Shown one piece after another: positions 1-64,000 of a stretch of 64,000 nt of DNA. A program made the position numbers and the translations under genes. Numbering within the stretch: position 1 is the first letter of the stretch; each line of letters starts with the position of its first letter. A model generated the notes under the pieces. It worked only from the letters and a program-made list of their open reading frames with translations. It was not told where the DNA came from and made no database searches. The stretch is from the NCBI GenBank assembly GCA_030529365.1, contig JAUMXB010000011.1:1-64000 (forward strand). Reading direction: 5' to 3'. This stretch comes from Cardiobacteriaceae bacterium (lineage in GTDB: Bacteria; Pseudomonadota; Gammaproteobacteria; Cardiobacteriales; Cardiobacteriaceae).

Positions 1-722
1 CCAAAGCTGCCGACAAGGCCAAAACCCTCGCCAAAGCCATCCAACCCAAATCTGCCGACAAGAGCAAAAACGTCGCCAAGGCAGACAAAGGCAAAGCTGC
101 TGATAAGGCCAAAACCGTCGCCAAAGCCAGCAAACCCAAATCCGCTGACAAAGCAAAAACTATCGCCAAAGCAAACCAGGTCGTTTCCAAAGCGCTGACC
201 AAAGCCAGCCAACCGCAAGCCACGCCCCTCCCCAAAGGCGCACAAAAATCGCGTGAAAGCCTGCTCACCCAGGGCAAAAAACTCATCGGCACGCCCTATC
301 TCTGGGGCGGCACCAGCCCGAAAGGCTTCGACTGCTCGGGACTGGTTCACTATCTCTATCACAAACAAGGCATTTCCCTGCCGCGTTCCAGCCGCGACCA
401 GTTCGCCGCACTGCCCGCTGTTGACCAGCCCCAGCCCGGCGATCTCGTCTTCTTCCGCAAGAAAGGCGTGATCAACCACGTCGGCATCTACGTCGGCGAC
501 GGCAAAATGCTGCACGCGCCGCAAACCGGCTCGCACGTGCGCATCGAAAGCATGCAGAAGCCCAACTGGCAGCGCCGCTATGCTGGCGCGCGCCGCGCAC
601 TCAAAGGCGGCAATGCCGTGGTCGCTTCCGCCAAAGCGCCGGTTGCCGCCAGCAAACGGGTCGCCAAAAACGACAAAGACAAACTCACTGGCCTGATTCC
701 CAATAAAAACAAAGTGCGCTGA
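1..722 (+). CDS. NlpC/P60 family cell-wall hydrolase (5' partial)
   Basis: The frame is open from base 3 and enters from outside the window, so the start is missing. The first ~75 visible residues are a Lys/Ala/Asp-rich repeat with units like KAADKAKTVAKA and KPKSADKAK, resembling histone-H1 or linker sequences. An NlpC/P60 domain follows: catalytic Cys in FDCSGL, His in INHVGIYVG and a polar third residue in MLHAPQ, in the family order. Such enzymes cleave D-Glu/meso-DAP peptide bonds in peptidoglycan. The C-terminus is again basic (KAPVAASKRVAKNDKDK). The basic tails could anchor the protein to the wall or nucleic acid, which is inference. The export signal cannot be judged because the N-terminus is absent. 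Confidence 0.9.
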   Translation, partial: KAADKAKTLAKAIQPKSADKSKNVAKADKGKAADKAKTVAKASKPKSADKAKTIAKANQVVSKALTKASQPQATPLPKGAQKSRESLLTQGKKLIGTPYLWGGTSPKGFDCSGLVHYLYHKQGISLPRSSRDQFAALPAVDQPQPGDLVFFRKKGVINHVGIYVGDGKMLHAPQTGSHVRIESMQKPNWQRRYAGARRALKGGNAVVASAKAPVAASKRVAKNDKDKLTGLIPNKNKVR

Positions 723-821
723 GCGCCTGCCGCCGACTGCATCCCGGCAGGCATTCATCTTGCCTTTACGCACCTGCGCTCATTATCATGAGCGCTTCTT
801 TCAGCCAACCGGAGCATTTCC

Positions 822-1241
822 ATGACCACTCTCTACACTGCCCACGTTCACGTTACCGGCGGCCGCGACGGCGCTGCCAAATCCGATGACGGCAAACTCA
901 ACGTCAAACTGGCCATGCCGCAAGCCATGGGAGGCAACGGTGAAGGCACCAATCCCGAGCAACTCTTTGCTGCCGGCTATGCCGCCTGCTTCATGGGCGC
1001 CGCCCGCAAAATCGCCGGCGAAGAAAAAATCGGCCTGCCCAAGGATTTCGCCATCGATGCCGACATCAGCCTCAACAAGAATCCGCAGGGCAATCTCGAC
1101 CTCAAGGCCACTTTCATCGTTCACCTGCCGGGCATGGACGCCGCCAAGGCCGAAGCGCTCATCGACAAGGCACACCAGTTCTGCCCTTATTCACGCGCTA
1201 CCCGCGGCAATATCGACGTCACCTTCCGCATCAACGTCTGA
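822..1241 (+). CDS. ohr: Organic hydroperoxide resistance protein (Ohr/OsmC family)
   Basis: 139 aa, the usual Ohr length. Ohr is a cytoplasmic thiol peroxidase that reduces organic hydroperoxides with lipoylated proteins as electron donors. The two redox cysteines are present, Cys56 in YAACFMGA and Cys121 in FCPYSRA, with the conserved active-site Arg in TGGRDG. The FCPYS motif separates Ohr from OsmC. It stands alone with its own terminator just downstream. No ohrR regulator is visible in the window. Confidence 0.95.
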   Translation: MTTLYTAHVHVTGGRDGAAKSDDGKLNVKLAMPQAMGGNGEGTNPEQLFAAGYAACFMGAARKIAGEEKIGLPKDFAIDADISLNKNPQGNLDLKATFIVHLPGMDAAKAEALIDKAHQFCPYSRATRGNIDVTFRINV

Positions 1242-1262
1242 CAGCTTTCAACCGAAAACACC

Positions 1263-1285
1263 AAGCGGCTCCGGCCGCTTTTTTG
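1263..1285 (+). terminator. Intrinsic terminator of ohr
   Basis: Perfect stem AGCGGC / GCCGCT with a TCCG loop, followed by a run of six T, 22 bases after the ohr stop codon. Confidence 0.85.
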
Positions 1286-1379
1286 TTGCCGCCAAGCAGG
1301 ATGGGCGCAACCCTTTGCCACTTTCCTTCCCGAAAGCGGCACACAACAATAACCTGCCAATCAATATTATAATTATTGG

Positions 1380-1468
1380 AAATATAGTGATTTTTTACCA
1401 CAATTAAGCGCTTTTATCGATAAAACTTCTCACCATAAGCGCTTATTGATGAGAAAAAGTTGTTATCA
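1380..1468. repeat. AAGCGCTT palindromic element, copy 1
   Basis: Left arm TAGTGATTTTTTACCA, octamer AAGCGCTT, centre TCGATAAAACTTCTC, second octamer, and a right arm ending GAGAAAAAGTTGTTATC. 23 bp lie between octamers. It sits between ohr and the IS256-type element, whose left end begins about 10 bp further on. Confidence 0.9.
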
Positions 1469-1477
1469 AAAGCATCA

Positions 1478-2562
1478 TGGTGTAGCCCGCATTCTGGTGT
1501 AAGGGACAAAATGGGCGCCAAAAAGCGCTGCGATCCATATCCTGCAAGGCGTCAAGCGGAGTTAGAGGCCTTGAACACGAATGATGATGTCTTTTTTGCG
1601 TTTCAAAGCGCATCAGAAAAAAACAGAGGAAACGTTATCGATGCCAGAGTTGTCGCAAGCAGTTTGAGGGAGGCAACCGGCTGAACGCCGAACATCTTTG
1701 GCAGCTTTACAGCCAGGGCAAGCAAACCACTGAACAGCTGGCCCAACGTTACGGATACAGCCGCAAAACCATCAGCCGTTATCTGCAAAAAGCACAGACC
1801 AAATCCGATGTTGCCGTAGTGCAAACGGCCAATATCCTCATGGATACCACCTACTTCGGCAGGCAATATGGCATCATCGTCCTGTACGACAGCATCAGCA
1901 AGCAAGCCCTGTTTGTGGAAGAAGTGCGCTATGAAAGCAATGCCCTATATCTTGAAGGCATTCGTTGTTTGCAAGAGAAATGCACATCAATACAAAGTAT
2001 TACCTGTAACGAGCGACGAGGCTTGGAGAAACTTTTTCCCGGCATTCCCACGCAGCTATGTCAGTTTCACCAAATGCAAATCATCAATCGTTATCTGACT
2101 CGCAATCCCAAAAGTCTTGCCGCGCATGAGCTGAAAGCGCTTGCCCTGACCTTGAAAAACAGCACGCAAACTGGCTTTGAGGCCGCTTTGCAGGCATGGC
2201 ACGAACAGCATGAAGCGTTTCTTGATGAACGCACGACAAACCCGCTGACACACCAATCCCGCTACCCCCATTTCCGCTTGAGAAGCGCTTGCCACAGTCT
2301 GAAACGCAACCTGCCACACCTCTTTACCTTCGAGCGTTATCCCGACTTGGGCATTCACAATACCACCAATTTGCTGGAAGGGAGGTTTGCGGATTTGAAG
2401 GCAAAATTAAGGTGCCATCAAGGGATGAAAAAGGAAAACAAGGTTCGGTTTATCAAGGACTATTTCTCGAAAAAAATGCCTGCCAGAGCATCCATTTTGT
2501 CCCTTAGGCGAAGGGAACTCAAAAATAGCCTGAAAGTTGTCCCTTACCACCAAAAATCACCA
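1478..2562 (+). mobile_element. IS256-type insertion sequence (zinc-ribbon variant), probably inactive
   Basis: Imperfect inverted ends frame a transposase frame: TGGTG...GGTGTAAGGGACAA on the left matches the complement of TTGTCCCTTACCACC...CACCA on the right. Exact outer limits are uncertain because no target duplication is visible. It lies directly beside palindromic element copy 1. The lack of a duplication plus coding damage suggests an old, decaying copy. Confidence 0.65.
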
Positions 2563-2565
2563 TAA
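1588..2565 (+). pseudogene. IS256-type transposase, zinc-binding variant, lacking a start codon
   Basis: The frame is open from 1588 to 2565 and encodes a zinc ribbon (CLFC...RYRCQSCRKQF), a helix-turn-helix (EQLAQRYGYSRKTISRYLQ) and a DDE core (ILMDTTYFG, SITC..RRGL, CQFHQ, TTNLLEGRF). No ATG, GTG or TTG opens it before the ribbon. The ATGATGATG at 1581-1589 is one frame off, so a 1-base loss at the 5' end is likely. From memory of the family, the position of the second catalytic Asp (usually TCDG) reads TCNE here, a single G-to-A change. A GTG at 1819 could start a shorter protein of 248 aa without the DNA-binding part. The stop codon lies at the outer edge of the right end. Confidence 0.7.
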
Positions 2566-2595
2566 ATAGCGTTTTGATGAATTCAGGATAAATCC

Positions 2596-3096
2596 CTATT
2601 GCAGGGATTCCAGTTGCAGGGGAACGGGAGTGACGGGAATGGGGTCATCCGTGGTTTGACGCGGTACCGGCGCGGCTTCCACGCCTTCCACCGATTCGAG
2701 ACTCAAAGTATTGGCGGGCAAGGGCATCGGCGCTTCGCTCGCGCTGGCGCCGTCCCGTTTTTTCTCCACCAGCCCTTCCACGCCGGGAATACCGGCCAGT
2801 TCGCTGGCGGGCAATACAAAGTAGGTTTCGTTCTTGCCTATCATGCCATAATCCTCGCGCGCCTTTTCCTCGTAGGAATAGTGGGAATCGGGCGAACGCA
2901 GGTTCTCCACTTCCACGCGCAGGGCATCGTTGCGATCATTCAACCCGTGGTTTTCCCGCTGGTGCAGCGCGACCTGGGTTTGCAGCCCTTCGATGCGGCC
3001 TTTCTTTTCCGCCTGCAATTGCCACAGGCGGTAATTGAGAAAGACCAGCACTGCCGCGATGACGAGCAGTGCCAGATAGACAAGGTTTTTTTTCAT
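2596..3096 (-). CDS. ftsB: Cell division protein FtsB
   Basis: 166 aa. One N-terminal membrane helix (LVYLALLVIAAVLVFLNYRLW) is followed by a periplasmic coiled coil (LQAEKKGRIEGLQTQVALHQREN...) and the family segment EEKAREDYGMIGKNETYFVLP. FtsB joins FtsL and FtsQ in the divisome. The protein is about 60 residues longer than E. coli FtsB, with a Pro-rich, low-complexity C-terminal tail after residue ~105. The ATG directly abuts the eno stop codon, so it is the last visible gene of the tilS-pyrG-kdsA-eno-ftsB operon. Confidence 0.9.
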   Translation of the reverse strand: MKKNLVYLALLVIAAVLVFLNYRLWQLQAEKKGRIEGLQTQVALHQRENHGLNDRNDALRVEVENLRSPDSHYSYEEKAREDYGMIGKNETYFVLPASELAGIPGVEGLVEKKRDGASASEAPMPLPANTLSLESVEGVEAAPVPRQTTDDPIPVTPVPLQLESLQ

Positions 3097-8095
<4,999 letters not shown>

Positions 8096-8103
8096 AAAAT
8101 CAT

Positions 8104-8160
8104 TAAAAATAGTGATTATTTACCATAGAAAAGCGCTTATTGGTGAGAAAATTTCTCATT
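8104..8160. repeat. AAGCGCTT palindromic element, copy 2 (half)
   Basis: Left arm AAAAATAGTGATTATTTACCA, one AAGCGCTT and GTGAGAAAATTTCTCA. No second octamer is recognisable. A possible decayed remnant (CTAAGCTTGCGCATAAGG) follows at about 8186. It lies between the divergent genes tilS and the FAD oxidoreductase. Confidence 0.85.
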
Positions 8161-8221
8161 GGCAATATTGATGCCGTATTCCTCACTAAGCTTGCGCATA
8201 AGGTTTTTCGCCGCGCCCCAC

Positions 8222-8227
8222 TATAAT
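8222..8227 (+). promoter_or_regulatory. Probable -10 box of the FAD oxidoreductase gene
   Basis: TATAAT lies 33 bp before the chosen ATG. No good -35 is visible at 16-18 bp. The same string, TATAATGCCGCC, occurs before dapD. Confidence 0.4.
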
Positions 8228-8260
8228 GCCGCCGATTGCCTCACCGCCCAACTCGTTTGC

Positions 8261-9904
8261 ATGCCCCTGTCCAGACGCCATTTTTTCTACGGCACCGCCC
8301 TTGCCGCTACGGCCTGCTCCTCCTGGTTCATCCATCGCCAGCTCAACCGCATGCCGACGCTCACGGTCAACCGCCCCGGTCTCGCCCTGGGACATGCGCT
8401 GCGCGACGGCCAGTTGCCGCAAACGCCCGCCCGCGAACACCATTGCCACACCCTCATTCTCGGCAGCGGCATGGCAGCGCTGTCTGCCGCCTGGTACCTC
8501 AATAAACACGGCCATCGCGACGTGCTCATCGCCGAAGGCCCGGAAGCCGACGGCAACGCCGCCACCTTTCACCACGGGGACCTGAAAGCGCCAACTGGCG
8601 CGCACTATCTTGCCCTGCCCTCGCGCGAAAGCCGCCAGGTGCGGGAAATGCTGCGCGATCTCGGCATCCTGCAACAGGGCCTCGACTCGGCGGATCCGCA
8701 ATACCGCGAAAGCGATCTTGTCCACGCGCCCGCCGAGCGTCTCCTCTACCGGGGGCGCTGGCAGGATAGCCTGCTCCCGGCGGAAGATGCCGACAGCCAG
8801 CGCTTCTTCGCCCTGATCCGCGAGCTGAAACGCGCATACGGCACGGACGGGCGCAAGATTTTCGCCATTCCCGTTGCCCTTTCCTCGCAGGATGCGACAT
8901 GGCGCGCGCTGGACAGCCTCACCTTCGCCGCCTGGCTGGACCGCGAAGGCTACCGCTCCGAAAGCCTGCGCTGGTATCTCGACTATTGCTGCCGCGACGA
9001 CTACGGCCAGGGCATCGCGCAAGTCTCCGCCTTTGCCGGACTGCACTATTTCGCCGCCCGCGGCCATGACAACGAAGCCGTGCTCACCTGGCCGGACGGC
9101 CTTGGCCATCTCGCCACCCGCCTGCGCCGGCACATCGGGCTGCAAACCCTCGTCGCCCTGCCGCAAACCGCATCGCTGCGCTTCTCCCGCATCGCGGCGC
9201 TGCCGGCATCCGCCATCCGCATCCGCGAAGAGGACAACGGCGTGGACGTCCTGCTGCTTTCCCATCCGCAACACCAGGTCATCCGCATCCGCGCGCAACA
9301 CGTCATCAGCGCCATGCCGCTCGCCGTTGCCGCGCGCATCACGCATCGCCCCGAGCGCTACGGCCTCGCCGGCCTGCATCTGCCTTCCGCGCCCTGGCTG
9401 ATCGGCAATTTCGTCCTCAAGCGCTTCCCCCGCGAAAAGCGCCACGAAAATATCGAACACGAGCTGGCATGGGACAACGTGGTGCACGGCAGCGCCGGGC
9501 TGGGCTATGTGGTGGCCAGCCACCAGCTCATCCGCGTCGCCAAACCGGAAAAAACCGTCTTTACCACCTACACCGCCCTCAACCACGAAGCGCCACAAAT
9601 CGTGCGCCAATGGCTGCTCCACACCGATGACGACAGCCTGCTGCGCATCGCCGCGCAGGATCTGCTGCACGCCTACGGCGAACCAGTCTGGCGCAACGTG
9701 GAGCACGTTGACCTCACCATCCGCGGCCACGGCATGAGCGTGCCACATCCCGGCTACCTGCAACACCCCGTGCTCCGGGCCGTGCAGCAGCACCATTCCC
9801 GCCTTCTCTTTGCCCACAGCGACATGAGCGGCTATTCCGTGATGGAAGAAGCGCTGCACTGGGGCGTGCAGGCTGCCAACAAGATCCTGTCGCAGAACAC
9901 TTAA
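8261..9904 (+). CDS. Exported FAD-dependent oxidoreductase (NAD(P)-binding Rossmann-like)
   Basis: 547 aa from the ATG at 8261. The frame is open from 8159, but those 34 codons overlap the TATAAT box and do not look like a leader. The start MPLSRRHFFYGTALAATACSSW has a twin-arginine signal with a Cys near the cleavage site, so it may be a Tat substrate or lipoprotein. A dinucleotide-binding motif follows (LILGSGMAALSAAWYL), and the C-terminal part (FAHSDMSGYSVMEEALHWG) resembles the flavin contact of amine-oxidase/phytoene-desaturase-like proteins. The substrate is not recognisable. It stands alone between tilS and the glycogen cluster. Confidence 0.8.
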   Translation: MPLSRRHFFYGTALAATACSSWFIHRQLNRMPTLTVNRPGLALGHALRDGQLPQTPAREHHCHTLILGSGMAALSAAWYLNKHGHRDVLIAEGPEADGNAATFHHGDLKAPTGAHYLALPSRESRQVREMLRDLGILQQGLDSADPQYRESDLVHAPAERLLYRGRWQDSLLPAEDADSQRFFALIRELKRAYGTDGRKIFAIPVALSSQDATWRALDSLTFAAWLDREGYRSESLRWYLDYCCRDDYGQGIAQVSAFAGLHYFAARGHDNEAVLTWPDGLGHLATRLRRHIGLQTLVALPQTASLRFSRIAALPASAIRIREEDNGVDVLLLSHPQHQVIRIRAQHVISAMPLAVAARITHRPERYGLAGLHLPSAPWLIGNFVLKRFPREKRHENIEHELAWDNVVHGSAGLGYVVASHQLIRVAKPEKTVFTTYTALNHEAPQIVRQWLLHTDDDSLLRIAAQDLLHAYGEPVWRNVEHVDLTIRGHGMSVPHPGYLQHPVLRAVQQHHSRLLFAHSDMSGYSVMEEALHWGVQAANKILSQNT

Positions 9905-10150
9905 TGCGCTACGGCATATAAAAACAAGCAAAAACAGTCAATTCCCGTTTCCCTGCCAAACTGGCAGATTCCTCACTCTGCCAGGCGCAACAAGGCCCGC
10001 AAAGCCGCCTGTCTTTCCGTGCCGTTTTCCTCAAGCAAAACCCTTTTTGACACAGAAAATCTCATTAGCCTTTGCCTGTGCCTGATGATACTGTGCCGTA
10101 TATGAACAAAGGGCAACCTGCCCTTTCCATACACAGCAAAGGAAACACCC
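9905..10150. other. Leader region of the glycogen cluster
   Basis: About 245 bp with no gene. It holds a perfect hairpin, CTGGCAGA / TCTGCCAG, at 9961-9984 without a T-run, and a TTGACA at 10047-10052 with no convincing -10 at standard distance. The malQ-glgB promoter probably lies here. I see no catabolite- or Fur-type operator. Confidence 0.4.
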
Positions 10151-14455
<4,305 letters not shown>

Positions 14456-14475
14456 CACATAACCGCAGGACAACC

Positions 14476-14536
14476 GTAGGGACGTAGCCTGCTACGTCCA
14501 TGCGCGGAGAACAGACGTTGCAGGCAACGTCCCTAC
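14476..14536. repeat. GTAGGGACG...CGTCCCTAC palindromic repeat
   Basis: Outer arms GTAGGGACGT / ACGTCCCTAC enclose a second hairpin (GACGTAGCCTGCTACGTC). Related units occur at 49171-49195 and about 57330-57358. It lies between malQ-glgB and glgX. Confidence 0.7.
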
Positions 14537-14538
14537 AA

Positions 14539-14590
14539 TGAGAAAATTTCTCACAAAAAGCGCTTAACCATGATAAAAAATTACTATTTT
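14539..14590. repeat. AAGCGCTT palindromic element, copy 3 (half)
   Basis: GAGAAAATTTCTCAC, one AAGCGCTT, and a right arm ATGATAAAAAATTACTATTTT. It lies 10 bp upstream of glgX, so it is part of the glgX leader if the operon is read through. Confidence 0.85.
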
Positions 14591-14600
14591 TAACTGAAAT

Positions 14601-16583
<1,983 letters not shown>

Positions 16584-16604
16584 ACAGATGCCGCACAATG
16601 GCGA

Positions 16605-16685
16605 AAACATGCGTGGACTTCGCTACGCAGTGCCCCGTCCCCCTGGGCGCAGCCGTGAAACGCAATCCCCAAAAAACCCTGTTAT
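16605..16685. repeat. Core of MITE family B-like sequence
   Basis: The segment CTACGCAGTGCC...CCCCTGGGCGCAGCCGTGAAACGCAATC resembles the interior of the elements at 18412-18649 and 25035-25457. The inverted ends are not recognisable, so it may be a remnant. It lies between glgX and glgC. Confidence 0.5.
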
Positions 16686-16751
16686 CCCAATATCTATCAC
16701 AGCCAACAACCCGTTATTCCAATTCCCCCACCCAACTTTACGGAGACAACC

Positions 16752-18068
16752 ATGCCTACCGAAAACAACCCGCTATCCCTGCAAGACATCGCTGAAAATA
16801 CCCTGGTGCTCATCCTTGCAGGCGGACGCGGCTCGCGCCTTTACGAACTGACCGACCGCCGTGCCAAACCCGCCGTGTATTTCGGAGGCAGCCGCCGCAT
16901 CATTGATTTTGCACTCTCCAACTGCATCAATTCCAACCTCCTCAAAATCGGCGTCATCACCCAGTATGCCGCGCATTCCCTGCTGCGCCACCTGCAACGC
17001 GGCTGGTCATTCCTGCCCTACGAGCGCAACCAGTACATCGACATGCTCCCCGCCCGCCAGCAGCTCGACGACCGCACCTGGTATCGCGGCACCGCCGACG
17101 CCGTCTTCCAGAACATGGGCATGATGAAATCGCACTACCGCCCCAAATACGTCCTCATCCTCGCCGGCGACCACATCTACAAGATGGACTACATGCAAAT
17201 GCTCAAAGACCACATCGAATCCGGCGCGCGCTGCACCGTGGGCTGCATTGAAGTGCCGTGCGAGCAGGCACGCGAATTCGGCGTCATGGCCGTCAACGAA
17301 AAGCTGAAAGTGAAAGCCTTCGTGGAAAAACCCGCCGATCCGCCCGCCATGCCGGACAAACCCGGCTCATCGCTCGCCTCCATGGGCATCTACGTCTTTG
17401 ATGCCGCCTACCTTTATGACATCCTCGACCGCGAAGTCTCCAACCCCGCCACCTCGCACGACTTCGGCAAGGACATCATTCCCAAGGCCGTGGAAGAAGG
17501 CACGCTCTATGCCCACCCCTTCGAGCGCTCCTGCAAGGGCCGCAACCCCACCGGCAGCATCTACTGGCGCGACGTCGGCACCATCGACAGCTACTGGGCG
17601 GCACACATGGACCTTGTGAGCGAAAATCCGCAACTCGACCTCTACGACGAATCCTGGCCCATCCATGGCCGGCCGCAGCAAACCGCACCCGCACGCTTCT
17701 TCTACCGCCGTCCGCGCGAACGCACCCTCGACAACTCGCTGATCAGCGGCGGCTGCATCATCACCGACGCGGAAATCAGCAACTCCGTGCTGTTCAGCCG
17801 CTGCCGGGTGGATGAAGAAAGCGTCATCGAGCACAGCGTGCTGCTGCCGCAAGTCACCGTCGGCAAAAACTGCATCCTGCGCCGCTGCGTGGTCGATCGC
17901 CACTGCACCATCCCCGACGGCTTGCACATAGGCGTCAACCCGGAAGAAGACCGCAAGCGCTTCCGTGTCAGTTCCGGCGGCATCGTGCTGGTCAACCGCA
18001 AAATGCTGGAAGCGCTGGATCCCGATGCCGTCAAGGGCGAATTCGATTCCGTTTATCACACCATATAA
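16752..18068 (+). CDS. glgC: Glucose-1-phosphate adenylyltransferase
   Basis: 438 aa. It makes ADP-glucose, the donor for glycogen synthase. The N-terminal nucleotidyltransferase motif is VLILAGGRGSRLYELTDRRAKPAVYFGG, with WYRGTADAVFQN, the glucose-phosphate site FVEKPADPP and SMGIYVF, and a C-terminal left-handed helix region (ISGGCIITDAEISNSVLF...). GGAG precedes the ATG. Palindromic copy 4 and two MITE-like elements now lie between it and glgA. Confidence 0.97.
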   Translation: MPTENNPLSLQDIAENTLVLILAGGRGSRLYELTDRRAKPAVYFGGSRRIIDFALSNCINSNLLKIGVITQYAAHSLLRHLQRGWSFLPYERNQYIDMLPARQQLDDRTWYRGTADAVFQNMGMMKSHYRPKYVLILAGDHIYKMDYMQMLKDHIESGARCTVGCIEVPCEQAREFGVMAVNEKLKVKAFVEKPADPPAMPDKPGSSLASMGIYVFDAAYLYDILDREVSNPATSHDFGKDIIPKAVEEGTLYAHPFERSCKGRNPTGSIYWRDVGTIDSYWAAHMDLVSENPQLDLYDESWPIHGRPQQTAPARFFYRRPRERTLDNSLISGGCIITDAEISNSVLFSRCRVDEESVIEHSVLLPQVTVGKNCILRRCVVDRHCTIPDGLHIGVNPEEDRKRFRVSSGGIVLVNRKMLEALDPDAVKGEFDSVYHTI

Positions 18069-18074
18069 TCACTC

Positions 18075-18162
18075 AAAATAGTCATTTTTTATCATCAATA
18101 AGCGCTTATGACGAGAAAATTTCTCATAATAAGCGCTTCATTATGAGAAAAAATACCATTTT
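18075..18162. repeat. AAGCGCTT palindromic element, copy 4
   Basis: Full form: AAAATAGTCATTTTTTATCA, octamer, GACGAGAAAATTTCTCATAA, octamer, GAGAAAAAATACCATTTT. It begins 6 bp after the glgC stop, a position suited to RNA 3'-end formation. Confidence 0.92.
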
Positions 18163-18200
18163 ACCTTGAACAACAACTCCCCAAACCTTCCGCAAATCCA

Positions 18201-18414
18201 CTAGGGCGTGTTGGCAATTCATGCTTTAACACAATGAACTCTAAATAAAGCAAAGAACTAAGCCCCTCCCCCTCGAGGGGAGGGGTTGGGGACTCGAAGA
18301 GCTGCGGAGCAGAGAGAGGGATAGAAAAAATCGCGCAGCGACGAAACCACCGATATTTCAAATGTTTTTCTGAGGCGGTGTAAACTCTGGTCGCGAATTG
18401 TCAACAGCCCCTAG
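18201..18414. mobile_element. MITE-like element, family A, copy 1
   Basis: 214 bp bounded by inverted ends CTAGGGCGTGTTGGCAATTC and GAATTGTCAACAGCCCCTAG, with 17 of 20 positions matching. CTAG at both edges could be the target duplication. The interior has CCCCTCCCCCTCGAGGGGAG and GAGCTGCGGAGCAGAGAG and no coding capacity. Related copies lie at 23452-23664 and 26506-26660. The ends resemble IS5-type termini, which is inference. Confidence 0.75.
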
Positions 18415-18649
18415 AGCAAATTGGATTTATCTGTTTACCCATGTAGTTGTTACGAAGCGCCTCAACCCCCCGCAGCCATGAAACGCAATCTCAAAAAGAG
18501 AAAATCATGCAGAAAATCGCCATGGAACTTGTTGACGCAAATATTGTGGAAAACCTTGATTCCCTCTCGCCCCTATTCCAATGCCATGCCAATCAAGCAA
18601 TTGGCTGTTGCTTTGAGTTTCGTCGATATTTAAACCCAAAATGCTCTAA
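18412..18649. mobile_element. MITE-like element, family B, copy 1
   Basis: Inverted ends TAGAGCAAATTGGATTTA and, on the complement of the right edge, TTAGAGCATTTTGGGTTTA. It begins inside the CTAG that closes family A copy 1, so the two elements are directly abutted. No coding capacity is visible. Confidence 0.65.
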
Positions 18650-18736
18650 GTGAGTGCCCCCGCCATTTGCCCCCGGGATACCCCCCTTCCATTCATCATG
18701 AGCACGATAACAAGATAGGCCATAGCGCAACCCGCA

Positions 18737-18765
18737 TTGCAACTCGCACACTTCTGCCGTATATT
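18737..18765 (+). promoter_or_regulatory. Promoter of the dinJ-yafQ module
   Basis: TTGCAA (18737-18742), a 17-bp spacer, then TATATT (18760-18765), 31 bp before the antitoxin ATG. Such modules are usually autoregulated by the antitoxin near this site. No clear operator palindrome is seen. Confidence 0.6.
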
Positions 18766-18796
18766 TGCCGCACACTGTCAACCAAAAGGTAAGCAA

Positions 18797-19096
18797 ATGC
18801 CCAGCATCAGCTACAACATCCGCATTGATGAGGAACTCCGCGACAAGGCCTTCCCCATCCTCGAAAGCTACGGCCTCACCCCAGCACAAGCCTTCAAGCT
18901 CTTTCTCAACCAGGTCAGCCGCACCGGAAAAGTACCGCTCTCCTTCGATTACCAAAACGGCAGCCACGACTACCTATTGACCACCCGGGCCGAAGCGCGC
19001 CTGCGCCAATCCATCCGCGAAATAGCCGATGGTGAATACGAAGATTTTGACAGCATCGAATCCCTGAATGCCGCACTCGCAGAGCAGCGCCCATGA
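18797..19096 (+). CDS. dinJ: RelB/DinJ-family antitoxin
   Basis: 99 aa from the ATG at 18797, preceded by AAAAGGTAAGC. An in-frame upstream start at 18737 would overlap the promoter and is less likely. The N-terminal ribbon-helix-helix (ISYNIRIDEELRDKAFPILESYGLTPAQAFKLFLNQV) is the DinJ signature for DNA binding and dimerisation. The C-terminus should wrap the toxin. It overlaps the toxin gene by 4 bases (ATGA). The pair sits with MITEs between glgC and glgA, a likely later insertion. Confidence 0.88.
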   Translation: MPSISYNIRIDEELRDKAFPILESYGLTPAQAFKLFLNQVSRTGKVPLSFDYQNGSHDYLLTTRAEARLRQSIREIADGEYEDFDSIESLNAALAEQRP

Positions 19097-19368
19097 GCCG
19101 GGATCGCCGCATCCGCCTCGCCAAGTCCTTCAAACGCGATGCAAAAAAACATCATCTGAATCTGCTCTCTTCGGAATGGGCGGAAGTCCTGCATTGCCTG
19201 ACCAAAGGTCTTCCGTTACCGGAGCGCTATCGCGATCATGCCCTTACCGGCGATTTCAAGGGCTTGCGCGATTGCCATATCAAGCCCGATCTGGTGCTGA
19301 TATACCGCCTCGACGACGACATGCCGGAGTTGCACCACCTGAACAGCCACAGCGAAATCTTCCGTTAA
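19093..19368 (+). CDS. yafQ: YafQ-family mRNA interferase toxin
   Basis: 91 aa. RelE-superfamily ribonuclease of the YafQ type, which cuts mRNA in the ribosome. The family's His-rich active site is visible: RDHALTG, GLRDCHIKPDLVLIYR and the C-terminal HSEIFR. A basic N-terminus (RRIRLAKSFKRDAKKHH) is typical. Translation is coupled to dinJ by ATGA. Palindromic copy 5 starts just after its stop. Confidence 0.88.
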   Translation: MSRDRRIRLAKSFKRDAKKHHLNLLSSEWAEVLHCLTKGLPLPERYRDHALTGDFKGLRDCHIKPDLVLIYRLDDDMPELHHLNSHSEIFR

Positions 19369-19370
19369 CA

Positions 19371-19450
19371 CGATAAATTTTCCCACTTACAAGCGCTTCA
19401 ACCATCATTTTTTACCGTAATAAGCGCTTTTTCATGCAAAAAAATCATCA
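19371..19450. repeat. AAGCGCTT palindromic element, copy 5 (module order changed)
   Basis: Two octamers 23 bp apart as usual, but the module between them is the outer type (CATCATTTTTTACCG), while the left flank is GATAAATTTTCCCAC and the right is GCAAAAAAATCATC. It ends about 18 bp before the glgA ATG. Confidence 0.85.
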
Positions 19451-19468
19451 TTCCATCCCGGAGATCCC

Positions 19469-20914
19469 ATGAAAATCCTTCACGTCTGCTCGGAAATGTA
19501 TCCCCTCCTGAAAACCGGCGGCCTTGCCGACGTGATGGGCGCCCTGCCTCATGCCCTGCAAGCGGCGGGAGAGGACGCGCGCGTCCTCATGCCCTGCTAC
19601 CCCGCAGTGGCCCGCGCCGTTGGCCATACCAGCGTTGTCTGCGTGCGCGAAACCTTTGCCGGCACCATCACCCTGCGCCATACCAACCATCACGGCGTGA
19701 ACCTCTATCTCCTCGATGCCCCGCAGCTCTACGCCCGCGAAGGCAATCCCTATCACGACCCGCACTACGCCGACTACACCGACAACTACAAGCGCTTCGC
19801 CCTCCTGGGCTATATCGCCGCGCAGCTCGCCGAAGGGCTGGATGACTGGTGGGGGCGCGCCGACATCCTCCATGCCCACGACTGGCAGGCAGGACTTGCC
19901 TGCGCCTACCTGAAACACTGGAACAGCCCGGTCAAAAGCGTCTTCACCATCCACAACATCGCCTACCCCGGCCGCTTCCAGGCGCACCATCTCGCCGAAA
20001 TCGGCCTGCCGTGGAGCATGTATGCCACCGACGGCCTGGAGTTTCACGGGGAAATCTCCTACCTCAAGGCCGGCCTCTATTACGCCGACGCCATCACTAC
20101 CGTCAGCCCCACCTATGCGCGGGAAATCACGCACCCCGACTCGGGCTACGGATTCGACGGCCTGCTGGCCACGCGCAGTGCGGAAGGCCGCGTGCACGGC
20201 ATTTTGAACGGCGTCGATGATTTCGTGTGGAATCCGGCCAGCGACAGCGCCATCGCCGAAAACTACACCGTCACGACGCAAAAAACCGGCAAGGCTGCCA
20301 ACAAGAAAGCCCTGCAAAACATTTTCGGCCTGCCTGAAAAAGCGGATGCCCTGCTCATGATCATGGTCACCCGCCTCACCCCGCAAAAAGGCGCGGATCT
20401 GGTCTTGCAAGCGCTTGAGAGCCTGATGGGCGACAATATCCAGCTCGCCGTCCTCGGCAGCGGCGAACCGGCGCTGCAACAGGCATTCCAGCAAGCGGCA
20501 GCACGCCATCCCGACAACATCGGCGTGCGTATCGGCTATGACGAAGCGCTTTCCCACCAAATGATGGCCGGCGGCGACATCATCCTCGTGCCCAGCCGCT
20601 TCGAGCCTTGCGGCCTCACCCAGCTCTACGGCCTGAAGTACGGCACCTTGCCGCTGGTGCGCCATACCGGCGGACTCGCCGATACCGTCATCGACAGCCA
20701 TGCGGATACCATTGCCGACCGCACCGCCACCGGCTTCGTCTTTGCCCATGCCGATGCCAATGATTTGCGCCATGCCTGCCAGCGCGCCCTTGATCTCTGG
20801 CAACAACCGCGAAGCTGGCAAAGCGTGCGCGAAAACGCCATGCGCCAGGATTTCGGCTGGGCACGCGCGGCCACCGCCTATCAAAAGCTTTATCAGACAC
20901 TCATCAACCAGTAG
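19469..20914 (+). CDS. glgA: Glycogen synthase (ADP-glucose)
   Basis: 481 aa, GT5 family. It adds glucose from ADP-glucose to alpha-1,4 glucan. N-terminal [27 protein letters not shown] carries the KTGGL nucleotide-sugar loop. [11 protein letters not shown] and the C-terminal [31 protein letters not shown] carry the catalytic EPCG motif. The terminal part overlaps no real gene, and glgP begins 40 bp on. Confidence 0.97.
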
Positions 20915-20954
20915 AATGGCGCACTTTTTCAGCGAATTAGCAGGAGAATCCGAC

Positions 20955-23447
20955 ATGGGTAATGCCTTGTCCGAAAAACGTCTCAGTCCCGAGCACATCC
21001 AAAACATAAAGGATGCCATTGTTCACAAAATGATTTTTGCGCTCGGCAGCGAGCCGCGCGAAGCCAGCCCGCGCAGCTGGCTGCATGCCGCCATGCGCGT
21101 CGTGCGCGACATCACCACGGAAAACTGGCTGCAAACCAAAAGGCTGCAACGCGCCAACGGCACCCGTCGCGTCTATTACCTTTCCATGGAATACCTGATG
21201 GGCCGCACCTTCTCCAACGCCACCATCGCCGAAGAGCTCTACGAGGTGATGAAAGCGGCGCTTGCGGAAATGGGGCAGGATTTTGACGCGCTGGTTGCCG
21301 AAGAACGCGACCCCGGCCTCGGCAACGGTGGCCTCGGGCGACTTGCCGCCTGCTTTTTGGACAGCATGGCCGCCATGCGCCTGCCCGCCACCGGCTACGG
21401 CATCCGCTACGAATACGGCATGTTCCGCCAGGAAATCCGCAATGGCGAGCAGATCGAGCATCCGGACGACTGGCTGGAGCAGGAAGTCGGCTGGCCTTAT
21501 GTACGCCCGGGCAAGCGCTATCAAATCTGTTTCGGCGGCCACGTCTGGCAGGACGGACGCCACATGCGCTGGCAACCGGCAGAAGAAATCATCGCCATCG
21601 GCCACGACCACCTCATCCCCGGCTACGGCAACAACACTGCCAACACCCTGCGCCTGTGGTCGGCACACGCGGGCAACAACGTCTTCGACCTCGCCAACTT
21701 CAACCGCGGCGACTACTTCGCCGCCATGATGCAGCAAAACCTCTCGGAGAACGTCTCTCGCGTCCTCTATCCCGATGATTCCACGCACAGCGGCCGCGAC
21801 CTGCGCCTGCGCCAGGAATATTTCCTCTGCTCCGCCTCCCTGCAAGACATCATCCGCCGCCACGAACAGGATTTCGGCAGCTGCCGCAACCTCGCCGACA
21901 AAGTCGCCATCCACCTGAACGACACCCACCCGACCCTCGCCATTCCCGAACTCATGCGCATCCTCATGGACGAGAAAGGCTATACCTGGGCGCAGGCATG
22001 GAGCATGACGCGACGCATCTTCTCCTACACCAACCACACCCTGATGAGCGAAGCGCTGGAAACCTGGCCGGTGGACATGCTCGGCGCCATCCTGCCGCGC
22101 CATCTGCAAATCATCTTTGAAATCAACGATTGGTTCCTCGCCGAAGTGCGCATGTCCTTCCCCAACGACGAAGACCTCGTGCGCCGCGTCTCCATCATCG
22201 ACGAATACGGCGGCCGCAAGGTCCGCATGGCATGGCTCGCGGTGATTGCCTCGCACAAGGTCAACGGCGTGGCGAAAATCCATTCCGATCTCATGGTGCA
22301 ATCCATCTTTGCCGACTTTGCCAAGATCTATCCCAACCGCTTCACCAACGTCACTAACGGCGTCACGCCGCGGCGCTGGATCGGCATTGCCAACCGCGGC
22401 CTTGCCGAACTTATCGACAAGCACATCGGCAGCGACTGGCGTACCGACCTGCCGCAGCTTGCCAGGCTGAAAGCGCTTGCCGACGATGAAGACTTCCAGC
22501 AAGCTGTAATGACTGTCAAATACGACAACAAGCGCCGTCTCGCCGAATACATCGAGCAAACGCTCGGCATCGCCATCAATCCCGAAGCGCTTTTCGACGT
22601 GCAAATCAAGCGCATCCACGAATACAAACGGCAAGTCCTGAACGTGCTGCACATCGTCACCCTCTACAACCGCATCCTGAAAAACCCGGATGCCGACTGG
22701 CAGCCGCGCGTTTTCATCTTCGCCGGCAAGGCGGCAAGCGCCTACTATGCGGCGAAGAAAATCATCCGCCTCATCAACGATGTCGCCAAAGTCATCAACA
22801 ACGACAGCCGCATCCGCGACCTCATCAAAGTCGTCTTCATCCCCAACTACGGCGTGAGCCTCGCCCAGCTCATCATCCCCGCCGCCGACCTTTCCGAGCA
22901 GATTTCGCTCGCCGGCACCGAAGCCTCCGGCACCTCCAACATGAAATTTGCCCTGAACGGCGCGCTCACCATCGGCACGCTGGATGGCGCCAACGTGGAA
23001 ATCCTCGAAGCCGTCGGCGAAGAGCACATCCACATCTTCGGCAACACCGTCGAAGAAGTCGAAAAACTGCGCAAAAACGGCTACTCGCCCTTCAGCTACA
23101 TCGAAAAAGACCCGGAATTGCAGGAAATCGTCACGCAAATCTCCGTCGGCACCTTCTCGCCCGACGAGCCCTCGCGTTACCACGACGTCCTCTCGCCCAT
23201 CGGCGACTATTACCAGGTGCTGGCCGACTACCGCAGCTACGTTGACACCCAGGACAAAGTCAGCGCCGCCTACGGAGACGGCAAAGGCTGGGCGAAATCC
23301 GCCATCCTCAACATCGCCGGCATGGGCTACTTCTCCTCCGACCGCTCCGTCATGGACTACGCCCGCCACATCTGGAACATCGAACCCATGGACGACATCC
23401 AGGCCGAAAACGGCCGCTTCGTCAGCGACACCCTGAAAAGCCTGTGA
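20955..23447 (+). CDS. glgP: Glycogen/maltodextrin phosphorylase
   Basis: 830 aa from the ATG at 20955, preceded by AGGAGA. The frame is open from 20700, but that part lies inside glgA. It releases glucose 1-phosphate from glycogen. Motifs are [40 protein letters not shown] and the PLP-Lys region [28 protein letters not shown]. It is the last gene of the cluster. Confidence 0.97.
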
Positions 23448-23451
23448 TGTC

Positions 23452-23664
23452 TTGGGCCTATTGATAATTGATGCCTTGATGCAATGAATCTCAAATAAAT
23501 CAGCGAATGAGAGCCCCTCCCCCTCGAGGGGGAGGGGTTGGGGACTCGAAGAGCTGCGGAGCAGAGAGGGGGATAAAAGAAAGCAGTTAGCGACAAAACC
23601 TTCAATATTTAAACTCCCTTCTGGAATCCCGCAAACTTCGCTCGATAATTGTCAACACCCCCTA
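23452..23664. mobile_element. MITE-like element, family A, copy 2
   Basis: About 213 bp with ends TTGGGCCTATTGATAATT and ATAATTGTCAACACCCCCTAA, and an interior closely similar to copy 1 (CCCCTCGAGGGGGAGGGGTTGG, GAGCTGCGGAGCAGAGAG). It begins 5 bp after the glgP stop. Confidence 0.72.
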
Positions 23665-23852
23665 ACCATTCAACCCAAAAACTGCAATAATTTTCAAACA
23701 ACGGCAAGCTGGTGGTTCGCGACAAGCGAACCCCGGCGCAGATGACAAAAGCGTTGGCGTTGGGCAAAGCCTCATCCCAACCGCTGCACTGAGGGTTTAT
23801 GGGAGATGATTTGCAGGTTTTCAGGCTGAATGACCATATTTCACAAAACAAT
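23665..23852. other. Non-coding gap between MITE A2 and palindrome copy 6
   Basis: About 190 bp without a credible gene. It has a perfect small hairpin, GGTTCGC GACAA GCGAACC, at about 23713-23731 and otherwise nothing recognised. Confidence 0.4.
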
Positions 23853-23940
23853 CAAAAATAGTTACTTTTTACCATAAATAAGCGCTTACGGTGAGAAAAT
23901 TTCTCACGAAAAGCGCTTGATCATGAGAAAATTTCTCACG
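23853..23940. repeat. AAGCGCTT palindromic element, copy 6
   Basis: Left arm AAAATAGTTACTTTTTACCA, octamer, GGTGAGAAAATTTCTCAC, octamer. The right module is another GAGAAAATTTCTCAC instead of the outer arm. It ends 20 bp before serC, so it occupies the serC leader. Confidence 0.92.
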
Positions 23941-23960
23941 CAACTCACGAGGACCCTGCC

Positions 23961-25037
23961 ATGCCCCATCGTATCCACAACTTCTGCGCCGGCCCTTGCA
24001 CACTGCCCCTCACCGTGCTGGAAGAAGCCCGGGAAGAACTGCTCGATTTCCAGGGCAGCGGCATGTCCGTCATGGAAATCAGCCATCGCAGCAAACGCTT
24101 TGAACCCCTGCACGAAGAAGCGCTCGCGCTGGCGCAGGAACTGATCGGCGCGCCCGACGACTTCATGCCCCTCTTCCTGCCGGGCGGCGCGCACCAGCAA
24201 TTCGTCATGACCGCCATGAACCTCCTTGCCGACGGCGGCAGCGCCGCTTTTGCCAACAGCGGCGTATGGGCGGAAAAAGCGCTCAAGGAAGCGCAGCGCA
24301 TCGGCAAGGCGCAGGAAATCTGGAGCGGCAGGGAAAGCGGCTTTACCACCCTGCCCGCGCAATTCGCCGCACCGCCTGCCGACAGCCGCTACCTTCATGT
24401 CACCAGCAACGAAACCATCGGCGGCATCCAGTACCGCACCTTCCCGGAAAGCCCGCTGCCCCTCGTCATCGACGCCTCTTCCGACTACTACGCCCGCACC
24501 CTGCCCTGGGAACGCTGCGCCATCGTCTATGGCGGCGCGCAGAAAAACCTCGCGCCCTCCGGCATCGCCGTCGTCTTCGTGCGCCGCGACCTGCTCAAAG
24601 ACCATGCCGGCATCCCCAAATTCCTCACCTACAAAGCCCATGCTGACGCCAACAGCCTCTACAACACCCCGCCCACCTGGCAAATCTACCTGCTCGGCAA
24701 AGTCCTGCACTGGATGAAAGCACAAGGCGGCGTTGCCCGCTTCGAAGAAAAAAGCATCGAAAAATCATCGCTGCTTTACGACTATCTCGACCAAAGCGCC
24801 TTCTACCGCAACGACATCGCCCCCGAATACCGCTCGCGCACCAACGTCATCTTCCGCACCCCCACAGAAGCGCTTGATACCCGCTTCTGGCAGGAAGCGG
24901 AAAAAGCCGGCCTCTCCGGCCTCAAGGGGCATCGCATCGTCGGCGGCCTGCGCGCCAGTCTGTACAATGCCCTGGAATTGGACAGCGTACGCGCGCTCAT
25001 CGCCTTTATGGAACAATTTGCCCGCGAACACGGCTAG
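23961..25037 (+). CDS. serC: Phosphoserine aminotransferase
   Basis: 358 aa. It converts 3-phosphohydroxypyruvate to phosphoserine (serine pathway) and acts in PLP synthesis. Motifs are NFCAGPCTLPLTVLEEAREELLDFQGSGMSVMEISHRS, VTSNETIGGIQY, DASSDYY, the PLP-Lys region YGGAQKNLAPSG, and the C-terminal HRIVGGLRASLYNALE. The TAG stop (25035-25037) is also the first three bases of MITE family B copy 2, so the native stop may have been replaced. Confidence 0.96.
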   Translation: MPHRIHNFCAGPCTLPLTVLEEAREELLDFQGSGMSVMEISHRSKRFEPLHEEALALAQELIGAPDDFMPLFLPGGAHQQFVMTAMNLLADGGSAAFANSGVWAEKALKEAQRIGKAQEIWSGRESGFTTLPAQFAAPPADSRYLHVTSNETIGGIQYRTFPESPLPLVIDASSDYYARTLPWERCAIVYGGAQKNLAPSGIAVVFVRRDLLKDHAGIPKFLTYKAHADANSLYNTPPTWQIYLLGKVLHWMKAQGGVARFEEKSIEKSSLLYDYLDQSAFYRNDIAPEYRSRTNVIFRTPTEALDTRFWQEAEKAGLSGLKGHRIVGGLRASLYNALELDSVRALIAFMEQFAREHG

Positions 25038-25457
25038 ACCATTTCAAATGTATTTGATGGCGCAACCATGCTTGCTACGAAGTGCCATAAAGCCCCCTGG
25101 GCGCAGCCGCAGGCGCGGGGCTTTTTTGGCGAGATCACGGGCTTGGGTGTTCGAGCGCAGCGAGTTTACAAGCCCGCCGCCAAAAGTCCTGGCGGCTGCG
25201 GAAAACCTGCGCCCGGGGTCGCCTTTCTTTGGGGCCAAAAAACAGGAACACGTCCTTTGGCGAAGCAAAGAAAGTGTTCCTGTTTTGGAACCGGCCGCGC
25301 GGCCGTGAAGCGCAATCTCGAAGAAAACAACCATGTTGAAGAATTTGCCCTGACTCCCCAATCTCATGTTGCAAGCTGTAAACGAGCACCACAAAACAAG
25401 AGCCGCTCACACAAAAGGCAATTGGGATTTCATCAACATTTGAACCCAAAACACTAT
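25035..25457. mobile_element. MITE-like element, family B, copy 2 (enlarged)
   Basis: Left end TAGACCATTTCAAATG. The complement of the right end reads TATAGTGTTTTGGGTTCAAA. The enlarged interior has GGGCGCAGCCG and a long hairpin with AACAGGAACAC / GTGTTCCTGTT arms near 25252-25294. Frames running through it are low-complexity and overlap on both strands, so no gene is called. It ends 11 bp before pyrD. Confidence 0.6.
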
Positions 25458-25468
25458 AGGAACTCCGC

Positions 25469-26473
25469 ATGTACCAACTCATCCGCCCGCTGCTCTTCCG
25501 CATGGATGCCGAAAAGGCCCACAACCTCGCACTCGCCGCGTTAAGCAAAATGCCGCACCTCATGCCCAAACTGCATGGCGGCAAACCCGTCGAATGCATG
25601 GGCCTCACTTTCCCCAACCGCCTGGGGCTGGCCGCCGGTCTCGACAAAAACGGCGAAGCCATCACCGCCTTCGACCGCCTCGGCTTCGGCTTCATCGAAG
25701 TCGGCACCGTTACCCCGCGCCCGCAACCCGGCAACGAACCACCGCGCCTCTTCCGCCTGCCCGAACACCAGGCCATCATCAACCGCATGGGCTTCAACAA
25801 CCTCGGCATCGATGCGCTCACCGACCGCGTGGCCAGCGCCCTGCCCATCAATGCCAAACTCGGCATCAACCTTGGCAAAAACAAAAACACGCCCAACGAA
25901 GAAGCGCTTGCCGACTACCTCACCGGCATCCGGAAAGCCTATTCTTTCGCCGACTACCTCACCATCAACATCTCCTCGCCCAATACCGCCGGCCTGCGCG
26001 ACCTGCAACACGGCGAACACCTGCGCAGCCTGCTCGAAGGCATCAAGAAAGAACAGGCGAAAATGCACGCGCAACTGCGCCGCTACGTGCCCATCGTCGT
26101 GAAAATCGCGCCCGACCTCACCAGCGCCGAACTCTATCCCATCCTCGACAGCATCGCCGAAGCCGGCATGGACGGCCTCATCGCCACCAACACCACGCTC
26201 GACAAAAGCGCCGTTGCCAGCCATCCGCATGGCGCGGAACAAGGTGGTCTCTCCGGCGCTCCCCTCACCAGACAAAGCACCGCCTTCACCGCCAAAGTCC
26301 GCCGCCATCTGCCCGACATGCCCATCATTGCAGCCGGCGGCGTGATGAGCGCCGCAGACATGGAAGCCAAACTCGATGCCGGTGCCGACCTCGTGCAAAT
26401 CTACACCGGCTTCATCTATCACGGCCCGCCCCTCGTCAAAGCCTGCCTGGAGCGCCTCTCGCACCTGCGCTGA
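25469..26473 (+). CDS. pyrD: Dihydroorotate dehydrogenase (quinone), class 2
   Basis: 334 aa. Membrane-associated flavoenzyme oxidising dihydroorotate to orotate with quinone. The N-terminal amphipathic extension (MYQLIRPLLFRMDAEKAHNLAL) marks class 2. FMN and substrate motifs are GLAAGLDKNGEAI, GTVTPRPQPGN, NRMGFNN, and the catalytic Ser in INISSPNTAGLRDLQ. The C-terminal phosphate loop is AAGGVMS and QIYTGFIYHGP. Confidence 0.97.
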   Translation: MYQLIRPLLFRMDAEKAHNLALAALSKMPHLMPKLHGGKPVECMGLTFPNRLGLAAGLDKNGEAITAFDRLGFGFIEVGTVTPRPQPGNEPPRLFRLPEHQAIINRMGFNNLGIDALTDRVASALPINAKLGINLGKNKNTPNEEALADYLTGIRKAYSFADYLTINISSPNTAGLRDLQHGEHLRSLLEGIKKEQAKMHAQLRRYVPIVVKIAPDLTSAELYPILDSIAEAGMDGLIATNTTLDKSAVASHPHGAEQGGLSGAPLTRQSTAFTAKVRRHLPDMPIIAAGGVMSAADMEAKLDAGADLVQIYTGFIYHGPPLVKACLERLSHLR

Positions 26474-26477
26474 GCAT

Positions 26478-26503
26478 TAGCCCGCTTCCTGCGGGCTATT
26501 TCT
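26478..26503 (+). terminator. Intrinsic terminator of pyrD
   Basis: Stem TAGCCCGC / GCGGGCTA with loop TTCCT, then TTTCT, five bases after the pyrD stop. Confidence 0.8.
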
Positions 26504-26505
26504 AT

Positions 26506-26660
26506 CGCCAGGGGCTATGACAAATAATGCCTTGATGCCATGAATCGCAAATCATGCAACAAATGAAAGCCCCTCTCCATGGAGGGACTCGTCAGAGCTC
26601 GCGAAGAGAGATTGGGGTTCGAGAGAGGGGCACTGTATAGCCATTCAACCTGACAATTCA
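26506..26660. mobile_element. MITE-like element, family A, copy 3 (degraded)
   Basis: The left end CCAGGGGCTATGACAAATAA and GATGCCATGAATC resemble copies 1 and 2. The interior (CCCCTCTCCATGGAGGG, GAGCTCGCGAAGAGAG) matches the interior of family B copy 3 at 48925-49085 better. The right end is only tentatively GACAATTCA. Confidence 0.5.
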
Positions 26661-26680
26661 CAAAAATCGGACGAAACGAA

Positions 26681-26766
26681 CGTAGGCTGGGTTAGCTGCG
26701 CAGCACCGTAACCCAGCGCGATGTTTGAATCTTTTGCTGGGTTACGCTATCGCTAAACCAGCCTGC
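26681..26766. repeat. CGTAGGCTGG...CCAGCCTGCG palindromic repeat
   Basis: Inverted arms of about 10 bases enclose two inverted copies of GCTGGGTTA/TAACCCAGC. It is non-coding and lies in the pyrD / nqrM convergent gap. Confidence 0.65.
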
Positions 26767-26841
26767 GAATGTCGCTTGTTTTCAGGTTAAACAGCTATAT
26801 ATGCAGGTTTTCCGGTTGATAACCGCGCCGAAAAGCCATCG

Positions 26842-26921
26842 AATTTTTATCAAAAAAAGCGCTTATTGTGAGAATATTTCCCACAACAAGCGCTTTGTCA
26901 TGATAAAAAACAACTAATTTA
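26842..26921. repeat. AAGCGCTT palindromic element, copy 7
   Basis: Left arm GAATTTTTATCA is short. Two octamers flank GTGAGAATATTTCCCAC, and the right arm is CATGATAAAAAACAACTA. It ends at the nqrM stop codon region, between convergent pyrD and nqrM. Confidence 0.88.
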
Positions 26922-27149
26922 CGGCTTGTAATGTTTGACGCCATGATCCACAGAAGCGGATGACGGCTTCCCGCCATCTTGCTGCGCTTCGTTGGCGCAC
27001 ACGTCGGTGCAGCCGCAGGCGCGTTCCACGCCAACGTTGTTCAGGCCGCCACAGCTGCCCTTGAGCGGCGGACGCCCGAAAATCACGCCGATGCCCATGC
27101 CAATGACAACCAGCATCAGTACCACGAATACGGCAATAAACGTTCCCAT
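26919..27149 (-). CDS. nqrM: Na+-NQR maturation protein NqrM
   Basis: 76 aa. One N-terminal membrane helix (FIAVFVVLMLVVIGMGIGVIF) is followed by a Cys-rich segment (GSCGGLNNVG...ACGCTDVC). NqrM is needed to deliver iron for the membrane Fe site between NqrD and NqrE. Its ATG overlaps the apbE stop by one base (TAATG). It closes the nqr operon. Confidence 0.93.
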   Translation of the reverse strand: MGTFIAVFVVLMLVVIGMGIGVIFGRPPLKGSCGGLNNVGVERACGCTDVCANEAQQDGGKPSSASVDHGVKHYKP

Positions 27150-28195
27150 TATTGGCTCTCCTTGATGTTTTCCGCAAAAGCGCGACTGCGTTTGACCACG
27201 AATTCACCCTTTTGGCTTCCGGCGAAGATGAGTTCGACCGCAAGGCCGTGCCTGTCAGCAAAGGCAAGCGCCTGCTCATCGCCCAGCACCATAAGGGCGG
27301 TGGCATAGCCGTCCGCCGTCATGCAGTCGGCGGCGAGCACCGTGGCAGACAGCAGCGACGAGGCGCGCGAATGTCCGCTTTTCGGATCGATGATGTGATA
27401 GGCGACTTCGCCGCCATGCTCGATATAGTTACGGTAATTGCCGGAAGTGGCCATCGCCGGCAAGGCCACATCCATGATGATGATGTTTTGCACCGCTCCT
27501 TTCGCGCCGCTTTGCGGCCGCTCGATACCAACGCGCCACGGCTTGCCGTATTTCTCGCCATAGGCGCGCACTTCGCCGCCGATTTCCACAAGAAAATGCT
27601 GGTAACCGGCATTGCGAATCGTATCTCCCACGGCATCGACGCCATACCCCTTGGCAATAGATGAGAGATCGACGAATACGCCAGGCTCGCGCTTGGCAAG
27701 CCCCGCGTCATCCAGCTGCAATTTGTCATGGCCGACCAGCGCGAGCGCCGCGGCAATCTCTTGCGGCGCGGGTTTGTCAGTGCGCCGTTTGGGGCCAAAT
27801 CCCCAGAGATTGACCAGTGGGCCAACAGTCACATCATAAGCGCCATCGCTTTGCGCGCTGATGGCAAGCGCTTTGCTGAGCACATGGCGCAATTCGGGGC
27901 TGATGGTCTGCGGCGTGGTCGCGCTGCTCCGGTTGAAGCGCATCAGCTCCGAATCCTCGCGATAGGTGGACATTCCGGCATTGACGGCCTCGAGCGTCTC
28001 TTCAATGCGCATTTGCAGGGCGCCACGCGCCTTGTCATCGAGCGCGTGGGCCAATGACACCTGCCAGAAAGTCCCCATGGTTTCGCCGGAGAGCTTCGCA
28101 ACGTTTTGCGGCGAAGCCGTCTCCTTGCAGGCCAAAAGCAAAAACGCTGTTGCCAGAAGCAACAGCGTTTTGAGCGGGTGAATGACAGCCTTCAC
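27149..28195 (-). CDS. apbE: FAD:protein FMN transferase ApbE
   Basis: 348 aa from a GTG at 28195, one base after the nqrF stop. A longer frame to 28249 would overlap nqrF and lacks a signal. The N-terminus VKAVIHPLKTLLLLATAFLLLAC is a lipoprotein signal with the Cys at the lipobox. ApbE covalently attaches FMN to Thr in NqrB and NqrC. Motifs are GETMGTFWQV, MSTYREDSELMRFNRS, DLSSIAKGYGVDAV, VEIGGEVRAYG and ADCMTADGYATALMVLG. Confidence 0.95.
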   Translation of the reverse strand: MKAVIHPLKTLLLLATAFLLLACKETASPQNVAKLSGETMGTFWQVSLAHALDDKARGALQMRIEETLEAVNAGMSTYREDSELMRFNRSSATTPQTISPELRHVLSKALAISAQSDGAYDVTVGPLVNLWGFGPKRRTDKPAPQEIAAALALVGHDKLQLDDAGLAKREPGVFVDLSSIAKGYGVDAVGDTIRNAGYQHFLVEIGGEVRAYGEKYGKPWRVGIERPQSGAKGAVQNIIIMDVALPAMATSGNYRNYIEHGGEVAYHIIDPKSGHSRASSLLSATVLAADCMTADGYATALMVLGDEQALAFADRHGLAVELIFAGSQKGEFVVKRSRAFAENIKESQ

Positions 28196-28196
28196 C

Positions 28197-29414
28197 TTAG
28201 CCTCCGAAATCATCCAGCATGATGTTTTCGTCTTCCACGCCGAGATCATGCAGCATGTTGATGACGGATTTGTTCATGATGGGCGGACCGCACATGTAGT
28301 ATTCGCAGTCTTCCGGTGCCGGATGGTTTTTCAGGTGGTTTTCATAGACCACGTTGTGGATGAAACCGGTAAAGCCATCCCAGTTATCTTCAGGCAACGC
28401 ATCGGAAAGCGCCACGTGCCATTCGAAATTGGGGAACTCCGCCGCCAGTGCATCAAAGTCTTCCTGATAGAAGATTTCCTTTTTCGAACGCGCGCCGTAC
28501 CAGAAAGTGATCTTGCGCTTGGTGCCGATGCGCTTCAGCTGGTCGAAAATGTGCGAGCGCATCGGAGCCATGCCCGCGCCGCCGCCGATAAAGACCATCT
28601 CGGCATCGGTATCCTTGGCAAAGAATTCGCCGAAGGGCCCGGAAATGGTGACCTTGTCGCCCGGCTTCAGGTTGAAGATGTAGCTCGACATGATGCCCGG
28701 CTTCGCTTCCGGCACATTGGGTGGCGGACTTGCGATACGCACGTTCAGCATGATGATGCCTTCTTCGAGCGGATAGTTGGCCATCGAATAGGCGCGCACC
28801 GTGTCTTCCGTATTGACCGCTTCGATCTTGAAGAGCCCAAACTTCTCCCAGTCGCCGCGATACTGCTCTTCGATGTCGAAGTCGCTGTATTTCAGGCTGT
28901 AGGGCGGGCATTCGATCTGAATATAGCCACCAGCGCGGAATGGCACCGATTCGCCATCGGGAATTTTCAGCTTCAGTTCCTTGATGAAAGTGGCCTTGTT
29001 GTCATTGGAAATAACGGTGCATTCCCACTTCTTCACGCCGAATACGGCCTCATCCACTTCCACTTGCATATCGCCCTTCACTGCAACCTGGCAGGACAAG
29101 CGCTCGCCTTCGCGCGCTTCGCGCTTGCTGATGTGGCTGAGTTCGGTGGGTAGGATTTCACCGCCGCCTTCTTTCACCTTGACTTTGCACTGGCCACAGC
29201 TGCCGCCACCGCCACAGGCAGAGGATACATAGATGCCGCCTTCGGCCAAAGCGCCCAAGAGCTTGCCGCCGGCCGGCAATTTGATCTCTTTCTCGCCGTT
29301 TACCGTGATCGTCACATCTCCTTCCGGCACCAGCCATTTGCGCGCGAGCAAAATCACGGCGGACAAGAGCAGCACCAGTCCGGTGAAGATCACAACCCCA
29401 TAAATCAATTCCAT
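28197..29414 (-). CDS. nqrF: Na+-translocating NADH:quinone reductase subunit F
   Basis: 405 aa. This subunit takes electrons from NADH. After an N-terminal membrane helix ([19 protein letters not shown]) comes a 2Fe-2S ferredoxin domain ([17 protein letters not shown] and a later Cys in RLSCQVAV), then the FAD domain ([11 protein letters not shown]) and the NADH domain ([24 protein letters not shown]). It follows nqrE in the operon. Confidence 0.97.
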
Positions 29415-29432
29415 GTTTGTTTTCTCCCGAAA

Positions 29433-30044
29433 TTACAGCTGGATGCCGGAGAACGACATAAAGCCGAGCGCCATCAGACCTGCGGTGATGAAGGTGATGC
29501 CCAGGCCTTCCAGACCTTTGGGCACATCGGCATAGCGCATCTTTTCACGCACGCCCGCCATCGCCACGATGGCCAGCGCCCAGCCGGTGCCGCTGCCAAA
29601 ACCATAAACCACCGATTCGGCGAAGTTGTAACTGCGCTCAACCATGAAGAGCGAGCCGCCGAGAATGGCGCAATTCACCGTGATCAGTGGCAGGAAGATA
29701 CCGAGGGCGGCATACAGCGACGGCACGTACTTGTCGAGAAACATCTCGAGGATCTGTACCGAGGCGGCGATCATGCCGATATAGGCAATCAGCCCCAGAA
29801 AGCTCAGATTGACATCGAGCCCCAGCGACTTCCACAAGATTGCACCGTCTTTCAACAGATACTGATAAAGCAGGTTATTAAGCGGCAAGGTAATCATCTG
29901 TACGACGATAACGGCAATGCCAAGACCAATAGCGGTAGAGATTTTCTTGGAAACAGCCAAAAAGGTACACATCCCCAAGAAAAAGGACAGTGCCATGTTT
30001 TCGATAAAAATCGATTTGACCGCCAAACTGACGTAATGTTCCAT
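29433..30044 (-). CDS. nqrE: Na+-translocating NADH:quinone reductase subunit E
   Basis: 203 aa, about six membrane helices. NqrE pairs with NqrD and their Cys residues hold an intramembrane iron centre. Recognisable segments are [20 protein letters not shown] and [18 protein letters not shown], which contain the conserved cysteines. Confidence 0.96.
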
Positions 30045-30058
30045 GTTCTTTCTCCCGA

Positions 30059-30733
<675 letters not shown>

Positions 30734-30741
30734 ATTGCCTC

Positions 30742-31551
30742 CTATGACGCGCGCGCGGACGTGACATCCGCCGCACGGATTTTGCCTTCCTGGATGCGCT
30801 TGATGAAGGCTTCATAGCCTTGCTCGCCCAGCCAGAAATTCATCAGGTTCTGCACGCCGTTACTGGTCAGCGTCGCCCCGGAAATGCTGTCGATTTCATT
30901 GTCATTCGCCGGGTTGGCGCGCTTGGGCACCTTGATGTGCGGCTTGCCTGCCGCATCATACGGACTTGCGCCCTTCCATTTTTCCTGCCAGACCGGGTTG
31001 GTGATTTCCGCGCCCAGACCCGGGGTTTCTCCGTGGGCGTAGAAAGTCAGCGCAGTAATGGTGGAGGTGTTGTTGGCGAAATCGAGCGCCGTAAAGCCGT
31101 ACATGGTGGACCACAGACCATAACCCTGCACCGGCAGAATCACGCGCTTGATGTCGTCCCCTTCCACGAGAAGATAGGCCGATCCCTTGTGGGCAATGCG
31201 CTTGATGCTTGCCGGATCTTCGCTGAGCGCGCGTCCTTCCTGGGCATCCTGCGCCGCTGCATACATGTCGTAGGCATTGGCATCGGTGGCGCTATCAATC
31301 TCGCCGGTTTTGAAATCAACGACTACTGGCACGATTTCCCCGTAGCGCTTGTCGATTTCAGCAGCGGAGAGCTTCTCGCCGCTTTCGGCAAGCCCTGCCG
31401 CAATCAGGATGTTGATGCGCTTTTCATTGAGCGCATTTTTTTCCTGGGTGCTGCGCAGGGACACTGCGGCAGCGGACACCACCAAGGAACAGACCAGACA
31501 AACCAGGGCGGCAAAGCGGAAAATGCTGAAATTGGAAGTTTTAGCCGACAT
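30742..31551 (-). CDS. nqrC: Na+-translocating NADH:quinone reductase subunit C
   Basis: 269 aa. An N-terminal membrane anchor ([20 protein letters not shown]) carries a periplasmic FMN-binding domain. The covalent FMN site is the Thr in [13 protein letters not shown]. The ATG overlaps the 3' end of nqrB by 11 bases, indicating coupling. Confidence 0.96.
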
Positions 31552-32695
31552 GAGTTCTCACCTTGCGACGTTTGACATTCGCTTGCATGACAAAGTAATC
31601 AATGATCGGGGCAAACATGTTGGCAAAGAGAATGGCCAGCATGATGCCTTCCGGGAAGGCGGGGTTGACCACGCGGATCAGCACGGTCATTACACCGATC
31701 AGAATGCCGAATACCCAGCGCCCGGCATTGGTAACAGAGGCCGACACCGGATCCGTGGCCATGAAGAAAGCGCCAAAGGCAAAGCCGCCGAGCACGAAAT
31801 GCCACCAGAACGGCACGGCAAACATCGGGTTGGTCTCGCTGCCTACCACATTGAAGAGAATCGCCGTTGCTGCTGCCCCCAAAAAGACACCGGCAACGAT
31901 GCGCCACGATGCCACCCCGGCAACGAGAATAAAGACGCCGCCCAAAATGATGGCCAAAGTGGACGTCTCACCAATGGAGCCGGCCATATTGCCGAGAAAA
32001 GCATCCCACCAGCTCAACTGCCCGGCCAGGCTGTCCATGCCGTTGGCACTGATTTGCGACAATGCGGTAGCGCCGGAATAGCCATCCGGCTGCTGGCTGG
32101 CAATCCACACCGCATCACCGGAAATCTGCGCCGGGTAGGCAAAATACAGGAAAGCGCGCGCCGTGAGCGCCGGGTTCACGAAATTGCGCCCCGTTCCGCC
32201 AAACACTTCCTTGCCGATCACCACGCCAAAAGAAATGGCGAGCGCCACTTGCCACAGCGGAATGGTGGGCGGCACGATCAGCGAAAACAGGATGGAAGTG
32301 ACGAAAAAGCCTTCACTGATTTCATGCTTGCGAATCAAGGCAAAAAGCACTTCCCAGAAGCCGCCGACCGCAAAAGTCACCAGATAAATGGGCAAATGGT
32401 ATTTCGCGCCATACAGCAGGCAGGCAATCACGCCACGCTCAACGCCATCGGCTTGTGCTGCGAGTGAGCCGATGAAATACCAGCCCACGAACATCGCAGG
32501 GAATACTGCCATCCACACGAGAATCATCACCCGCTTCAAATCGATCGCATCACGCACATGCGAGGGACGTGCAGTATTGAAGGTCGGGCTATAGAAAATG
32601 GTGGCAGCCGCTTCGTAAAGCGGATATAGGGTCGCGAATTTGCCGCCTTTTTCAAAATGCGGCGCGATTTTGTCAAAAAACGTCTGTTTAGCCAT
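31541..32695 (-). CDS. nqrB: Na+-translocating NADH:quinone reductase subunit B
   Basis: 384 aa from the ATG at 32695, with AGGAAGG upstream. A TTG at 32701 would add two residues and is less likely. The membrane protein with covalent FMN at the Thr in [10 protein letters not shown] also binds riboflavin and forms part of the Na+ path. [28 protein letters not shown] and [15 protein letters not shown] are family signatures. Confidence 0.96.
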
Positions 32696-32697
32696 AA

Positions 32698-34047
32698 TCA
32701 ACCTTCCTGCTCAATCAAGGTCAGGTTTTCACGCAAGATTGCGCCGAAATCATGCTTGCCCGGATCCACAAAGGTCAGCAAGGCCATGTCTTCTTCGGAA
32801 AGCTCGAGTGCCCCCAGGCTTTTCGCCATGTCGGTATCCTTGACAATCAAAGCCTTTACCAACAGGGTCGGCAAAATATCAAGCGGCATCACGTCCTCGA
32901 AAATACCAAAGGGCACGATGGGGCGCGGTGAACCTTGCACGGCCGTAGTCAGCGGGAAACGGATGCCTTTCAGGAAATGGCCAACATAGGCACGGGTACG
33001 CGAATAAGTCTTCATGCCCGGACGCACAAATTCAAGAAAGACGGGATCGTTGTCTTCCGGAACCACGGAAATCTGCTGATCGTAATGGCCGAGATAATGG
33101 GTGTGGGCTTCTGCCTTGCGACCGGCAAATACCGAACCGGAAATGACGCGTTGATGTCCGCTCTTGATGTTGCCGGTGATAAGCGCATGCATGTCAGCAC
33201 CGCGCACGGTGCGCACCAGTTTCGGCGTTTCCACGCCCGGGCCGGCAATGGCCACCACCTTGGTGTTGTCAATGCGGCCTTCGCGGAACAAATGACCAAT
33301 CGCGAGCACGTCCTGGAGGGCAATGTGCCAGACCGTTTTTTTCTCGCCGACCGGCTCAATGAAATGGATATGGGTACCAACCAGGCCCGCAGGATGGATA
33401 CCGGCAAAGACATGCTCCTTGATAGCGCCATCGGAAACGCGCGGCAAGTTGGCGTCCGGCGCCGTACAGACATGCACGACGGAAGCGGTGAGGCGCGCCA
33501 GCACACGCATACCGAAAGTATAGTCCTCTTCCCGGCCAGTCACTGTCAAAAGCGGATCAAAGGAAAGCGGATTGGTATCCATGGCATTGACGAAAATGGC
33601 CTGCGGCACACTCTCCGGTGCGGCACATTTGTCATACGGACGGGTACGCAGAAACGTCCACAGACCACTGTCAAGCAGGCGAGCCACGATGTCTTCGCGC
33701 GCCATTGCCGCCATCGCCTCATAACCAAGCGGTGCATATGTTTTCTCGCCACCCTGATCATCGGGCTTGATGATAACGGACAATAACTTGCGCCGTTCGC
33801 CGCGCTCTATAGCCACAATCTCGCCCGCCACGGGTGCACAAACCTGAACGCCCTTGATTTTCTTGTCCTCAAGAAGCGCTTGTCCTTTTTGCACCTTGTC
33901 GCCCACGGTAACGAACATGCTGGGTTTCATTCCCATGAAGTCGTCGCCGACAATGGCAACATGGCTGGCTGGCATAAAATCGTGAATCGTTGTGTCTGAA
34001 ACGACACCAGAGATGGGAAGATCGATTCCCTTTTTGATCGATATCAT
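32698..34047 (-). CDS. nqrA: Na+-translocating NADH:quinone reductase subunit A
   Basis: 449 aa, cytoplasmic-side subunit without membrane helices. The N-terminal [16 protein letters not shown] and [16 protein letters not shown], and the C-terminal [22 protein letters not shown], are typical. It is the first gene of nqrABCDEF-apbE-nqrM. Only 46 bp separate it from the tRNA-Leu 3' end, so it may be read from the secG/tRNA promoter or a promoter within the tRNA region. Confidence 0.96.
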
Positions 34048-34093
34048 GCGTTCAATACCTTATTACCTCAAGACGTTTGTCTGTCTTTAGTGT

Positions 34094-34179
34094 TGGTGCC
34101 GACGGCGAGACTCGAACTCGCACGAGCTAGGCTCACTACCCCCTCAAGATAGCGTGTCTACCAATTCCACCACGTCGGC
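34094..34179 (-). tRNA. leuU: tRNA-Leu (GAG)
   Basis: 86 nt including an encoded CCA. The acceptor GCCGACG pairs with CGTCGGC. D-arm GGTGGAATTGGTAGACAC, anticodon loop TTGAGGG with anticodon GAG, a long variable arm, and T-arm GAGTTCGAGTC. As in E. coli, it follows secG. Confidence 0.95.
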
Positions 34180-34190
34180 TTTTATATCCT

Positions 34191-34571
34191 TTATTGCGTC
34201 TTCTGCGCAGGTCCAGGAATATCGGCATTTGAAGCAGGCGCGCCATTATCCGCACCTTGCACAGGCACGTCAAGCACTGCTTCAACTTTTTTTTCTTCGC
34301 TGCTGGAATCATTCAAAATACTGCCGCCACGCGCTGCATCATTTTGCAAATATCCCAAGCCCAAAGCCGTCACAAAGAATACGATCGCGAGAAAGCGCGT
34401 AAGCTTGTACAGGAAGGAACCCGCGCCACGGGCTCCGAATACGGTTCCTGAGGCGCCCGCACCAAACGATGCCCCCATGCCCGCCCCTTTGGACTGCTGC
34501 AACAAAATAAGAACCCCAAGCGCGATGGACGTCACCAGGAATACCACCTGCGCGATGGTGATGGTCAACAT
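34191..34571 (-). CDS. secG: Preprotein translocase subunit SecG
   Basis: 126 aa. Two membrane helices (VVFLVTSIALGVLILLQQ and LTRFLAIVFFVTALGLGYL) flank the family loop GAGMGASFGAGASGTVFGARG. It is an accessory subunit of SecYEG. The start overlaps the tpiA 3' end by 7 bases, and the tRNA-Leu begins 11 bases after the stop. Confidence 0.96.
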   Translation of the reverse strand: MLTITIAQVVFLVTSIALGVLILLQQSKGAGMGASFGAGASGTVFGARGAGSFLYKLTRFLAIVFFVTALGLGYLQNDAARGGSILNDSSSEEKKVEAVLDVPVQGADNGAPASNADIPGPAQKTQ

Positions 34572-35293
34572 AGAAAAGCCTCAACAATTTTAACGAAAGA
34601 CTGTACGTCCAGCGAGGCGCCACCAACAAGAAAACCATCTATATCTTCTTGTTCTGCAAGTTTTTTTGCATTGTCTGGCTTAACGCTTCCGCCGTACAGC
34701 ACCCGAATTCGGGCGGCGAGTGTACCACAATTTTTATTAATAATCTTACGAATATCCTGATGCGCGGATTGTGCGTATTCTGGTGTGGCTGCCTTGCCTG
34801 TGCCAATCGCCCAGATCGGCTCATAAGCGATCACGCTGTTCTCGTCCAGCAATCCCGCTTCGGCAATCGGCACGATCTGACGGCGGATGGCCACTTCCCG
34901 CTCTCCGGCCTCATATTCGGCGAGACTTTCACCAATACAGTAAATTACGCCAATACCTCGCGCTTTCAGTTGCTTCCATTTTTCAATCAGCAAGTTCTCA
35001 TCTTCGCCGAAGGCCTCGCGGCGCTCGGAATGCCCGATAATGGCATAGGCGCAGCCCAGTTCTTTCAGCATGCTTGCAGAAATTTCTCCGGTATGTGCGC
35101 CATTGTCATGGGCACTGACGTCTTGCGCGCTCAGCCCCGGCAAGCCGGCTTCCTTGCCCGCATCCAGCCATATGCTCGGCAAGGCCAGCACAACTTCCAC
35201 ATTTCCTTCCGGCCACTGTGCATGGGCAAAGCTGCCGATCAATGCCCGTCCACCGTTCATTTTCCAGTTTGCTGCCACCATGGGTTTACGCAT
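34565..35293 (-). CDS. tpiA: Triosephosphate isomerase
   Basis: 242 aa. It interconverts DHAP and glyceraldehyde 3-phosphate. Catalytic residues are Lys in AANWKMNG, His in IIGHSERR and Glu in [11 protein letters not shown], with the phosphate loop [11 protein letters not shown]. It overlaps glmM by 8 bases upstream and secG downstream. Confidence 0.97.
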
Positions 35294-36638
35294 TGCTATT
35301 CTCCTGTGAAATTACATTGATCAACTCGTTGACGACGGATTCCAGAAGCGCTTCGTCTTCTCCTTCTGCCATTACGCGAATCTTGGGCTCCGTACCTGAA
35401 GGACGCAGCAGAATGCGCCCTCCTTTCAGTTTTTCTTCCGCCGCTTTCAGGCTATCGGTCAGCGCCTGCGAACGCATGACTTTTTCCTTGTTGCCAACGC
35501 GCACGTTTTTGAGAACCTGCGCCGTCATGTGCAAGTCCGCGGTAAGCTCTACCAGGCTTTGCCCCATTTCCAGCATGGCTGCCAGCACTTGCAGTGCGGC
35601 AATAATGCCATCGCCGGTGGAGTTTCGATCCAGGCAAATAATATGACCGGAATTTTCCCCGCCGATCCGTGCAGGCAGCGCCTGAAGCTTTTCCAGCACA
35701 TAACGGTCGCCCACTTGCGTGCGATGCAGGGTAATGCCCATCTTCTCAAAGGCATGCTCGAGGCCAAGATTGGTCATTTGCGTGCCGACAACATGATTGA
35801 GCTTTTCGCCTTTGAAAGCACGATATTTGGCAATGATGTAGAGCAACATGTCGCCATCAAGCAAACGGCCGTTGCGATCCACCATCACTACGCGATCGCC
35901 GTCGCCATCAAAGGCAATACCGGCATCAGCCTGCTCGTCGCGCACCCGGCGCTGCAAGGATTCGGGATGGGTTGAACCGCAGCCGGCATTGATATTGCAG
36001 CCGTTGGGCTCGGCATTCATGACAACCACTTTCGCACCCAATTCGCGCAATACCGCCGGCGCTATCGCGTAAGTTGCGCCATTGGCGCAATCCACCACCA
36101 GTTTCAGGCGTTCGAAAGGCAATCCGAGCTGGATGGAATTTTTGCAGAATTCAATATAGCGGCCGCTGGCAGCAGCAATGCGGAAAGCCTTGCCGATTTG
36201 CGCCGGGGGAACAACCTTCATCGGCAATTCCAGATAACGTTCAATCTCGCGCTCCGCGGCATCGGGCAATTTGAAGCCGCCGCGCGAGAAAACCTTAACG
36301 CCGTTATCGCTGAAGACATTGTGCGAAGCGCTGACCACGATGCCAGCCGCCGCATGGAAAGTGCGTGTGAAATAGGCAATGCCGGGTGTAGGCATCACGC
36401 CCAGCAAATGGGGCTCCATACCGGCCGCGGAAAGCCCGGAGACAATCGCGTTTTCAAACATATAGCCGGATATGCGCGTATCCTTGCCGATAATCACCTT
36501 TTCACCGGCATAGCCGCTGTCGGACAGCATCTTGCCCACTGCCCAGGCCAAATGCATGACCCACGCGGGCGTCATCGGCAAGGTGCCCACTTCGCCGCGC
36601 ACACCGTCCGTGCCAAAAAATTTGCGATCCTCACTCAT
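35286..36638 (-). CDS. glmM: Phosphoglucosamine mutase
   Basis: 450 aa from the ATG at 36638 ([18 protein letters not shown]), with AAAGGGA upstream. It converts glucosamine 6-phosphate to 1-phosphate for UDP-GlcNAc. The active-site phosphoserine is in [13 protein letters not shown], the metal loop is [12 protein letters not shown], and [15 protein letters not shown] is C-terminal. The start lies inside the last codons of nhaA (8-base overlap), an unusual pairing. Confidence 0.96.
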
Positions 36639-38007
36639 GCGCTTGTCCCTTTCCATTAATGAATAACCAGACATACCCGGCAATCCCGGCAATCAGCGAT
36701 GCCGTCAGAATAGCAATTTTTGCTTCGGTGAGGTGCGGTGCATTCCCGCGGAAAGCCAGCTCGGAGATAAAGATGGACATGGTAAAGCCGATACCGGCCA
36801 GCATGGCAATACCAATGACATGCCGATAATTCACGCCGTCCGGCAAGGCAGCCATATTCAGTTTCACACACAGATACACCGCACCGAACACACCGACAAA
36901 CTTGCCGATGACAAGCCCTGCAACCACACCATGCACGACAGGGCTCCGCAACATTACATCCATTTGGCTCATATCCACGGCAACGGCCGCATTGAACAGC
37001 ACGAAAAGCGGAATAATCGCGAAATACACCGGACTTTTCAAACCATGTTCAAGGCGTTGCAGGGGCGTTTGTGCCTTGTTGATGCCTGTTGAGAGCGTAT
37101 GAAGAATACCATTCAGGCGTTCGGAGGAAAGGAATTCCTTGTCGTTATTGCGGTAAACATCAAAGCGGTCCAGCAGTTTGCGCGCATCACGGCCAAATTC
37201 TGCCGGATTGTAAATCGAGCGGGCGGGCGTAGCCAGCGCACCGAGCACCCCGGCAATCGTTGCATGCACCCCGGAAAACAGCATACTGATCCACATCACC
37301 ATGGCAATTGCGACATAAGGCCAAATCTGGCGCACACCGGCAAGATTCAGCACCATGAGGGCTGCAAAACAGCAAAGCGCCCAAAAAAGCGGCACCAGTG
37401 CCAGATTGTCGGTATAGAAAATGGCAATCACCAGTACCGCGCCCAAATCGTCCACAATCGCGAGCGCTACCAGAATCGTCATCAGGGCATGAGGGATGCG
37501 CTTGCCGAGCAAGATCAGGATTGCCATGGCAAAAGCGATATCCGTGGCCATCGGAATACCCCAGCCTGCCGTGCTGTCCGTACCATAATTGATTACCGCA
37601 TAAATCAGCGCAGGTACTACCATGCCGCCAATTGCCGCCATGATCGGCAACGCCGCCTTGCGCACCGAAGACAGCTCGCCAACCATCATTTCATGTTTGA
37701 TTTCCAGGCCAACGAGATAAAAGAAAATCGCCATCAGCGCGTCATTGACCCAATGATGCAGACTCAGATCAATCTTCCACTCCCCGAAACTCACGACCAA
37801 ATGCTCGTGAATGAAGTGCTGGTAAGTATCGTTCCAGGGAGAATTGGCAATCACCATCGCCACAATCGTCAGCACGATCAGCAGAATACCGCTTCCCGTA
37901 CTGCTCTCCACGAACTTTTCAAAAGGCGTCAGTATCTTGCCAAACGTCTTTTCCCAGGTATTGGCATCTTCGCTGGTATAAGGCTTGCGCTGAAAAGGTT
38001 TGCCCAT
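36631..38007 (-). CDS. nhaA: Na+/H+ antiporter NhaA
   Basis: 458 aa from the ATG at 38007 ([12 protein letters not shown]) with GGAG upstream. The open frame to 38109 adds an unlike leader. About 12 membrane helices. Family motifs are [42 protein letters not shown] and the ion-binding Asp pair in [11 protein letters not shown]. It is longer than E. coli NhaA (388 aa), with an extra soluble loop around [19 protein letters not shown]. Beside the nqr operon it could use or balance the Na+ gradient (inference). Confidence 0.95.
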
Positions 38008-38111
38008 CGGGACACTCCGCAATAAAACCCGCACATGATACGCACAGCAAGGCAAGCGGGCAAATATCCGGCCATGTTTAACCCGCCAGAATCCCATACA
38101 AAACAGCACAC

Positions 38112-38199
38112 AAAATAATCGTTTTTTACCACCAAAAAGCGCTTATAATGAAAAAATTTCTCACCATAAGCGCTTATTGGTGATAAAAAATCACTATCA
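38112..38199. repeat. AAGCGCTT palindromic element, copy 8
   Basis: Full form with left arm AAAATAATCGTTTTTTACCA, centre AATGAAAAAATTTCTCAC, and right arm GTGATAAAAAATCACTAT. It lies between divergent nhaA and dapD, just upstream of the dapD -10 box. Confidence 0.92.
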
Positions 38200-38263
38200 T
38201 AAAAGTCATAGCCCAATATCTGCGAAAAAACGCTGCAAGCAAACCCTTCCCCGGGCATTCCGA

Positions 38264-38269
38264 TATAAT
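38264..38269 (+). promoter_or_regulatory. Probable -10 box of dapD
   Basis: TATAAT 30 bp before the ATG. No clear -35. The following bases (GCCGCC) repeat those at 8228. Confidence 0.45.
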
Positions 38270-38299
38270 GCCGCCCTTTCCATTCACCATCCCTGGCTT

Positions 38300-39115
38300 A
38301 TGAATTTGCAACACATCATCGACAGCGCCTTTGCCGCGCGCGACACCCTGGATTTCGCCAACCCCGCTGCCGAACTGCGCGAAGCGGTGGAAGAAACCCT
38401 GCAACAACTCGAACGCGGCACCCTGCGCGTTGCCGAACCAACAGCCGACGGCTGGCAAGTCAACGAATGGGCGAAGAAAGCCGTCCTGCTCTCTTTTCGC
38501 CTCAACGACAACCGCCTGATTTCCCATGGCTACACCCATTATTTCGACAAGGTGGACAGCCGCTATGCCCATCATGATGAAGCGCGTTTCCGTGCCGAAG
38601 GCGCGCGCGTCGTGCCGCCTGCGGTTGCACGGCGCGGCAGCTACATCGGCAAAGGCGTGGTGCTGATGCCGTCATACGTGAACATCGGCGCCTATGTGGA
38701 CGACGGCACCATGGTCGATACCTGGGCGACCGTGGGATCGTGTGCGCAAATCGGCAAAAACGTGCATCTTTCCGGCGGCGTCGGCATCGGCGGCGTACTC
38801 GAACCCTTGCAGGCCGCGCCCACCATCATTGAAGACAACTGCTTTATCGGCGCGCGCTCGGAAATCGTCGAAGGCGTCATCGTCGAACGCGGCTCCGTCA
38901 TCTCCATGGGGGTTTACATCGGGCAATCGACGAAAATCTATAACCGCATGACTGGTGAAGTAAGCTATGGCCGCGTTCCGGCGGGATCGGTCGTCGTCCC
39001 CGGCTCCTTGCCTGCGGCAGACGGCTCGCACAGCCTCTATTGCGCCGTCATCATCAAACAGGTGGATGAAAAAACGCGCAGCAAAACCGGCATCAACGAA
39101 CTATTGCGCAGCTAA
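38300..39115 (+). CDS. dapD: 2,3,4,5-tetrahydropyridine-2,6-dicarboxylate N-succinyltransferase
   Basis: 271 aa from the ATG at 38300. It adds succinyl from succinyl-CoA to tetrahydrodipicolinate in lysine/DAP synthesis. The N-terminal alpha-helical domain is followed by a left-handed beta-helix of hexapeptide repeats ([45 protein letters not shown]). The family tail is [14 protein letters not shown]. Confidence 0.97.
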
Positions 39116-39118
39116 CCC

Positions 39119-39208
39119 CAAAATAGTTATTTTTTACCATCGTAAAGCGCTTATCATGAGAAAATTTCTCGCGACAAGCGCTTGATGACGAGAAAAAATA
39201 CCACTTCG
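39119..39208. repeat. AAGCGCTT palindromic element, copy 9
   Basis: Full form: AAAATAGTTATTTTTTACCA, octamer, CATGAGAAAATTTCTCGC, octamer, GACGAGAAAAAATACCACT. It begins 4 bp after the dapD stop. Confidence 0.92.
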
Positions 39209-39248
39209 CTAGAAATACCCGGCGTGGCAGCGCAATCAACCAGCTGCC

Positions 39249-39276
39249 TTGACAACAACACCCGTGCGCGTACAAT
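39249..39276 (+). promoter_or_regulatory. Promoter of the queF operon
   Basis: Perfect TTGACA (39249-39254), 16-bp spacer, TACAAT (39271-39276), about 70 bp before the queF ATG. No preQ1 riboswitch-like pseudoknot is evident in the short leader. Confidence 0.75.
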
Positions 39277-39346
39277 GCGCGCCCCCGCAACATTTCGTTG
39301 CCTCTGTGGTTCGCAGACCTCCCACACAAAAAAACCAGGAAACCCA

Positions 39347-39823
39347 ATGAGATCCCCCGATGAGCTGTCGTCGCTTACCCTGCTCGGCGACAAAAACGTT
39401 GCCTATCCGGCGACCTATACCCCATCCCTGCTCGAAACCTTCCCCAACAAGCACCCGGACAACGACTACTGGGTCACCTTCCATTGCCCGGAATTCACCA
39501 GCCTTTGCCCGATGACTGGCCAGCCGGATTTTGCCACCATCCGCATCGCCTACCTGCCTGCGGCAAACATGGTGGAAAGCAAATCGCTCAAGCTCTACCT
39601 CTTCGGCTTCAGAAACCACGGCGATTTTCATGAAGACTGCGTCAACATCATCATGAAAGACCTGATCAATCTGATGCAGCCCAAATACATCGAAGTATTC
39701 GGCGCTTTCACGCCGCGCGGCGGCATCGCCATCGAGCCCTATGCCAATTACGGCCAGCCCGGAAGCGCTTATGCCGACATGGCCAGGGCGCGTTTGCTCG
39801 CCTTTGCCGGCGCGCGCCAATAA
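39347..39823 (+). CDS. queF: NADPH-dependent 7-cyano-7-deazaguanine reductase (type I QueF)
   Basis: 158 aa from the ATG at 39347 with AGGA upstream. The frame is open further up but the promoter lies there. It reduces preQ0 to preQ1 in queuosine synthesis. The nitrile-reacting Cys and the Asp are in [11 protein letters not shown]. The QueF motif reads [11 protein letters not shown], and [13 protein letters not shown] completes the active site. It is a single-domain T-fold protein like B. subtilis QueF. The next gene is a diverged paralog. Confidence 0.95.
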
Positions 39824-39839
39824 TTCTTTCGGATACTCC

Positions 39840-40280
39840 ATGACATCAAAAACCCCCTGCCAGACCGCGCCCATGCCGGACTACCTGCAAACCTTCCCCA
39901 ACCGGCATCCCGAACGCGACTATTTCGTGAGCTTCACCTGCCGCGAATTTACCACCTGCCCGTGCCCGCTCACCGGACGTCCGGACTTCGCCAGCCTGCA
40001 CATCGCCTACCTGCCGGACAGGCACATCATCAAGAATGCGTCACTCGTCCAGTATCTCGCCACCTTCAAAAACCACGGCGACTATCACGAAGACTGCATC
40101 AATATCATCCTGAAAGACCTGGTGGCCTGGATCGCGCCGAAATACATCGAAATCCGCGGGCAATTCACGCCGCGCAGCAGCATCGCCACGCATCCCTACA
40201 CCAATTACGGACGCCCGGGCACCCGTTATGAAGTGCTTGCCGACGAACGCCTCTACGCCCACGCCGCCCTCCCCCTCTGA
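39840..40280 (+). CDS. QueF paralog lacking the QueF motif
   Basis: 146 aa, start at 39840. It aligns with the preceding queF along its length and keeps the Cys/Asp pair (CPCPLTGRPDFA) and KNHGDYHEDCIN. Where queF has [11 protein letters not shown], it reads IIKNASLVQYLA, so most of the preQ0-reductase signature is gone. It could be a second subunit in a mixed complex, analogous to the split motifs of the two halves of E. coli-type QueF. It could also act on another 7-deazaguanine or nitrile substrate. It lies 16 bp after queF and 18 bp before a queuosine-precursor transporter, so the pathway link is strong and the exact reaction is unknown. Confidence 0.85.
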   Translation: MTSKTPCQTAPMPDYLQTFPNRHPERDYFVSFTCREFTTCPCPLTGRPDFASLHIAYLPDRHIIKNASLVQYLATFKNHGDYHEDCINIILKDLVAWIAPKYIEIRGQFTPRSSIATHPYTNYGRPGTRYEVLADERLYAHAALPL

Positions 40281-40298
40281 ACATCGCAAGGAACACAC

Positions 40299-40988
40299 AT
40301 GAACAGCAACAACCAAACTTTCGCCTTCACCCCCGCGCAACGCCAAAAAGCCCTGTACTGGCTCGTCTTCTGGCACACCCTCGTCATTGCCGCCAGCAAC
40401 ATCCTCGTGCAAATCCCCTTCCAGATCGGTGAACTGCATACCACATGGGGCGCATTTTCCTTCCCCTTCATCTTCCTCACCACTGACCTTACCGTGCGCA
40501 TCTTCGGCGCAAAAATGGCGCGCAAAATCATCTTCTGCGTGATGATTCCCGCGCTCGTGCTCTCCTACCTCATCTCCGTCCTTTTCCATGAAGGACAATT
40601 CGTCGGCTTCGCCGCCCTGCAAACGCTGGATACCTTTGTCGCACGCATCGCCGTCGCAAGCTTTATCGCCTATCTTGTCGGCCAGCTACTCGACATCAGC
40701 GTCTTCAACCGTCTGCGCCAAAAAGGCAAATGGTGGGTAGCGCCTGCCGCCTCCACCATCATCGGCAACATCATCGATACCGCGCTCTTTTTCTCCATCG
40801 CCTTCTACCAGAGCAGCGACGAATACATGGCTGCACACTGGCAGCAACTGGCATTGACCGACTACGCCTGGAAAATCGCGGTCAGCGTGCTATTCTTCCT
40901 GCCTGCCTACGGTCTGCTCCTCAAGGCCCTCACCCGCCGCCTCACCACGCTGCCTGCCTATAACCTCGGCAACCATCAGCCAGGCTGA
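40299..40988 (+). CDS. yhhQ: Queuosine precursor transporter (YhhQ family)
   Basis: 229 aa, about six membrane helices. The family segments LVQIPFQIGELHTTWGAFSFPFIFLTTDLTVRIFG and SFIAYLVGQLLDISVFNRLR are clear. YhhQ imports preQ0/preQ1 in E. coli. It sits third in the queF operon and is followed by a strong terminator. Confidence 0.93.
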   Translation: MNSNNQTFAFTPAQRQKALYWLVFWHTLVIAASNILVQIPFQIGELHTTWGAFSFPFIFLTTDLTVRIFGAKMARKIIFCVMIPALVLSYLISVLFHEGQFVGFAALQTLDTFVARIAVASFIAYLVGQLLDISVFNRLRQKGKWWVAPAASTIIGNIIDTALFFSIAFYQSSDEYMAAHWQQLALTDYAWKIAVSVLFFLPAYGLLLKALTRRLTTLPAYNLGNHQPG

Positions 40989-41000
40989 ATCACCACGCAC

Positions 41001-41041
41001 AAAAAATCCCCGTTTTCCATCAGGAAAGCGGGGATTTTTAT
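41001..41041 (+). terminator. Intrinsic terminator of the queF-yhhQ operon
   Basis: AAAAATCCCCGTTTTCC / GGAAAGCGGGGATTTTT hairpin with A and T runs on both sides, so it can act in both directions. Confidence 0.85.
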
Positions 41042-41055
41042 TGCATTTCATATCA

Positions 41056-41091
41056 TAAAATAGTCATTTTTTACTACCAACAAGCGCTTTG
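41056..41091. repeat. AAGCGCTT palindromic element, copy 10, left part (interrupted by IS)
   Basis: AAAATAGTCATTTTTTACTA, then AAGCGCTT. The sequence is broken at TTG by the IS30-family element and resumes at 42145 with GCGCGATAAAAAACAACCAT. Removing the IS gives a short one-octamer element. Confidence 0.85.
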
Positions 41092-42144
41092 GGCGGATTA
41101 AACTTTGAAGTGCAACTCCCCCGGTTGGAGAGAGGCAAGCTGCGTTAGCCTATGCTTTTCTTCCGACCAAGAAAGGAGAAGCACAATGAAACGCTACACG
41201 CAGCTTACCCAGGCGCAACGATACCAGATTTCCATCCTCCTCGACGACCGGCAAAGCCCGGCCGCCATTGCTCGCCTGCTCGGCGTGCATCGCTCCACCA
41301 TCTCGCGCGAAGTGCTGCGCAACGGCCAGGACGGCCGCTACCATCCCGAACAGGCACAACAGCAAACCCGGCAGCGGCGCCAGGGCAGAACCCGTATCCG
41401 CCCGTCATGCTGGCAAAGGGTGGAGCACTATCTGCGCCTGGACTGGAGCCCGGAGCAGGTCAGCCTCTATCTGAAAGCGCGGGGCAAACCCGGCGTCAGC
41501 CATACCCGCATCTACCGTCATATCCGTGAGGACAGGCGCAACGGCGGGGATTTGCATCTGCACCTGCGTCATCGTCGTCCTTACCGCCGTGGCCGCGGCA
41601 AGGCACTCCGTATCGCCAATCGCACGCCGATAGACCAGCGCCCGGCCATCGTCGCCGAGAAAGGCCGTATCGGCGACTGGGAGATGGACACCATCGTCGG
41701 CAAGCATCCGCGTCAGGCGATCGTGACGCTTTGCGAACGCCAAAGCCGTCTGACCCTGATGGCCAGGCTGCCGTTCAAGGGGGCGGAAGTGCTGAAGACG
41801 GCCGTCATTGATCTGCTGCTGCCGCTCAAGGCACGGGTGCACACGCTGACTTCAGACAACGGCATGGAGTTCAGCCGTCATGAAGGCATCGCCCGGGCGC
41901 TGGAAGCGGACTATTATTTTGCCCACCCCTATGCGTCATGGCAGCGGGGGCTGAACGAGAATGCCAACGGGCTGATCCGTCAATATTTGCCCAAGGGCTG
42001 CGATTTTGACGCGGTGAGCGAGGAGCATCTTGCCTGGATCATGGCACGGCTGAATCATCGTCCGCGCAAGTGTCTTGCCATGAAAACGCCGCATGAGGTA
42101 TTTTTTGGCGAGAGCCGTTGTTGCACTTCGGAGTTTAATCCGCC
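41092..42144 (+). mobile_element. IS30-family insertion sequence
   Basis: 1053 bp with 25-bp inverted ends beginning GGCGGATTAAACT, 23 of 25 positions identical (41092-41116 and 42120-42144). Flanked by a 3-bp direct repeat TTG (41089-41091 and 42145-42147). It is inserted in palindromic element copy 10, between convergent yhhQ and an acetyltransferase gene. Confidence 0.93.
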
Positions 42145-42508
42145 TTGCGCGATAAAAAACAACCATAAAATTCCGAAAAATAATATCCTATTCTGCAACG
42201 CCTTCGGCCAGCACATCCGCCGCCGTCTTGTCGCGCAGCAACACAGCGCGCGCATACGGGCATACCGGCACGATTTTCCATCCTTCTTCGCGCGCCAGCG
42301 ACACTGCCGCCTCCACCAATTGCTGCGCCAATCCCTTGCCGCGGTACTGCGGATCAACACCCACATAATCAATACGCATGCGCCCGTCCGCATTCACAAA
42401 ATCCAGCCGGCCAATGCGCCCCCCATCCGCCTGCAAATACAGGGCATTGTTCTCACGAAAAATATTCATGCTTCCTCCAATAACATTATTTGGCCATATC
42501 ATTCCTGA
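41186..42508 (+). CDS. IS30-family transposase, reading out of the element
   Basis: Start at the ATG 41186 after AAAGGAGAAGC. The N-terminal helix-turn-helix is LTQAQRYQISILLDDRQSPAAIARLLGVHRSTISREV. DDE residues are in GDWEMDTIVG, TSDNGMEF and NENANGLIRQYLPKG. The frame has no stop inside the IS. It crosses the right inverted repeat and continues about 121 codons into host DNA antisense to the acetyltransferase, ending at 42508. In the adjacent frame the element's end encodes VVALRS, similar to many IS30 C-termini as I recall them, so a late frameshift is possible. The catalytic part appears intact. Confidence 0.85.
   Translation: MKRYTQLTQAQRYQISILLDDRQSPAAIARLLGVHRSTISREVLRNGQDGRYHPEQAQQQTRQRRQGRTRIRPSCWQRVEHYLRLDWSPEQVSLYLKARGKPGVSHTRIYRHIREDRRNGGDLHLHLRHRRPYRRGRGKALRIANRTPIDQRPAIVAEKGRIGDWEMDTIVGKHPRQAIVTLCERQSRLTLMARLPFKGAEVLKTAVIDLLLPLKARVHTLTSDNGMEFSRHEGIARALEADYYFAHPYASWQRGLNENANGLIRQYLPKGCDFDAVSEEHLAWIMARLNHRPRKCLAMKTPHEVFFGESRCCTSEFNPPCAIKNNHKIPKNNILFCNAFGQHIRRRLVAQQHSARIRAYRHDFPSFFARQRHCRLHQLLRQSLAAVLRINTHIINTHAPVRIHKIQPANAPPIRLQIQGIVLTKNIHASSNNIIWPYHS
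42145..42172. repeat. AAGCGCTT palindromic element, copy 10, right part
   Basis: TTG target duplicate followed by GCGCGATAAAAAACAACCAT, matching the right outer arm of other copies. It is the continuation of 41056-41091. Confidence 0.8.
42188..42469 (-). CDS. GNAT-like N-acetyltransferase (short YjdJ/GtnA type)
   Basis: 93 aa from the ATG at 42469 with GGAGGAAG upstream. Sequence IDYVGVDPQYRGKGLAQQLVEAAVSLAREEGWKIVPVCPYARAVL is the minimal GNAT fold with the acetyl-CoA loop Q-Y-R-G-K-G-L-A. Members of this short family act on unknown small substrates. It converges on yhhQ across the IS30 element. Confidence 0.88.
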   Translation of the reverse strand: MNIFRENNALYLQADGGRIGRLDFVNADGRMRIDYVGVDPQYRGKGLAQQLVEAAVSLAREEGWKIVPVCPYARAVLLRDKTAADVLAEGVAE

Positions 42509-42652
42509 AAAATACCGGCCCGGCAAATGCTTGTTGCTTTCTGCCGATCGGAACAGAAACCGCATCACCAGGCACCAAAACCCGCCTTCCCGCATTGCTT
42601 TCTCCCATTCTTTCTTCGACAATGCAAATACCCCCAACCAACAGGAGTTATC

Positions 42653-43960
42653 ATGAAACAATCCGCCCTTTTCCTGAGCATGATGGCCGCTTTCCTGACA
42701 GCCTGCGGTGGCGGCGGCGGAGACAATCAAACCGTCCCGGATCAAAAAGTGCCGCCTCCCTCCGGCGTTCCCACTCCGCCGCCTGCCAACCTGACTCCGG
42801 TTGCCGGACAGCTCCAGTCGGCACAAGCCACGCTCGGCGATGTCCGCATTGCCCCCAATCGCGCCGAACGCCCTGATGCCGCCACCTGGGCACAACTCAA
42901 CACTGCCATCGCCACAAGCAACCGTTTGCGTGCGGAAGTTGGCCAGCCTTCCCTGGCGCTCGATGAAAATCTCGCCGCCTATGCTGCCGTGCGCGCCAGA
43001 GAATCCGCCACACTTTTTGAACACACGCGCCCCAATGGACAAGACGCGCTGGATCTCGACCTCTTTCCCGGCTACGGCACCATCGGTGAAAACCTCGCCG
43101 CTGGCAACGCCTCCCCTGAATACACCGTAGCCACGCAATGGCGCAACAGCCCCGGACATTACCAGAACATCATCAGCCCGAGTTTCTCGCGCATCGGCAT
43201 GGGCTATTACTACGGCGCCGGCACCCGTTACAAACATCATTGGACGCAAACCTTTGCCGGAGAAGGAAATATTACCAGCCTTTTCCGTTTCATCTCTCCG
43301 CTCAACCGCCAGGTCGCGCTGACTGCCATCCAGAATGCCGGCAAATATGACGCGGAACACAAACTGCATATCCAGATCCCTATTCGCAATCCGCAAGACA
43401 GTATTGCCCGCATCGGTCGCACTGGCATTTACAGTACGCCGCACATGATAGATATCAACTCGGATCACCATCTGCTCCTGCGTCCGCACCGTGCGGCCGG
43501 TTGGTCGTACCAAACCTTCGGCGAAATCGTTGATACCGGCGGCGTGCCGGAGGCTTACATCAATCTCGGCAAACCCTTCGTTCCCGATGCTACGAGCAAT
43601 CTGCGCGCCAGCTACCAAGGCTATGCCATTGGTGATCTCGGCCAGCACAGCCGCGTGATTGCCGATGTCAAAGCCAATCTGAATTTTTCGGCAGACAGCA
43701 AAACGCTTGCCTTGCAGCTCTACAACAGCCAGCGCACCCAGCGCGATCTGGAGAGTGGACAAAGCCTGGCTTTTTCTCACGATGGCAGACTGGATTTCCA
43801 GGATACCCTGCGATGGAATGGCAATGCCGGGCAATTTGAAAGCACCAGCGGCAGGGCACGTCTCTATGGCCCCAACGCTGCCGAGCTGGGCGGGCAATTC
43901 CAGCGCAGCATTGGCCCGGAACTCTATCGCAGCGCTTATGGAGCAAACCGCACTCAGTAA
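42653..43960 (+). CDS. CAP-domain surface lipoprotein with TbpB/FHbp-like C-terminal barrel
   Basis: 435 aa from the ATG at 42653 (AGGAG upstream). The signal MKQSALFLSMMAAFLTACGGGGG is a lipoprotein leader with Cys then poly-Gly, a common tether of surface lipoproteins. A Pro-rich linker is followed by a CAP/SCP domain (NRLRAEVGQPSLALDENLAAYAAVRARES, FEHTRPNGQDAL, IGENLAAG, WRNSPGHYQNII). The last ~140 residues end in LYGPNAAELGGQFQ, reminiscent of transferrin-binding or factor-H-binding lipoprotein barrels. I recognise no gene symbol. The combination suggests a Slam-exported surface protein (inference). Confidence 0.8.
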   Translation: MKQSALFLSMMAAFLTACGGGGGDNQTVPDQKVPPPSGVPTPPPANLTPVAGQLQSAQATLGDVRIAPNRAERPDAATWAQLNTAIATSNRLRAEVGQPSLALDENLAAYAAVRARESATLFEHTRPNGQDALDLDLFPGYGTIGENLAAGNASPEYTVATQWRNSPGHYQNIISPSFSRIGMGYYYGAGTRYKHHWTQTFAGEGNITSLFRFISPLNRQVALTAIQNAGKYDAEHKLHIQIPIRNPQDSIARIGRTGIYSTPHMIDINSDHHLLLRPHRAAGWSYQTFGEIVDTGGVPEAYINLGKPFVPDATSNLRASYQGYAIGDLGQHSRVIADVKANLNFSADSKTLALQLYNSQRTQRDLESGQSLAFSHDGRLDFQDTLRWNGNAGQFESTSGRARLYGPNAAELGGQFQRSIGPELYRSAYGANRTQ

Positions 43961-43966
43961 ACCATT

Positions 43967-44050
43967 TGAGAAAATTTATCACCAACAAGCGCTTATTGTG
44001 ATAAATTTTATCGCAATAAGCGCTTTTCTATGGTAAAAAACAACTATTTC
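43967..44050. repeat. AAGCGCTT palindromic element, copy 11
   Basis: Left module GAGAAAATTTATCAC, octamer, GTGATAAATTTTATCGC, octamer, right arm TATGGTAAAAAACAACTATTT. It fills the gap between the convergent CAP lipoprotein and YdjM-like genes, ending over the latter's stop region. Confidence 0.9.
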
Positions 44051-44538
44051 TTACTATTTTTCAAAATTATCATAGCCCACAGCCACACCCCTGCCTCCAG
44101 AACAAAGCTCCAATGCAGCACGAAGTTGAGCCACCACGGCTGATAACGTGCGGTTACAACGAACAGGGCATAAGGCTGGTCATGCCACGGCATCAGCCAC
44201 CAGATATCACCGACAATGCTGTCGAGCACCATATGCACCATGCCATTCACGCCTATAAGACAAAACAGCGCTGCCACCGTACTTTGCGAGCTGCACCGGC
44301 GCAGGCAAAGCGCGAGCAACAGGCAAAGCAGCCAGAGTATCGGCCAGTGCGTCACATAACGGTGATGATGTACCCTGCCCTGATCCACGACATAAAACCA
44401 CCACATATCAATATCCGGCAGCAAGCCGCCCATCACGCCGCATAGTGCCCAGGCACGGGATGACAGGGTGCCTGGGCGCAAACGTGCTTCAAGCCATTTG
44501 GCAACAATATAACCGGCAGGTGCGTGGGCAGTCAGCAT
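44044..44538 (-). CDS. Inner-membrane metal-dependent hydrolase-like protein (YdjM/DUF457 type)
   Basis: 164 aa from the ATG at 44538 (MLTAHAPAGYIVAKW). An in-frame ATG at 44583 is possible. Four to five hydrophobic segments. His/Asp motifs GGLLPDIDMWWFY and VHHHRYVTHWPILW fit the membrane-bound metal-dependent hydrolase family. The substrate is unknown. Codon content is similar to its neighbours. Confidence 0.7.
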   Translation of the reverse strand: MLTAHAPAGYIVAKWLEARLRPGTLSSRAWALCGVMGGLLPDIDMWWFYVVDQGRVHHHRYVTHWPILWLLCLLLALCLRRCSSQSTVAALFCLIGVNGMVHMVLDSIVGDIWWLMPWHDQPYALFVVTARYQPWWLNFVLHWSFVLEAGVWLWAMIILKNSKK

Positions 44539-44584
44539 ACTGGCATTCTTGCGGGCAACGGAACATGCACAACGGCTTCGCATT

Positions 44585-44613
44585 AAAAAACCGGGGGCAA
44601 CCCCGGTTTTTAA
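44585..44613. terminator. Intrinsic terminator of the NCS1 permease gene (bidirectional)
   Basis: AAAAACCGGGG GCAA CCCCGGTTTTT, a perfect hairpin with A and T runs, 18 bp after the permease stop on the minus strand. Confidence 0.85.
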
Positions 44614-44630
44614 TTTTGCGCCTTTTGCTT

Positions 44631-46112
44631 TCAGGCCGGATCAGCAGGGCGCGCAGCAAATTTGTAGTAAAGCAGGCCGCCGATGACCATGGCGATCAGG
44701 AGCGAGAAGTTGCTGATGGTTTTCAGTATTTCAATACCCGGCATATTCTGCAAAGAATCCAGCCCGGGAATGACGACGCACAGAATGGCAATCAGCGAGG
44801 CGGGAACGAGCGCTTTTACCGCCGCGGGGTTCACACCACCACGATACCAGTACTCGCCTTGCGGATCGTCGCTGAAAAGATCATGCACATTGATGCGCTC
44901 TTTCTTCACGATGTAGTAATCCACGAGGAAGATGCCATACATCGGGCCGATCGTGCCGGCAAGCATGTCAATGGTGTAGTGGATGACTTCCGGCGAGTTG
45001 AAAAGGTTCCAGGGGGTGATTACGGTGGAAACAATGGCTGCGATCATGCCGCCCTTGCGCCAGCTGATCTTGCCGGGATAGATGTTGGAGATGTCGTTGG
45101 CGGCGGAGACGAAGTTGGCAACGATATTGATGCCGACGGTCGCAGTCACGAAAGTAAAGGTGAGCAGAATGGCGAGTGTCAGACTGTCAACATGCGCCAC
45201 AATCTCCAGCGGATCGTGCATCATTGCGCCAAATGCGGCGGGGGTACCTGTGATGGTAATGATGGCGATGATGGAAAATGCGGTGAAGTTGATGGGCAAT
45301 CCCCAGAAATTGCCGCGCTTGACTTCATCCATGCTGCGGCAATAGCGCGAGAAGTCGCCAAAGTTGAGCGTCGGCCCCGCGAAGTAGTTCACGATCAGCG
45401 ACATCCCTACCAGCATCTGCACGATTGTCTGGCCGACATTCAGCTCGCGCTCGGAAAGGTTGAAGTGAATATTTTCCCAGCCGGCACGGTGCACAATCCA
45501 CGCCATGAGCAGGAACATCACCACATACACTGCGGGACCAGCCCAGTCGATAAAGATTTTGATGGCCTGCATTTTCGCAAGGAACAGGGCAGTCTGCGCG
45601 CTCCACATGATGAAGAAGGCGAGCCAGCCGAGATGGGAGAGATTGAGGAAGGATTGCTCCTGAAGACTCGCAAGCCCGGGGAAGAACTTGAGGAGGATGA
45701 TGGCAAGCGCCACGGAAGCGAGATAGGTCTGGATGCCGTACCAGACAATGGCAATGATGCCGCGCAGAATCGCGGGAATGTTCGCGCCATAGACACCAAA
45801 AGGCATGCGCGAAATGACCGGATAAGGCACGCCGGACACCTGGCTCGGCTTGGCAATGAGGTTCGCGAGTATCATCACGATCCAGATACCGGCCACCAGC
45901 ACGATGAAAATTTGCCAGGAAGTGAGACCGAGAGCGAACAGCGTGCCGGCGAAGATGTAACCGCCCACGCTGTGCACGTCGGACATCCAGAAGGCGAAGA
46001 TGTTGTACCAGGTCCATTTCTGCTCCGCCGGCATCAAGTCGGCGTTAGCAAGCCGATGATTTCCTAGCAGTTTTGCAAGGCTCTTTTTGGAGATACCATC
46101 ATTGGGCGACAT
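44631..46112 (-). CDS. NCS1-family nucleobase:cation symporter
   Basis: 493 aa with about 12 membrane helices. N-terminal LANADLMPAEQKWTWYNIFAFWMSDVHSVGGY and later YFAGPTLNFGDFSRY and ANFVSAANDISN are NCS1 signatures (cytosine, uracil, allantoin or hydantoin uptake). The exact substrate is not visible. GAGGGAAG precedes the ATG. An AraC-type regulator gene lies just upstream on the same strand and may control it. Confidence 0.9.
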   Translation of the reverse strand: MSPNDGISKKSLAKLLGNHRLANADLMPAEQKWTWYNIFAFWMSDVHSVGGYIFAGTLFALGLTSWQIFIVLVAGIWIVMILANLIAKPSQVSGVPYPVISRMPFGVYGANIPAILRGIIAIVWYGIQTYLASVALAIILLKFFPGLASLQEQSFLNLSHLGWLAFFIMWSAQTALFLAKMQAIKIFIDWAGPAVYVVMFLLMAWIVHRAGWENIHFNLSERELNVGQTIVQMLVGMSLIVNYFAGPTLNFGDFSRYCRSMDEVKRGNFWGLPINFTAFSIIAIITITGTPAAFGAMMHDPLEIVAHVDSLTLAILLTFTFVTATVGINIVANFVSAANDISNIYPGKISWRKGGMIAAIVSTVITPWNLFNSPEVIHYTIDMLAGTIGPMYGIFLVDYYIVKKERINVHDLFSDDPQGEYWYRGGVNPAAVKALVPASLIAILCVVIPGLDSLQNMPGIEILKTISNFSLLIAMVIGGLLYYKFAARPADPA

Positions 46113-46251
46113 AACACTTCCCTCGTTTTTTATAAAATTTTGTGGTTACTATATAGAAAGGCTACTGGGCTTGCCAGTCCGTTTATGCCAAGCATTTGGC
46201 TTTCCACGCCACAAAAAATTGTTTTGATAAAAATTATCACAAATCATCCAA
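46113..46251. other. Upstream region of the NCS1 permease gene
   Basis: AT-rich leader with ACTATATAG and a small palindrome TGATAAAAATTATCA at 46225-46239, possibly an operator. No gene. Confidence 0.4.
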
Positions 46252-46335
46252 ATATATGATATTTTACCATCAATAAGCGCTTATAGCGATAAAAATTATC
46301 ATAGCAAGCGCTTATTGATGGAAAAATTTCTCATG
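46252..46335. repeat. AAGCGCTT palindromic element, copy 12
   Basis: ATGATATTTTACCA, octamer, GCGATAAAAATTATCATA, octamer, GGAAAAATTTCTCA. Its right module contains the complement of the AraC-gene stop codon (TGA at 46331-46333). Confidence 0.9.
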
Positions 46336-47362
46336 TCAATATGCGCAGACTACGTTGCCGGTGCTGCAAGGGCGCACAACCAAACCAGCGCTTGCTCGCA
46401 CGGCTGAAATTGCTCGGATCGGAAAAACCGAGAAGAAAGCTGATTTCCGTGATCGTACGGTCGCTGTGTGCAAGCAGATCGTGGGCAAGATTTTTTCTTT
46501 CCCTGTCCAGCAGTTCATTGAACGTATGCCCCTCTTCCTCGAGACGGCGCTGCAAGGTGCGCGGCGTGATATTGAGCAGCGCGGCAATGTCGGCCAGCTT
46601 GGGTTCGCCCCTGGAAAGCATGGCATGAATGCGCGAGAGTACCTGCGTGGAAAAATCGCTGCGCGCCAGATGCGCCAGATACTGGTTGATCACCGTTTCG
46701 TTCAGCGCCACCAGTTGCGCATTGGCGCCCGCATAAGGCTCTATCGTGTCAACATAGCGAAAACAGATGGCATCCTGCTCCGCCCCAAGACTCACCGGCG
46801 TTCCGAAATAATCATCAAGACGGCTGATATCGCCCTCGGCCGCCAGACTCAACGTCACAAATTCCGGCACCACGCCATGCTGTGACAGGCTGCACGCCTG
46901 GCGGTAAATGAAAGCAATCGCGGCAAGCCGTGCCGAACTCATCGGCTCGCTGCCCTCGACCGTGCGCAGAACCAGCGTCGTTCCGGTGCGGTTGTGCTCC
47001 AGGCTCATCTGCATCGTCGTGGAAATGACTTTTCCGTAGCGGATAAACAGCATCAACAGCTCCGACAGCGAACTCGACGACATCATTGCAAGCCCCAGGC
47101 CATGCAAAGTTGATGCCTGGATTTCCTGCCCCACCCGCAAGCCCACCAGCGGATCGCCCGTTGCCTGGATAATAAGCTGCCACAGGCGACGCACCGCATG
47201 TACGCTGTAACGCGCATCGGGAATATTGAGCAGATTGGCATCCAGCCCCGCCTGCTCCATCAACGGAAGCGGATCAACGCCATAGCCGCGCACCGTCTGG
47301 CAGATCGAGCGGATCCAGCTGGAAAGCACACTGGCGCCGACAATACGTTCATTAACCCTCAT
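46331..47362 (-). CDS. AraC-family transcriptional regulator (OruR/ArgR-like)
   Basis: 343 aa. The N-terminal ~200 residues form an arabinose-binding-type (Arabinose_bd) ligand domain. The C-terminal AraC DNA-binding domain has two helix-turn-helix units (KLADIAALLNITPRTLQRRLEEEGHTF and RTITEISFLLGFSDPSNFSRASKRWFG). The likely target is the adjacent NCS1 permease gene. The stop codon falls in palindromic copy 12, so the last residues (RQRSLRILT) may be altered from the ancestral end. Confidence 0.9.
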   Translation of the reverse strand: MRVNERIVGASVLSSWIRSICQTVRGYGVDPLPLMEQAGLDANLLNIPDARYSVHAVRRLWQLIIQATGDPLVGLRVGQEIQASTLHGLGLAMMSSSSLSELLMLFIRYGKVISTTMQMSLEHNRTGTTLVLRTVEGSEPMSSARLAAIAFIYRQACSLSQHGVVPEFVTLSLAAEGDISRLDDYFGTPVSLGAEQDAICFRYVDTIEPYAGANAQLVALNETVINQYLAHLARSDFSTQVLSRIHAMLSRGEPKLADIAALLNITPRTLQRRLEEEGHTFNELLDRERKNLAHDLLAHSDRTITEISFLLGFSDPSNFSRASKRWFGCAPLQHRQRSLRILT

Positions 47363-47654
47363 TGAGTCCCCACCAATTTAGACACGTGTAAAAAATTACC
47401 GGCATTCTCTTCATATGCGAAGTCCGGAGCAAGAGGCAAAATTTAATGCGCTATTATGCCTCAGTCTTGATAATTGTCATTTACCAAATCATTTTTCGCC
47501 ATGAGATAGAACCCATGGCTCCAGGTTTGCGGGAAAAACGCGCAACAGTCCTTACAAATCAATTTTATTCATGCTGTTATGAAAAATACCGCATGGCAAT
47601 CATGATGATGCGGCTATACAATGCGCTCCTTACCTTTCCCCATTGGAGCACCTC
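47363..47654. other. Gap between divergent araC-type gene and metY
   Basis: About 290 bp, AT-rich, without a credible gene. TATACA at 47615 may be a -10 for metY, but no paired -35 is clear. No SAM-riboswitch-like architecture is recognised. Confidence 0.35.
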
Positions 47655-48926
47655 ATGAAACTCGAAACCCAGGCCATTCACGCCGGCTACCAGCCCGACC
47701 CCACCACCAAGGCCGCGGCCGTTCCCATCTACCACACCACCAGCTACGCCTTCGACAACACACAGCACGGCGCCGACCTCTTCAACCTCAACGTCGCCGG
47801 CAACATCTACACCCGCATCATGAACCCGACCACCGACGTCCTCGAGAAGCGCCTGGCCGCGCTCGAAGGCGGCATCGCCGCGCTTTGCGTGGCAAGCGGC
47901 ATGGCGGCCATTACCTACGCCATCCAGACCATCGCCGAAGCCGGTGACAACATCATCGCCAGCAAAACCCTCTACGGCGGCACCTACAACCTCTTTGCCC
48001 ACACCCTGCCCAAACAGGGCATCGAAGTGCGCTTCATCGACCCGGCGAAACCCGAAGACATCGCCGCCAATACCGACGCGCGCACCAAACTCGTCTATAT
48101 CGAAAGCATCGGCAACCCGGCAATCAACGTCATCGACATCCCCGCCTTCGCCAAAGCCGCGCATGCGCAAGGCCTGCCGCTCGTCGTTGACAACACCGTC
48201 GCCTCGCCCGCGCTTTGCCGCCCCATCGAGCTTGGCGCCGACATCGTCGTCGAATCGCTCACCAAATACATCAATGGCCACGGCAACAGCATCGGCGGCG
48301 CCATCATCGACGGCGGCAAGTTCGACTGGACGCAAGGCGAGCGCTTCAGCATGCTCACCACACCCGATGTTTCCTACCACGGCGTCAATTACAGCGAACA
48401 CTTCGGCGCTGCCGCCTACATCGCGCGCGCGCGCGTCGTACCGCTGCGCAATACCGGCGCGGCCTTGAGCCCGATGAGCGCCTTCCTCATCCTGCAAGGG
48501 CTTGAAACCCTGAGCCTGCGCATGGAACGCCACAGCGACAACGCGCTCAAAGTCGCGGAATTCCTGCAAAAGCACCCGCAAGTCGCCTGGGTCAACTATC
48601 CCGGCCTTGCCGACAGCCCTTACAAAAACCTGATCGAACGCGACTTTGCCGGCAAAGCCTCCGGCCTCCTCAGCTTCGGCATCAAAGGCGGCATCGAAGC
48701 CGGCGGACGTTTCATCGACGCCCTGCAACTCTTCACCCGCCTCGTCAACATCGGCGACGCCAAATCGCTGGCCACCCATCCGGCAAGCACCACGCACCGC
48801 CAATTGAATGCCGACGAACTCAAAGCCGCCGGCGTTTCCGAAGACATGGTGCGCCTCTCCATCGGCATCGAGCATATCGACGACCTCATCGCCGACCTCG
48901 AACAAGCGCTTGCCGCCACGCGCTAG
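47655..48926 (+). CDS. metY: O-acetylhomoserine sulfhydrylase (aminocarboxypropyltransferase)
   Basis: 423 aa from the ATG at 47655 with GGAG 8 bases upstream. A TTG at 47643 is less likely. A PLP enzyme of the Cys/Met metabolism family that makes homocysteine from O-acetylhomoserine and sulfide. METQAIHAG-like N-terminus (KLETQAIHAGYQPD), YTRIMNPTTDVLEKRLAALEGG, and PLP-Lys in ESLTKYINGHGNSIGG. The C-terminal SIGIEHIDDLIADLEQAL is typical. Its TAG stop (48924-48926) overlaps the left edge of MITE family B copy 3. Confidence 0.93.
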   Translation: MKLETQAIHAGYQPDPTTKAAAVPIYHTTSYAFDNTQHGADLFNLNVAGNIYTRIMNPTTDVLEKRLAALEGGIAALCVASGMAAITYAIQTIAEAGDNIIASKTLYGGTYNLFAHTLPKQGIEVRFIDPAKPEDIAANTDARTKLVYIESIGNPAINVIDIPAFAKAAHAQGLPLVVDNTVASPALCRPIELGADIVVESLTKYINGHGNSIGGAIIDGGKFDWTQGERFSMLTTPDVSYHGVNYSEHFGAAAYIARARVVPLRNTGAALSPMSAFLILQGLETLSLRMERHSDNALKVAEFLQKHPQVAWVNYPGLADSPYKNLIERDFAGKASGLLSFGIKGGIEAGGRFIDALQLFTRLVNIGDAKSLATHPASTTHRQLNADELKAAGVSEDMVRLSIGIEHIDDLIADLEQALAATR

Positions 48927-49085
48927 AGCATTTTTGGTTCAAATGTGAACAGAATTCAAAGCCCCTCTCCTGTGGGACTCGTCAGAGCTCGCGAAGCGAG
49001 ATTGGGGTTGGGGTGAGGGCAGAAACAAAGCTTTCCACATCCTTTCCTCAGCAAATCCTGTTATTAGATAAATCAAAAAGCTCTA
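48925..49085. mobile_element. MITE-like element, family B, copy 3
   Basis: Left end TAGAGCATTTTTGGTTCAAA. The complement of the right end reads TTAGAGCTTTTTGATTTATC. The interior (CCCCTCTCCTGTGGGACTC, GAGCTCGCGAAGCGAG) resembles family A copy 3, so the two families exchange cores. Confidence 0.6.
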
Positions 49086-49170
49086 AACGCCATCCCCCGA
49101 AAAGAATCCTCGCTCCGGCGGAGATTCTTTTAAGCGCAAGCGTCAAACAGGGGGAAGCGCAGCAGCACGG

Positions 49171-49195
49171 CAGGGACGTTGCCTGCAACGTCCTG
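49171..49195. repeat. CAGGGACGTTGCCTGCAACGTCCTG palindrome unit
   Basis: Near-perfect hairpin with GGACGTTGC / GCAACGTCC arms, the same unit type as in 14476-14536 and about 57330-57358. Confidence 0.6.
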
Positions 49196-49212
49196 CACCA
49201 ATGACTTTCTAT

Positions 49213-49340
49213 CGCAGGTCGGGCATTTATGCCCGACATTGCAAAAATGTCGGCCACAAAGTGGCCGACCTGCGGTGAATCCTTGGCGATTTGCAGGTCG
49301 GTAGTTATCGCCCCCGTCAAATATGCACCACCGACCTGCA
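49213..49340. repeat. GCAGGTCGG...CCGACCTGC nested palindromes
   Basis: 49213-49273: outer arms CGCAGGTCGG / CCGACCTGCG enclose two hairpins (TCGGGCATTTATGCCCGA and TCGGCCACAAAGTGGCCGA). 49291-49340: a second unit with TGCAGGTCGG / CCGACCTGCA arms. It is the same family as 57070-57128. Confidence 0.75.
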
Positions 49341-49401
49341 TTACCCTGCGGATACATAATGCCTCATGGGTGCTAACCCTAATAACCCCTTATAAATTGA
49401 T

Positions 49402-49488
49402 CAAAAATAGTGATTTTTTACCAATAAAAAGCGCTTATATCGATAAATTTTCTCAAAGTAAGCGCTTAAAAATGAGAAAATTTCTCAC
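49402..49488. repeat. AAGCGCTT palindromic element, copy 13
   Basis: AAAATAGTGATTTTTTACCA, octamer, ATCGATAAATTTTCTCAA, octamer. The right module is GAGAAAATTTCTCAC. It lies in the convergent gap between metY and the glycosylase-like gene. Confidence 0.92.
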
Positions 49489-49512
49489 ATCCAATCACAA
49501 CAAAACCCCGCC

Positions 49513-50097
49513 TCAACGCAAGCCAATCTCCGCAAAAAAATCGCCATAAATCCTCGCCTTCTCCACCAACGGCAAGGGATAGGCGCGCGATGAGGACGGC
49601 AGACGAAACAGCCGCAATTCGCGCCCGGCAAAATCTGCCGCACTCGCCACACCCGGCTTCGGCTTCTTCACGCCCGGCGGCAACAGCGACAGCAAGGTAT
49701 CGGTTGCCAACTCGCCTGTGGTCATCACTGTTCGGCATTGCGGCATCCTGGCCAAAAGAGATGCCAAATCCACTGCTTCCACCACTTGCAAGAATTTATC
49801 CGAGGCATTGCCCTGCAAACGCTGAACGCGATAGGCCGTGTCGTAAATCGCAATACCCTTCTCGGCGAGAAACGCGCGAATCGCATCTTCATGAAAACCC
49901 TTGCCGTCAATGAAAAAATCCTTGTCGCCAAAAAATACCAACCCGAAAATCCGCCACATATCATTCTGAAAATTCGGGTAATAGAAATCCATCTTCCAGC
50001 GCACGCGCGGCGGTGGGAAGGAACCGAGCATCAGAAGTTTGGCGTTTTGCGGGGCAAACGGCGGAAGAGGGTGGGTTTCGATAGCTGAGGCGCACAT
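49513..50097 (-). CDS. Uracil-DNA glycosylase-superfamily-like protein
   Basis: 194 aa from the ATG at 50097. An in-frame ATG at 50139 adds a hydrophobic leader unlike the family. LLMLGSFPPPRVRWKMDFYYPNFQNDMWRIFG and the later YDTAYRVQRLQGNASDKFLQ resemble the DNA glycosylase (Mug/UDG-like) fold with the GSFPP loop. A role in base excision is likely by family, but the substrate is unknown. It stands alone on the minus strand. Confidence 0.75.
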   Translation of the reverse strand: MCASAIETHPLPPFAPQNAKLLMLGSFPPPRVRWKMDFYYPNFQNDMWRIFGLVFFGDKDFFIDGKGFHEDAIRAFLAEKGIAIYDTAYRVQRLQGNASDKFLQVVEAVDLASLLARMPQCRTVMTTGELATDTLLSLLPPGVKKPKPGVASAADFAGRELRLFRLPSSSRAYPLPLVEKARIYGDFFAEIGLR

Positions 50098-50293
50098 GAC
50101 AAAAAATATAAAAAACAAACGCTTAACAGCATAACACAAAGGAAGCTCGCCGTACTTATTTTAAGAAAATACCTTTTCTTGAAATAATACTGATGCCTAT
50201 TTTAAGTTTTTTACAAGTAGCAAAAACGTCCAAGCATCCCCTAGTACGCCCATAACAATGAAAATGAACTAAATAAAAATAAGATAACTATAT

Positions 50294-51382
50294 TTAATTT
50301 TTTCGATACTTACTCAGAATATCGCGAGCCTGTGTATCCAGTTCTGGAAAAAGATTTTGATGGCTAATACCAAAAGATTTCAACTCTTTCAGGATATTAT
50401 CTTTAGCCTCTCCTCTCTTAATAATCAATCTATCACTATCTACTATCGTCCGCCTCCAGCTATTTTCCACTTCTGCTTTTGTCTTTTTCTCACCATCAAA
50501 ACCAAACAAAAGAAAACACCCTTGCTGCTTGGCAATTCGTGGATTGCTTTTCTTCGCCTGAACACAAACAACACGTCTGAAATCATCAGGATTAATATCA
50601 GGAGAAAAATAAGGCTTTTCATTCCTGATATCACGGATAAGTTTTTTTATTTTATCCTGTCTATTGAAAGTTTTTATAAAGCTATCATTGTATTCACCAT
50701 CTATTGATTTTTTGACAAGTTCATCCTCTTGCAACATGACCAAATCCATATAAATATCAAAAATATTTTTGATATTTATTTGTGAAGGATTATTGTTAAG
50801 ACTCACTTTAATTTTTAATATTATATCTTCATTCACTTTAATAATTTTTCTATTTTTAAGGCAGAATTTTATAGCTTCTATCGCAGAAAAAACTTTAGAA
50901 GATTCAATAATGTCTTTCAATGAAAAACTATCATCTCTTAAACTAACAGCGGACAAAACTGAAACAAGGTCACTATCATCATATTTTATCTCTTCATTAG
51001 GAATATCTAGTACTAGCAACTCTCCATCCTTATCATTATTTTCTTGAACTGAAAAATAAAGTGCTACCAGCGCATTAGTTGTCAAATCTAACAATCGTGT
51101 TGCGTATCCATAATGTTGCATTTTGGCCAATTTCTCAAAAAGCGTATCGCTCGGATTAAATGAATCAGAGCAATTTATCAGCACATCGCGAATAATTTTA
51201 TCTTCATTTTTTATAAGATACGTAGGGTCGTTAGAGCTATTTTTCTCATCTCTTCGATAAATACTTGGCTCCAACAGGTAAGAACAATCTGAATGTCCAC
51301 GAAAAAATCTGCTACACCCTTCTCGGGGACTTTTGAGTTTTATCAAGGCTTCTGCCAATTCTGCAACACTCGTAATTTCCAT
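50294..51382 (-). CDS. FRG-domain protein, AT-rich (probable acquired gene)
   Basis: 362 aa. N-terminal SRFFRGHSDCSYLLEPSIYR is the FRG-domain signature (named after its F-R-G residues). LAKMQHYGYATRLLDLTTNALVALYF and NPRIAKQQGCFLLFG complete it. FRG proteins are uncharacterised and are often seen in defence-type or mobile regions. The gene is strongly AT-rich and rich in Lys, Asn and Ile, unlike the GC-rich neighbours, and the flank at 50140-50290 is AT-rich too. It starts 25 bp after the tex stop on the same strand, so it may be transcribed with tex. Confidence 0.85.
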   Translation of the reverse strand: MEITSVAELAEALIKLKSPREGCSRFFRGHSDCSYLLEPSIYRRDEKNSSNDPTYLIKNEDKIIRDVLINCSDSFNPSDTLFEKLAKMQHYGYATRLLDLTTNALVALYFSVQENNDKDGELLVLDIPNEEIKYDDSDLVSVLSAVSLRDDSFSLKDIIESSKVFSAIEAIKFCLKNRKIIKVNEDIILKIKVSLNNNPSQINIKNIFDIYMDLVMLQEDELVKKSIDGEYNDSFIKTFNRQDKIKKLIRDIRNEKPYFSPDINPDDFRRVVCVQAKKSNPRIAKQQGCFLLFGFDGEKKTKAEVENSWRRTIVDSDRLIIKRGEAKDNILKELKSFGISHQNLFPELDTQARDILSKYRKN

Positions 51383-51407
51383 TCAAAAAAACTCCATAAA
51401 ATTATTT

Positions 51408-53657
51408 TTATCGTTTCAATCGCGCAAACGCATCCGCCATCGCGGTATTGGCCACCGGTTTTTCCGCTTTCTCCTGGCGCGGGGCGTTGTCGCGGCGTGG
51501 CGGGCGTTTGGGGTCTTTGTTGCCATCATCATCAAGACGCATGGTGAGCGCGATGCGTTTTCTTTTTTCATCGACTTCCAGCACTTTGACCTTGACGACG
51601 TCGCCGGCTTTCACCACTTCACGCGGGTCGGCGACATAGCGGTTGGCAAGCGCGGAGATGTGCACGAGGCCGTCCTGGTGCACGCCGATATCGACAAACG
51701 CGCCGAAGTTGGCAACGTTGGAGACGACGCCTTCCAATATCATGCCGACTTGCAGATCGCTGATGTCGTTGATGCCTTCGGCAAAGGTGGCGGTCTGGAA
51801 TTCGCCGCGCGGATCGCGCCCCGGTTTTTCGAGTTCGGCGAGGATGTCCATGATGGTGGGCAGGCCGAATTGCTCGGTGATGTAGTGTTGCGGCTTGATT
51901 TGTCTGATTTTGTCGCGGTTGCCGATAAGATCGGCGGCTTTCAAGTGCAGGTCGTCGAGCATTTTCGCGACCACGGGATAGGCTTCGGGATGCACGGCGC
52001 TGGCATCGAGCGCTTCCTTGCCGCCGTTGATGCGCAAGAAGCCGGCGGCCTGCTCGTAGGTTTTTTCGCCGAGGCGCGGTACTTTCAGGAGTTTTTTGCG
52101 GCTGTCGAACGCGCCGTTTTCGTCGCGCCAGGCGACGATGTTTTGCGCGAGCGTTTGGTTTAAGCCGGAGATGCGCGCGAGCAGCGGGGCAGAAGCAGTA
52201 TTCACGTCCACGCCGACGGCATTCACGCAATCCTCGACCACGGCATCGAGCGATTTCGCCAGTTGCGACTGGTTGACGTCGTGCTGGTATTGGCCGACGC
52301 CGATGGATTTGGGATCGATTTTGACGAGTTCGGCGAGCGGATCCTGCAAGCGCCGCGCGATGGATACGGCGCCGCGTAAGGATACGTCCAGCTCGGGAAA
52401 TTCGCGTGCCGCGAGTTCGGACGCGGAATAGACGGACGCGCCCGCTTCGGAGACGACGATTTTGTGCAATCCCGGCAGGGCTTTCAGCAAATCGCCGGCG
52501 AGTTTGTCGGTTTCGCGGCTGGCGGTGCCGTTGCCGATGGCGATGAGTTTGACGCCGTGCTGTTTGATGAGCGTGGCAAGCGTTGCCAAGGCATTGTTTT
52601 CCTGATGTAAATACACGACGGCGGTATCGAGCAGTTTGCCGGTATCATCCACTACCGCGCATTTGATGCCGGTGCGATAGCCGGGGTCGAGCCCCAGTGT
52701 GGGCAAACGACCGGCAGGCGCGGCCAGCAGCAAATCCTTGAGATTGCGCGCGAATACGGTAATCGCGTCGGTATCGGCGCTTTCTTTCAGGCGGTTGAGC
52801 GCATCGAGTTCGAGGGAGAGGAAGATTTTCGCGCGCCAGGTGAGGCGCACGGTATCGCGCAGCCATTTGTGCCCGTCGCCGATGCGGAAATGATCGGCAA
52901 TGATTTTTTCGTAGGCACTTTGCTCGGTGGCGGGCGTTTCATCCGCTTGATATTTCAGGGCAATAGTGAGCACGCCTTCGTTGCGGCCGCGCAGGACGGC
53001 GAGCGCGCGATGGCTCGGCATGCTGCGGATGGCTTCGCGATGATCGAAGTAGTCCTTGAATTTTGCGCCGTCGTTTTCTTTTCCTTCAATCACTTGCGCG
53101 TGCAATTCGCCTTCCGCCCACAGCTTGTCGCGCAACGCGCCGATGAGTTCGGCATCTTCGGCGAATTGCTCCATCAGGATGGCGCGCGCGCCGTCCAGTG
53201 CCGCTTTGCTGTCGGCAATGTTGTCATTGCGATAGCCTTCGGCGATGGCTTCGACGTCCTGCGGCTGTTCGGCCAAGAGCATATCAGCCAGCGGCTGCAA
53301 ACCGTGCTCGCGCGCGATTTGCGCCTTGGTGCGGCGCTTGGGCTTGTAGGGCAGATAGAGGTCTTCGAGCGCGGTTTTGTTGTCGGCTGCGTCGATGGCG
53401 CTTTGCAGTTCCGGCGTGAGCTTGCCCTGTTCCTCGATGCTTTTCAGCACGGTTTGCTTGCGCTCTTCCAGTTCGCGCAGGTATTGCAGGCGCTCGGCAA
53501 GAGTGCGCAACTGCGTGTCATCCAAGCCGCCGGTCGCTTCCTTGCGGTAACGGGCAATGAAGGGCACGGTGGCGCCGTCGTCCAACAGGGCAACGGCAGC
53601 CGTGATTTGCGTGGCTTGGGCGGAGAGTTCCTGCGCGATTTTGGCGATGATGTTCAT
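51408..53657 (-). CDS. tex: Transcription accessory protein Tex (S1 RNA-binding)
   Basis: 749 aa (E. coli YhgF about 773). The N-terminal Tex domain ([40 protein letters not shown]) is followed by a YqgF/RNase-H-like region ([21 protein letters not shown]), helix-hairpin-helix ([20 protein letters not shown]) and the C-terminal S1 domain ([32 protein letters not shown]). A nucleic-acid-binding factor affecting transcription. Confidence 0.96.
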
Positions 53658-53714
53658 GGGCGTCCGGGCAAAAGAAAAGCGCGCATCTTAGCATTTTGCC
53701 CGATTTTGATAAAT

Positions 53715-53798
53715 GGGAAATTTTCTCACCATTAAGCGCTTATCATGAGAAATTTTCTCACGATAAGCGCTTAACTATGGTAAAAAATAACTATTATT
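53715..53798. repeat. AAGCGCTT palindromic element, copy 14
   Basis: Left module GGAAATTTTCTCAC, octamer, CATGAGAAATTTTCTCAC, octamer, right arm TATGGTAAAAAATAACTATT. It sits upstream of tex. Confidence 0.9.
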
Positions 53799-53933
53799 TA
53801 TGATTTTTTGAATTTATTTAATCCTGCATGGCGGCGCAGGCAAGTCGAAGAACGAATAAATGCACAAAGAAACGCGAAGGCTGCCGGAAATTTCGCTGCA
53901 AGCCTGGCATGAGTCAAAGCACTTTCAGATACC

Positions 53934-54012
53934 GTTATTTTTTCTCATCCAAAAGCGCTTCTTATGAGAAAATTTCTCACGACAAGCGCTTAATAGCGAT
54001 AAAAAACATTTA
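53934..54012. repeat. AAGCGCTT palindromic element, copy 15
   Basis: GTTATTTTTTCTCA, octamer, TATGAGAAAATTTCTCAC, octamer, AGCGATAAAAAACATTTA. It lies only 135 bp from copy 14. The bases between the two show no gene or other motif. Confidence 0.9.
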
Positions 54013-54034
54013 TCTTGAAGCAATTTATGGAAAC

Positions 54035-55786
54035 CTATATTCCGTCTTCCGCCTCGCCGCGCTTGCGGTCGAGCTTGAGGCCAACGGCGGCAATCGTGCC
54101 CTTGTCATCCATCTCGCGCACGACCAAATCCCAGTCGCCGCCCACGTCCAGCACATCGCCAACCACTGTTTCGCCAAGGCGCTCGGCAAAGAGCTCGGCA
54201 ATGGTTTTCTTGCGGTCTTCCGCGGCAATCGGCGCTTCGTCGAGCAGCGCCAGATCGCCGATCAGCACTTGCGGCGATACCACCCATTCGCCGAAGAATT
54301 CCGTGCGTTCGCGGCGGGTAACGTAAGTGTCGTTGAAAATGCGCGCCAAGGTTTGGCCGTGATCGCCGCGCACGGTGTACCACACATGGTCGCCGCCGCG
54401 CAGGCTCATCTGCGGCGTATCGGTTTCCAGCTTGCCGCCGCGCACCAGCGCAAAAAAGCGCACTTCCTCCTCGCAGACGCGCTTGGCGATCTCGTCGGGA
54501 TGGCGGGTAATGGCAAACGATCCCTTGCGCACCACAAATTCAAAAATATGAATGCTGGCCTTGTTGCCCACCCAGATTTCGTGGTCATCGGTGGGTTCGC
54601 CGGCAGTCGGCACACACACATTGAACACCCGCGCGGTATAGGGGAGCGTCGTGCCCTGGATGAGAAGCGACAATATCACGATGCCGAACGTCAGATTGAA
54701 CAGCAAATCCGCATCATGCACGTTCTGCATCACCGGCATGATGGCGAGCGTGACCGGCACCGCGCCGCGCAGGCCCACCCAGGAAATGAAAAACACCTCG
54801 CGCCACTGGAAACGGAACGGCCACAAACCGCTCGCAACGGCCACCGGTCGCGCCACCAGAAACAAAAATGCCGCCAGCGCCAGGGCATACGGCCAGAGAT
54901 GCAGCACGCGGCTCGGCGTCACCAACAGCCCCAGTACCACGAACAACGTCGCCTGCGACAGCCACGCCATGCCGTCCATCACGCGCAGCACATGCTCGGT
55001 CGCGCGCGTTCTGCGGTTGCCGATCATCACGCCGGCAATGTAAATCGCGAGAAAACCGCTGCCGCCAATCGTATTGGCAAGCGCAAAGCCCATCATCCCG
55101 CCGGAAGCAATGAGAATGGCGTACATCCCTTCCGCCAAACGGATTTTCGGCAAAATCAGCGCCAGAATGCGCCCGAACAGCAAACCGGCCACCAACCCTA
55201 TCCCCAGCTGCTTGCACAACAGCCAGACAAATCCGGCTGCCGACATATCATCCGGCGCAAGATTCAGGCTGATAAACCCCGTCACCAGCAAAATGGCCAT
55301 CGGATCGTTCGCGCCCGATTCAATCTCCAGCGTGGCCTGCACCCGTTCATTCAGGCGGATGCCGCCATTACGCAGCAGGGAAAATACCGCGCCCGCATCC
55401 GTCGAGCCGACAATCGCCGCCATCAGGAAACCGAGCCGCCAGTCCACATCCAAAAGCCAGGTGGCAAAGCCGCCGAGCAGCGCAACCGTCACCAGCACGC
55501 CCCAGGTCGCAAGAATCGCCGATGGCCGCAAGGCAATACGGAAACTTTTCACCGCCGTGCGCAAACCGCCATCGAGCAGAATAATCGCCAGCGCCCCCTG
55601 GCCGATGAAATTGGCGAGAAAATAGCCTTCGAACTGGATCCCGAGAATCCCTTCCTCGCCGGCCAGCATCCCCACCCCGAGAAAAACCAGCAACAAAGGC
55701 ATACCAATACGGGCGGAAAGCGTGGAGCCGATAATGCTGACAAACAGCAGCAGCGCAATAACGAAATAGAGAACGTTCAGATCCAC
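54035..55786 (-). CDS. nhaP2: K+/H+ or Na+/H+ antiporter, CPA1 NhaP2/CvrA type
   Basis: 583 aa. About 12 membrane helices with the CPA1 motifs LLLDGGLRT-like ([16 protein letters not shown]), [15 protein letters not shown] and [10 protein letters not shown]. The cytoplasmic C-terminus has a TrkA-C-like part ([23 protein letters not shown]) and a CorC/HlyC-like part. The family exchanges K+ or Na+ for H+ in cell-volume and pH control. It is divergent from bioB across a perfect inverted repeat. Confidence 0.9.
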
Positions 55787-55831
55787 TTACGGCGGCTCCA
55801 CAAGGCAAGGAAAACGGGAAAGCGCGAATAT

Positions 55832-55860
55832 TATCATATAAAATCGTCAGTTATATGATA
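55832..55860. promoter_or_regulatory. Perfect inverted repeat between nhaP2 and bioB (operator candidate)
   Basis: TATCATATAA (55832-55841), 9-bp spacer, TTATATGATA (55851-55860): two perfect 10-bp arms. It lies 46 bp upstream of nhaP2 and 84 bp upstream of bioB. It does not match the BirA or BioR operators I remember, so the regulator is unknown. Confidence 0.6.
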
Positions 55861-55944
55861 TTCCGGCGGAAAATCGCTAAGAACGAATCGCCACTAACAT
55901 TTTTTTTGCAAAGCCGTTATCCTTGCCGTTTTTTGGACACCCCC

Positions 55945-56958
55945 ATGACCCCACGCTGGACACTGGAACAAGCCCAAACCCTCTATGCACTGCCCTTCAT
56001 GGACCTCGTCTTCCGCGCGCAAACCGTGCACCGCGAGCACCACGACCCCAACGCCGTGCAAATCTCCACCCTGCTTTCCATCAAAACCGGCGCCTGCCCC
56101 GAAGACTGCAAATATTGCCCGCAAAGCGCGCGTTACCGCACCGGCGTCGAACGCGAAACCCTCATGAAACTCAACGACATCCTGCAAAGCGCGCAAGCCG
56201 CCAAAGCCCAGGGCGCTACCCGCTTCTGCATGGGCGCCGCCTGGCGCGATCCGCAGGAAAAAGACATCCCCTATCTGCAAGAAATCATCCGCGAAGTCAA
56301 AGCCCTCGGCATGGAAACCTGCATGACCCTCGGCATGCTCGACGCCCCCAAAGCACAAGCGCTTGCCGATGCCGGCCTTGACTACTACAACCACAACCTC
56401 GACACCAGCCGCGACTACTACGACAAAATCATCACCACCCGCCGCTACGACGACCGCCTGCAAACCCTGGAAAACGTACGCAACGCCGGCATGAAAATCT
56501 GCTCCGGCGGCATCCTCGGCATGGGCGAAGGCGAGCACGACCGCCTTGCCATGCTCGTCGAACTCGCCAACCTGCGCGAGCCGCCGGAAAGCGTGCCCAT
56601 CAACCAGCTCGTGCGCGTCAAGGGCACACCGCTCGCCCACGCCGACGACCTCGATCCCTTCGACTTCATCCGCATCATCGCCATTGCCCGCATCATGATG
56701 CCGAAAAGCGCCGTGCGCCTGTCCGCCGGCCGCGAAAGCATGAACGAACAAATGCAGGCGCTCTGCTTCATGGCTGGCGCCAACTCCATCTTCTACGGCT
56801 GCAAACTCCTCACCACCCCCAACCCGGAAGAAGACCGCGACCGCGCCCTCTTTGCCAAACTCGGCCTGCACGGCGCACCGGCTCCCGAACCCGTCGCGGC
56901 CATGCCCAAAAGCAAACCGGGCATGTACTATCCCGTCACGGAAACTGCCAACTTATAG
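55945..56958 (+). CDS. bioB: Biotin synthase
   Basis: 337 aa from the ATG at 55945. Radical-SAM enzyme inserting sulfur into dethiobiotin. The Fe-S cluster motif CPEDCKYC, the 2Fe-2S region ([22 protein letters not shown]) and YYNHNLDTS are clear. The TAG stop (56956-56958) lies within the first bases of palindromic copy 16. No other bio gene is in the window. Confidence 0.97.
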
Positions 56959-57036
56959 TAACTTTTTACTACCCATAAGCGCTTATCATGAGAAATATTC
57001 TCACGTTAAGCGCTTATAAATGAGAAAATTTCTCAC
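56953..57036. repeat. AAGCGCTT palindromic element, copy 16
   Basis: TATAGTAACTTTTTACTA, octamer, CATGAGAAATATTCTCAC, octamer. The right module is GAGAAAATTTCTCAC. The left arm ATAGT supplies the bioB stop codon. Confidence 0.92.
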
Positions 57037-57069
57037 GCTTATCCTATAGCCATACAACCCGCCATCATC

Positions 57070-57128
57070 GTAGGTCGGGCACTTTGTGCCCGACATTTTT
57101 TGATGTCGGCCATAAATGGCCGACCTAC
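57070..57128. repeat. GTAGGTCGG...CCGACCTAC nested palindrome
   Basis: Outer arms GTAGGTCGG / CCGACCTAC with two inner hairpins (TCGGGCACTTTGTGCCCGA and TCGGCCATAAATGGCCGA). A single relative (GTAGGTCGGCCATTTATGG) follows at 57761-57785. Confidence 0.8.
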
Positions 57129-57139
57129 AAACGCACATC

Positions 57140-57325
57140 GTAGGTTGGCGGTGAGCGCAGCGAACTCCAACATCAAACGGCCACCCCGTGTTGGGGTTCA
57201 CTGTGTTCACCCCAACCTACAAACACGGCTAAAACAATCGTAGGTACGGTTAGGCGAGGCCGTAACCATACGAAAATAACCATCATATACGGTTACGCCC
57301 TGCGGGCTAACCGTACCTACCATCG
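57140..57325. repeat. GTAGGTTGG palindrome block, direct repeat unit 1
   Basis: About 186 bp nearly identical to 57532-57717. It contains GTAGGTTGG / CCAACCTAC and GTAGGTACGGTTAG / CTAACCGTACCTAC inverted pairs. Confidence 0.8.
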
Positions 57326-57363
57326 CTTCGCGACGGACGTTGCCCGCAACGTCCCTACGGGCA

Positions 57364-57400
57364 CCACAAAAAACGCCGGGCATCCGGCGTTTTTTTGTGG
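57364..57400. terminator. Strong bidirectional hairpin with A/T runs
   Basis: CCACAAAAAACGCCGG GCAT CCGGCGTTTTTTTGTGG. Terminator-shaped, but no nearby gene ends here. It may belong to bioB read-through or be a repeat unit. Confidence 0.6.
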
Positions 57401-57409
57401 GCGGATTGC

Positions 57410-57495
57410 TAGGGTGTGTGGCGGCAACGCCGACACGCACGCGGTTTGCGATGGCGAATCATCCACGTGCGTGCCGCTTCGCGGCACACACCCTA
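57410..57495. repeat. TAGGGTGTGTG...CACACACCCTA inverted repeat
   Basis: Eleven-base arms around an interior with CACGCACG/CGTGCGTG. It is another member of the palindrome cluster. Confidence 0.65.
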
Positions 57496-57531
57496 CTCAT
57501 GGAACCCACCGTTTATCCACAAGGGCAAGGT

Positions 57532-57717
57532 GTAGGTTGGCAGTGGGCGCAGCGAACCCCAACATCAAACGACCACCCCGTGTTGGGGTTCACTGCGTTC
57601 ACCCCAACCTACAAACACGGCAAAAACAATCGTAGGTACGGTTAGGCGAAGCCGTAACCGTACGAAAAAACCATCCTGTACGGGTTGCGCCCTGTGGGCT
57701 AACCGTACCTACCATCG
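57532..57717. repeat. GTAGGTTGG palindrome block, direct repeat unit 2
   Basis: Second copy of 57140-57325, with only scattered differences (for example GCGAGG to GCGAAG). It is about 390 bp away, with the hairpins at 57364 and 57410 between. Confidence 0.8.
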
Positions 57718-57873
57718 CTGCACAACAGTGGGTTGACCACCCACTCTACGACCCGCGCCTGTAGGTCGGCCATTTATGGCCGACATTGGCATCACAACCA
57801 ATTGACTTCATTGCCAAACATAGGCAGGTTCAATTGCAAGACCACGCAGCCCGACGCGATGCCAATCATCAAA

Positions 57874-57905
57874 CAAAAAAGCCGAGATCATCCCTCGGCT
57901 TTTCT
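57874..57905 (-). terminator. Intrinsic terminator of rppH overlapping its stop
   Basis: On the minus strand AAAAGCCGAG GGATGAT CTCGGCTTTTTT. The stop codon TGA (57888-57890) lies in the loop, so the hairpin is partly coding. Confidence 0.8.
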
Positions 57906-58532
57906 TGGCTGGCCTTCCTGCCCCGATGTGCGGGCAAAAGAAGGCGCTTTGCGGCGGTGTTTGTGTCGCGTGCGTTGCGCATTACCGCCCTGCTCCTGCT
58001 GCCCCGGCGCCGATTTTTGCACCAGCCCCGGCGGCGCAAGGGCAGCCAGTTCTTCAAGCGCCTGCCGGTACACCCGGCGCTTGAAATGCACCACTTCCTT
58101 TGAAGGGCGCCAGAAATCTATCCAGCACCAGTCATCGAATTCCGGCGTGCCGCTTGCGTGCAGGTTCACGTCCGCATCGCTGCCCGTCAATTTCACCAGA
58201 AACCATTTCTGCTTTTGCCCGATACATTGCAGCACGCCGCTCTTGCGCCGCCTGCGATAACGCACGGGCAAACGATAGCGCAACCACTGCTCGGTTTCGC
58301 CAATGATTTCCACCTGTTCGCGCAACAAACCCGTTTCCTCAAAAAGCTCGCGCAACATCGCCTGCTCACTGGATTCCCCGGCGCTCAAGCCGCCCTGGGG
58401 AAATTGCCAGGAATCCTGGCCGGCGCGCTTGCCCCAGAAAACCTGACCCAACTCATTGATAATGATGATGCCGACGTTATAACGATAGCCCTGCGCGTCA
58501 AAAACGTTTTGGTCATAATGATTGTTATCCAT
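57888..58532 (-). CDS. rppH: RNA pyrophosphohydrolase RppH
   Basis: 214 aa (E. coli 176). Nudix enzyme that removes pyrophosphate from 5'-triphosphate RNA and starts mRNA decay. N-terminal GYRYNVGIIIINELGQVFWGKRAGQDSWQFPQGG and the Nudix box GGLSAGESSEQAMLRELFEETGL. After residue ~165 the C-terminus is an extended basic tail (RTRHKHRRKAPSFARTSG), which could bind RNA (inference). Confidence 0.94.
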   Translation of the reverse strand: MDNNHYDQNVFDAQGYRYNVGIIIINELGQVFWGKRAGQDSWQFPQGGLSAGESSEQAMLRELFEETGLLREQVEIIGETEQWLRYRLPVRYRRRRKSGVLQCIGQKQKWFLVKLTGSDADVNLHASGTPEFDDWCWIDFWRPSKEVVHFKRRVYRQALEELAALAPPGLVQKSAPGQQEQGGNAQRTRHKHRRKAPSFARTSGQEGQPRKAEG

Positions 58533-58674
58533 GCGAGATATTGTTCCATATCACCTGCGCCAGCACAATCAATCGCGCGCTTTCCCGTGTAAAAAAACTT
58601 GAGTTTGCTCCTGGGCAAACGTACACTTCTCACGAATGAGAAATCGTATCGTTTGATTTACCTTATCCATAACC

Positions 58675-58887
58675 ATGTATATCTGCATTTGCCACGGCAT
58701 TTCCGATCACACCATCCGCAAGGCGCTTGACAGCGGTGCAAGACATTATCGTGATATTGCGGACAATTTCGGCACCGGAAGCTGCTGTGGCCTGTGCGTG
58801 CCGGATGTCAAGAACCTCATTCGCGAACACGGCCAACAAAAAACCGGCTCTTGCGAACCGGTTTTCTTTCAGCCCCAGCCCGCCTGA
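58675..58887 (+). CDS. bfd: Bacterioferritin-associated ferredoxin
   Basis: 70 aa. 2Fe-2S protein that reduces bacterioferritin heme and frees stored iron. The four Cys ligands are Cys4, Cys6, Cys38 and Cys41 (MYICICHG and GTGSCCGLC). It is convergent with two bfr genes. The C-terminal tail is coded across the bfr terminator hairpin at 58837-58867. Confidence 0.93.
   Translation: MYICICHGISDHTIRKALDSGARHYRDIADNFGTGSCCGLCVPDVKNLIREHGQQKTGSCEPVFFQPQPA
58837..58867 (-). terminator. Intrinsic terminator of the bfr genes, inside the bfd 3' end
   Basis: On the minus strand CCGGTTCGCAAGAGCCGG followed by TTTTTTG. The hairpin lies within bfd codons ~55-64, so convergent genes share this DNA. Confidence 0.75.
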
Positions 58888-58905
58888 AGCGAGCCTGAAA
58901 GCTTA

Positions 58906-59385
58906 TCAATGATGGCCTGCGCCAGCCGCTGATTGCAGATAATTCGCTGTTCCCAGGCTTTCCAGCAAGCCTTTCTGCTCATCCAGCCAGTCGATATATT
59001 CCTCGTTGCTGGCGAGCAGGCGCTCGGTCAAATCGCGTGACACAAAATCCTCGCGGCTTTCGAAAAAGGCAATGGCTTCCTGCTGCTCCTGGTATTGCTG
59101 GCCTGCCGCACGACGATCGCAATCGATCGCCTCGCTCACGCTCTCGCCGATGAAAAGCTTGCCGAGATCCTGGAGATTGGGCAGCCCTTCCAAAAAGAAG
59201 ATGCGCTCGATCAGCTTGTCGGCATTTTTCATGGCACGAATGGACTGCTTGTAAAACACTTCGCCCAATTCGCCATACCCCCAGTTCTTCAACATGCGCG
59301 CATGGAGGAAATACTGGTTGATCACCGTCAGCTCATGGCGCAGCAGCACATTGAGCCTGGCATTGATTTCCGGTTGCGTTTTCAT
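58906..59385 (-). CDS. bfr: Bacterioferritin, heme-type subunit with degenerate ferroxidase site
   Basis: 159 aa ferritin-like four-helix protein. Aligned by eye with E. coli Bfr, the segment DEMKHADR reads RAMKNADK, so Met52 (heme ligand) is kept but Glu51 and His54 are Ala and Asn. The Glu94 and Glu127/His130 positions also differ (AAGQQY, NEEYIDW). It is probably the heme-binding, non-oxidising subunit paired with the next gene, which ends 3 bp upstream. Confidence 0.9.
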   Translation of the reverse strand: MKTQPEINARLNVLLRHELTVINQYFLHARMLKNWGYGELGEVFYKQSIRAMKNADKLIERIFFLEGLPNLQDLGKLFIGESVSEAIDCDRRAAGQQYQEQQEAIAFFESREDFVSRDLTERLLASNEEYIDWLDEQKGLLESLGTANYLQSAAGAGHH

Positions 59386-59388
59386 GGC

Positions 59389-59856
59389 TTACTTCGCCTG
59401 GCTTTGCAGATAGTTTTCAAGACCCATGTCCTTGATCAGGCGCAATTGCTGCTCCAGCCAGTGGGCATGGTCTTCTTCCGTATCCTTGAGCTGCTCGATC
59501 AGCATTTGCCGGGTCACATAATCCTGATGCTTTTCGCAAAGCACGATGCCGCGTTTCAGATTGTCGCGCACGCGGTATTCCAGCTCGAGATCGCTTTGCA
59601 TCATGCTCATCACATCAGTGCCGATCTTGAGCTTCTCCGGCTGCATGTTGGGCGTGCCTTCCAGGAAAAGCACACGGCGGATCATTTGCGTGGCATGTTC
59701 GGTTTCATGCTCCATCTCGTGATGGTTGGCTTCGAACAGCTTGGTGTAGCCCCAGTCGTCATACATGCGGCCATGAATGAAATACTGGTCGCGCGCGGCC
59801 AGTTCGCCGGCGATCATTTCGTTGAGATACGCGATAACTTCGGGATGCCCTTTCAT
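59389..59856 (-). CDS. bfr: Bacterioferritin, ferroxidase-type subunit without heme Met
   Basis: 155 aa. It keeps ferroxidase ligands (Glu in [12 protein letters not shown]-x-x-H in ETEHATQ, LELEYR, and DTEEDHAHW), while the heme Met position reads Thr (E-T-E-H). It is the complement of the neighbouring bfr. The two probably co-assemble into the 24-subunit shell, as reported for other two-gene Bfr systems. It is the first gene of the two-gene operon. Confidence 0.92.
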
Positions 59857-60193
59857 GATAATTCCTTGTTGATGTCATTAGAGGGGGCGGAGCTTAATAT
59901 GCGATTTATAAAAAAGTCAAAAATAAATTTTTCGTTTTAAAAAATCATTTATCAAATTTATTTACTCATTTGAAATATATATATTTTTAATTGATGTTGC
60001 ACCTAATTCCCATCGCGATTCACTTTCAAAACAATTGGCACAAAATAGAAACCACTCTCAATTTCCCAATCATTATTGCCAAAATTCCGCATAATCGGCA
60101 TCAATATGACGGGCATAAAAACTGCCCCAATCCAAACCCGTTCAGGAAATCCGTAAAATCACCCAACACTTCCCATTGGCAAAGGAGCCTCCC
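59857..60193. other. AT-rich gap between bfr operon and SDR gene
   Basis: About 337 bp of divergent promoter region. It has strong AT runs and no credible gene. No Fur-box-like or palindromic operator stands out. AAGGAG at 60182 is the SDR ribosome site. Confidence 0.5.
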
Positions 60194-60943
60194 ATGAACT
60201 CTCCGATCCACGGCAAAATCGTTGTCATCACCGGCGCCAGCAGCGGCCTTGGCGAAGCAGCCGCGCGGCATCTGGCAAGCCTCGGTGCAAAAGTCGTTCT
60301 CGGCGCGCGCCGCAGCGATCGCCTGGAAAAAATCGTTGCCAGCATCCGCCAGGGCGGCGGCGAAGCGCTTGCCGTGACCACTGACGTTACCCGCCGCGAA
60401 GACGTGGAAAAGCTCGCGCAAACCGCCCTGCAAGCCTTCGGCCACATCGACGTCCTCGTCAACAACGCCGGCATCATGCCTATCGCGCCGATGAGCGAAC
60501 TGCCCGTGGAGGAATGGAGCCACATGATCGACGTCAACATCAAGGGCGTGCTGCATGGCATTGCTGCCGTGCTGCCCGCCATGATGGCGCGGCGCGACGG
60601 TCACATCATCAATCTTTCCTCCGTTGCCGGCCTGCGCGTCTCGGCGGGCGGCGGCACGGTTTACAGCGCCACCAAATTCGCGGTCAAGGCCATTTCCGAA
60701 GGGCTGCGCGCGGAAATGGCCGAGCACAATATCCGCGTCACCACGCTGTACCCGGGTGCCGTCGCCAGCGAACTGACATCCGGCACCCGCGATCCCATCG
60801 CCCGCGCCCGTCTGGAAAAATACTATGCCGACAACGAAATTTCCGCCGATGCCATTGCCCGCGCCATCGCCTATGCCATCGAGCAACCGGCGGACGTCGC
60901 CGTCAACGAAATCACCATCCGCCCCACGCGACAAAGCTTTTGA
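60194..60943 (+). CDS. Short-chain dehydrogenase/reductase (YdfG-like)
   Basis: 249 aa from the ATG at 60194 after AAGGAG. Classical SDR: NAD(P) motif TGASSGLGEA, NNAGIMP, catalytic Ser in INLSSVAG and Y-x-x-x-K in VYSATKFAVK. GARRSDR after beta-2 fits NADP preference. The substrate is unknown. The stop lies 1 bp before palindromic copy 17. Confidence 0.92.
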   Translation: MNSPIHGKIVVITGASSGLGEAAARHLASLGAKVVLGARRSDRLEKIVASIRQGGGEALAVTTDVTRREDVEKLAQTALQAFGHIDVLVNNAGIMPIAPMSELPVEEWSHMIDVNIKGVLHGIAAVLPAMMARRDGHIINLSSVAGLRVSAGGGTVYSATKFAVKAISEGLRAEMAEHNIRVTTLYPGAVASELTSGTRDPIARARLEKYYADNEISADAIARAIAYAIEQPADVAVNEITIRPTRQSF

Positions 60944-60944
60944 C

Positions 60945-61035
60945 AGAAAATGGTAAAATTTCTCACCATCAAGCGCTTATTGTGAGAAAATTTATCATAA
61001 CAAGCGCTTGACTTCGGTAAAAAATCATTATATTT
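60945..61035. repeat. AAGCGCTT palindromic element, copy 17
   Basis: Left module ATGGTAAAATTTCTCAC, octamer, GTGAGAAAATTTATCATA, octamer, right arm CGGTAAAAAATCATTATATT. It lies between the SDR and P1-peptidase genes. Confidence 0.9.
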
Positions 61036-61054
61036 AGTCAAAAAAGGAAAAAAC

Positions 61055-62083
61055 ATGTCCAGCTACGCCGATGCCCGTCTGCAACTGCTCCTCGATTACT
61101 GGCGCACGCACCGCAGCCTGCCGCCCAGCCATCTGCCCACCGGCACGCATGACCGCATCACCGACGTTCCCGGCGTGCGCGTCGGCCACGTCACCCTGAC
61201 CGAAGGCGACATCCAGACTGGCGTCACCGCCATCATCCCCGCCCCCGGCAATCTCTTTGCCGAGCCGCTGCCCTGTGCCGCCGCCGTCCTGAACGGCTTC
61301 GGCAAATCGGCGGGCCTCGTGCAAATTGAAGAACTCGGCACCCTGGAAACGCCCATTCTCCTTACCAACACGCTTGCCGTCGGCAGCGGATTTTCCGCGC
61401 TCGTGCGCCATGCCATAGCCAGCAACCCGGAAATCGGCCGCGAACAATCCACCGTCAACCCCGTCGTCATGGAATGCAACGACGGCTATCTCAACGACAT
61501 CCAGCATCCCGCCATTCACATCGAACATGCCCTGCAAGCGCTTGCCCATGCCGATGAAAACTTCGCCCGCGGTGCCGTCGGCGCCGGACGCGGCATGAGC
61601 TGCTTCGGCCTCAAGGGCGGCATCGGCAGCGCCTCGCGCCGCATCGGCGAACACACCCTGGGCTCACTGGTGCTCGCCAATTTCGGCCGCCTGCCCGACC
61701 TGCGCCTCGACGGCCTGCTCATCGGCGAACAGTTGCAGGCGCAAATTGACAGCCAGGCGGAACGCGGCTCCATCATCATCATCTTCGCTACCGATGCGCC
61801 GCTGGACGCACGGCAGCTCAAGCGCATCGCCCGCCGTGCCGGTGCCGGACTCGGGCGCATGGGCAGCCATCTCGGGCACGGCTCCGGCGACATCGCCCTC
61901 GCCTTCTCCACCTGCCGCACCCCCGCGCCACTTCCCGAACCCGCGCTGGACGACTATTTCCGCGCCGCCGCAGACGCCACCGAATACGCCGTCCGCGATG
62001 CCCTGCTCAGCGCGGAAAGCGTGCAAGGCTTTCGCGGGCATTGCCGTCCCGCGCTTGCCGGGCTGCTCGACAACCTGTGCTGA
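61055..62083 (+). CDS. P1-family (DmpA-like) aminopeptidase
   Basis: 342 aa. N-terminal nucleophile self-processing family. ITDVPGVRVGHVTL, GFGKSAGLVQIEELGTLETPILLTNTLAVG, VGAGRGMSCFGLKGGIGSASR are typical, and the probable autocleavage Gly-Ser is in HTLGSLVLANFG. These enzymes release N-terminal residues or beta-peptides. Solo gene. Confidence 0.9.
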   Translation: MSSYADARLQLLLDYWRTHRSLPPSHLPTGTHDRITDVPGVRVGHVTLTEGDIQTGVTAIIPAPGNLFAEPLPCAAAVLNGFGKSAGLVQIEELGTLETPILLTNTLAVGSGFSALVRHAIASNPEIGREQSTVNPVVMECNDGYLNDIQHPAIHIEHALQALAHADENFARGAVGAGRGMSCFGLKGGIGSASRRIGEHTLGSLVLANFGRLPDLRLDGLLIGEQLQAQIDSQAERGSIIIIFATDAPLDARQLKRIARRAGAGLGRMGSHLGHGSGDIALAFSTCRTPAPLPEPALDDYFRAAADATEYAVRDALLSAESVQGFRGHCRPALAGLLDNLC

Positions 62084-62089
62084 ACGGCA

Positions 62090-64000
62090 TCATTCCACCA
62101 CGGCCGAATCCGTATGCCGCGCCGCATCCAGGCGGCGCAGCAGTTCCGGCCAATCGACGCGGCGCTCATAGCCGATAATGTTCAGATGCGGCAGGCCACG
62201 GCCTTTCACCAGATAGTAGCCGCCATTCTCCGCCTCTTCCACGCCGCGCATGTGCAGCACATTGTTTTCCAGCCGCGCGGAAAACCCAAGCTTCACATAG
62301 GGAAACGCACTGAGCACACGCACAAACTCGCCCACCATCGCCGAGCCGCCGCCCGCTGCCGACAAATATTGCACCGCCTCGTGCGAAATCAGGCGCTTGC
62401 CCGGATTGTCCGGCGAGGTATGAATATCGGCGGCAAAGCGCTTCACCGACCAGTCGAGCAGCTGCACATCGCGCACCGTTCCGCTGATATTTCCCCGTAT
62501 TTCCGCCACTTGCAGCACGCGCGTCAAACGCTGCAAATCGATCTTGTCGATATCCAGCCCGAAATACAGCAACGGCTGCACGCTGAAAGGCTGCTCCACC
62601 CGCAAATCGCCGATGCGCACCTCCCCGCCAAAAATCCGCACCTGCACCGGCTGCAACAACCTGAGCCCTTCGCGATTGAAGCGCACCTGCTTGAACTCGC
62701 CGCTCACCTCCCCGTCAAACCCCGGCAAATCCAGCGCTTCGGCAAAGCTGCGCAAATCCATGGGCTCGATGCGCACATCGAGGCGGTAATCCCGCTTGCC
62801 TACCGGCTCCAGACGCTCGATCACCAGCGCTCCGTCCAGCAGCGGCACGCGCAGCGGCTTTTGCAAATGCACGCCATCTGCCGACCAGCGGAATTCCGCC
62901 TGCCACGCCCCGATCGGCAACCTGTGCCATGACGAAGCCGCCGCGCGCACGCGCGATACCGCGCCGTGCCCCAATTGCCCGTCCAGCCCGCGCAAGGCAA
63001 AGCGCCCCTGTTTATCCACCACATCCACGCGGTTGAACACCAGCGCCACATCCTTCAGCGCCCCGTCCGCCCAATCCAGGCTGGCAAACAACGTCCCCTT
63101 CAGTGCGGCATCGGCAAACACCGTATCCGCGAGAAACGGCTGCGCATAGCGGCGATAAAGCGCATCGGCATCGCCGCTCGCCTGATAAACCTGCAAACGC
63201 CGCAGCTTCATGCCTGGCCAGGCAAACGTCGCCGCCAGCTCGCCATGCGCCTCGCGCTCGGCAAAATGCACATCGTCGAGCTGCAACTGCCCCTTTGCCA
63301 GCGCCCAGCGCCCGGACAGCGACAGCGGCGTCTCGCGCAAATTGAAATACAGCGGCGACAGCAACGCCTCGCCACCGGCAAGCTGCAAATCGAAATCGCC
63401 CGACCAGCGCCCGCCCGCGCCAGCCGCCGTGAAGCGCAGCGTACCGCCCGCCTTCTCCAGGGCATAGCGCGCATCCGCACTGCTCCAGCGGCCATCCTGC
63501 AAAGTCATCTTGCCTTCCATCTGCAAGCGCCCGCCCTGCCAGCGCACAGACAAATCCGACAGCAGCATCCCCTGCATCTCCGGCCAGTCCAGCCCCGCCG
63601 CCTTCAGCCACGCTGCCAGACGCGCCGCCGGAATCCGCGCCCGCATGTCGCCGCGTCCGTCGTGCCAATCCGCGCGCAGCAAACCGTCATCCGCCTGAAA
63701 ATGCAAACCCATCCCGGAAGGCCAGTCCGCCTCGCCAGCCAGCAAACGCGACAGCGCCACCGCCTCGGCGGCCAGCCGCCAGCGCGTACCGGCAAAGCGC
63801 GCGCGCAGCGTCGCCGCATCCACATGCCATGCCCCGTCGCGCCAGGCAAGCGCCGCATCGAGACGCGGCGCCTGCAAAGTCTTGCCGTCATATTGCAGGC
63901 GCGGCGCTTGCGCCGTGAGCGACCATTGCCGCCAATCCTGCTCCGCCCCGCTTTGCAGGCTCAACGTCACATCCTTGGCGCGTGCGCCCTGCACCCGCGC
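62090..64000 (-). CDS. yhdP: YhdP-type AsmA-like transport protein (5' partial)
   Basis: The gene enters from beyond the right edge. At least 634 C-terminal residues are visible. Repetitive beta-rich sequence with amphipathic repeats and the ending LDWSVKRFAADIHTSPDNPG...SAAGGGSAMVGEFVRVLSAFPYVKLGFSARLENNVLHMRGV matches the C-terminal AsmA-like domain of YhdP (TIGR02099-type). YhdP helps carry phospholipid to the outer membrane. The N-terminal membrane anchor lies outside the window. Confidence 0.85.
   Translation of the reverse strand, partial: ARVQGARAKDVTLSLQSGAEQDWRQWSLTAQAPRLQYDGKTLQAPRLDAALAWRDGAWHVDAATLRARFAGTRWRLAAEAVALSRLLAGEADWPSGMGLHFQADDGLLRADWHDGRGDMRARIPAARLAAWLKAAGLDWPEMQGMLLSDLSVRWQGGRLQMEGKMTLQDGRWSSADARYALEKAGGTLRFTAAGAGGRWSGDFDLQLAGGEALLSPLYFNLRETPLSLSGRWALAKGQLQLDDVHFAEREAHGELAATFAWPGMKLRRLQVYQASGDADALYRRYAQPFLADTVFADAALKGTLFASLDWADGALKDVALVFNRVDVVDKQGRFALRGLDGQLGHGAVSRVRAAASSWHRLPIGAWQAEFRWSADGVHLQKPLRVPLLDGALVIERLEPVGKRDYRLDVRIEPMDLRSFAEALDLPGFDGEVSGEFKQVRFNREGLRLLQPVQVRIFGGEVRIGDLRVEQPFSVQPLLYFGLDIDKIDLQRLTRVLQVAEIRGNISGTVRDVQLLDWSVKRFAADIHTSPDNPGKRLISHEAVQYLSAAGGGSAMVGEFVRVLSAFPYVKLGFSARLENNVLHMRGVEEAENGGYYLVKGRGLPHLNIIGYERRVDWPELLRRLDAARHTDSAVVE

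Follow-up and report, generated by a model that had tools for sequence, protein, structure and literature searches.

The genes described here lie within a window of 64,000 nt, the whole stretch of DNA that was analysed, from contig JAUMXB010000011.1 of a Cardiobacteriaceae bacterium (genome G000). They form a compact operon on the plus strand, in the order PreQ1 riboswitch, queF, queF paralog, yhhQ and terminator. A putative sigma-70-like promoter (TTGACA-N16-TACAAT; 39249..39276), recognized by consensus match only (11/12 positions), is followed by a full-length PreQ1 riboswitch aptamer (RF00522, 42.6 bits with a gathering threshold of 39; 39300..39344) located directly before queF (39347..39823). 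The latter encodes a unimodular preQ0 reductase of 158 residues, which scores 168.3 bits with TIGR03139 and displays a full motif, VESKSLKLY. The paralog (39840..40280) begins after a gap of 16 nt and is separated by 18 nt from the last gene of the operon, yhhQ (COG1738; 40299..40988), which encodes a preQ0/preQ1 transporter (NF008406, 339.9 bits, cut-off 252). A terminator-like hairpin, with a 17-pair stem and a T tail, is found after yhhQ (41002..41039).

As for the paralog, it encodes a protein of 146 residues with neither frameshifts nor internal stops. An upstream start at 39741 was rejected because, from there, the ORF would overlap the last part of queF in a different frame. The protein scores 128.8 bits with the QueF-II model TIGR03139, above the curated cut-off of 86.9, and 85.3 bits with Pfam QueF, while its best relatives in the PDB are the chains of Bacillus subtilis QueF (E 2e-51). 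The 2.3-Mb genome encodes just two QueF homologs, first the product of the neighboring queF (P0003) and second this paralog (P0001). This agrees with a preliminary description of this DNA, which had placed a second QueF paralog in tandem with a normal queF and a yhhQ-type transporter. An assembly duplication can be excluded since the two proteins are only about 50% identical.

The PreQ1 riboswitch also precedes queF in Neisseria and in four related genomes (G004, G006, G009, and G011), which have the order riboswitch, queF, yhhQ. A fifth, G005, has queF and yhhQ with no riboswitch match above the cut-off. The spacing between queF and yhhQ in these five genomes is 2–114 nt, with no gene between them. 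The riboswitch-queF-yhhQ operon is therefore ancestral, and the paralog is an addition to an old two-gene operon.

A dispersed palindromic repeat of ~81 nt, with the core AAGCGCTTAT, flanks the operon (38111-38191, 39119-39199, and 43961-44041), and a truncated copy (41057-41089) lies beside an IS30-type transposase ORF (41105-42508). Dozens of matches to this repeat are present in the same-genus genome G001, one of them close to where a contig ends. Separately, yhhQ shows 81% identity to its counterpart in G004, but only 66–67% to those in G009 and G011, both of them congeners of G004. This is a hint that yhhQ has moved from one genus to another.

In QueF, the active sites are located at subunit interfaces, and the QueF motif carries the residues that bind NADPH; in the B. 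subtilis enzyme, Cys55 forms a thioimide, Glu97 anchors preQ0, and Cys99 is the partner of a protective disulfide (PMC5372742). In the paralog, Cys42 aligns with the nucleophilic Cys55 in all QueF sets, Asp49 corresponds to the general acid/base Asp62, and Glu84, together with His83, corresponds to the substrate-anchoring Glu97. The “backdoor” Cys86 and Arg112 are also present in the alignment. The reported retention of the nitrile-reacting Cys and Asp is therefore correct, and so is the reported loss of the QueF motif. The consensus E(S/L)K(S/A)hK(L/Y)(Y/F/W), which includes Glu78, is absent: the motif columns read IKNASLVQYLA in a column-by-column alignment, and KNASLVQY replaces ESKSLKLY at codons 65-72 (40032..40055). 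Additional changes are found elsewhere. Just before the catalytic Cys42, the insertion of one residue and an additional Cys40 create a Cys-Pro-Cys (codons 40-42; 39957..39965) in the active-site loop CPCP, the invariant Gly-Gly after Arg112 is replaced by Ser-Ser (RGG to RSS; codons 113-114; 40176..40181), and the N-terminal LLG segment is missing. Neither these changes nor the riboswitch nor the retention of His83, Glu84, and Cys86 figure in the preliminary description.

The extent of these changes goes far beyond chance. Among 59 columns invariant in 23 B. subtilis-type QueFs, 17 are altered in the paralog, while leaving out each other member in turn gave only 0–2 changes. When 32 QueFs were considered, 25 columns were invariant and eight of them are altered (P35R, Q47R, E65K, K67A, K70V, R77K, G113S, and G114S). 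A similar loss of the motif was seen in none of the 111 other QueFs examined, and the ESK and RGG residues are kept in 79/79 viral-contig QueFs, even where identity to P0003 falls to 46%. Positions that do not vary among QueFs are nevertheless better retained in the paralog (71%) than other sites (37–40%; Fisher p 5e-5 to 3e-4), which implies that the old QueF role still partly constrains it. The paralog is a real, specific, and unusual finding. From its residues, it appears to be a QueF duplicate that has kept the substrate/thioimide half, which handles preQ0, and lost the cofactor half; the loss itself is observed, and its probable consequence for NADPH binding follows from what is known of the motif. 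The paralog thus offers a natural experiment that separates the QueF residues needed to capture the substrate from those needed for the cofactor.

The fold of the paralog is predicted to be intact. An AlphaFold2 monomer model built with a 59-row alignment has a pLDDT of 90.3 and a pTM of 0.85, and replaces one built with 12 near-identical rows (pLDDT 55.8). The model superposes best on B. subtilis QueF (4f8b), with a Z score of 22.7 and an RMSD of 1.8 over 137 aligned residues, followed by the QueF-like enzyme QueF-L (5jyx; Z 14.5, 104 aligned) and the bimodular QueF of Vibrio cholerae (Z 13.4, 118 aligned). This suggests a QueF-like T-fold, the monomer model being silent on mixing with other subunits. 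In a sliding comparison of 13-residue stretches, the helix at the motif position was alone in scoring at least as close to the C-modules of bimodular QueFs as to unimodular QueF. It scored 24–26 against the C-modules, compared with 20 for P0003 and -2 for QueF-L. The lead over unimodular QueF never exceeded +3.2 BLOSUM units, a small margin that was noticed post hoc.

These observations lead us to propose, tentatively, that the paralog is most likely a subunit that mixes into the T-fold ring of the neighboring QueF. On its own, the paralog could capture preQ0 via a Cys thioimide, judging from its residues, while the loss of the motif Lys and Glu suggests that it does not bind NADPH as QueF does. 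Since the NADPH-binding half is lost, a lone paralog would be expected to hold preQ0 rather than reduce it. In a mixed ring, the QueF motif of an intact subunit would complete those interface sites that bear the Cys, Asp, and Glu of the paralog, the reverse interfaces being dead. This would parallel two-domain QueF, in which the C-module with the Cys and Glu borrows the motif of the N-module. When a shortage of preQ1 turns the operon on, such a subunit might adjust the capture of preQ0 or its throughput. A mixed complex of this kind had been put forward in the preliminary description, an interpretation that finds partial support here. What speaks for it is that the two genes share one compact operon with a riboswitch, promoter, and terminator, that kept and lost residues are split by function as they are between the modules of bimodular QueF, that QueF places its active sites at interfaces (PMC5372742), and that the predicted fold and the motif helix are compatible with such a role. 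So are the preferential retention of QueF-invariant sites, a dN/dS of ~0.44, and a normal GC3. What speaks against it is that the partner QueF is complete and has no need of the paralog, and that the pair is absent from every other genome searched.

The search for the pair elsewhere, suggested along with that proposal, was run and found it in no relative. No second QueF resembling the paralog was detected in the order (32 genomes), in a class sample (369), or in a phylum sample (398, strict cut-off), which led us to reject a recurring family of motif-less paralogs. One genome of the class sample, G097, has two QueF matches as well, the second known from the match alone. The only same-genus assembly, G001, is 78% complete, and its contig breaks off immediately past dapD, where there is a dispersed repeat; because this gap falls at the locus, G001 neither supports nor refutes the presence of the paralog. 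The QueFs of family relatives that were read are 52–58% identical to the paralog and have the full motif. An origin from phages or plasmids was rejected, since tblastn there returned only ordinary QueFs, which reach at most ~57% identity across the greater part of the query, and those phage and plasmid sequences that were examined keep the motif. A scan of viral contigs with the paralog protein alone gave no matches, and a scan with an alignment gave 80 QueFs, of which 79 could be aligned, all with the motif.

In a phylogenetic tree, the paralog groups with the QueFs of the family, with weak support (91/29), on a branch of 2.28 changes per site against a median of 0.25. Its placement as sister to the neighboring queF is not rejected (p-AU 0.68). 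The dN/dS between the two genes given above was estimated by NG86, and their dS is 0.94, comparable to the values for queFs from separate genera, from which it follows that the duplicate is not very young. The simplest history is a lineage-specific tandem duplication of queF, that is, a local duplication followed by fast change.

Alternatively, the paralog may be a duplicate under relaxed selection, dispensable and heading for loss, in which active-site residues linger because too little time has elapsed. The gene is found in one genome only, its branch is long and its dN/dS raised, otherwise invariant residues are gone, among them RGG and the LLG segment of the N-terminus, and a dispersed repeat family and a transposase ORF adjoin the operon. 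The long branch and the change of Gly-Gly to Ser-Ser, in particular, also fit relaxed constraint, and long-term maintenance of the paralog is unsupported because the pair was seen in no other searched genome. However, the ORF is intact, QueF-invariant sites are significantly better retained than others, the catalytic set is complete with losses clustering on the cofactor side, and the dS argues against a very recent event. We find decay somewhat unlikely, and it keeps its place because the paralog is known from a single sequence.

Next, we considered the queuosine pathway of the genome. G000 encodes QueA and a single TGT, whereas neither QueC nor QueG (TIGR00276) was found in it, nor was a second transglycosylase. 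Since QueC is absent while QueA and TGT are present, this genome salvages the precursor preQ0, a setting that speaks for the subunit reading. YhhQ is the expected importer of preQ0 (PMC5372724). Nearly all members of the family lack QueC or have it in decayed form. In one relative, a QueC match interrupted by three TGA and one TAA (G009:C2:2483553-2484176) is consistent with a recent shift of the family to preQ0 salvage. Three other relatives (G003, G007, and G010) possess yhhQ with no QueF match at E <= 1e-8, and perhaps import preQ1 instead of preQ0.

In such a salvage operon, the paralog might also be a protein that binds or sequesters preQ0 without turnover, forming a reversible thioimide and either buffering and handing over imported preQ0 or regulating QueF. 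The full set of preQ0/thioimide residues without the NADPH motif would suit this role, as would the position of the gene directly before the importer gene in a riboswitch operon. Moreover, QueF-L and free preQ0 form a stable thioimide that is not turned over (PMC5485725). On the other hand, the paralog has one residue more in the loop preceding its catalytic Cys, which makes thioimide formation uncertain. We know of no precedent for a preQ0 store, which also counts against this role, and we consider it unlikely.

The paralog could finally be a QueF-L-like enzyme, whose thioimide with preQ0 or with a preQ0-modified nucleic acid would be attacked by ammonia or another nucleophile instead of hydride, yielding an archaeosine-type amidine or another product. 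The preliminary description had suggested an enzyme using another 7-deazaguanine substrate, and an amidine-forming activity would be a concrete version of that idea. In QueF-L, the motif is lost and the Cys and Asp are kept, and it is ammonia that attacks the thioimide (PMC5485725). The paralog shares this combination on a T-fold, has likewise replaced the Glu of the motif (by Lys, versus Ala in QueF-L), and has a pI slightly higher than that of its relatives. Yet it is far from the QueF-L archaeosine synthase of Pyrobaculum calidifontis (the sequence used agrees with PDB chain 5jyx_A at each of its 109 residues), with 17% identity over 64 residues versus about 50% to QueF, a different motif helix, and a position inside the family QueFs in the tree. 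While QueF-L belongs to the archaeal tRNA archaeosine pathway, the paralog belongs to a gammaproteobacterial queuosine salvage operon, in a genome with one TGT and no second transglycosylase, where preQ0 has to come from outside the cell and QueF would be a competitor for it. Furthermore, sequence-based predictions of QueF-L have failed before, the DNA of phage Dp-1 being found to hold dPreQ1 (PMC6884629). This reading is quite improbable, and slightly more so is its most novel form, in which a bacterial QueF duplicate would have switched, independently of archaeal QueF-L, to another thioimide chemistry, such as the amidine of archaeosine, within a PreQ1-riboswitch salvage operon. If the paralog does carry out new chemistry, QueF would have given rise to archaeosine-type modification twice.

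How, then, does the paralog compare with bona fide QueFs? Its closest known system is unimodular QueF (B. subtilis type, TIGR03139; 4f8b), with which it shares 50–54% identity, a predicted T-fold, a queuosine operon, and the Cys, Asp, His-Glu, and backdoor Cys. It differs by lacking the QueF motif, the RGG glycines, and the N-terminal LLG, and by the additional Cys and the inserted residue that precede its catalytic Cys. Since the Glu, Lys, and Lys of the motif are all replaced, the paralog is not a QueF under the published definition (PMC5372742). The label “preQ(1) synthase,” which curated models give to motif-less proteins despite the absence of the defining motif, is misleading for it because TIGR03139 does not demand the motif.

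The tentatively preferred reading, that of a catalytic-half subunit beside an intact QueF, draws on the comparison with bimodular QueF, which has the motif on one module and the Cys and Glu on the other (PMC5372742). The paralog is unlike it in being a separate gene with ~20% overall identity and in having lost the RGG that the bimodular C-module keeps. Nor are the two halves divided within one polypeptide, since there are two ORFs 16 nt apart and the neighboring QueF, which is not cut down to an N-module, has both halves. Like the C-modules of V. cholerae and Escherichia coli, however, the paralog keeps the Cys, Asp, and His-Glu while the QueF motif is absent, and the helix at the motif position is similar (KNASLVQYLATF versus NREALLRYLVSF), a resemblance that is small and was spotted after the fact. 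If the two proteins do mix, they would be a heteromeric analog of the transition by which two-domain QueF evolved from the unimodular form.
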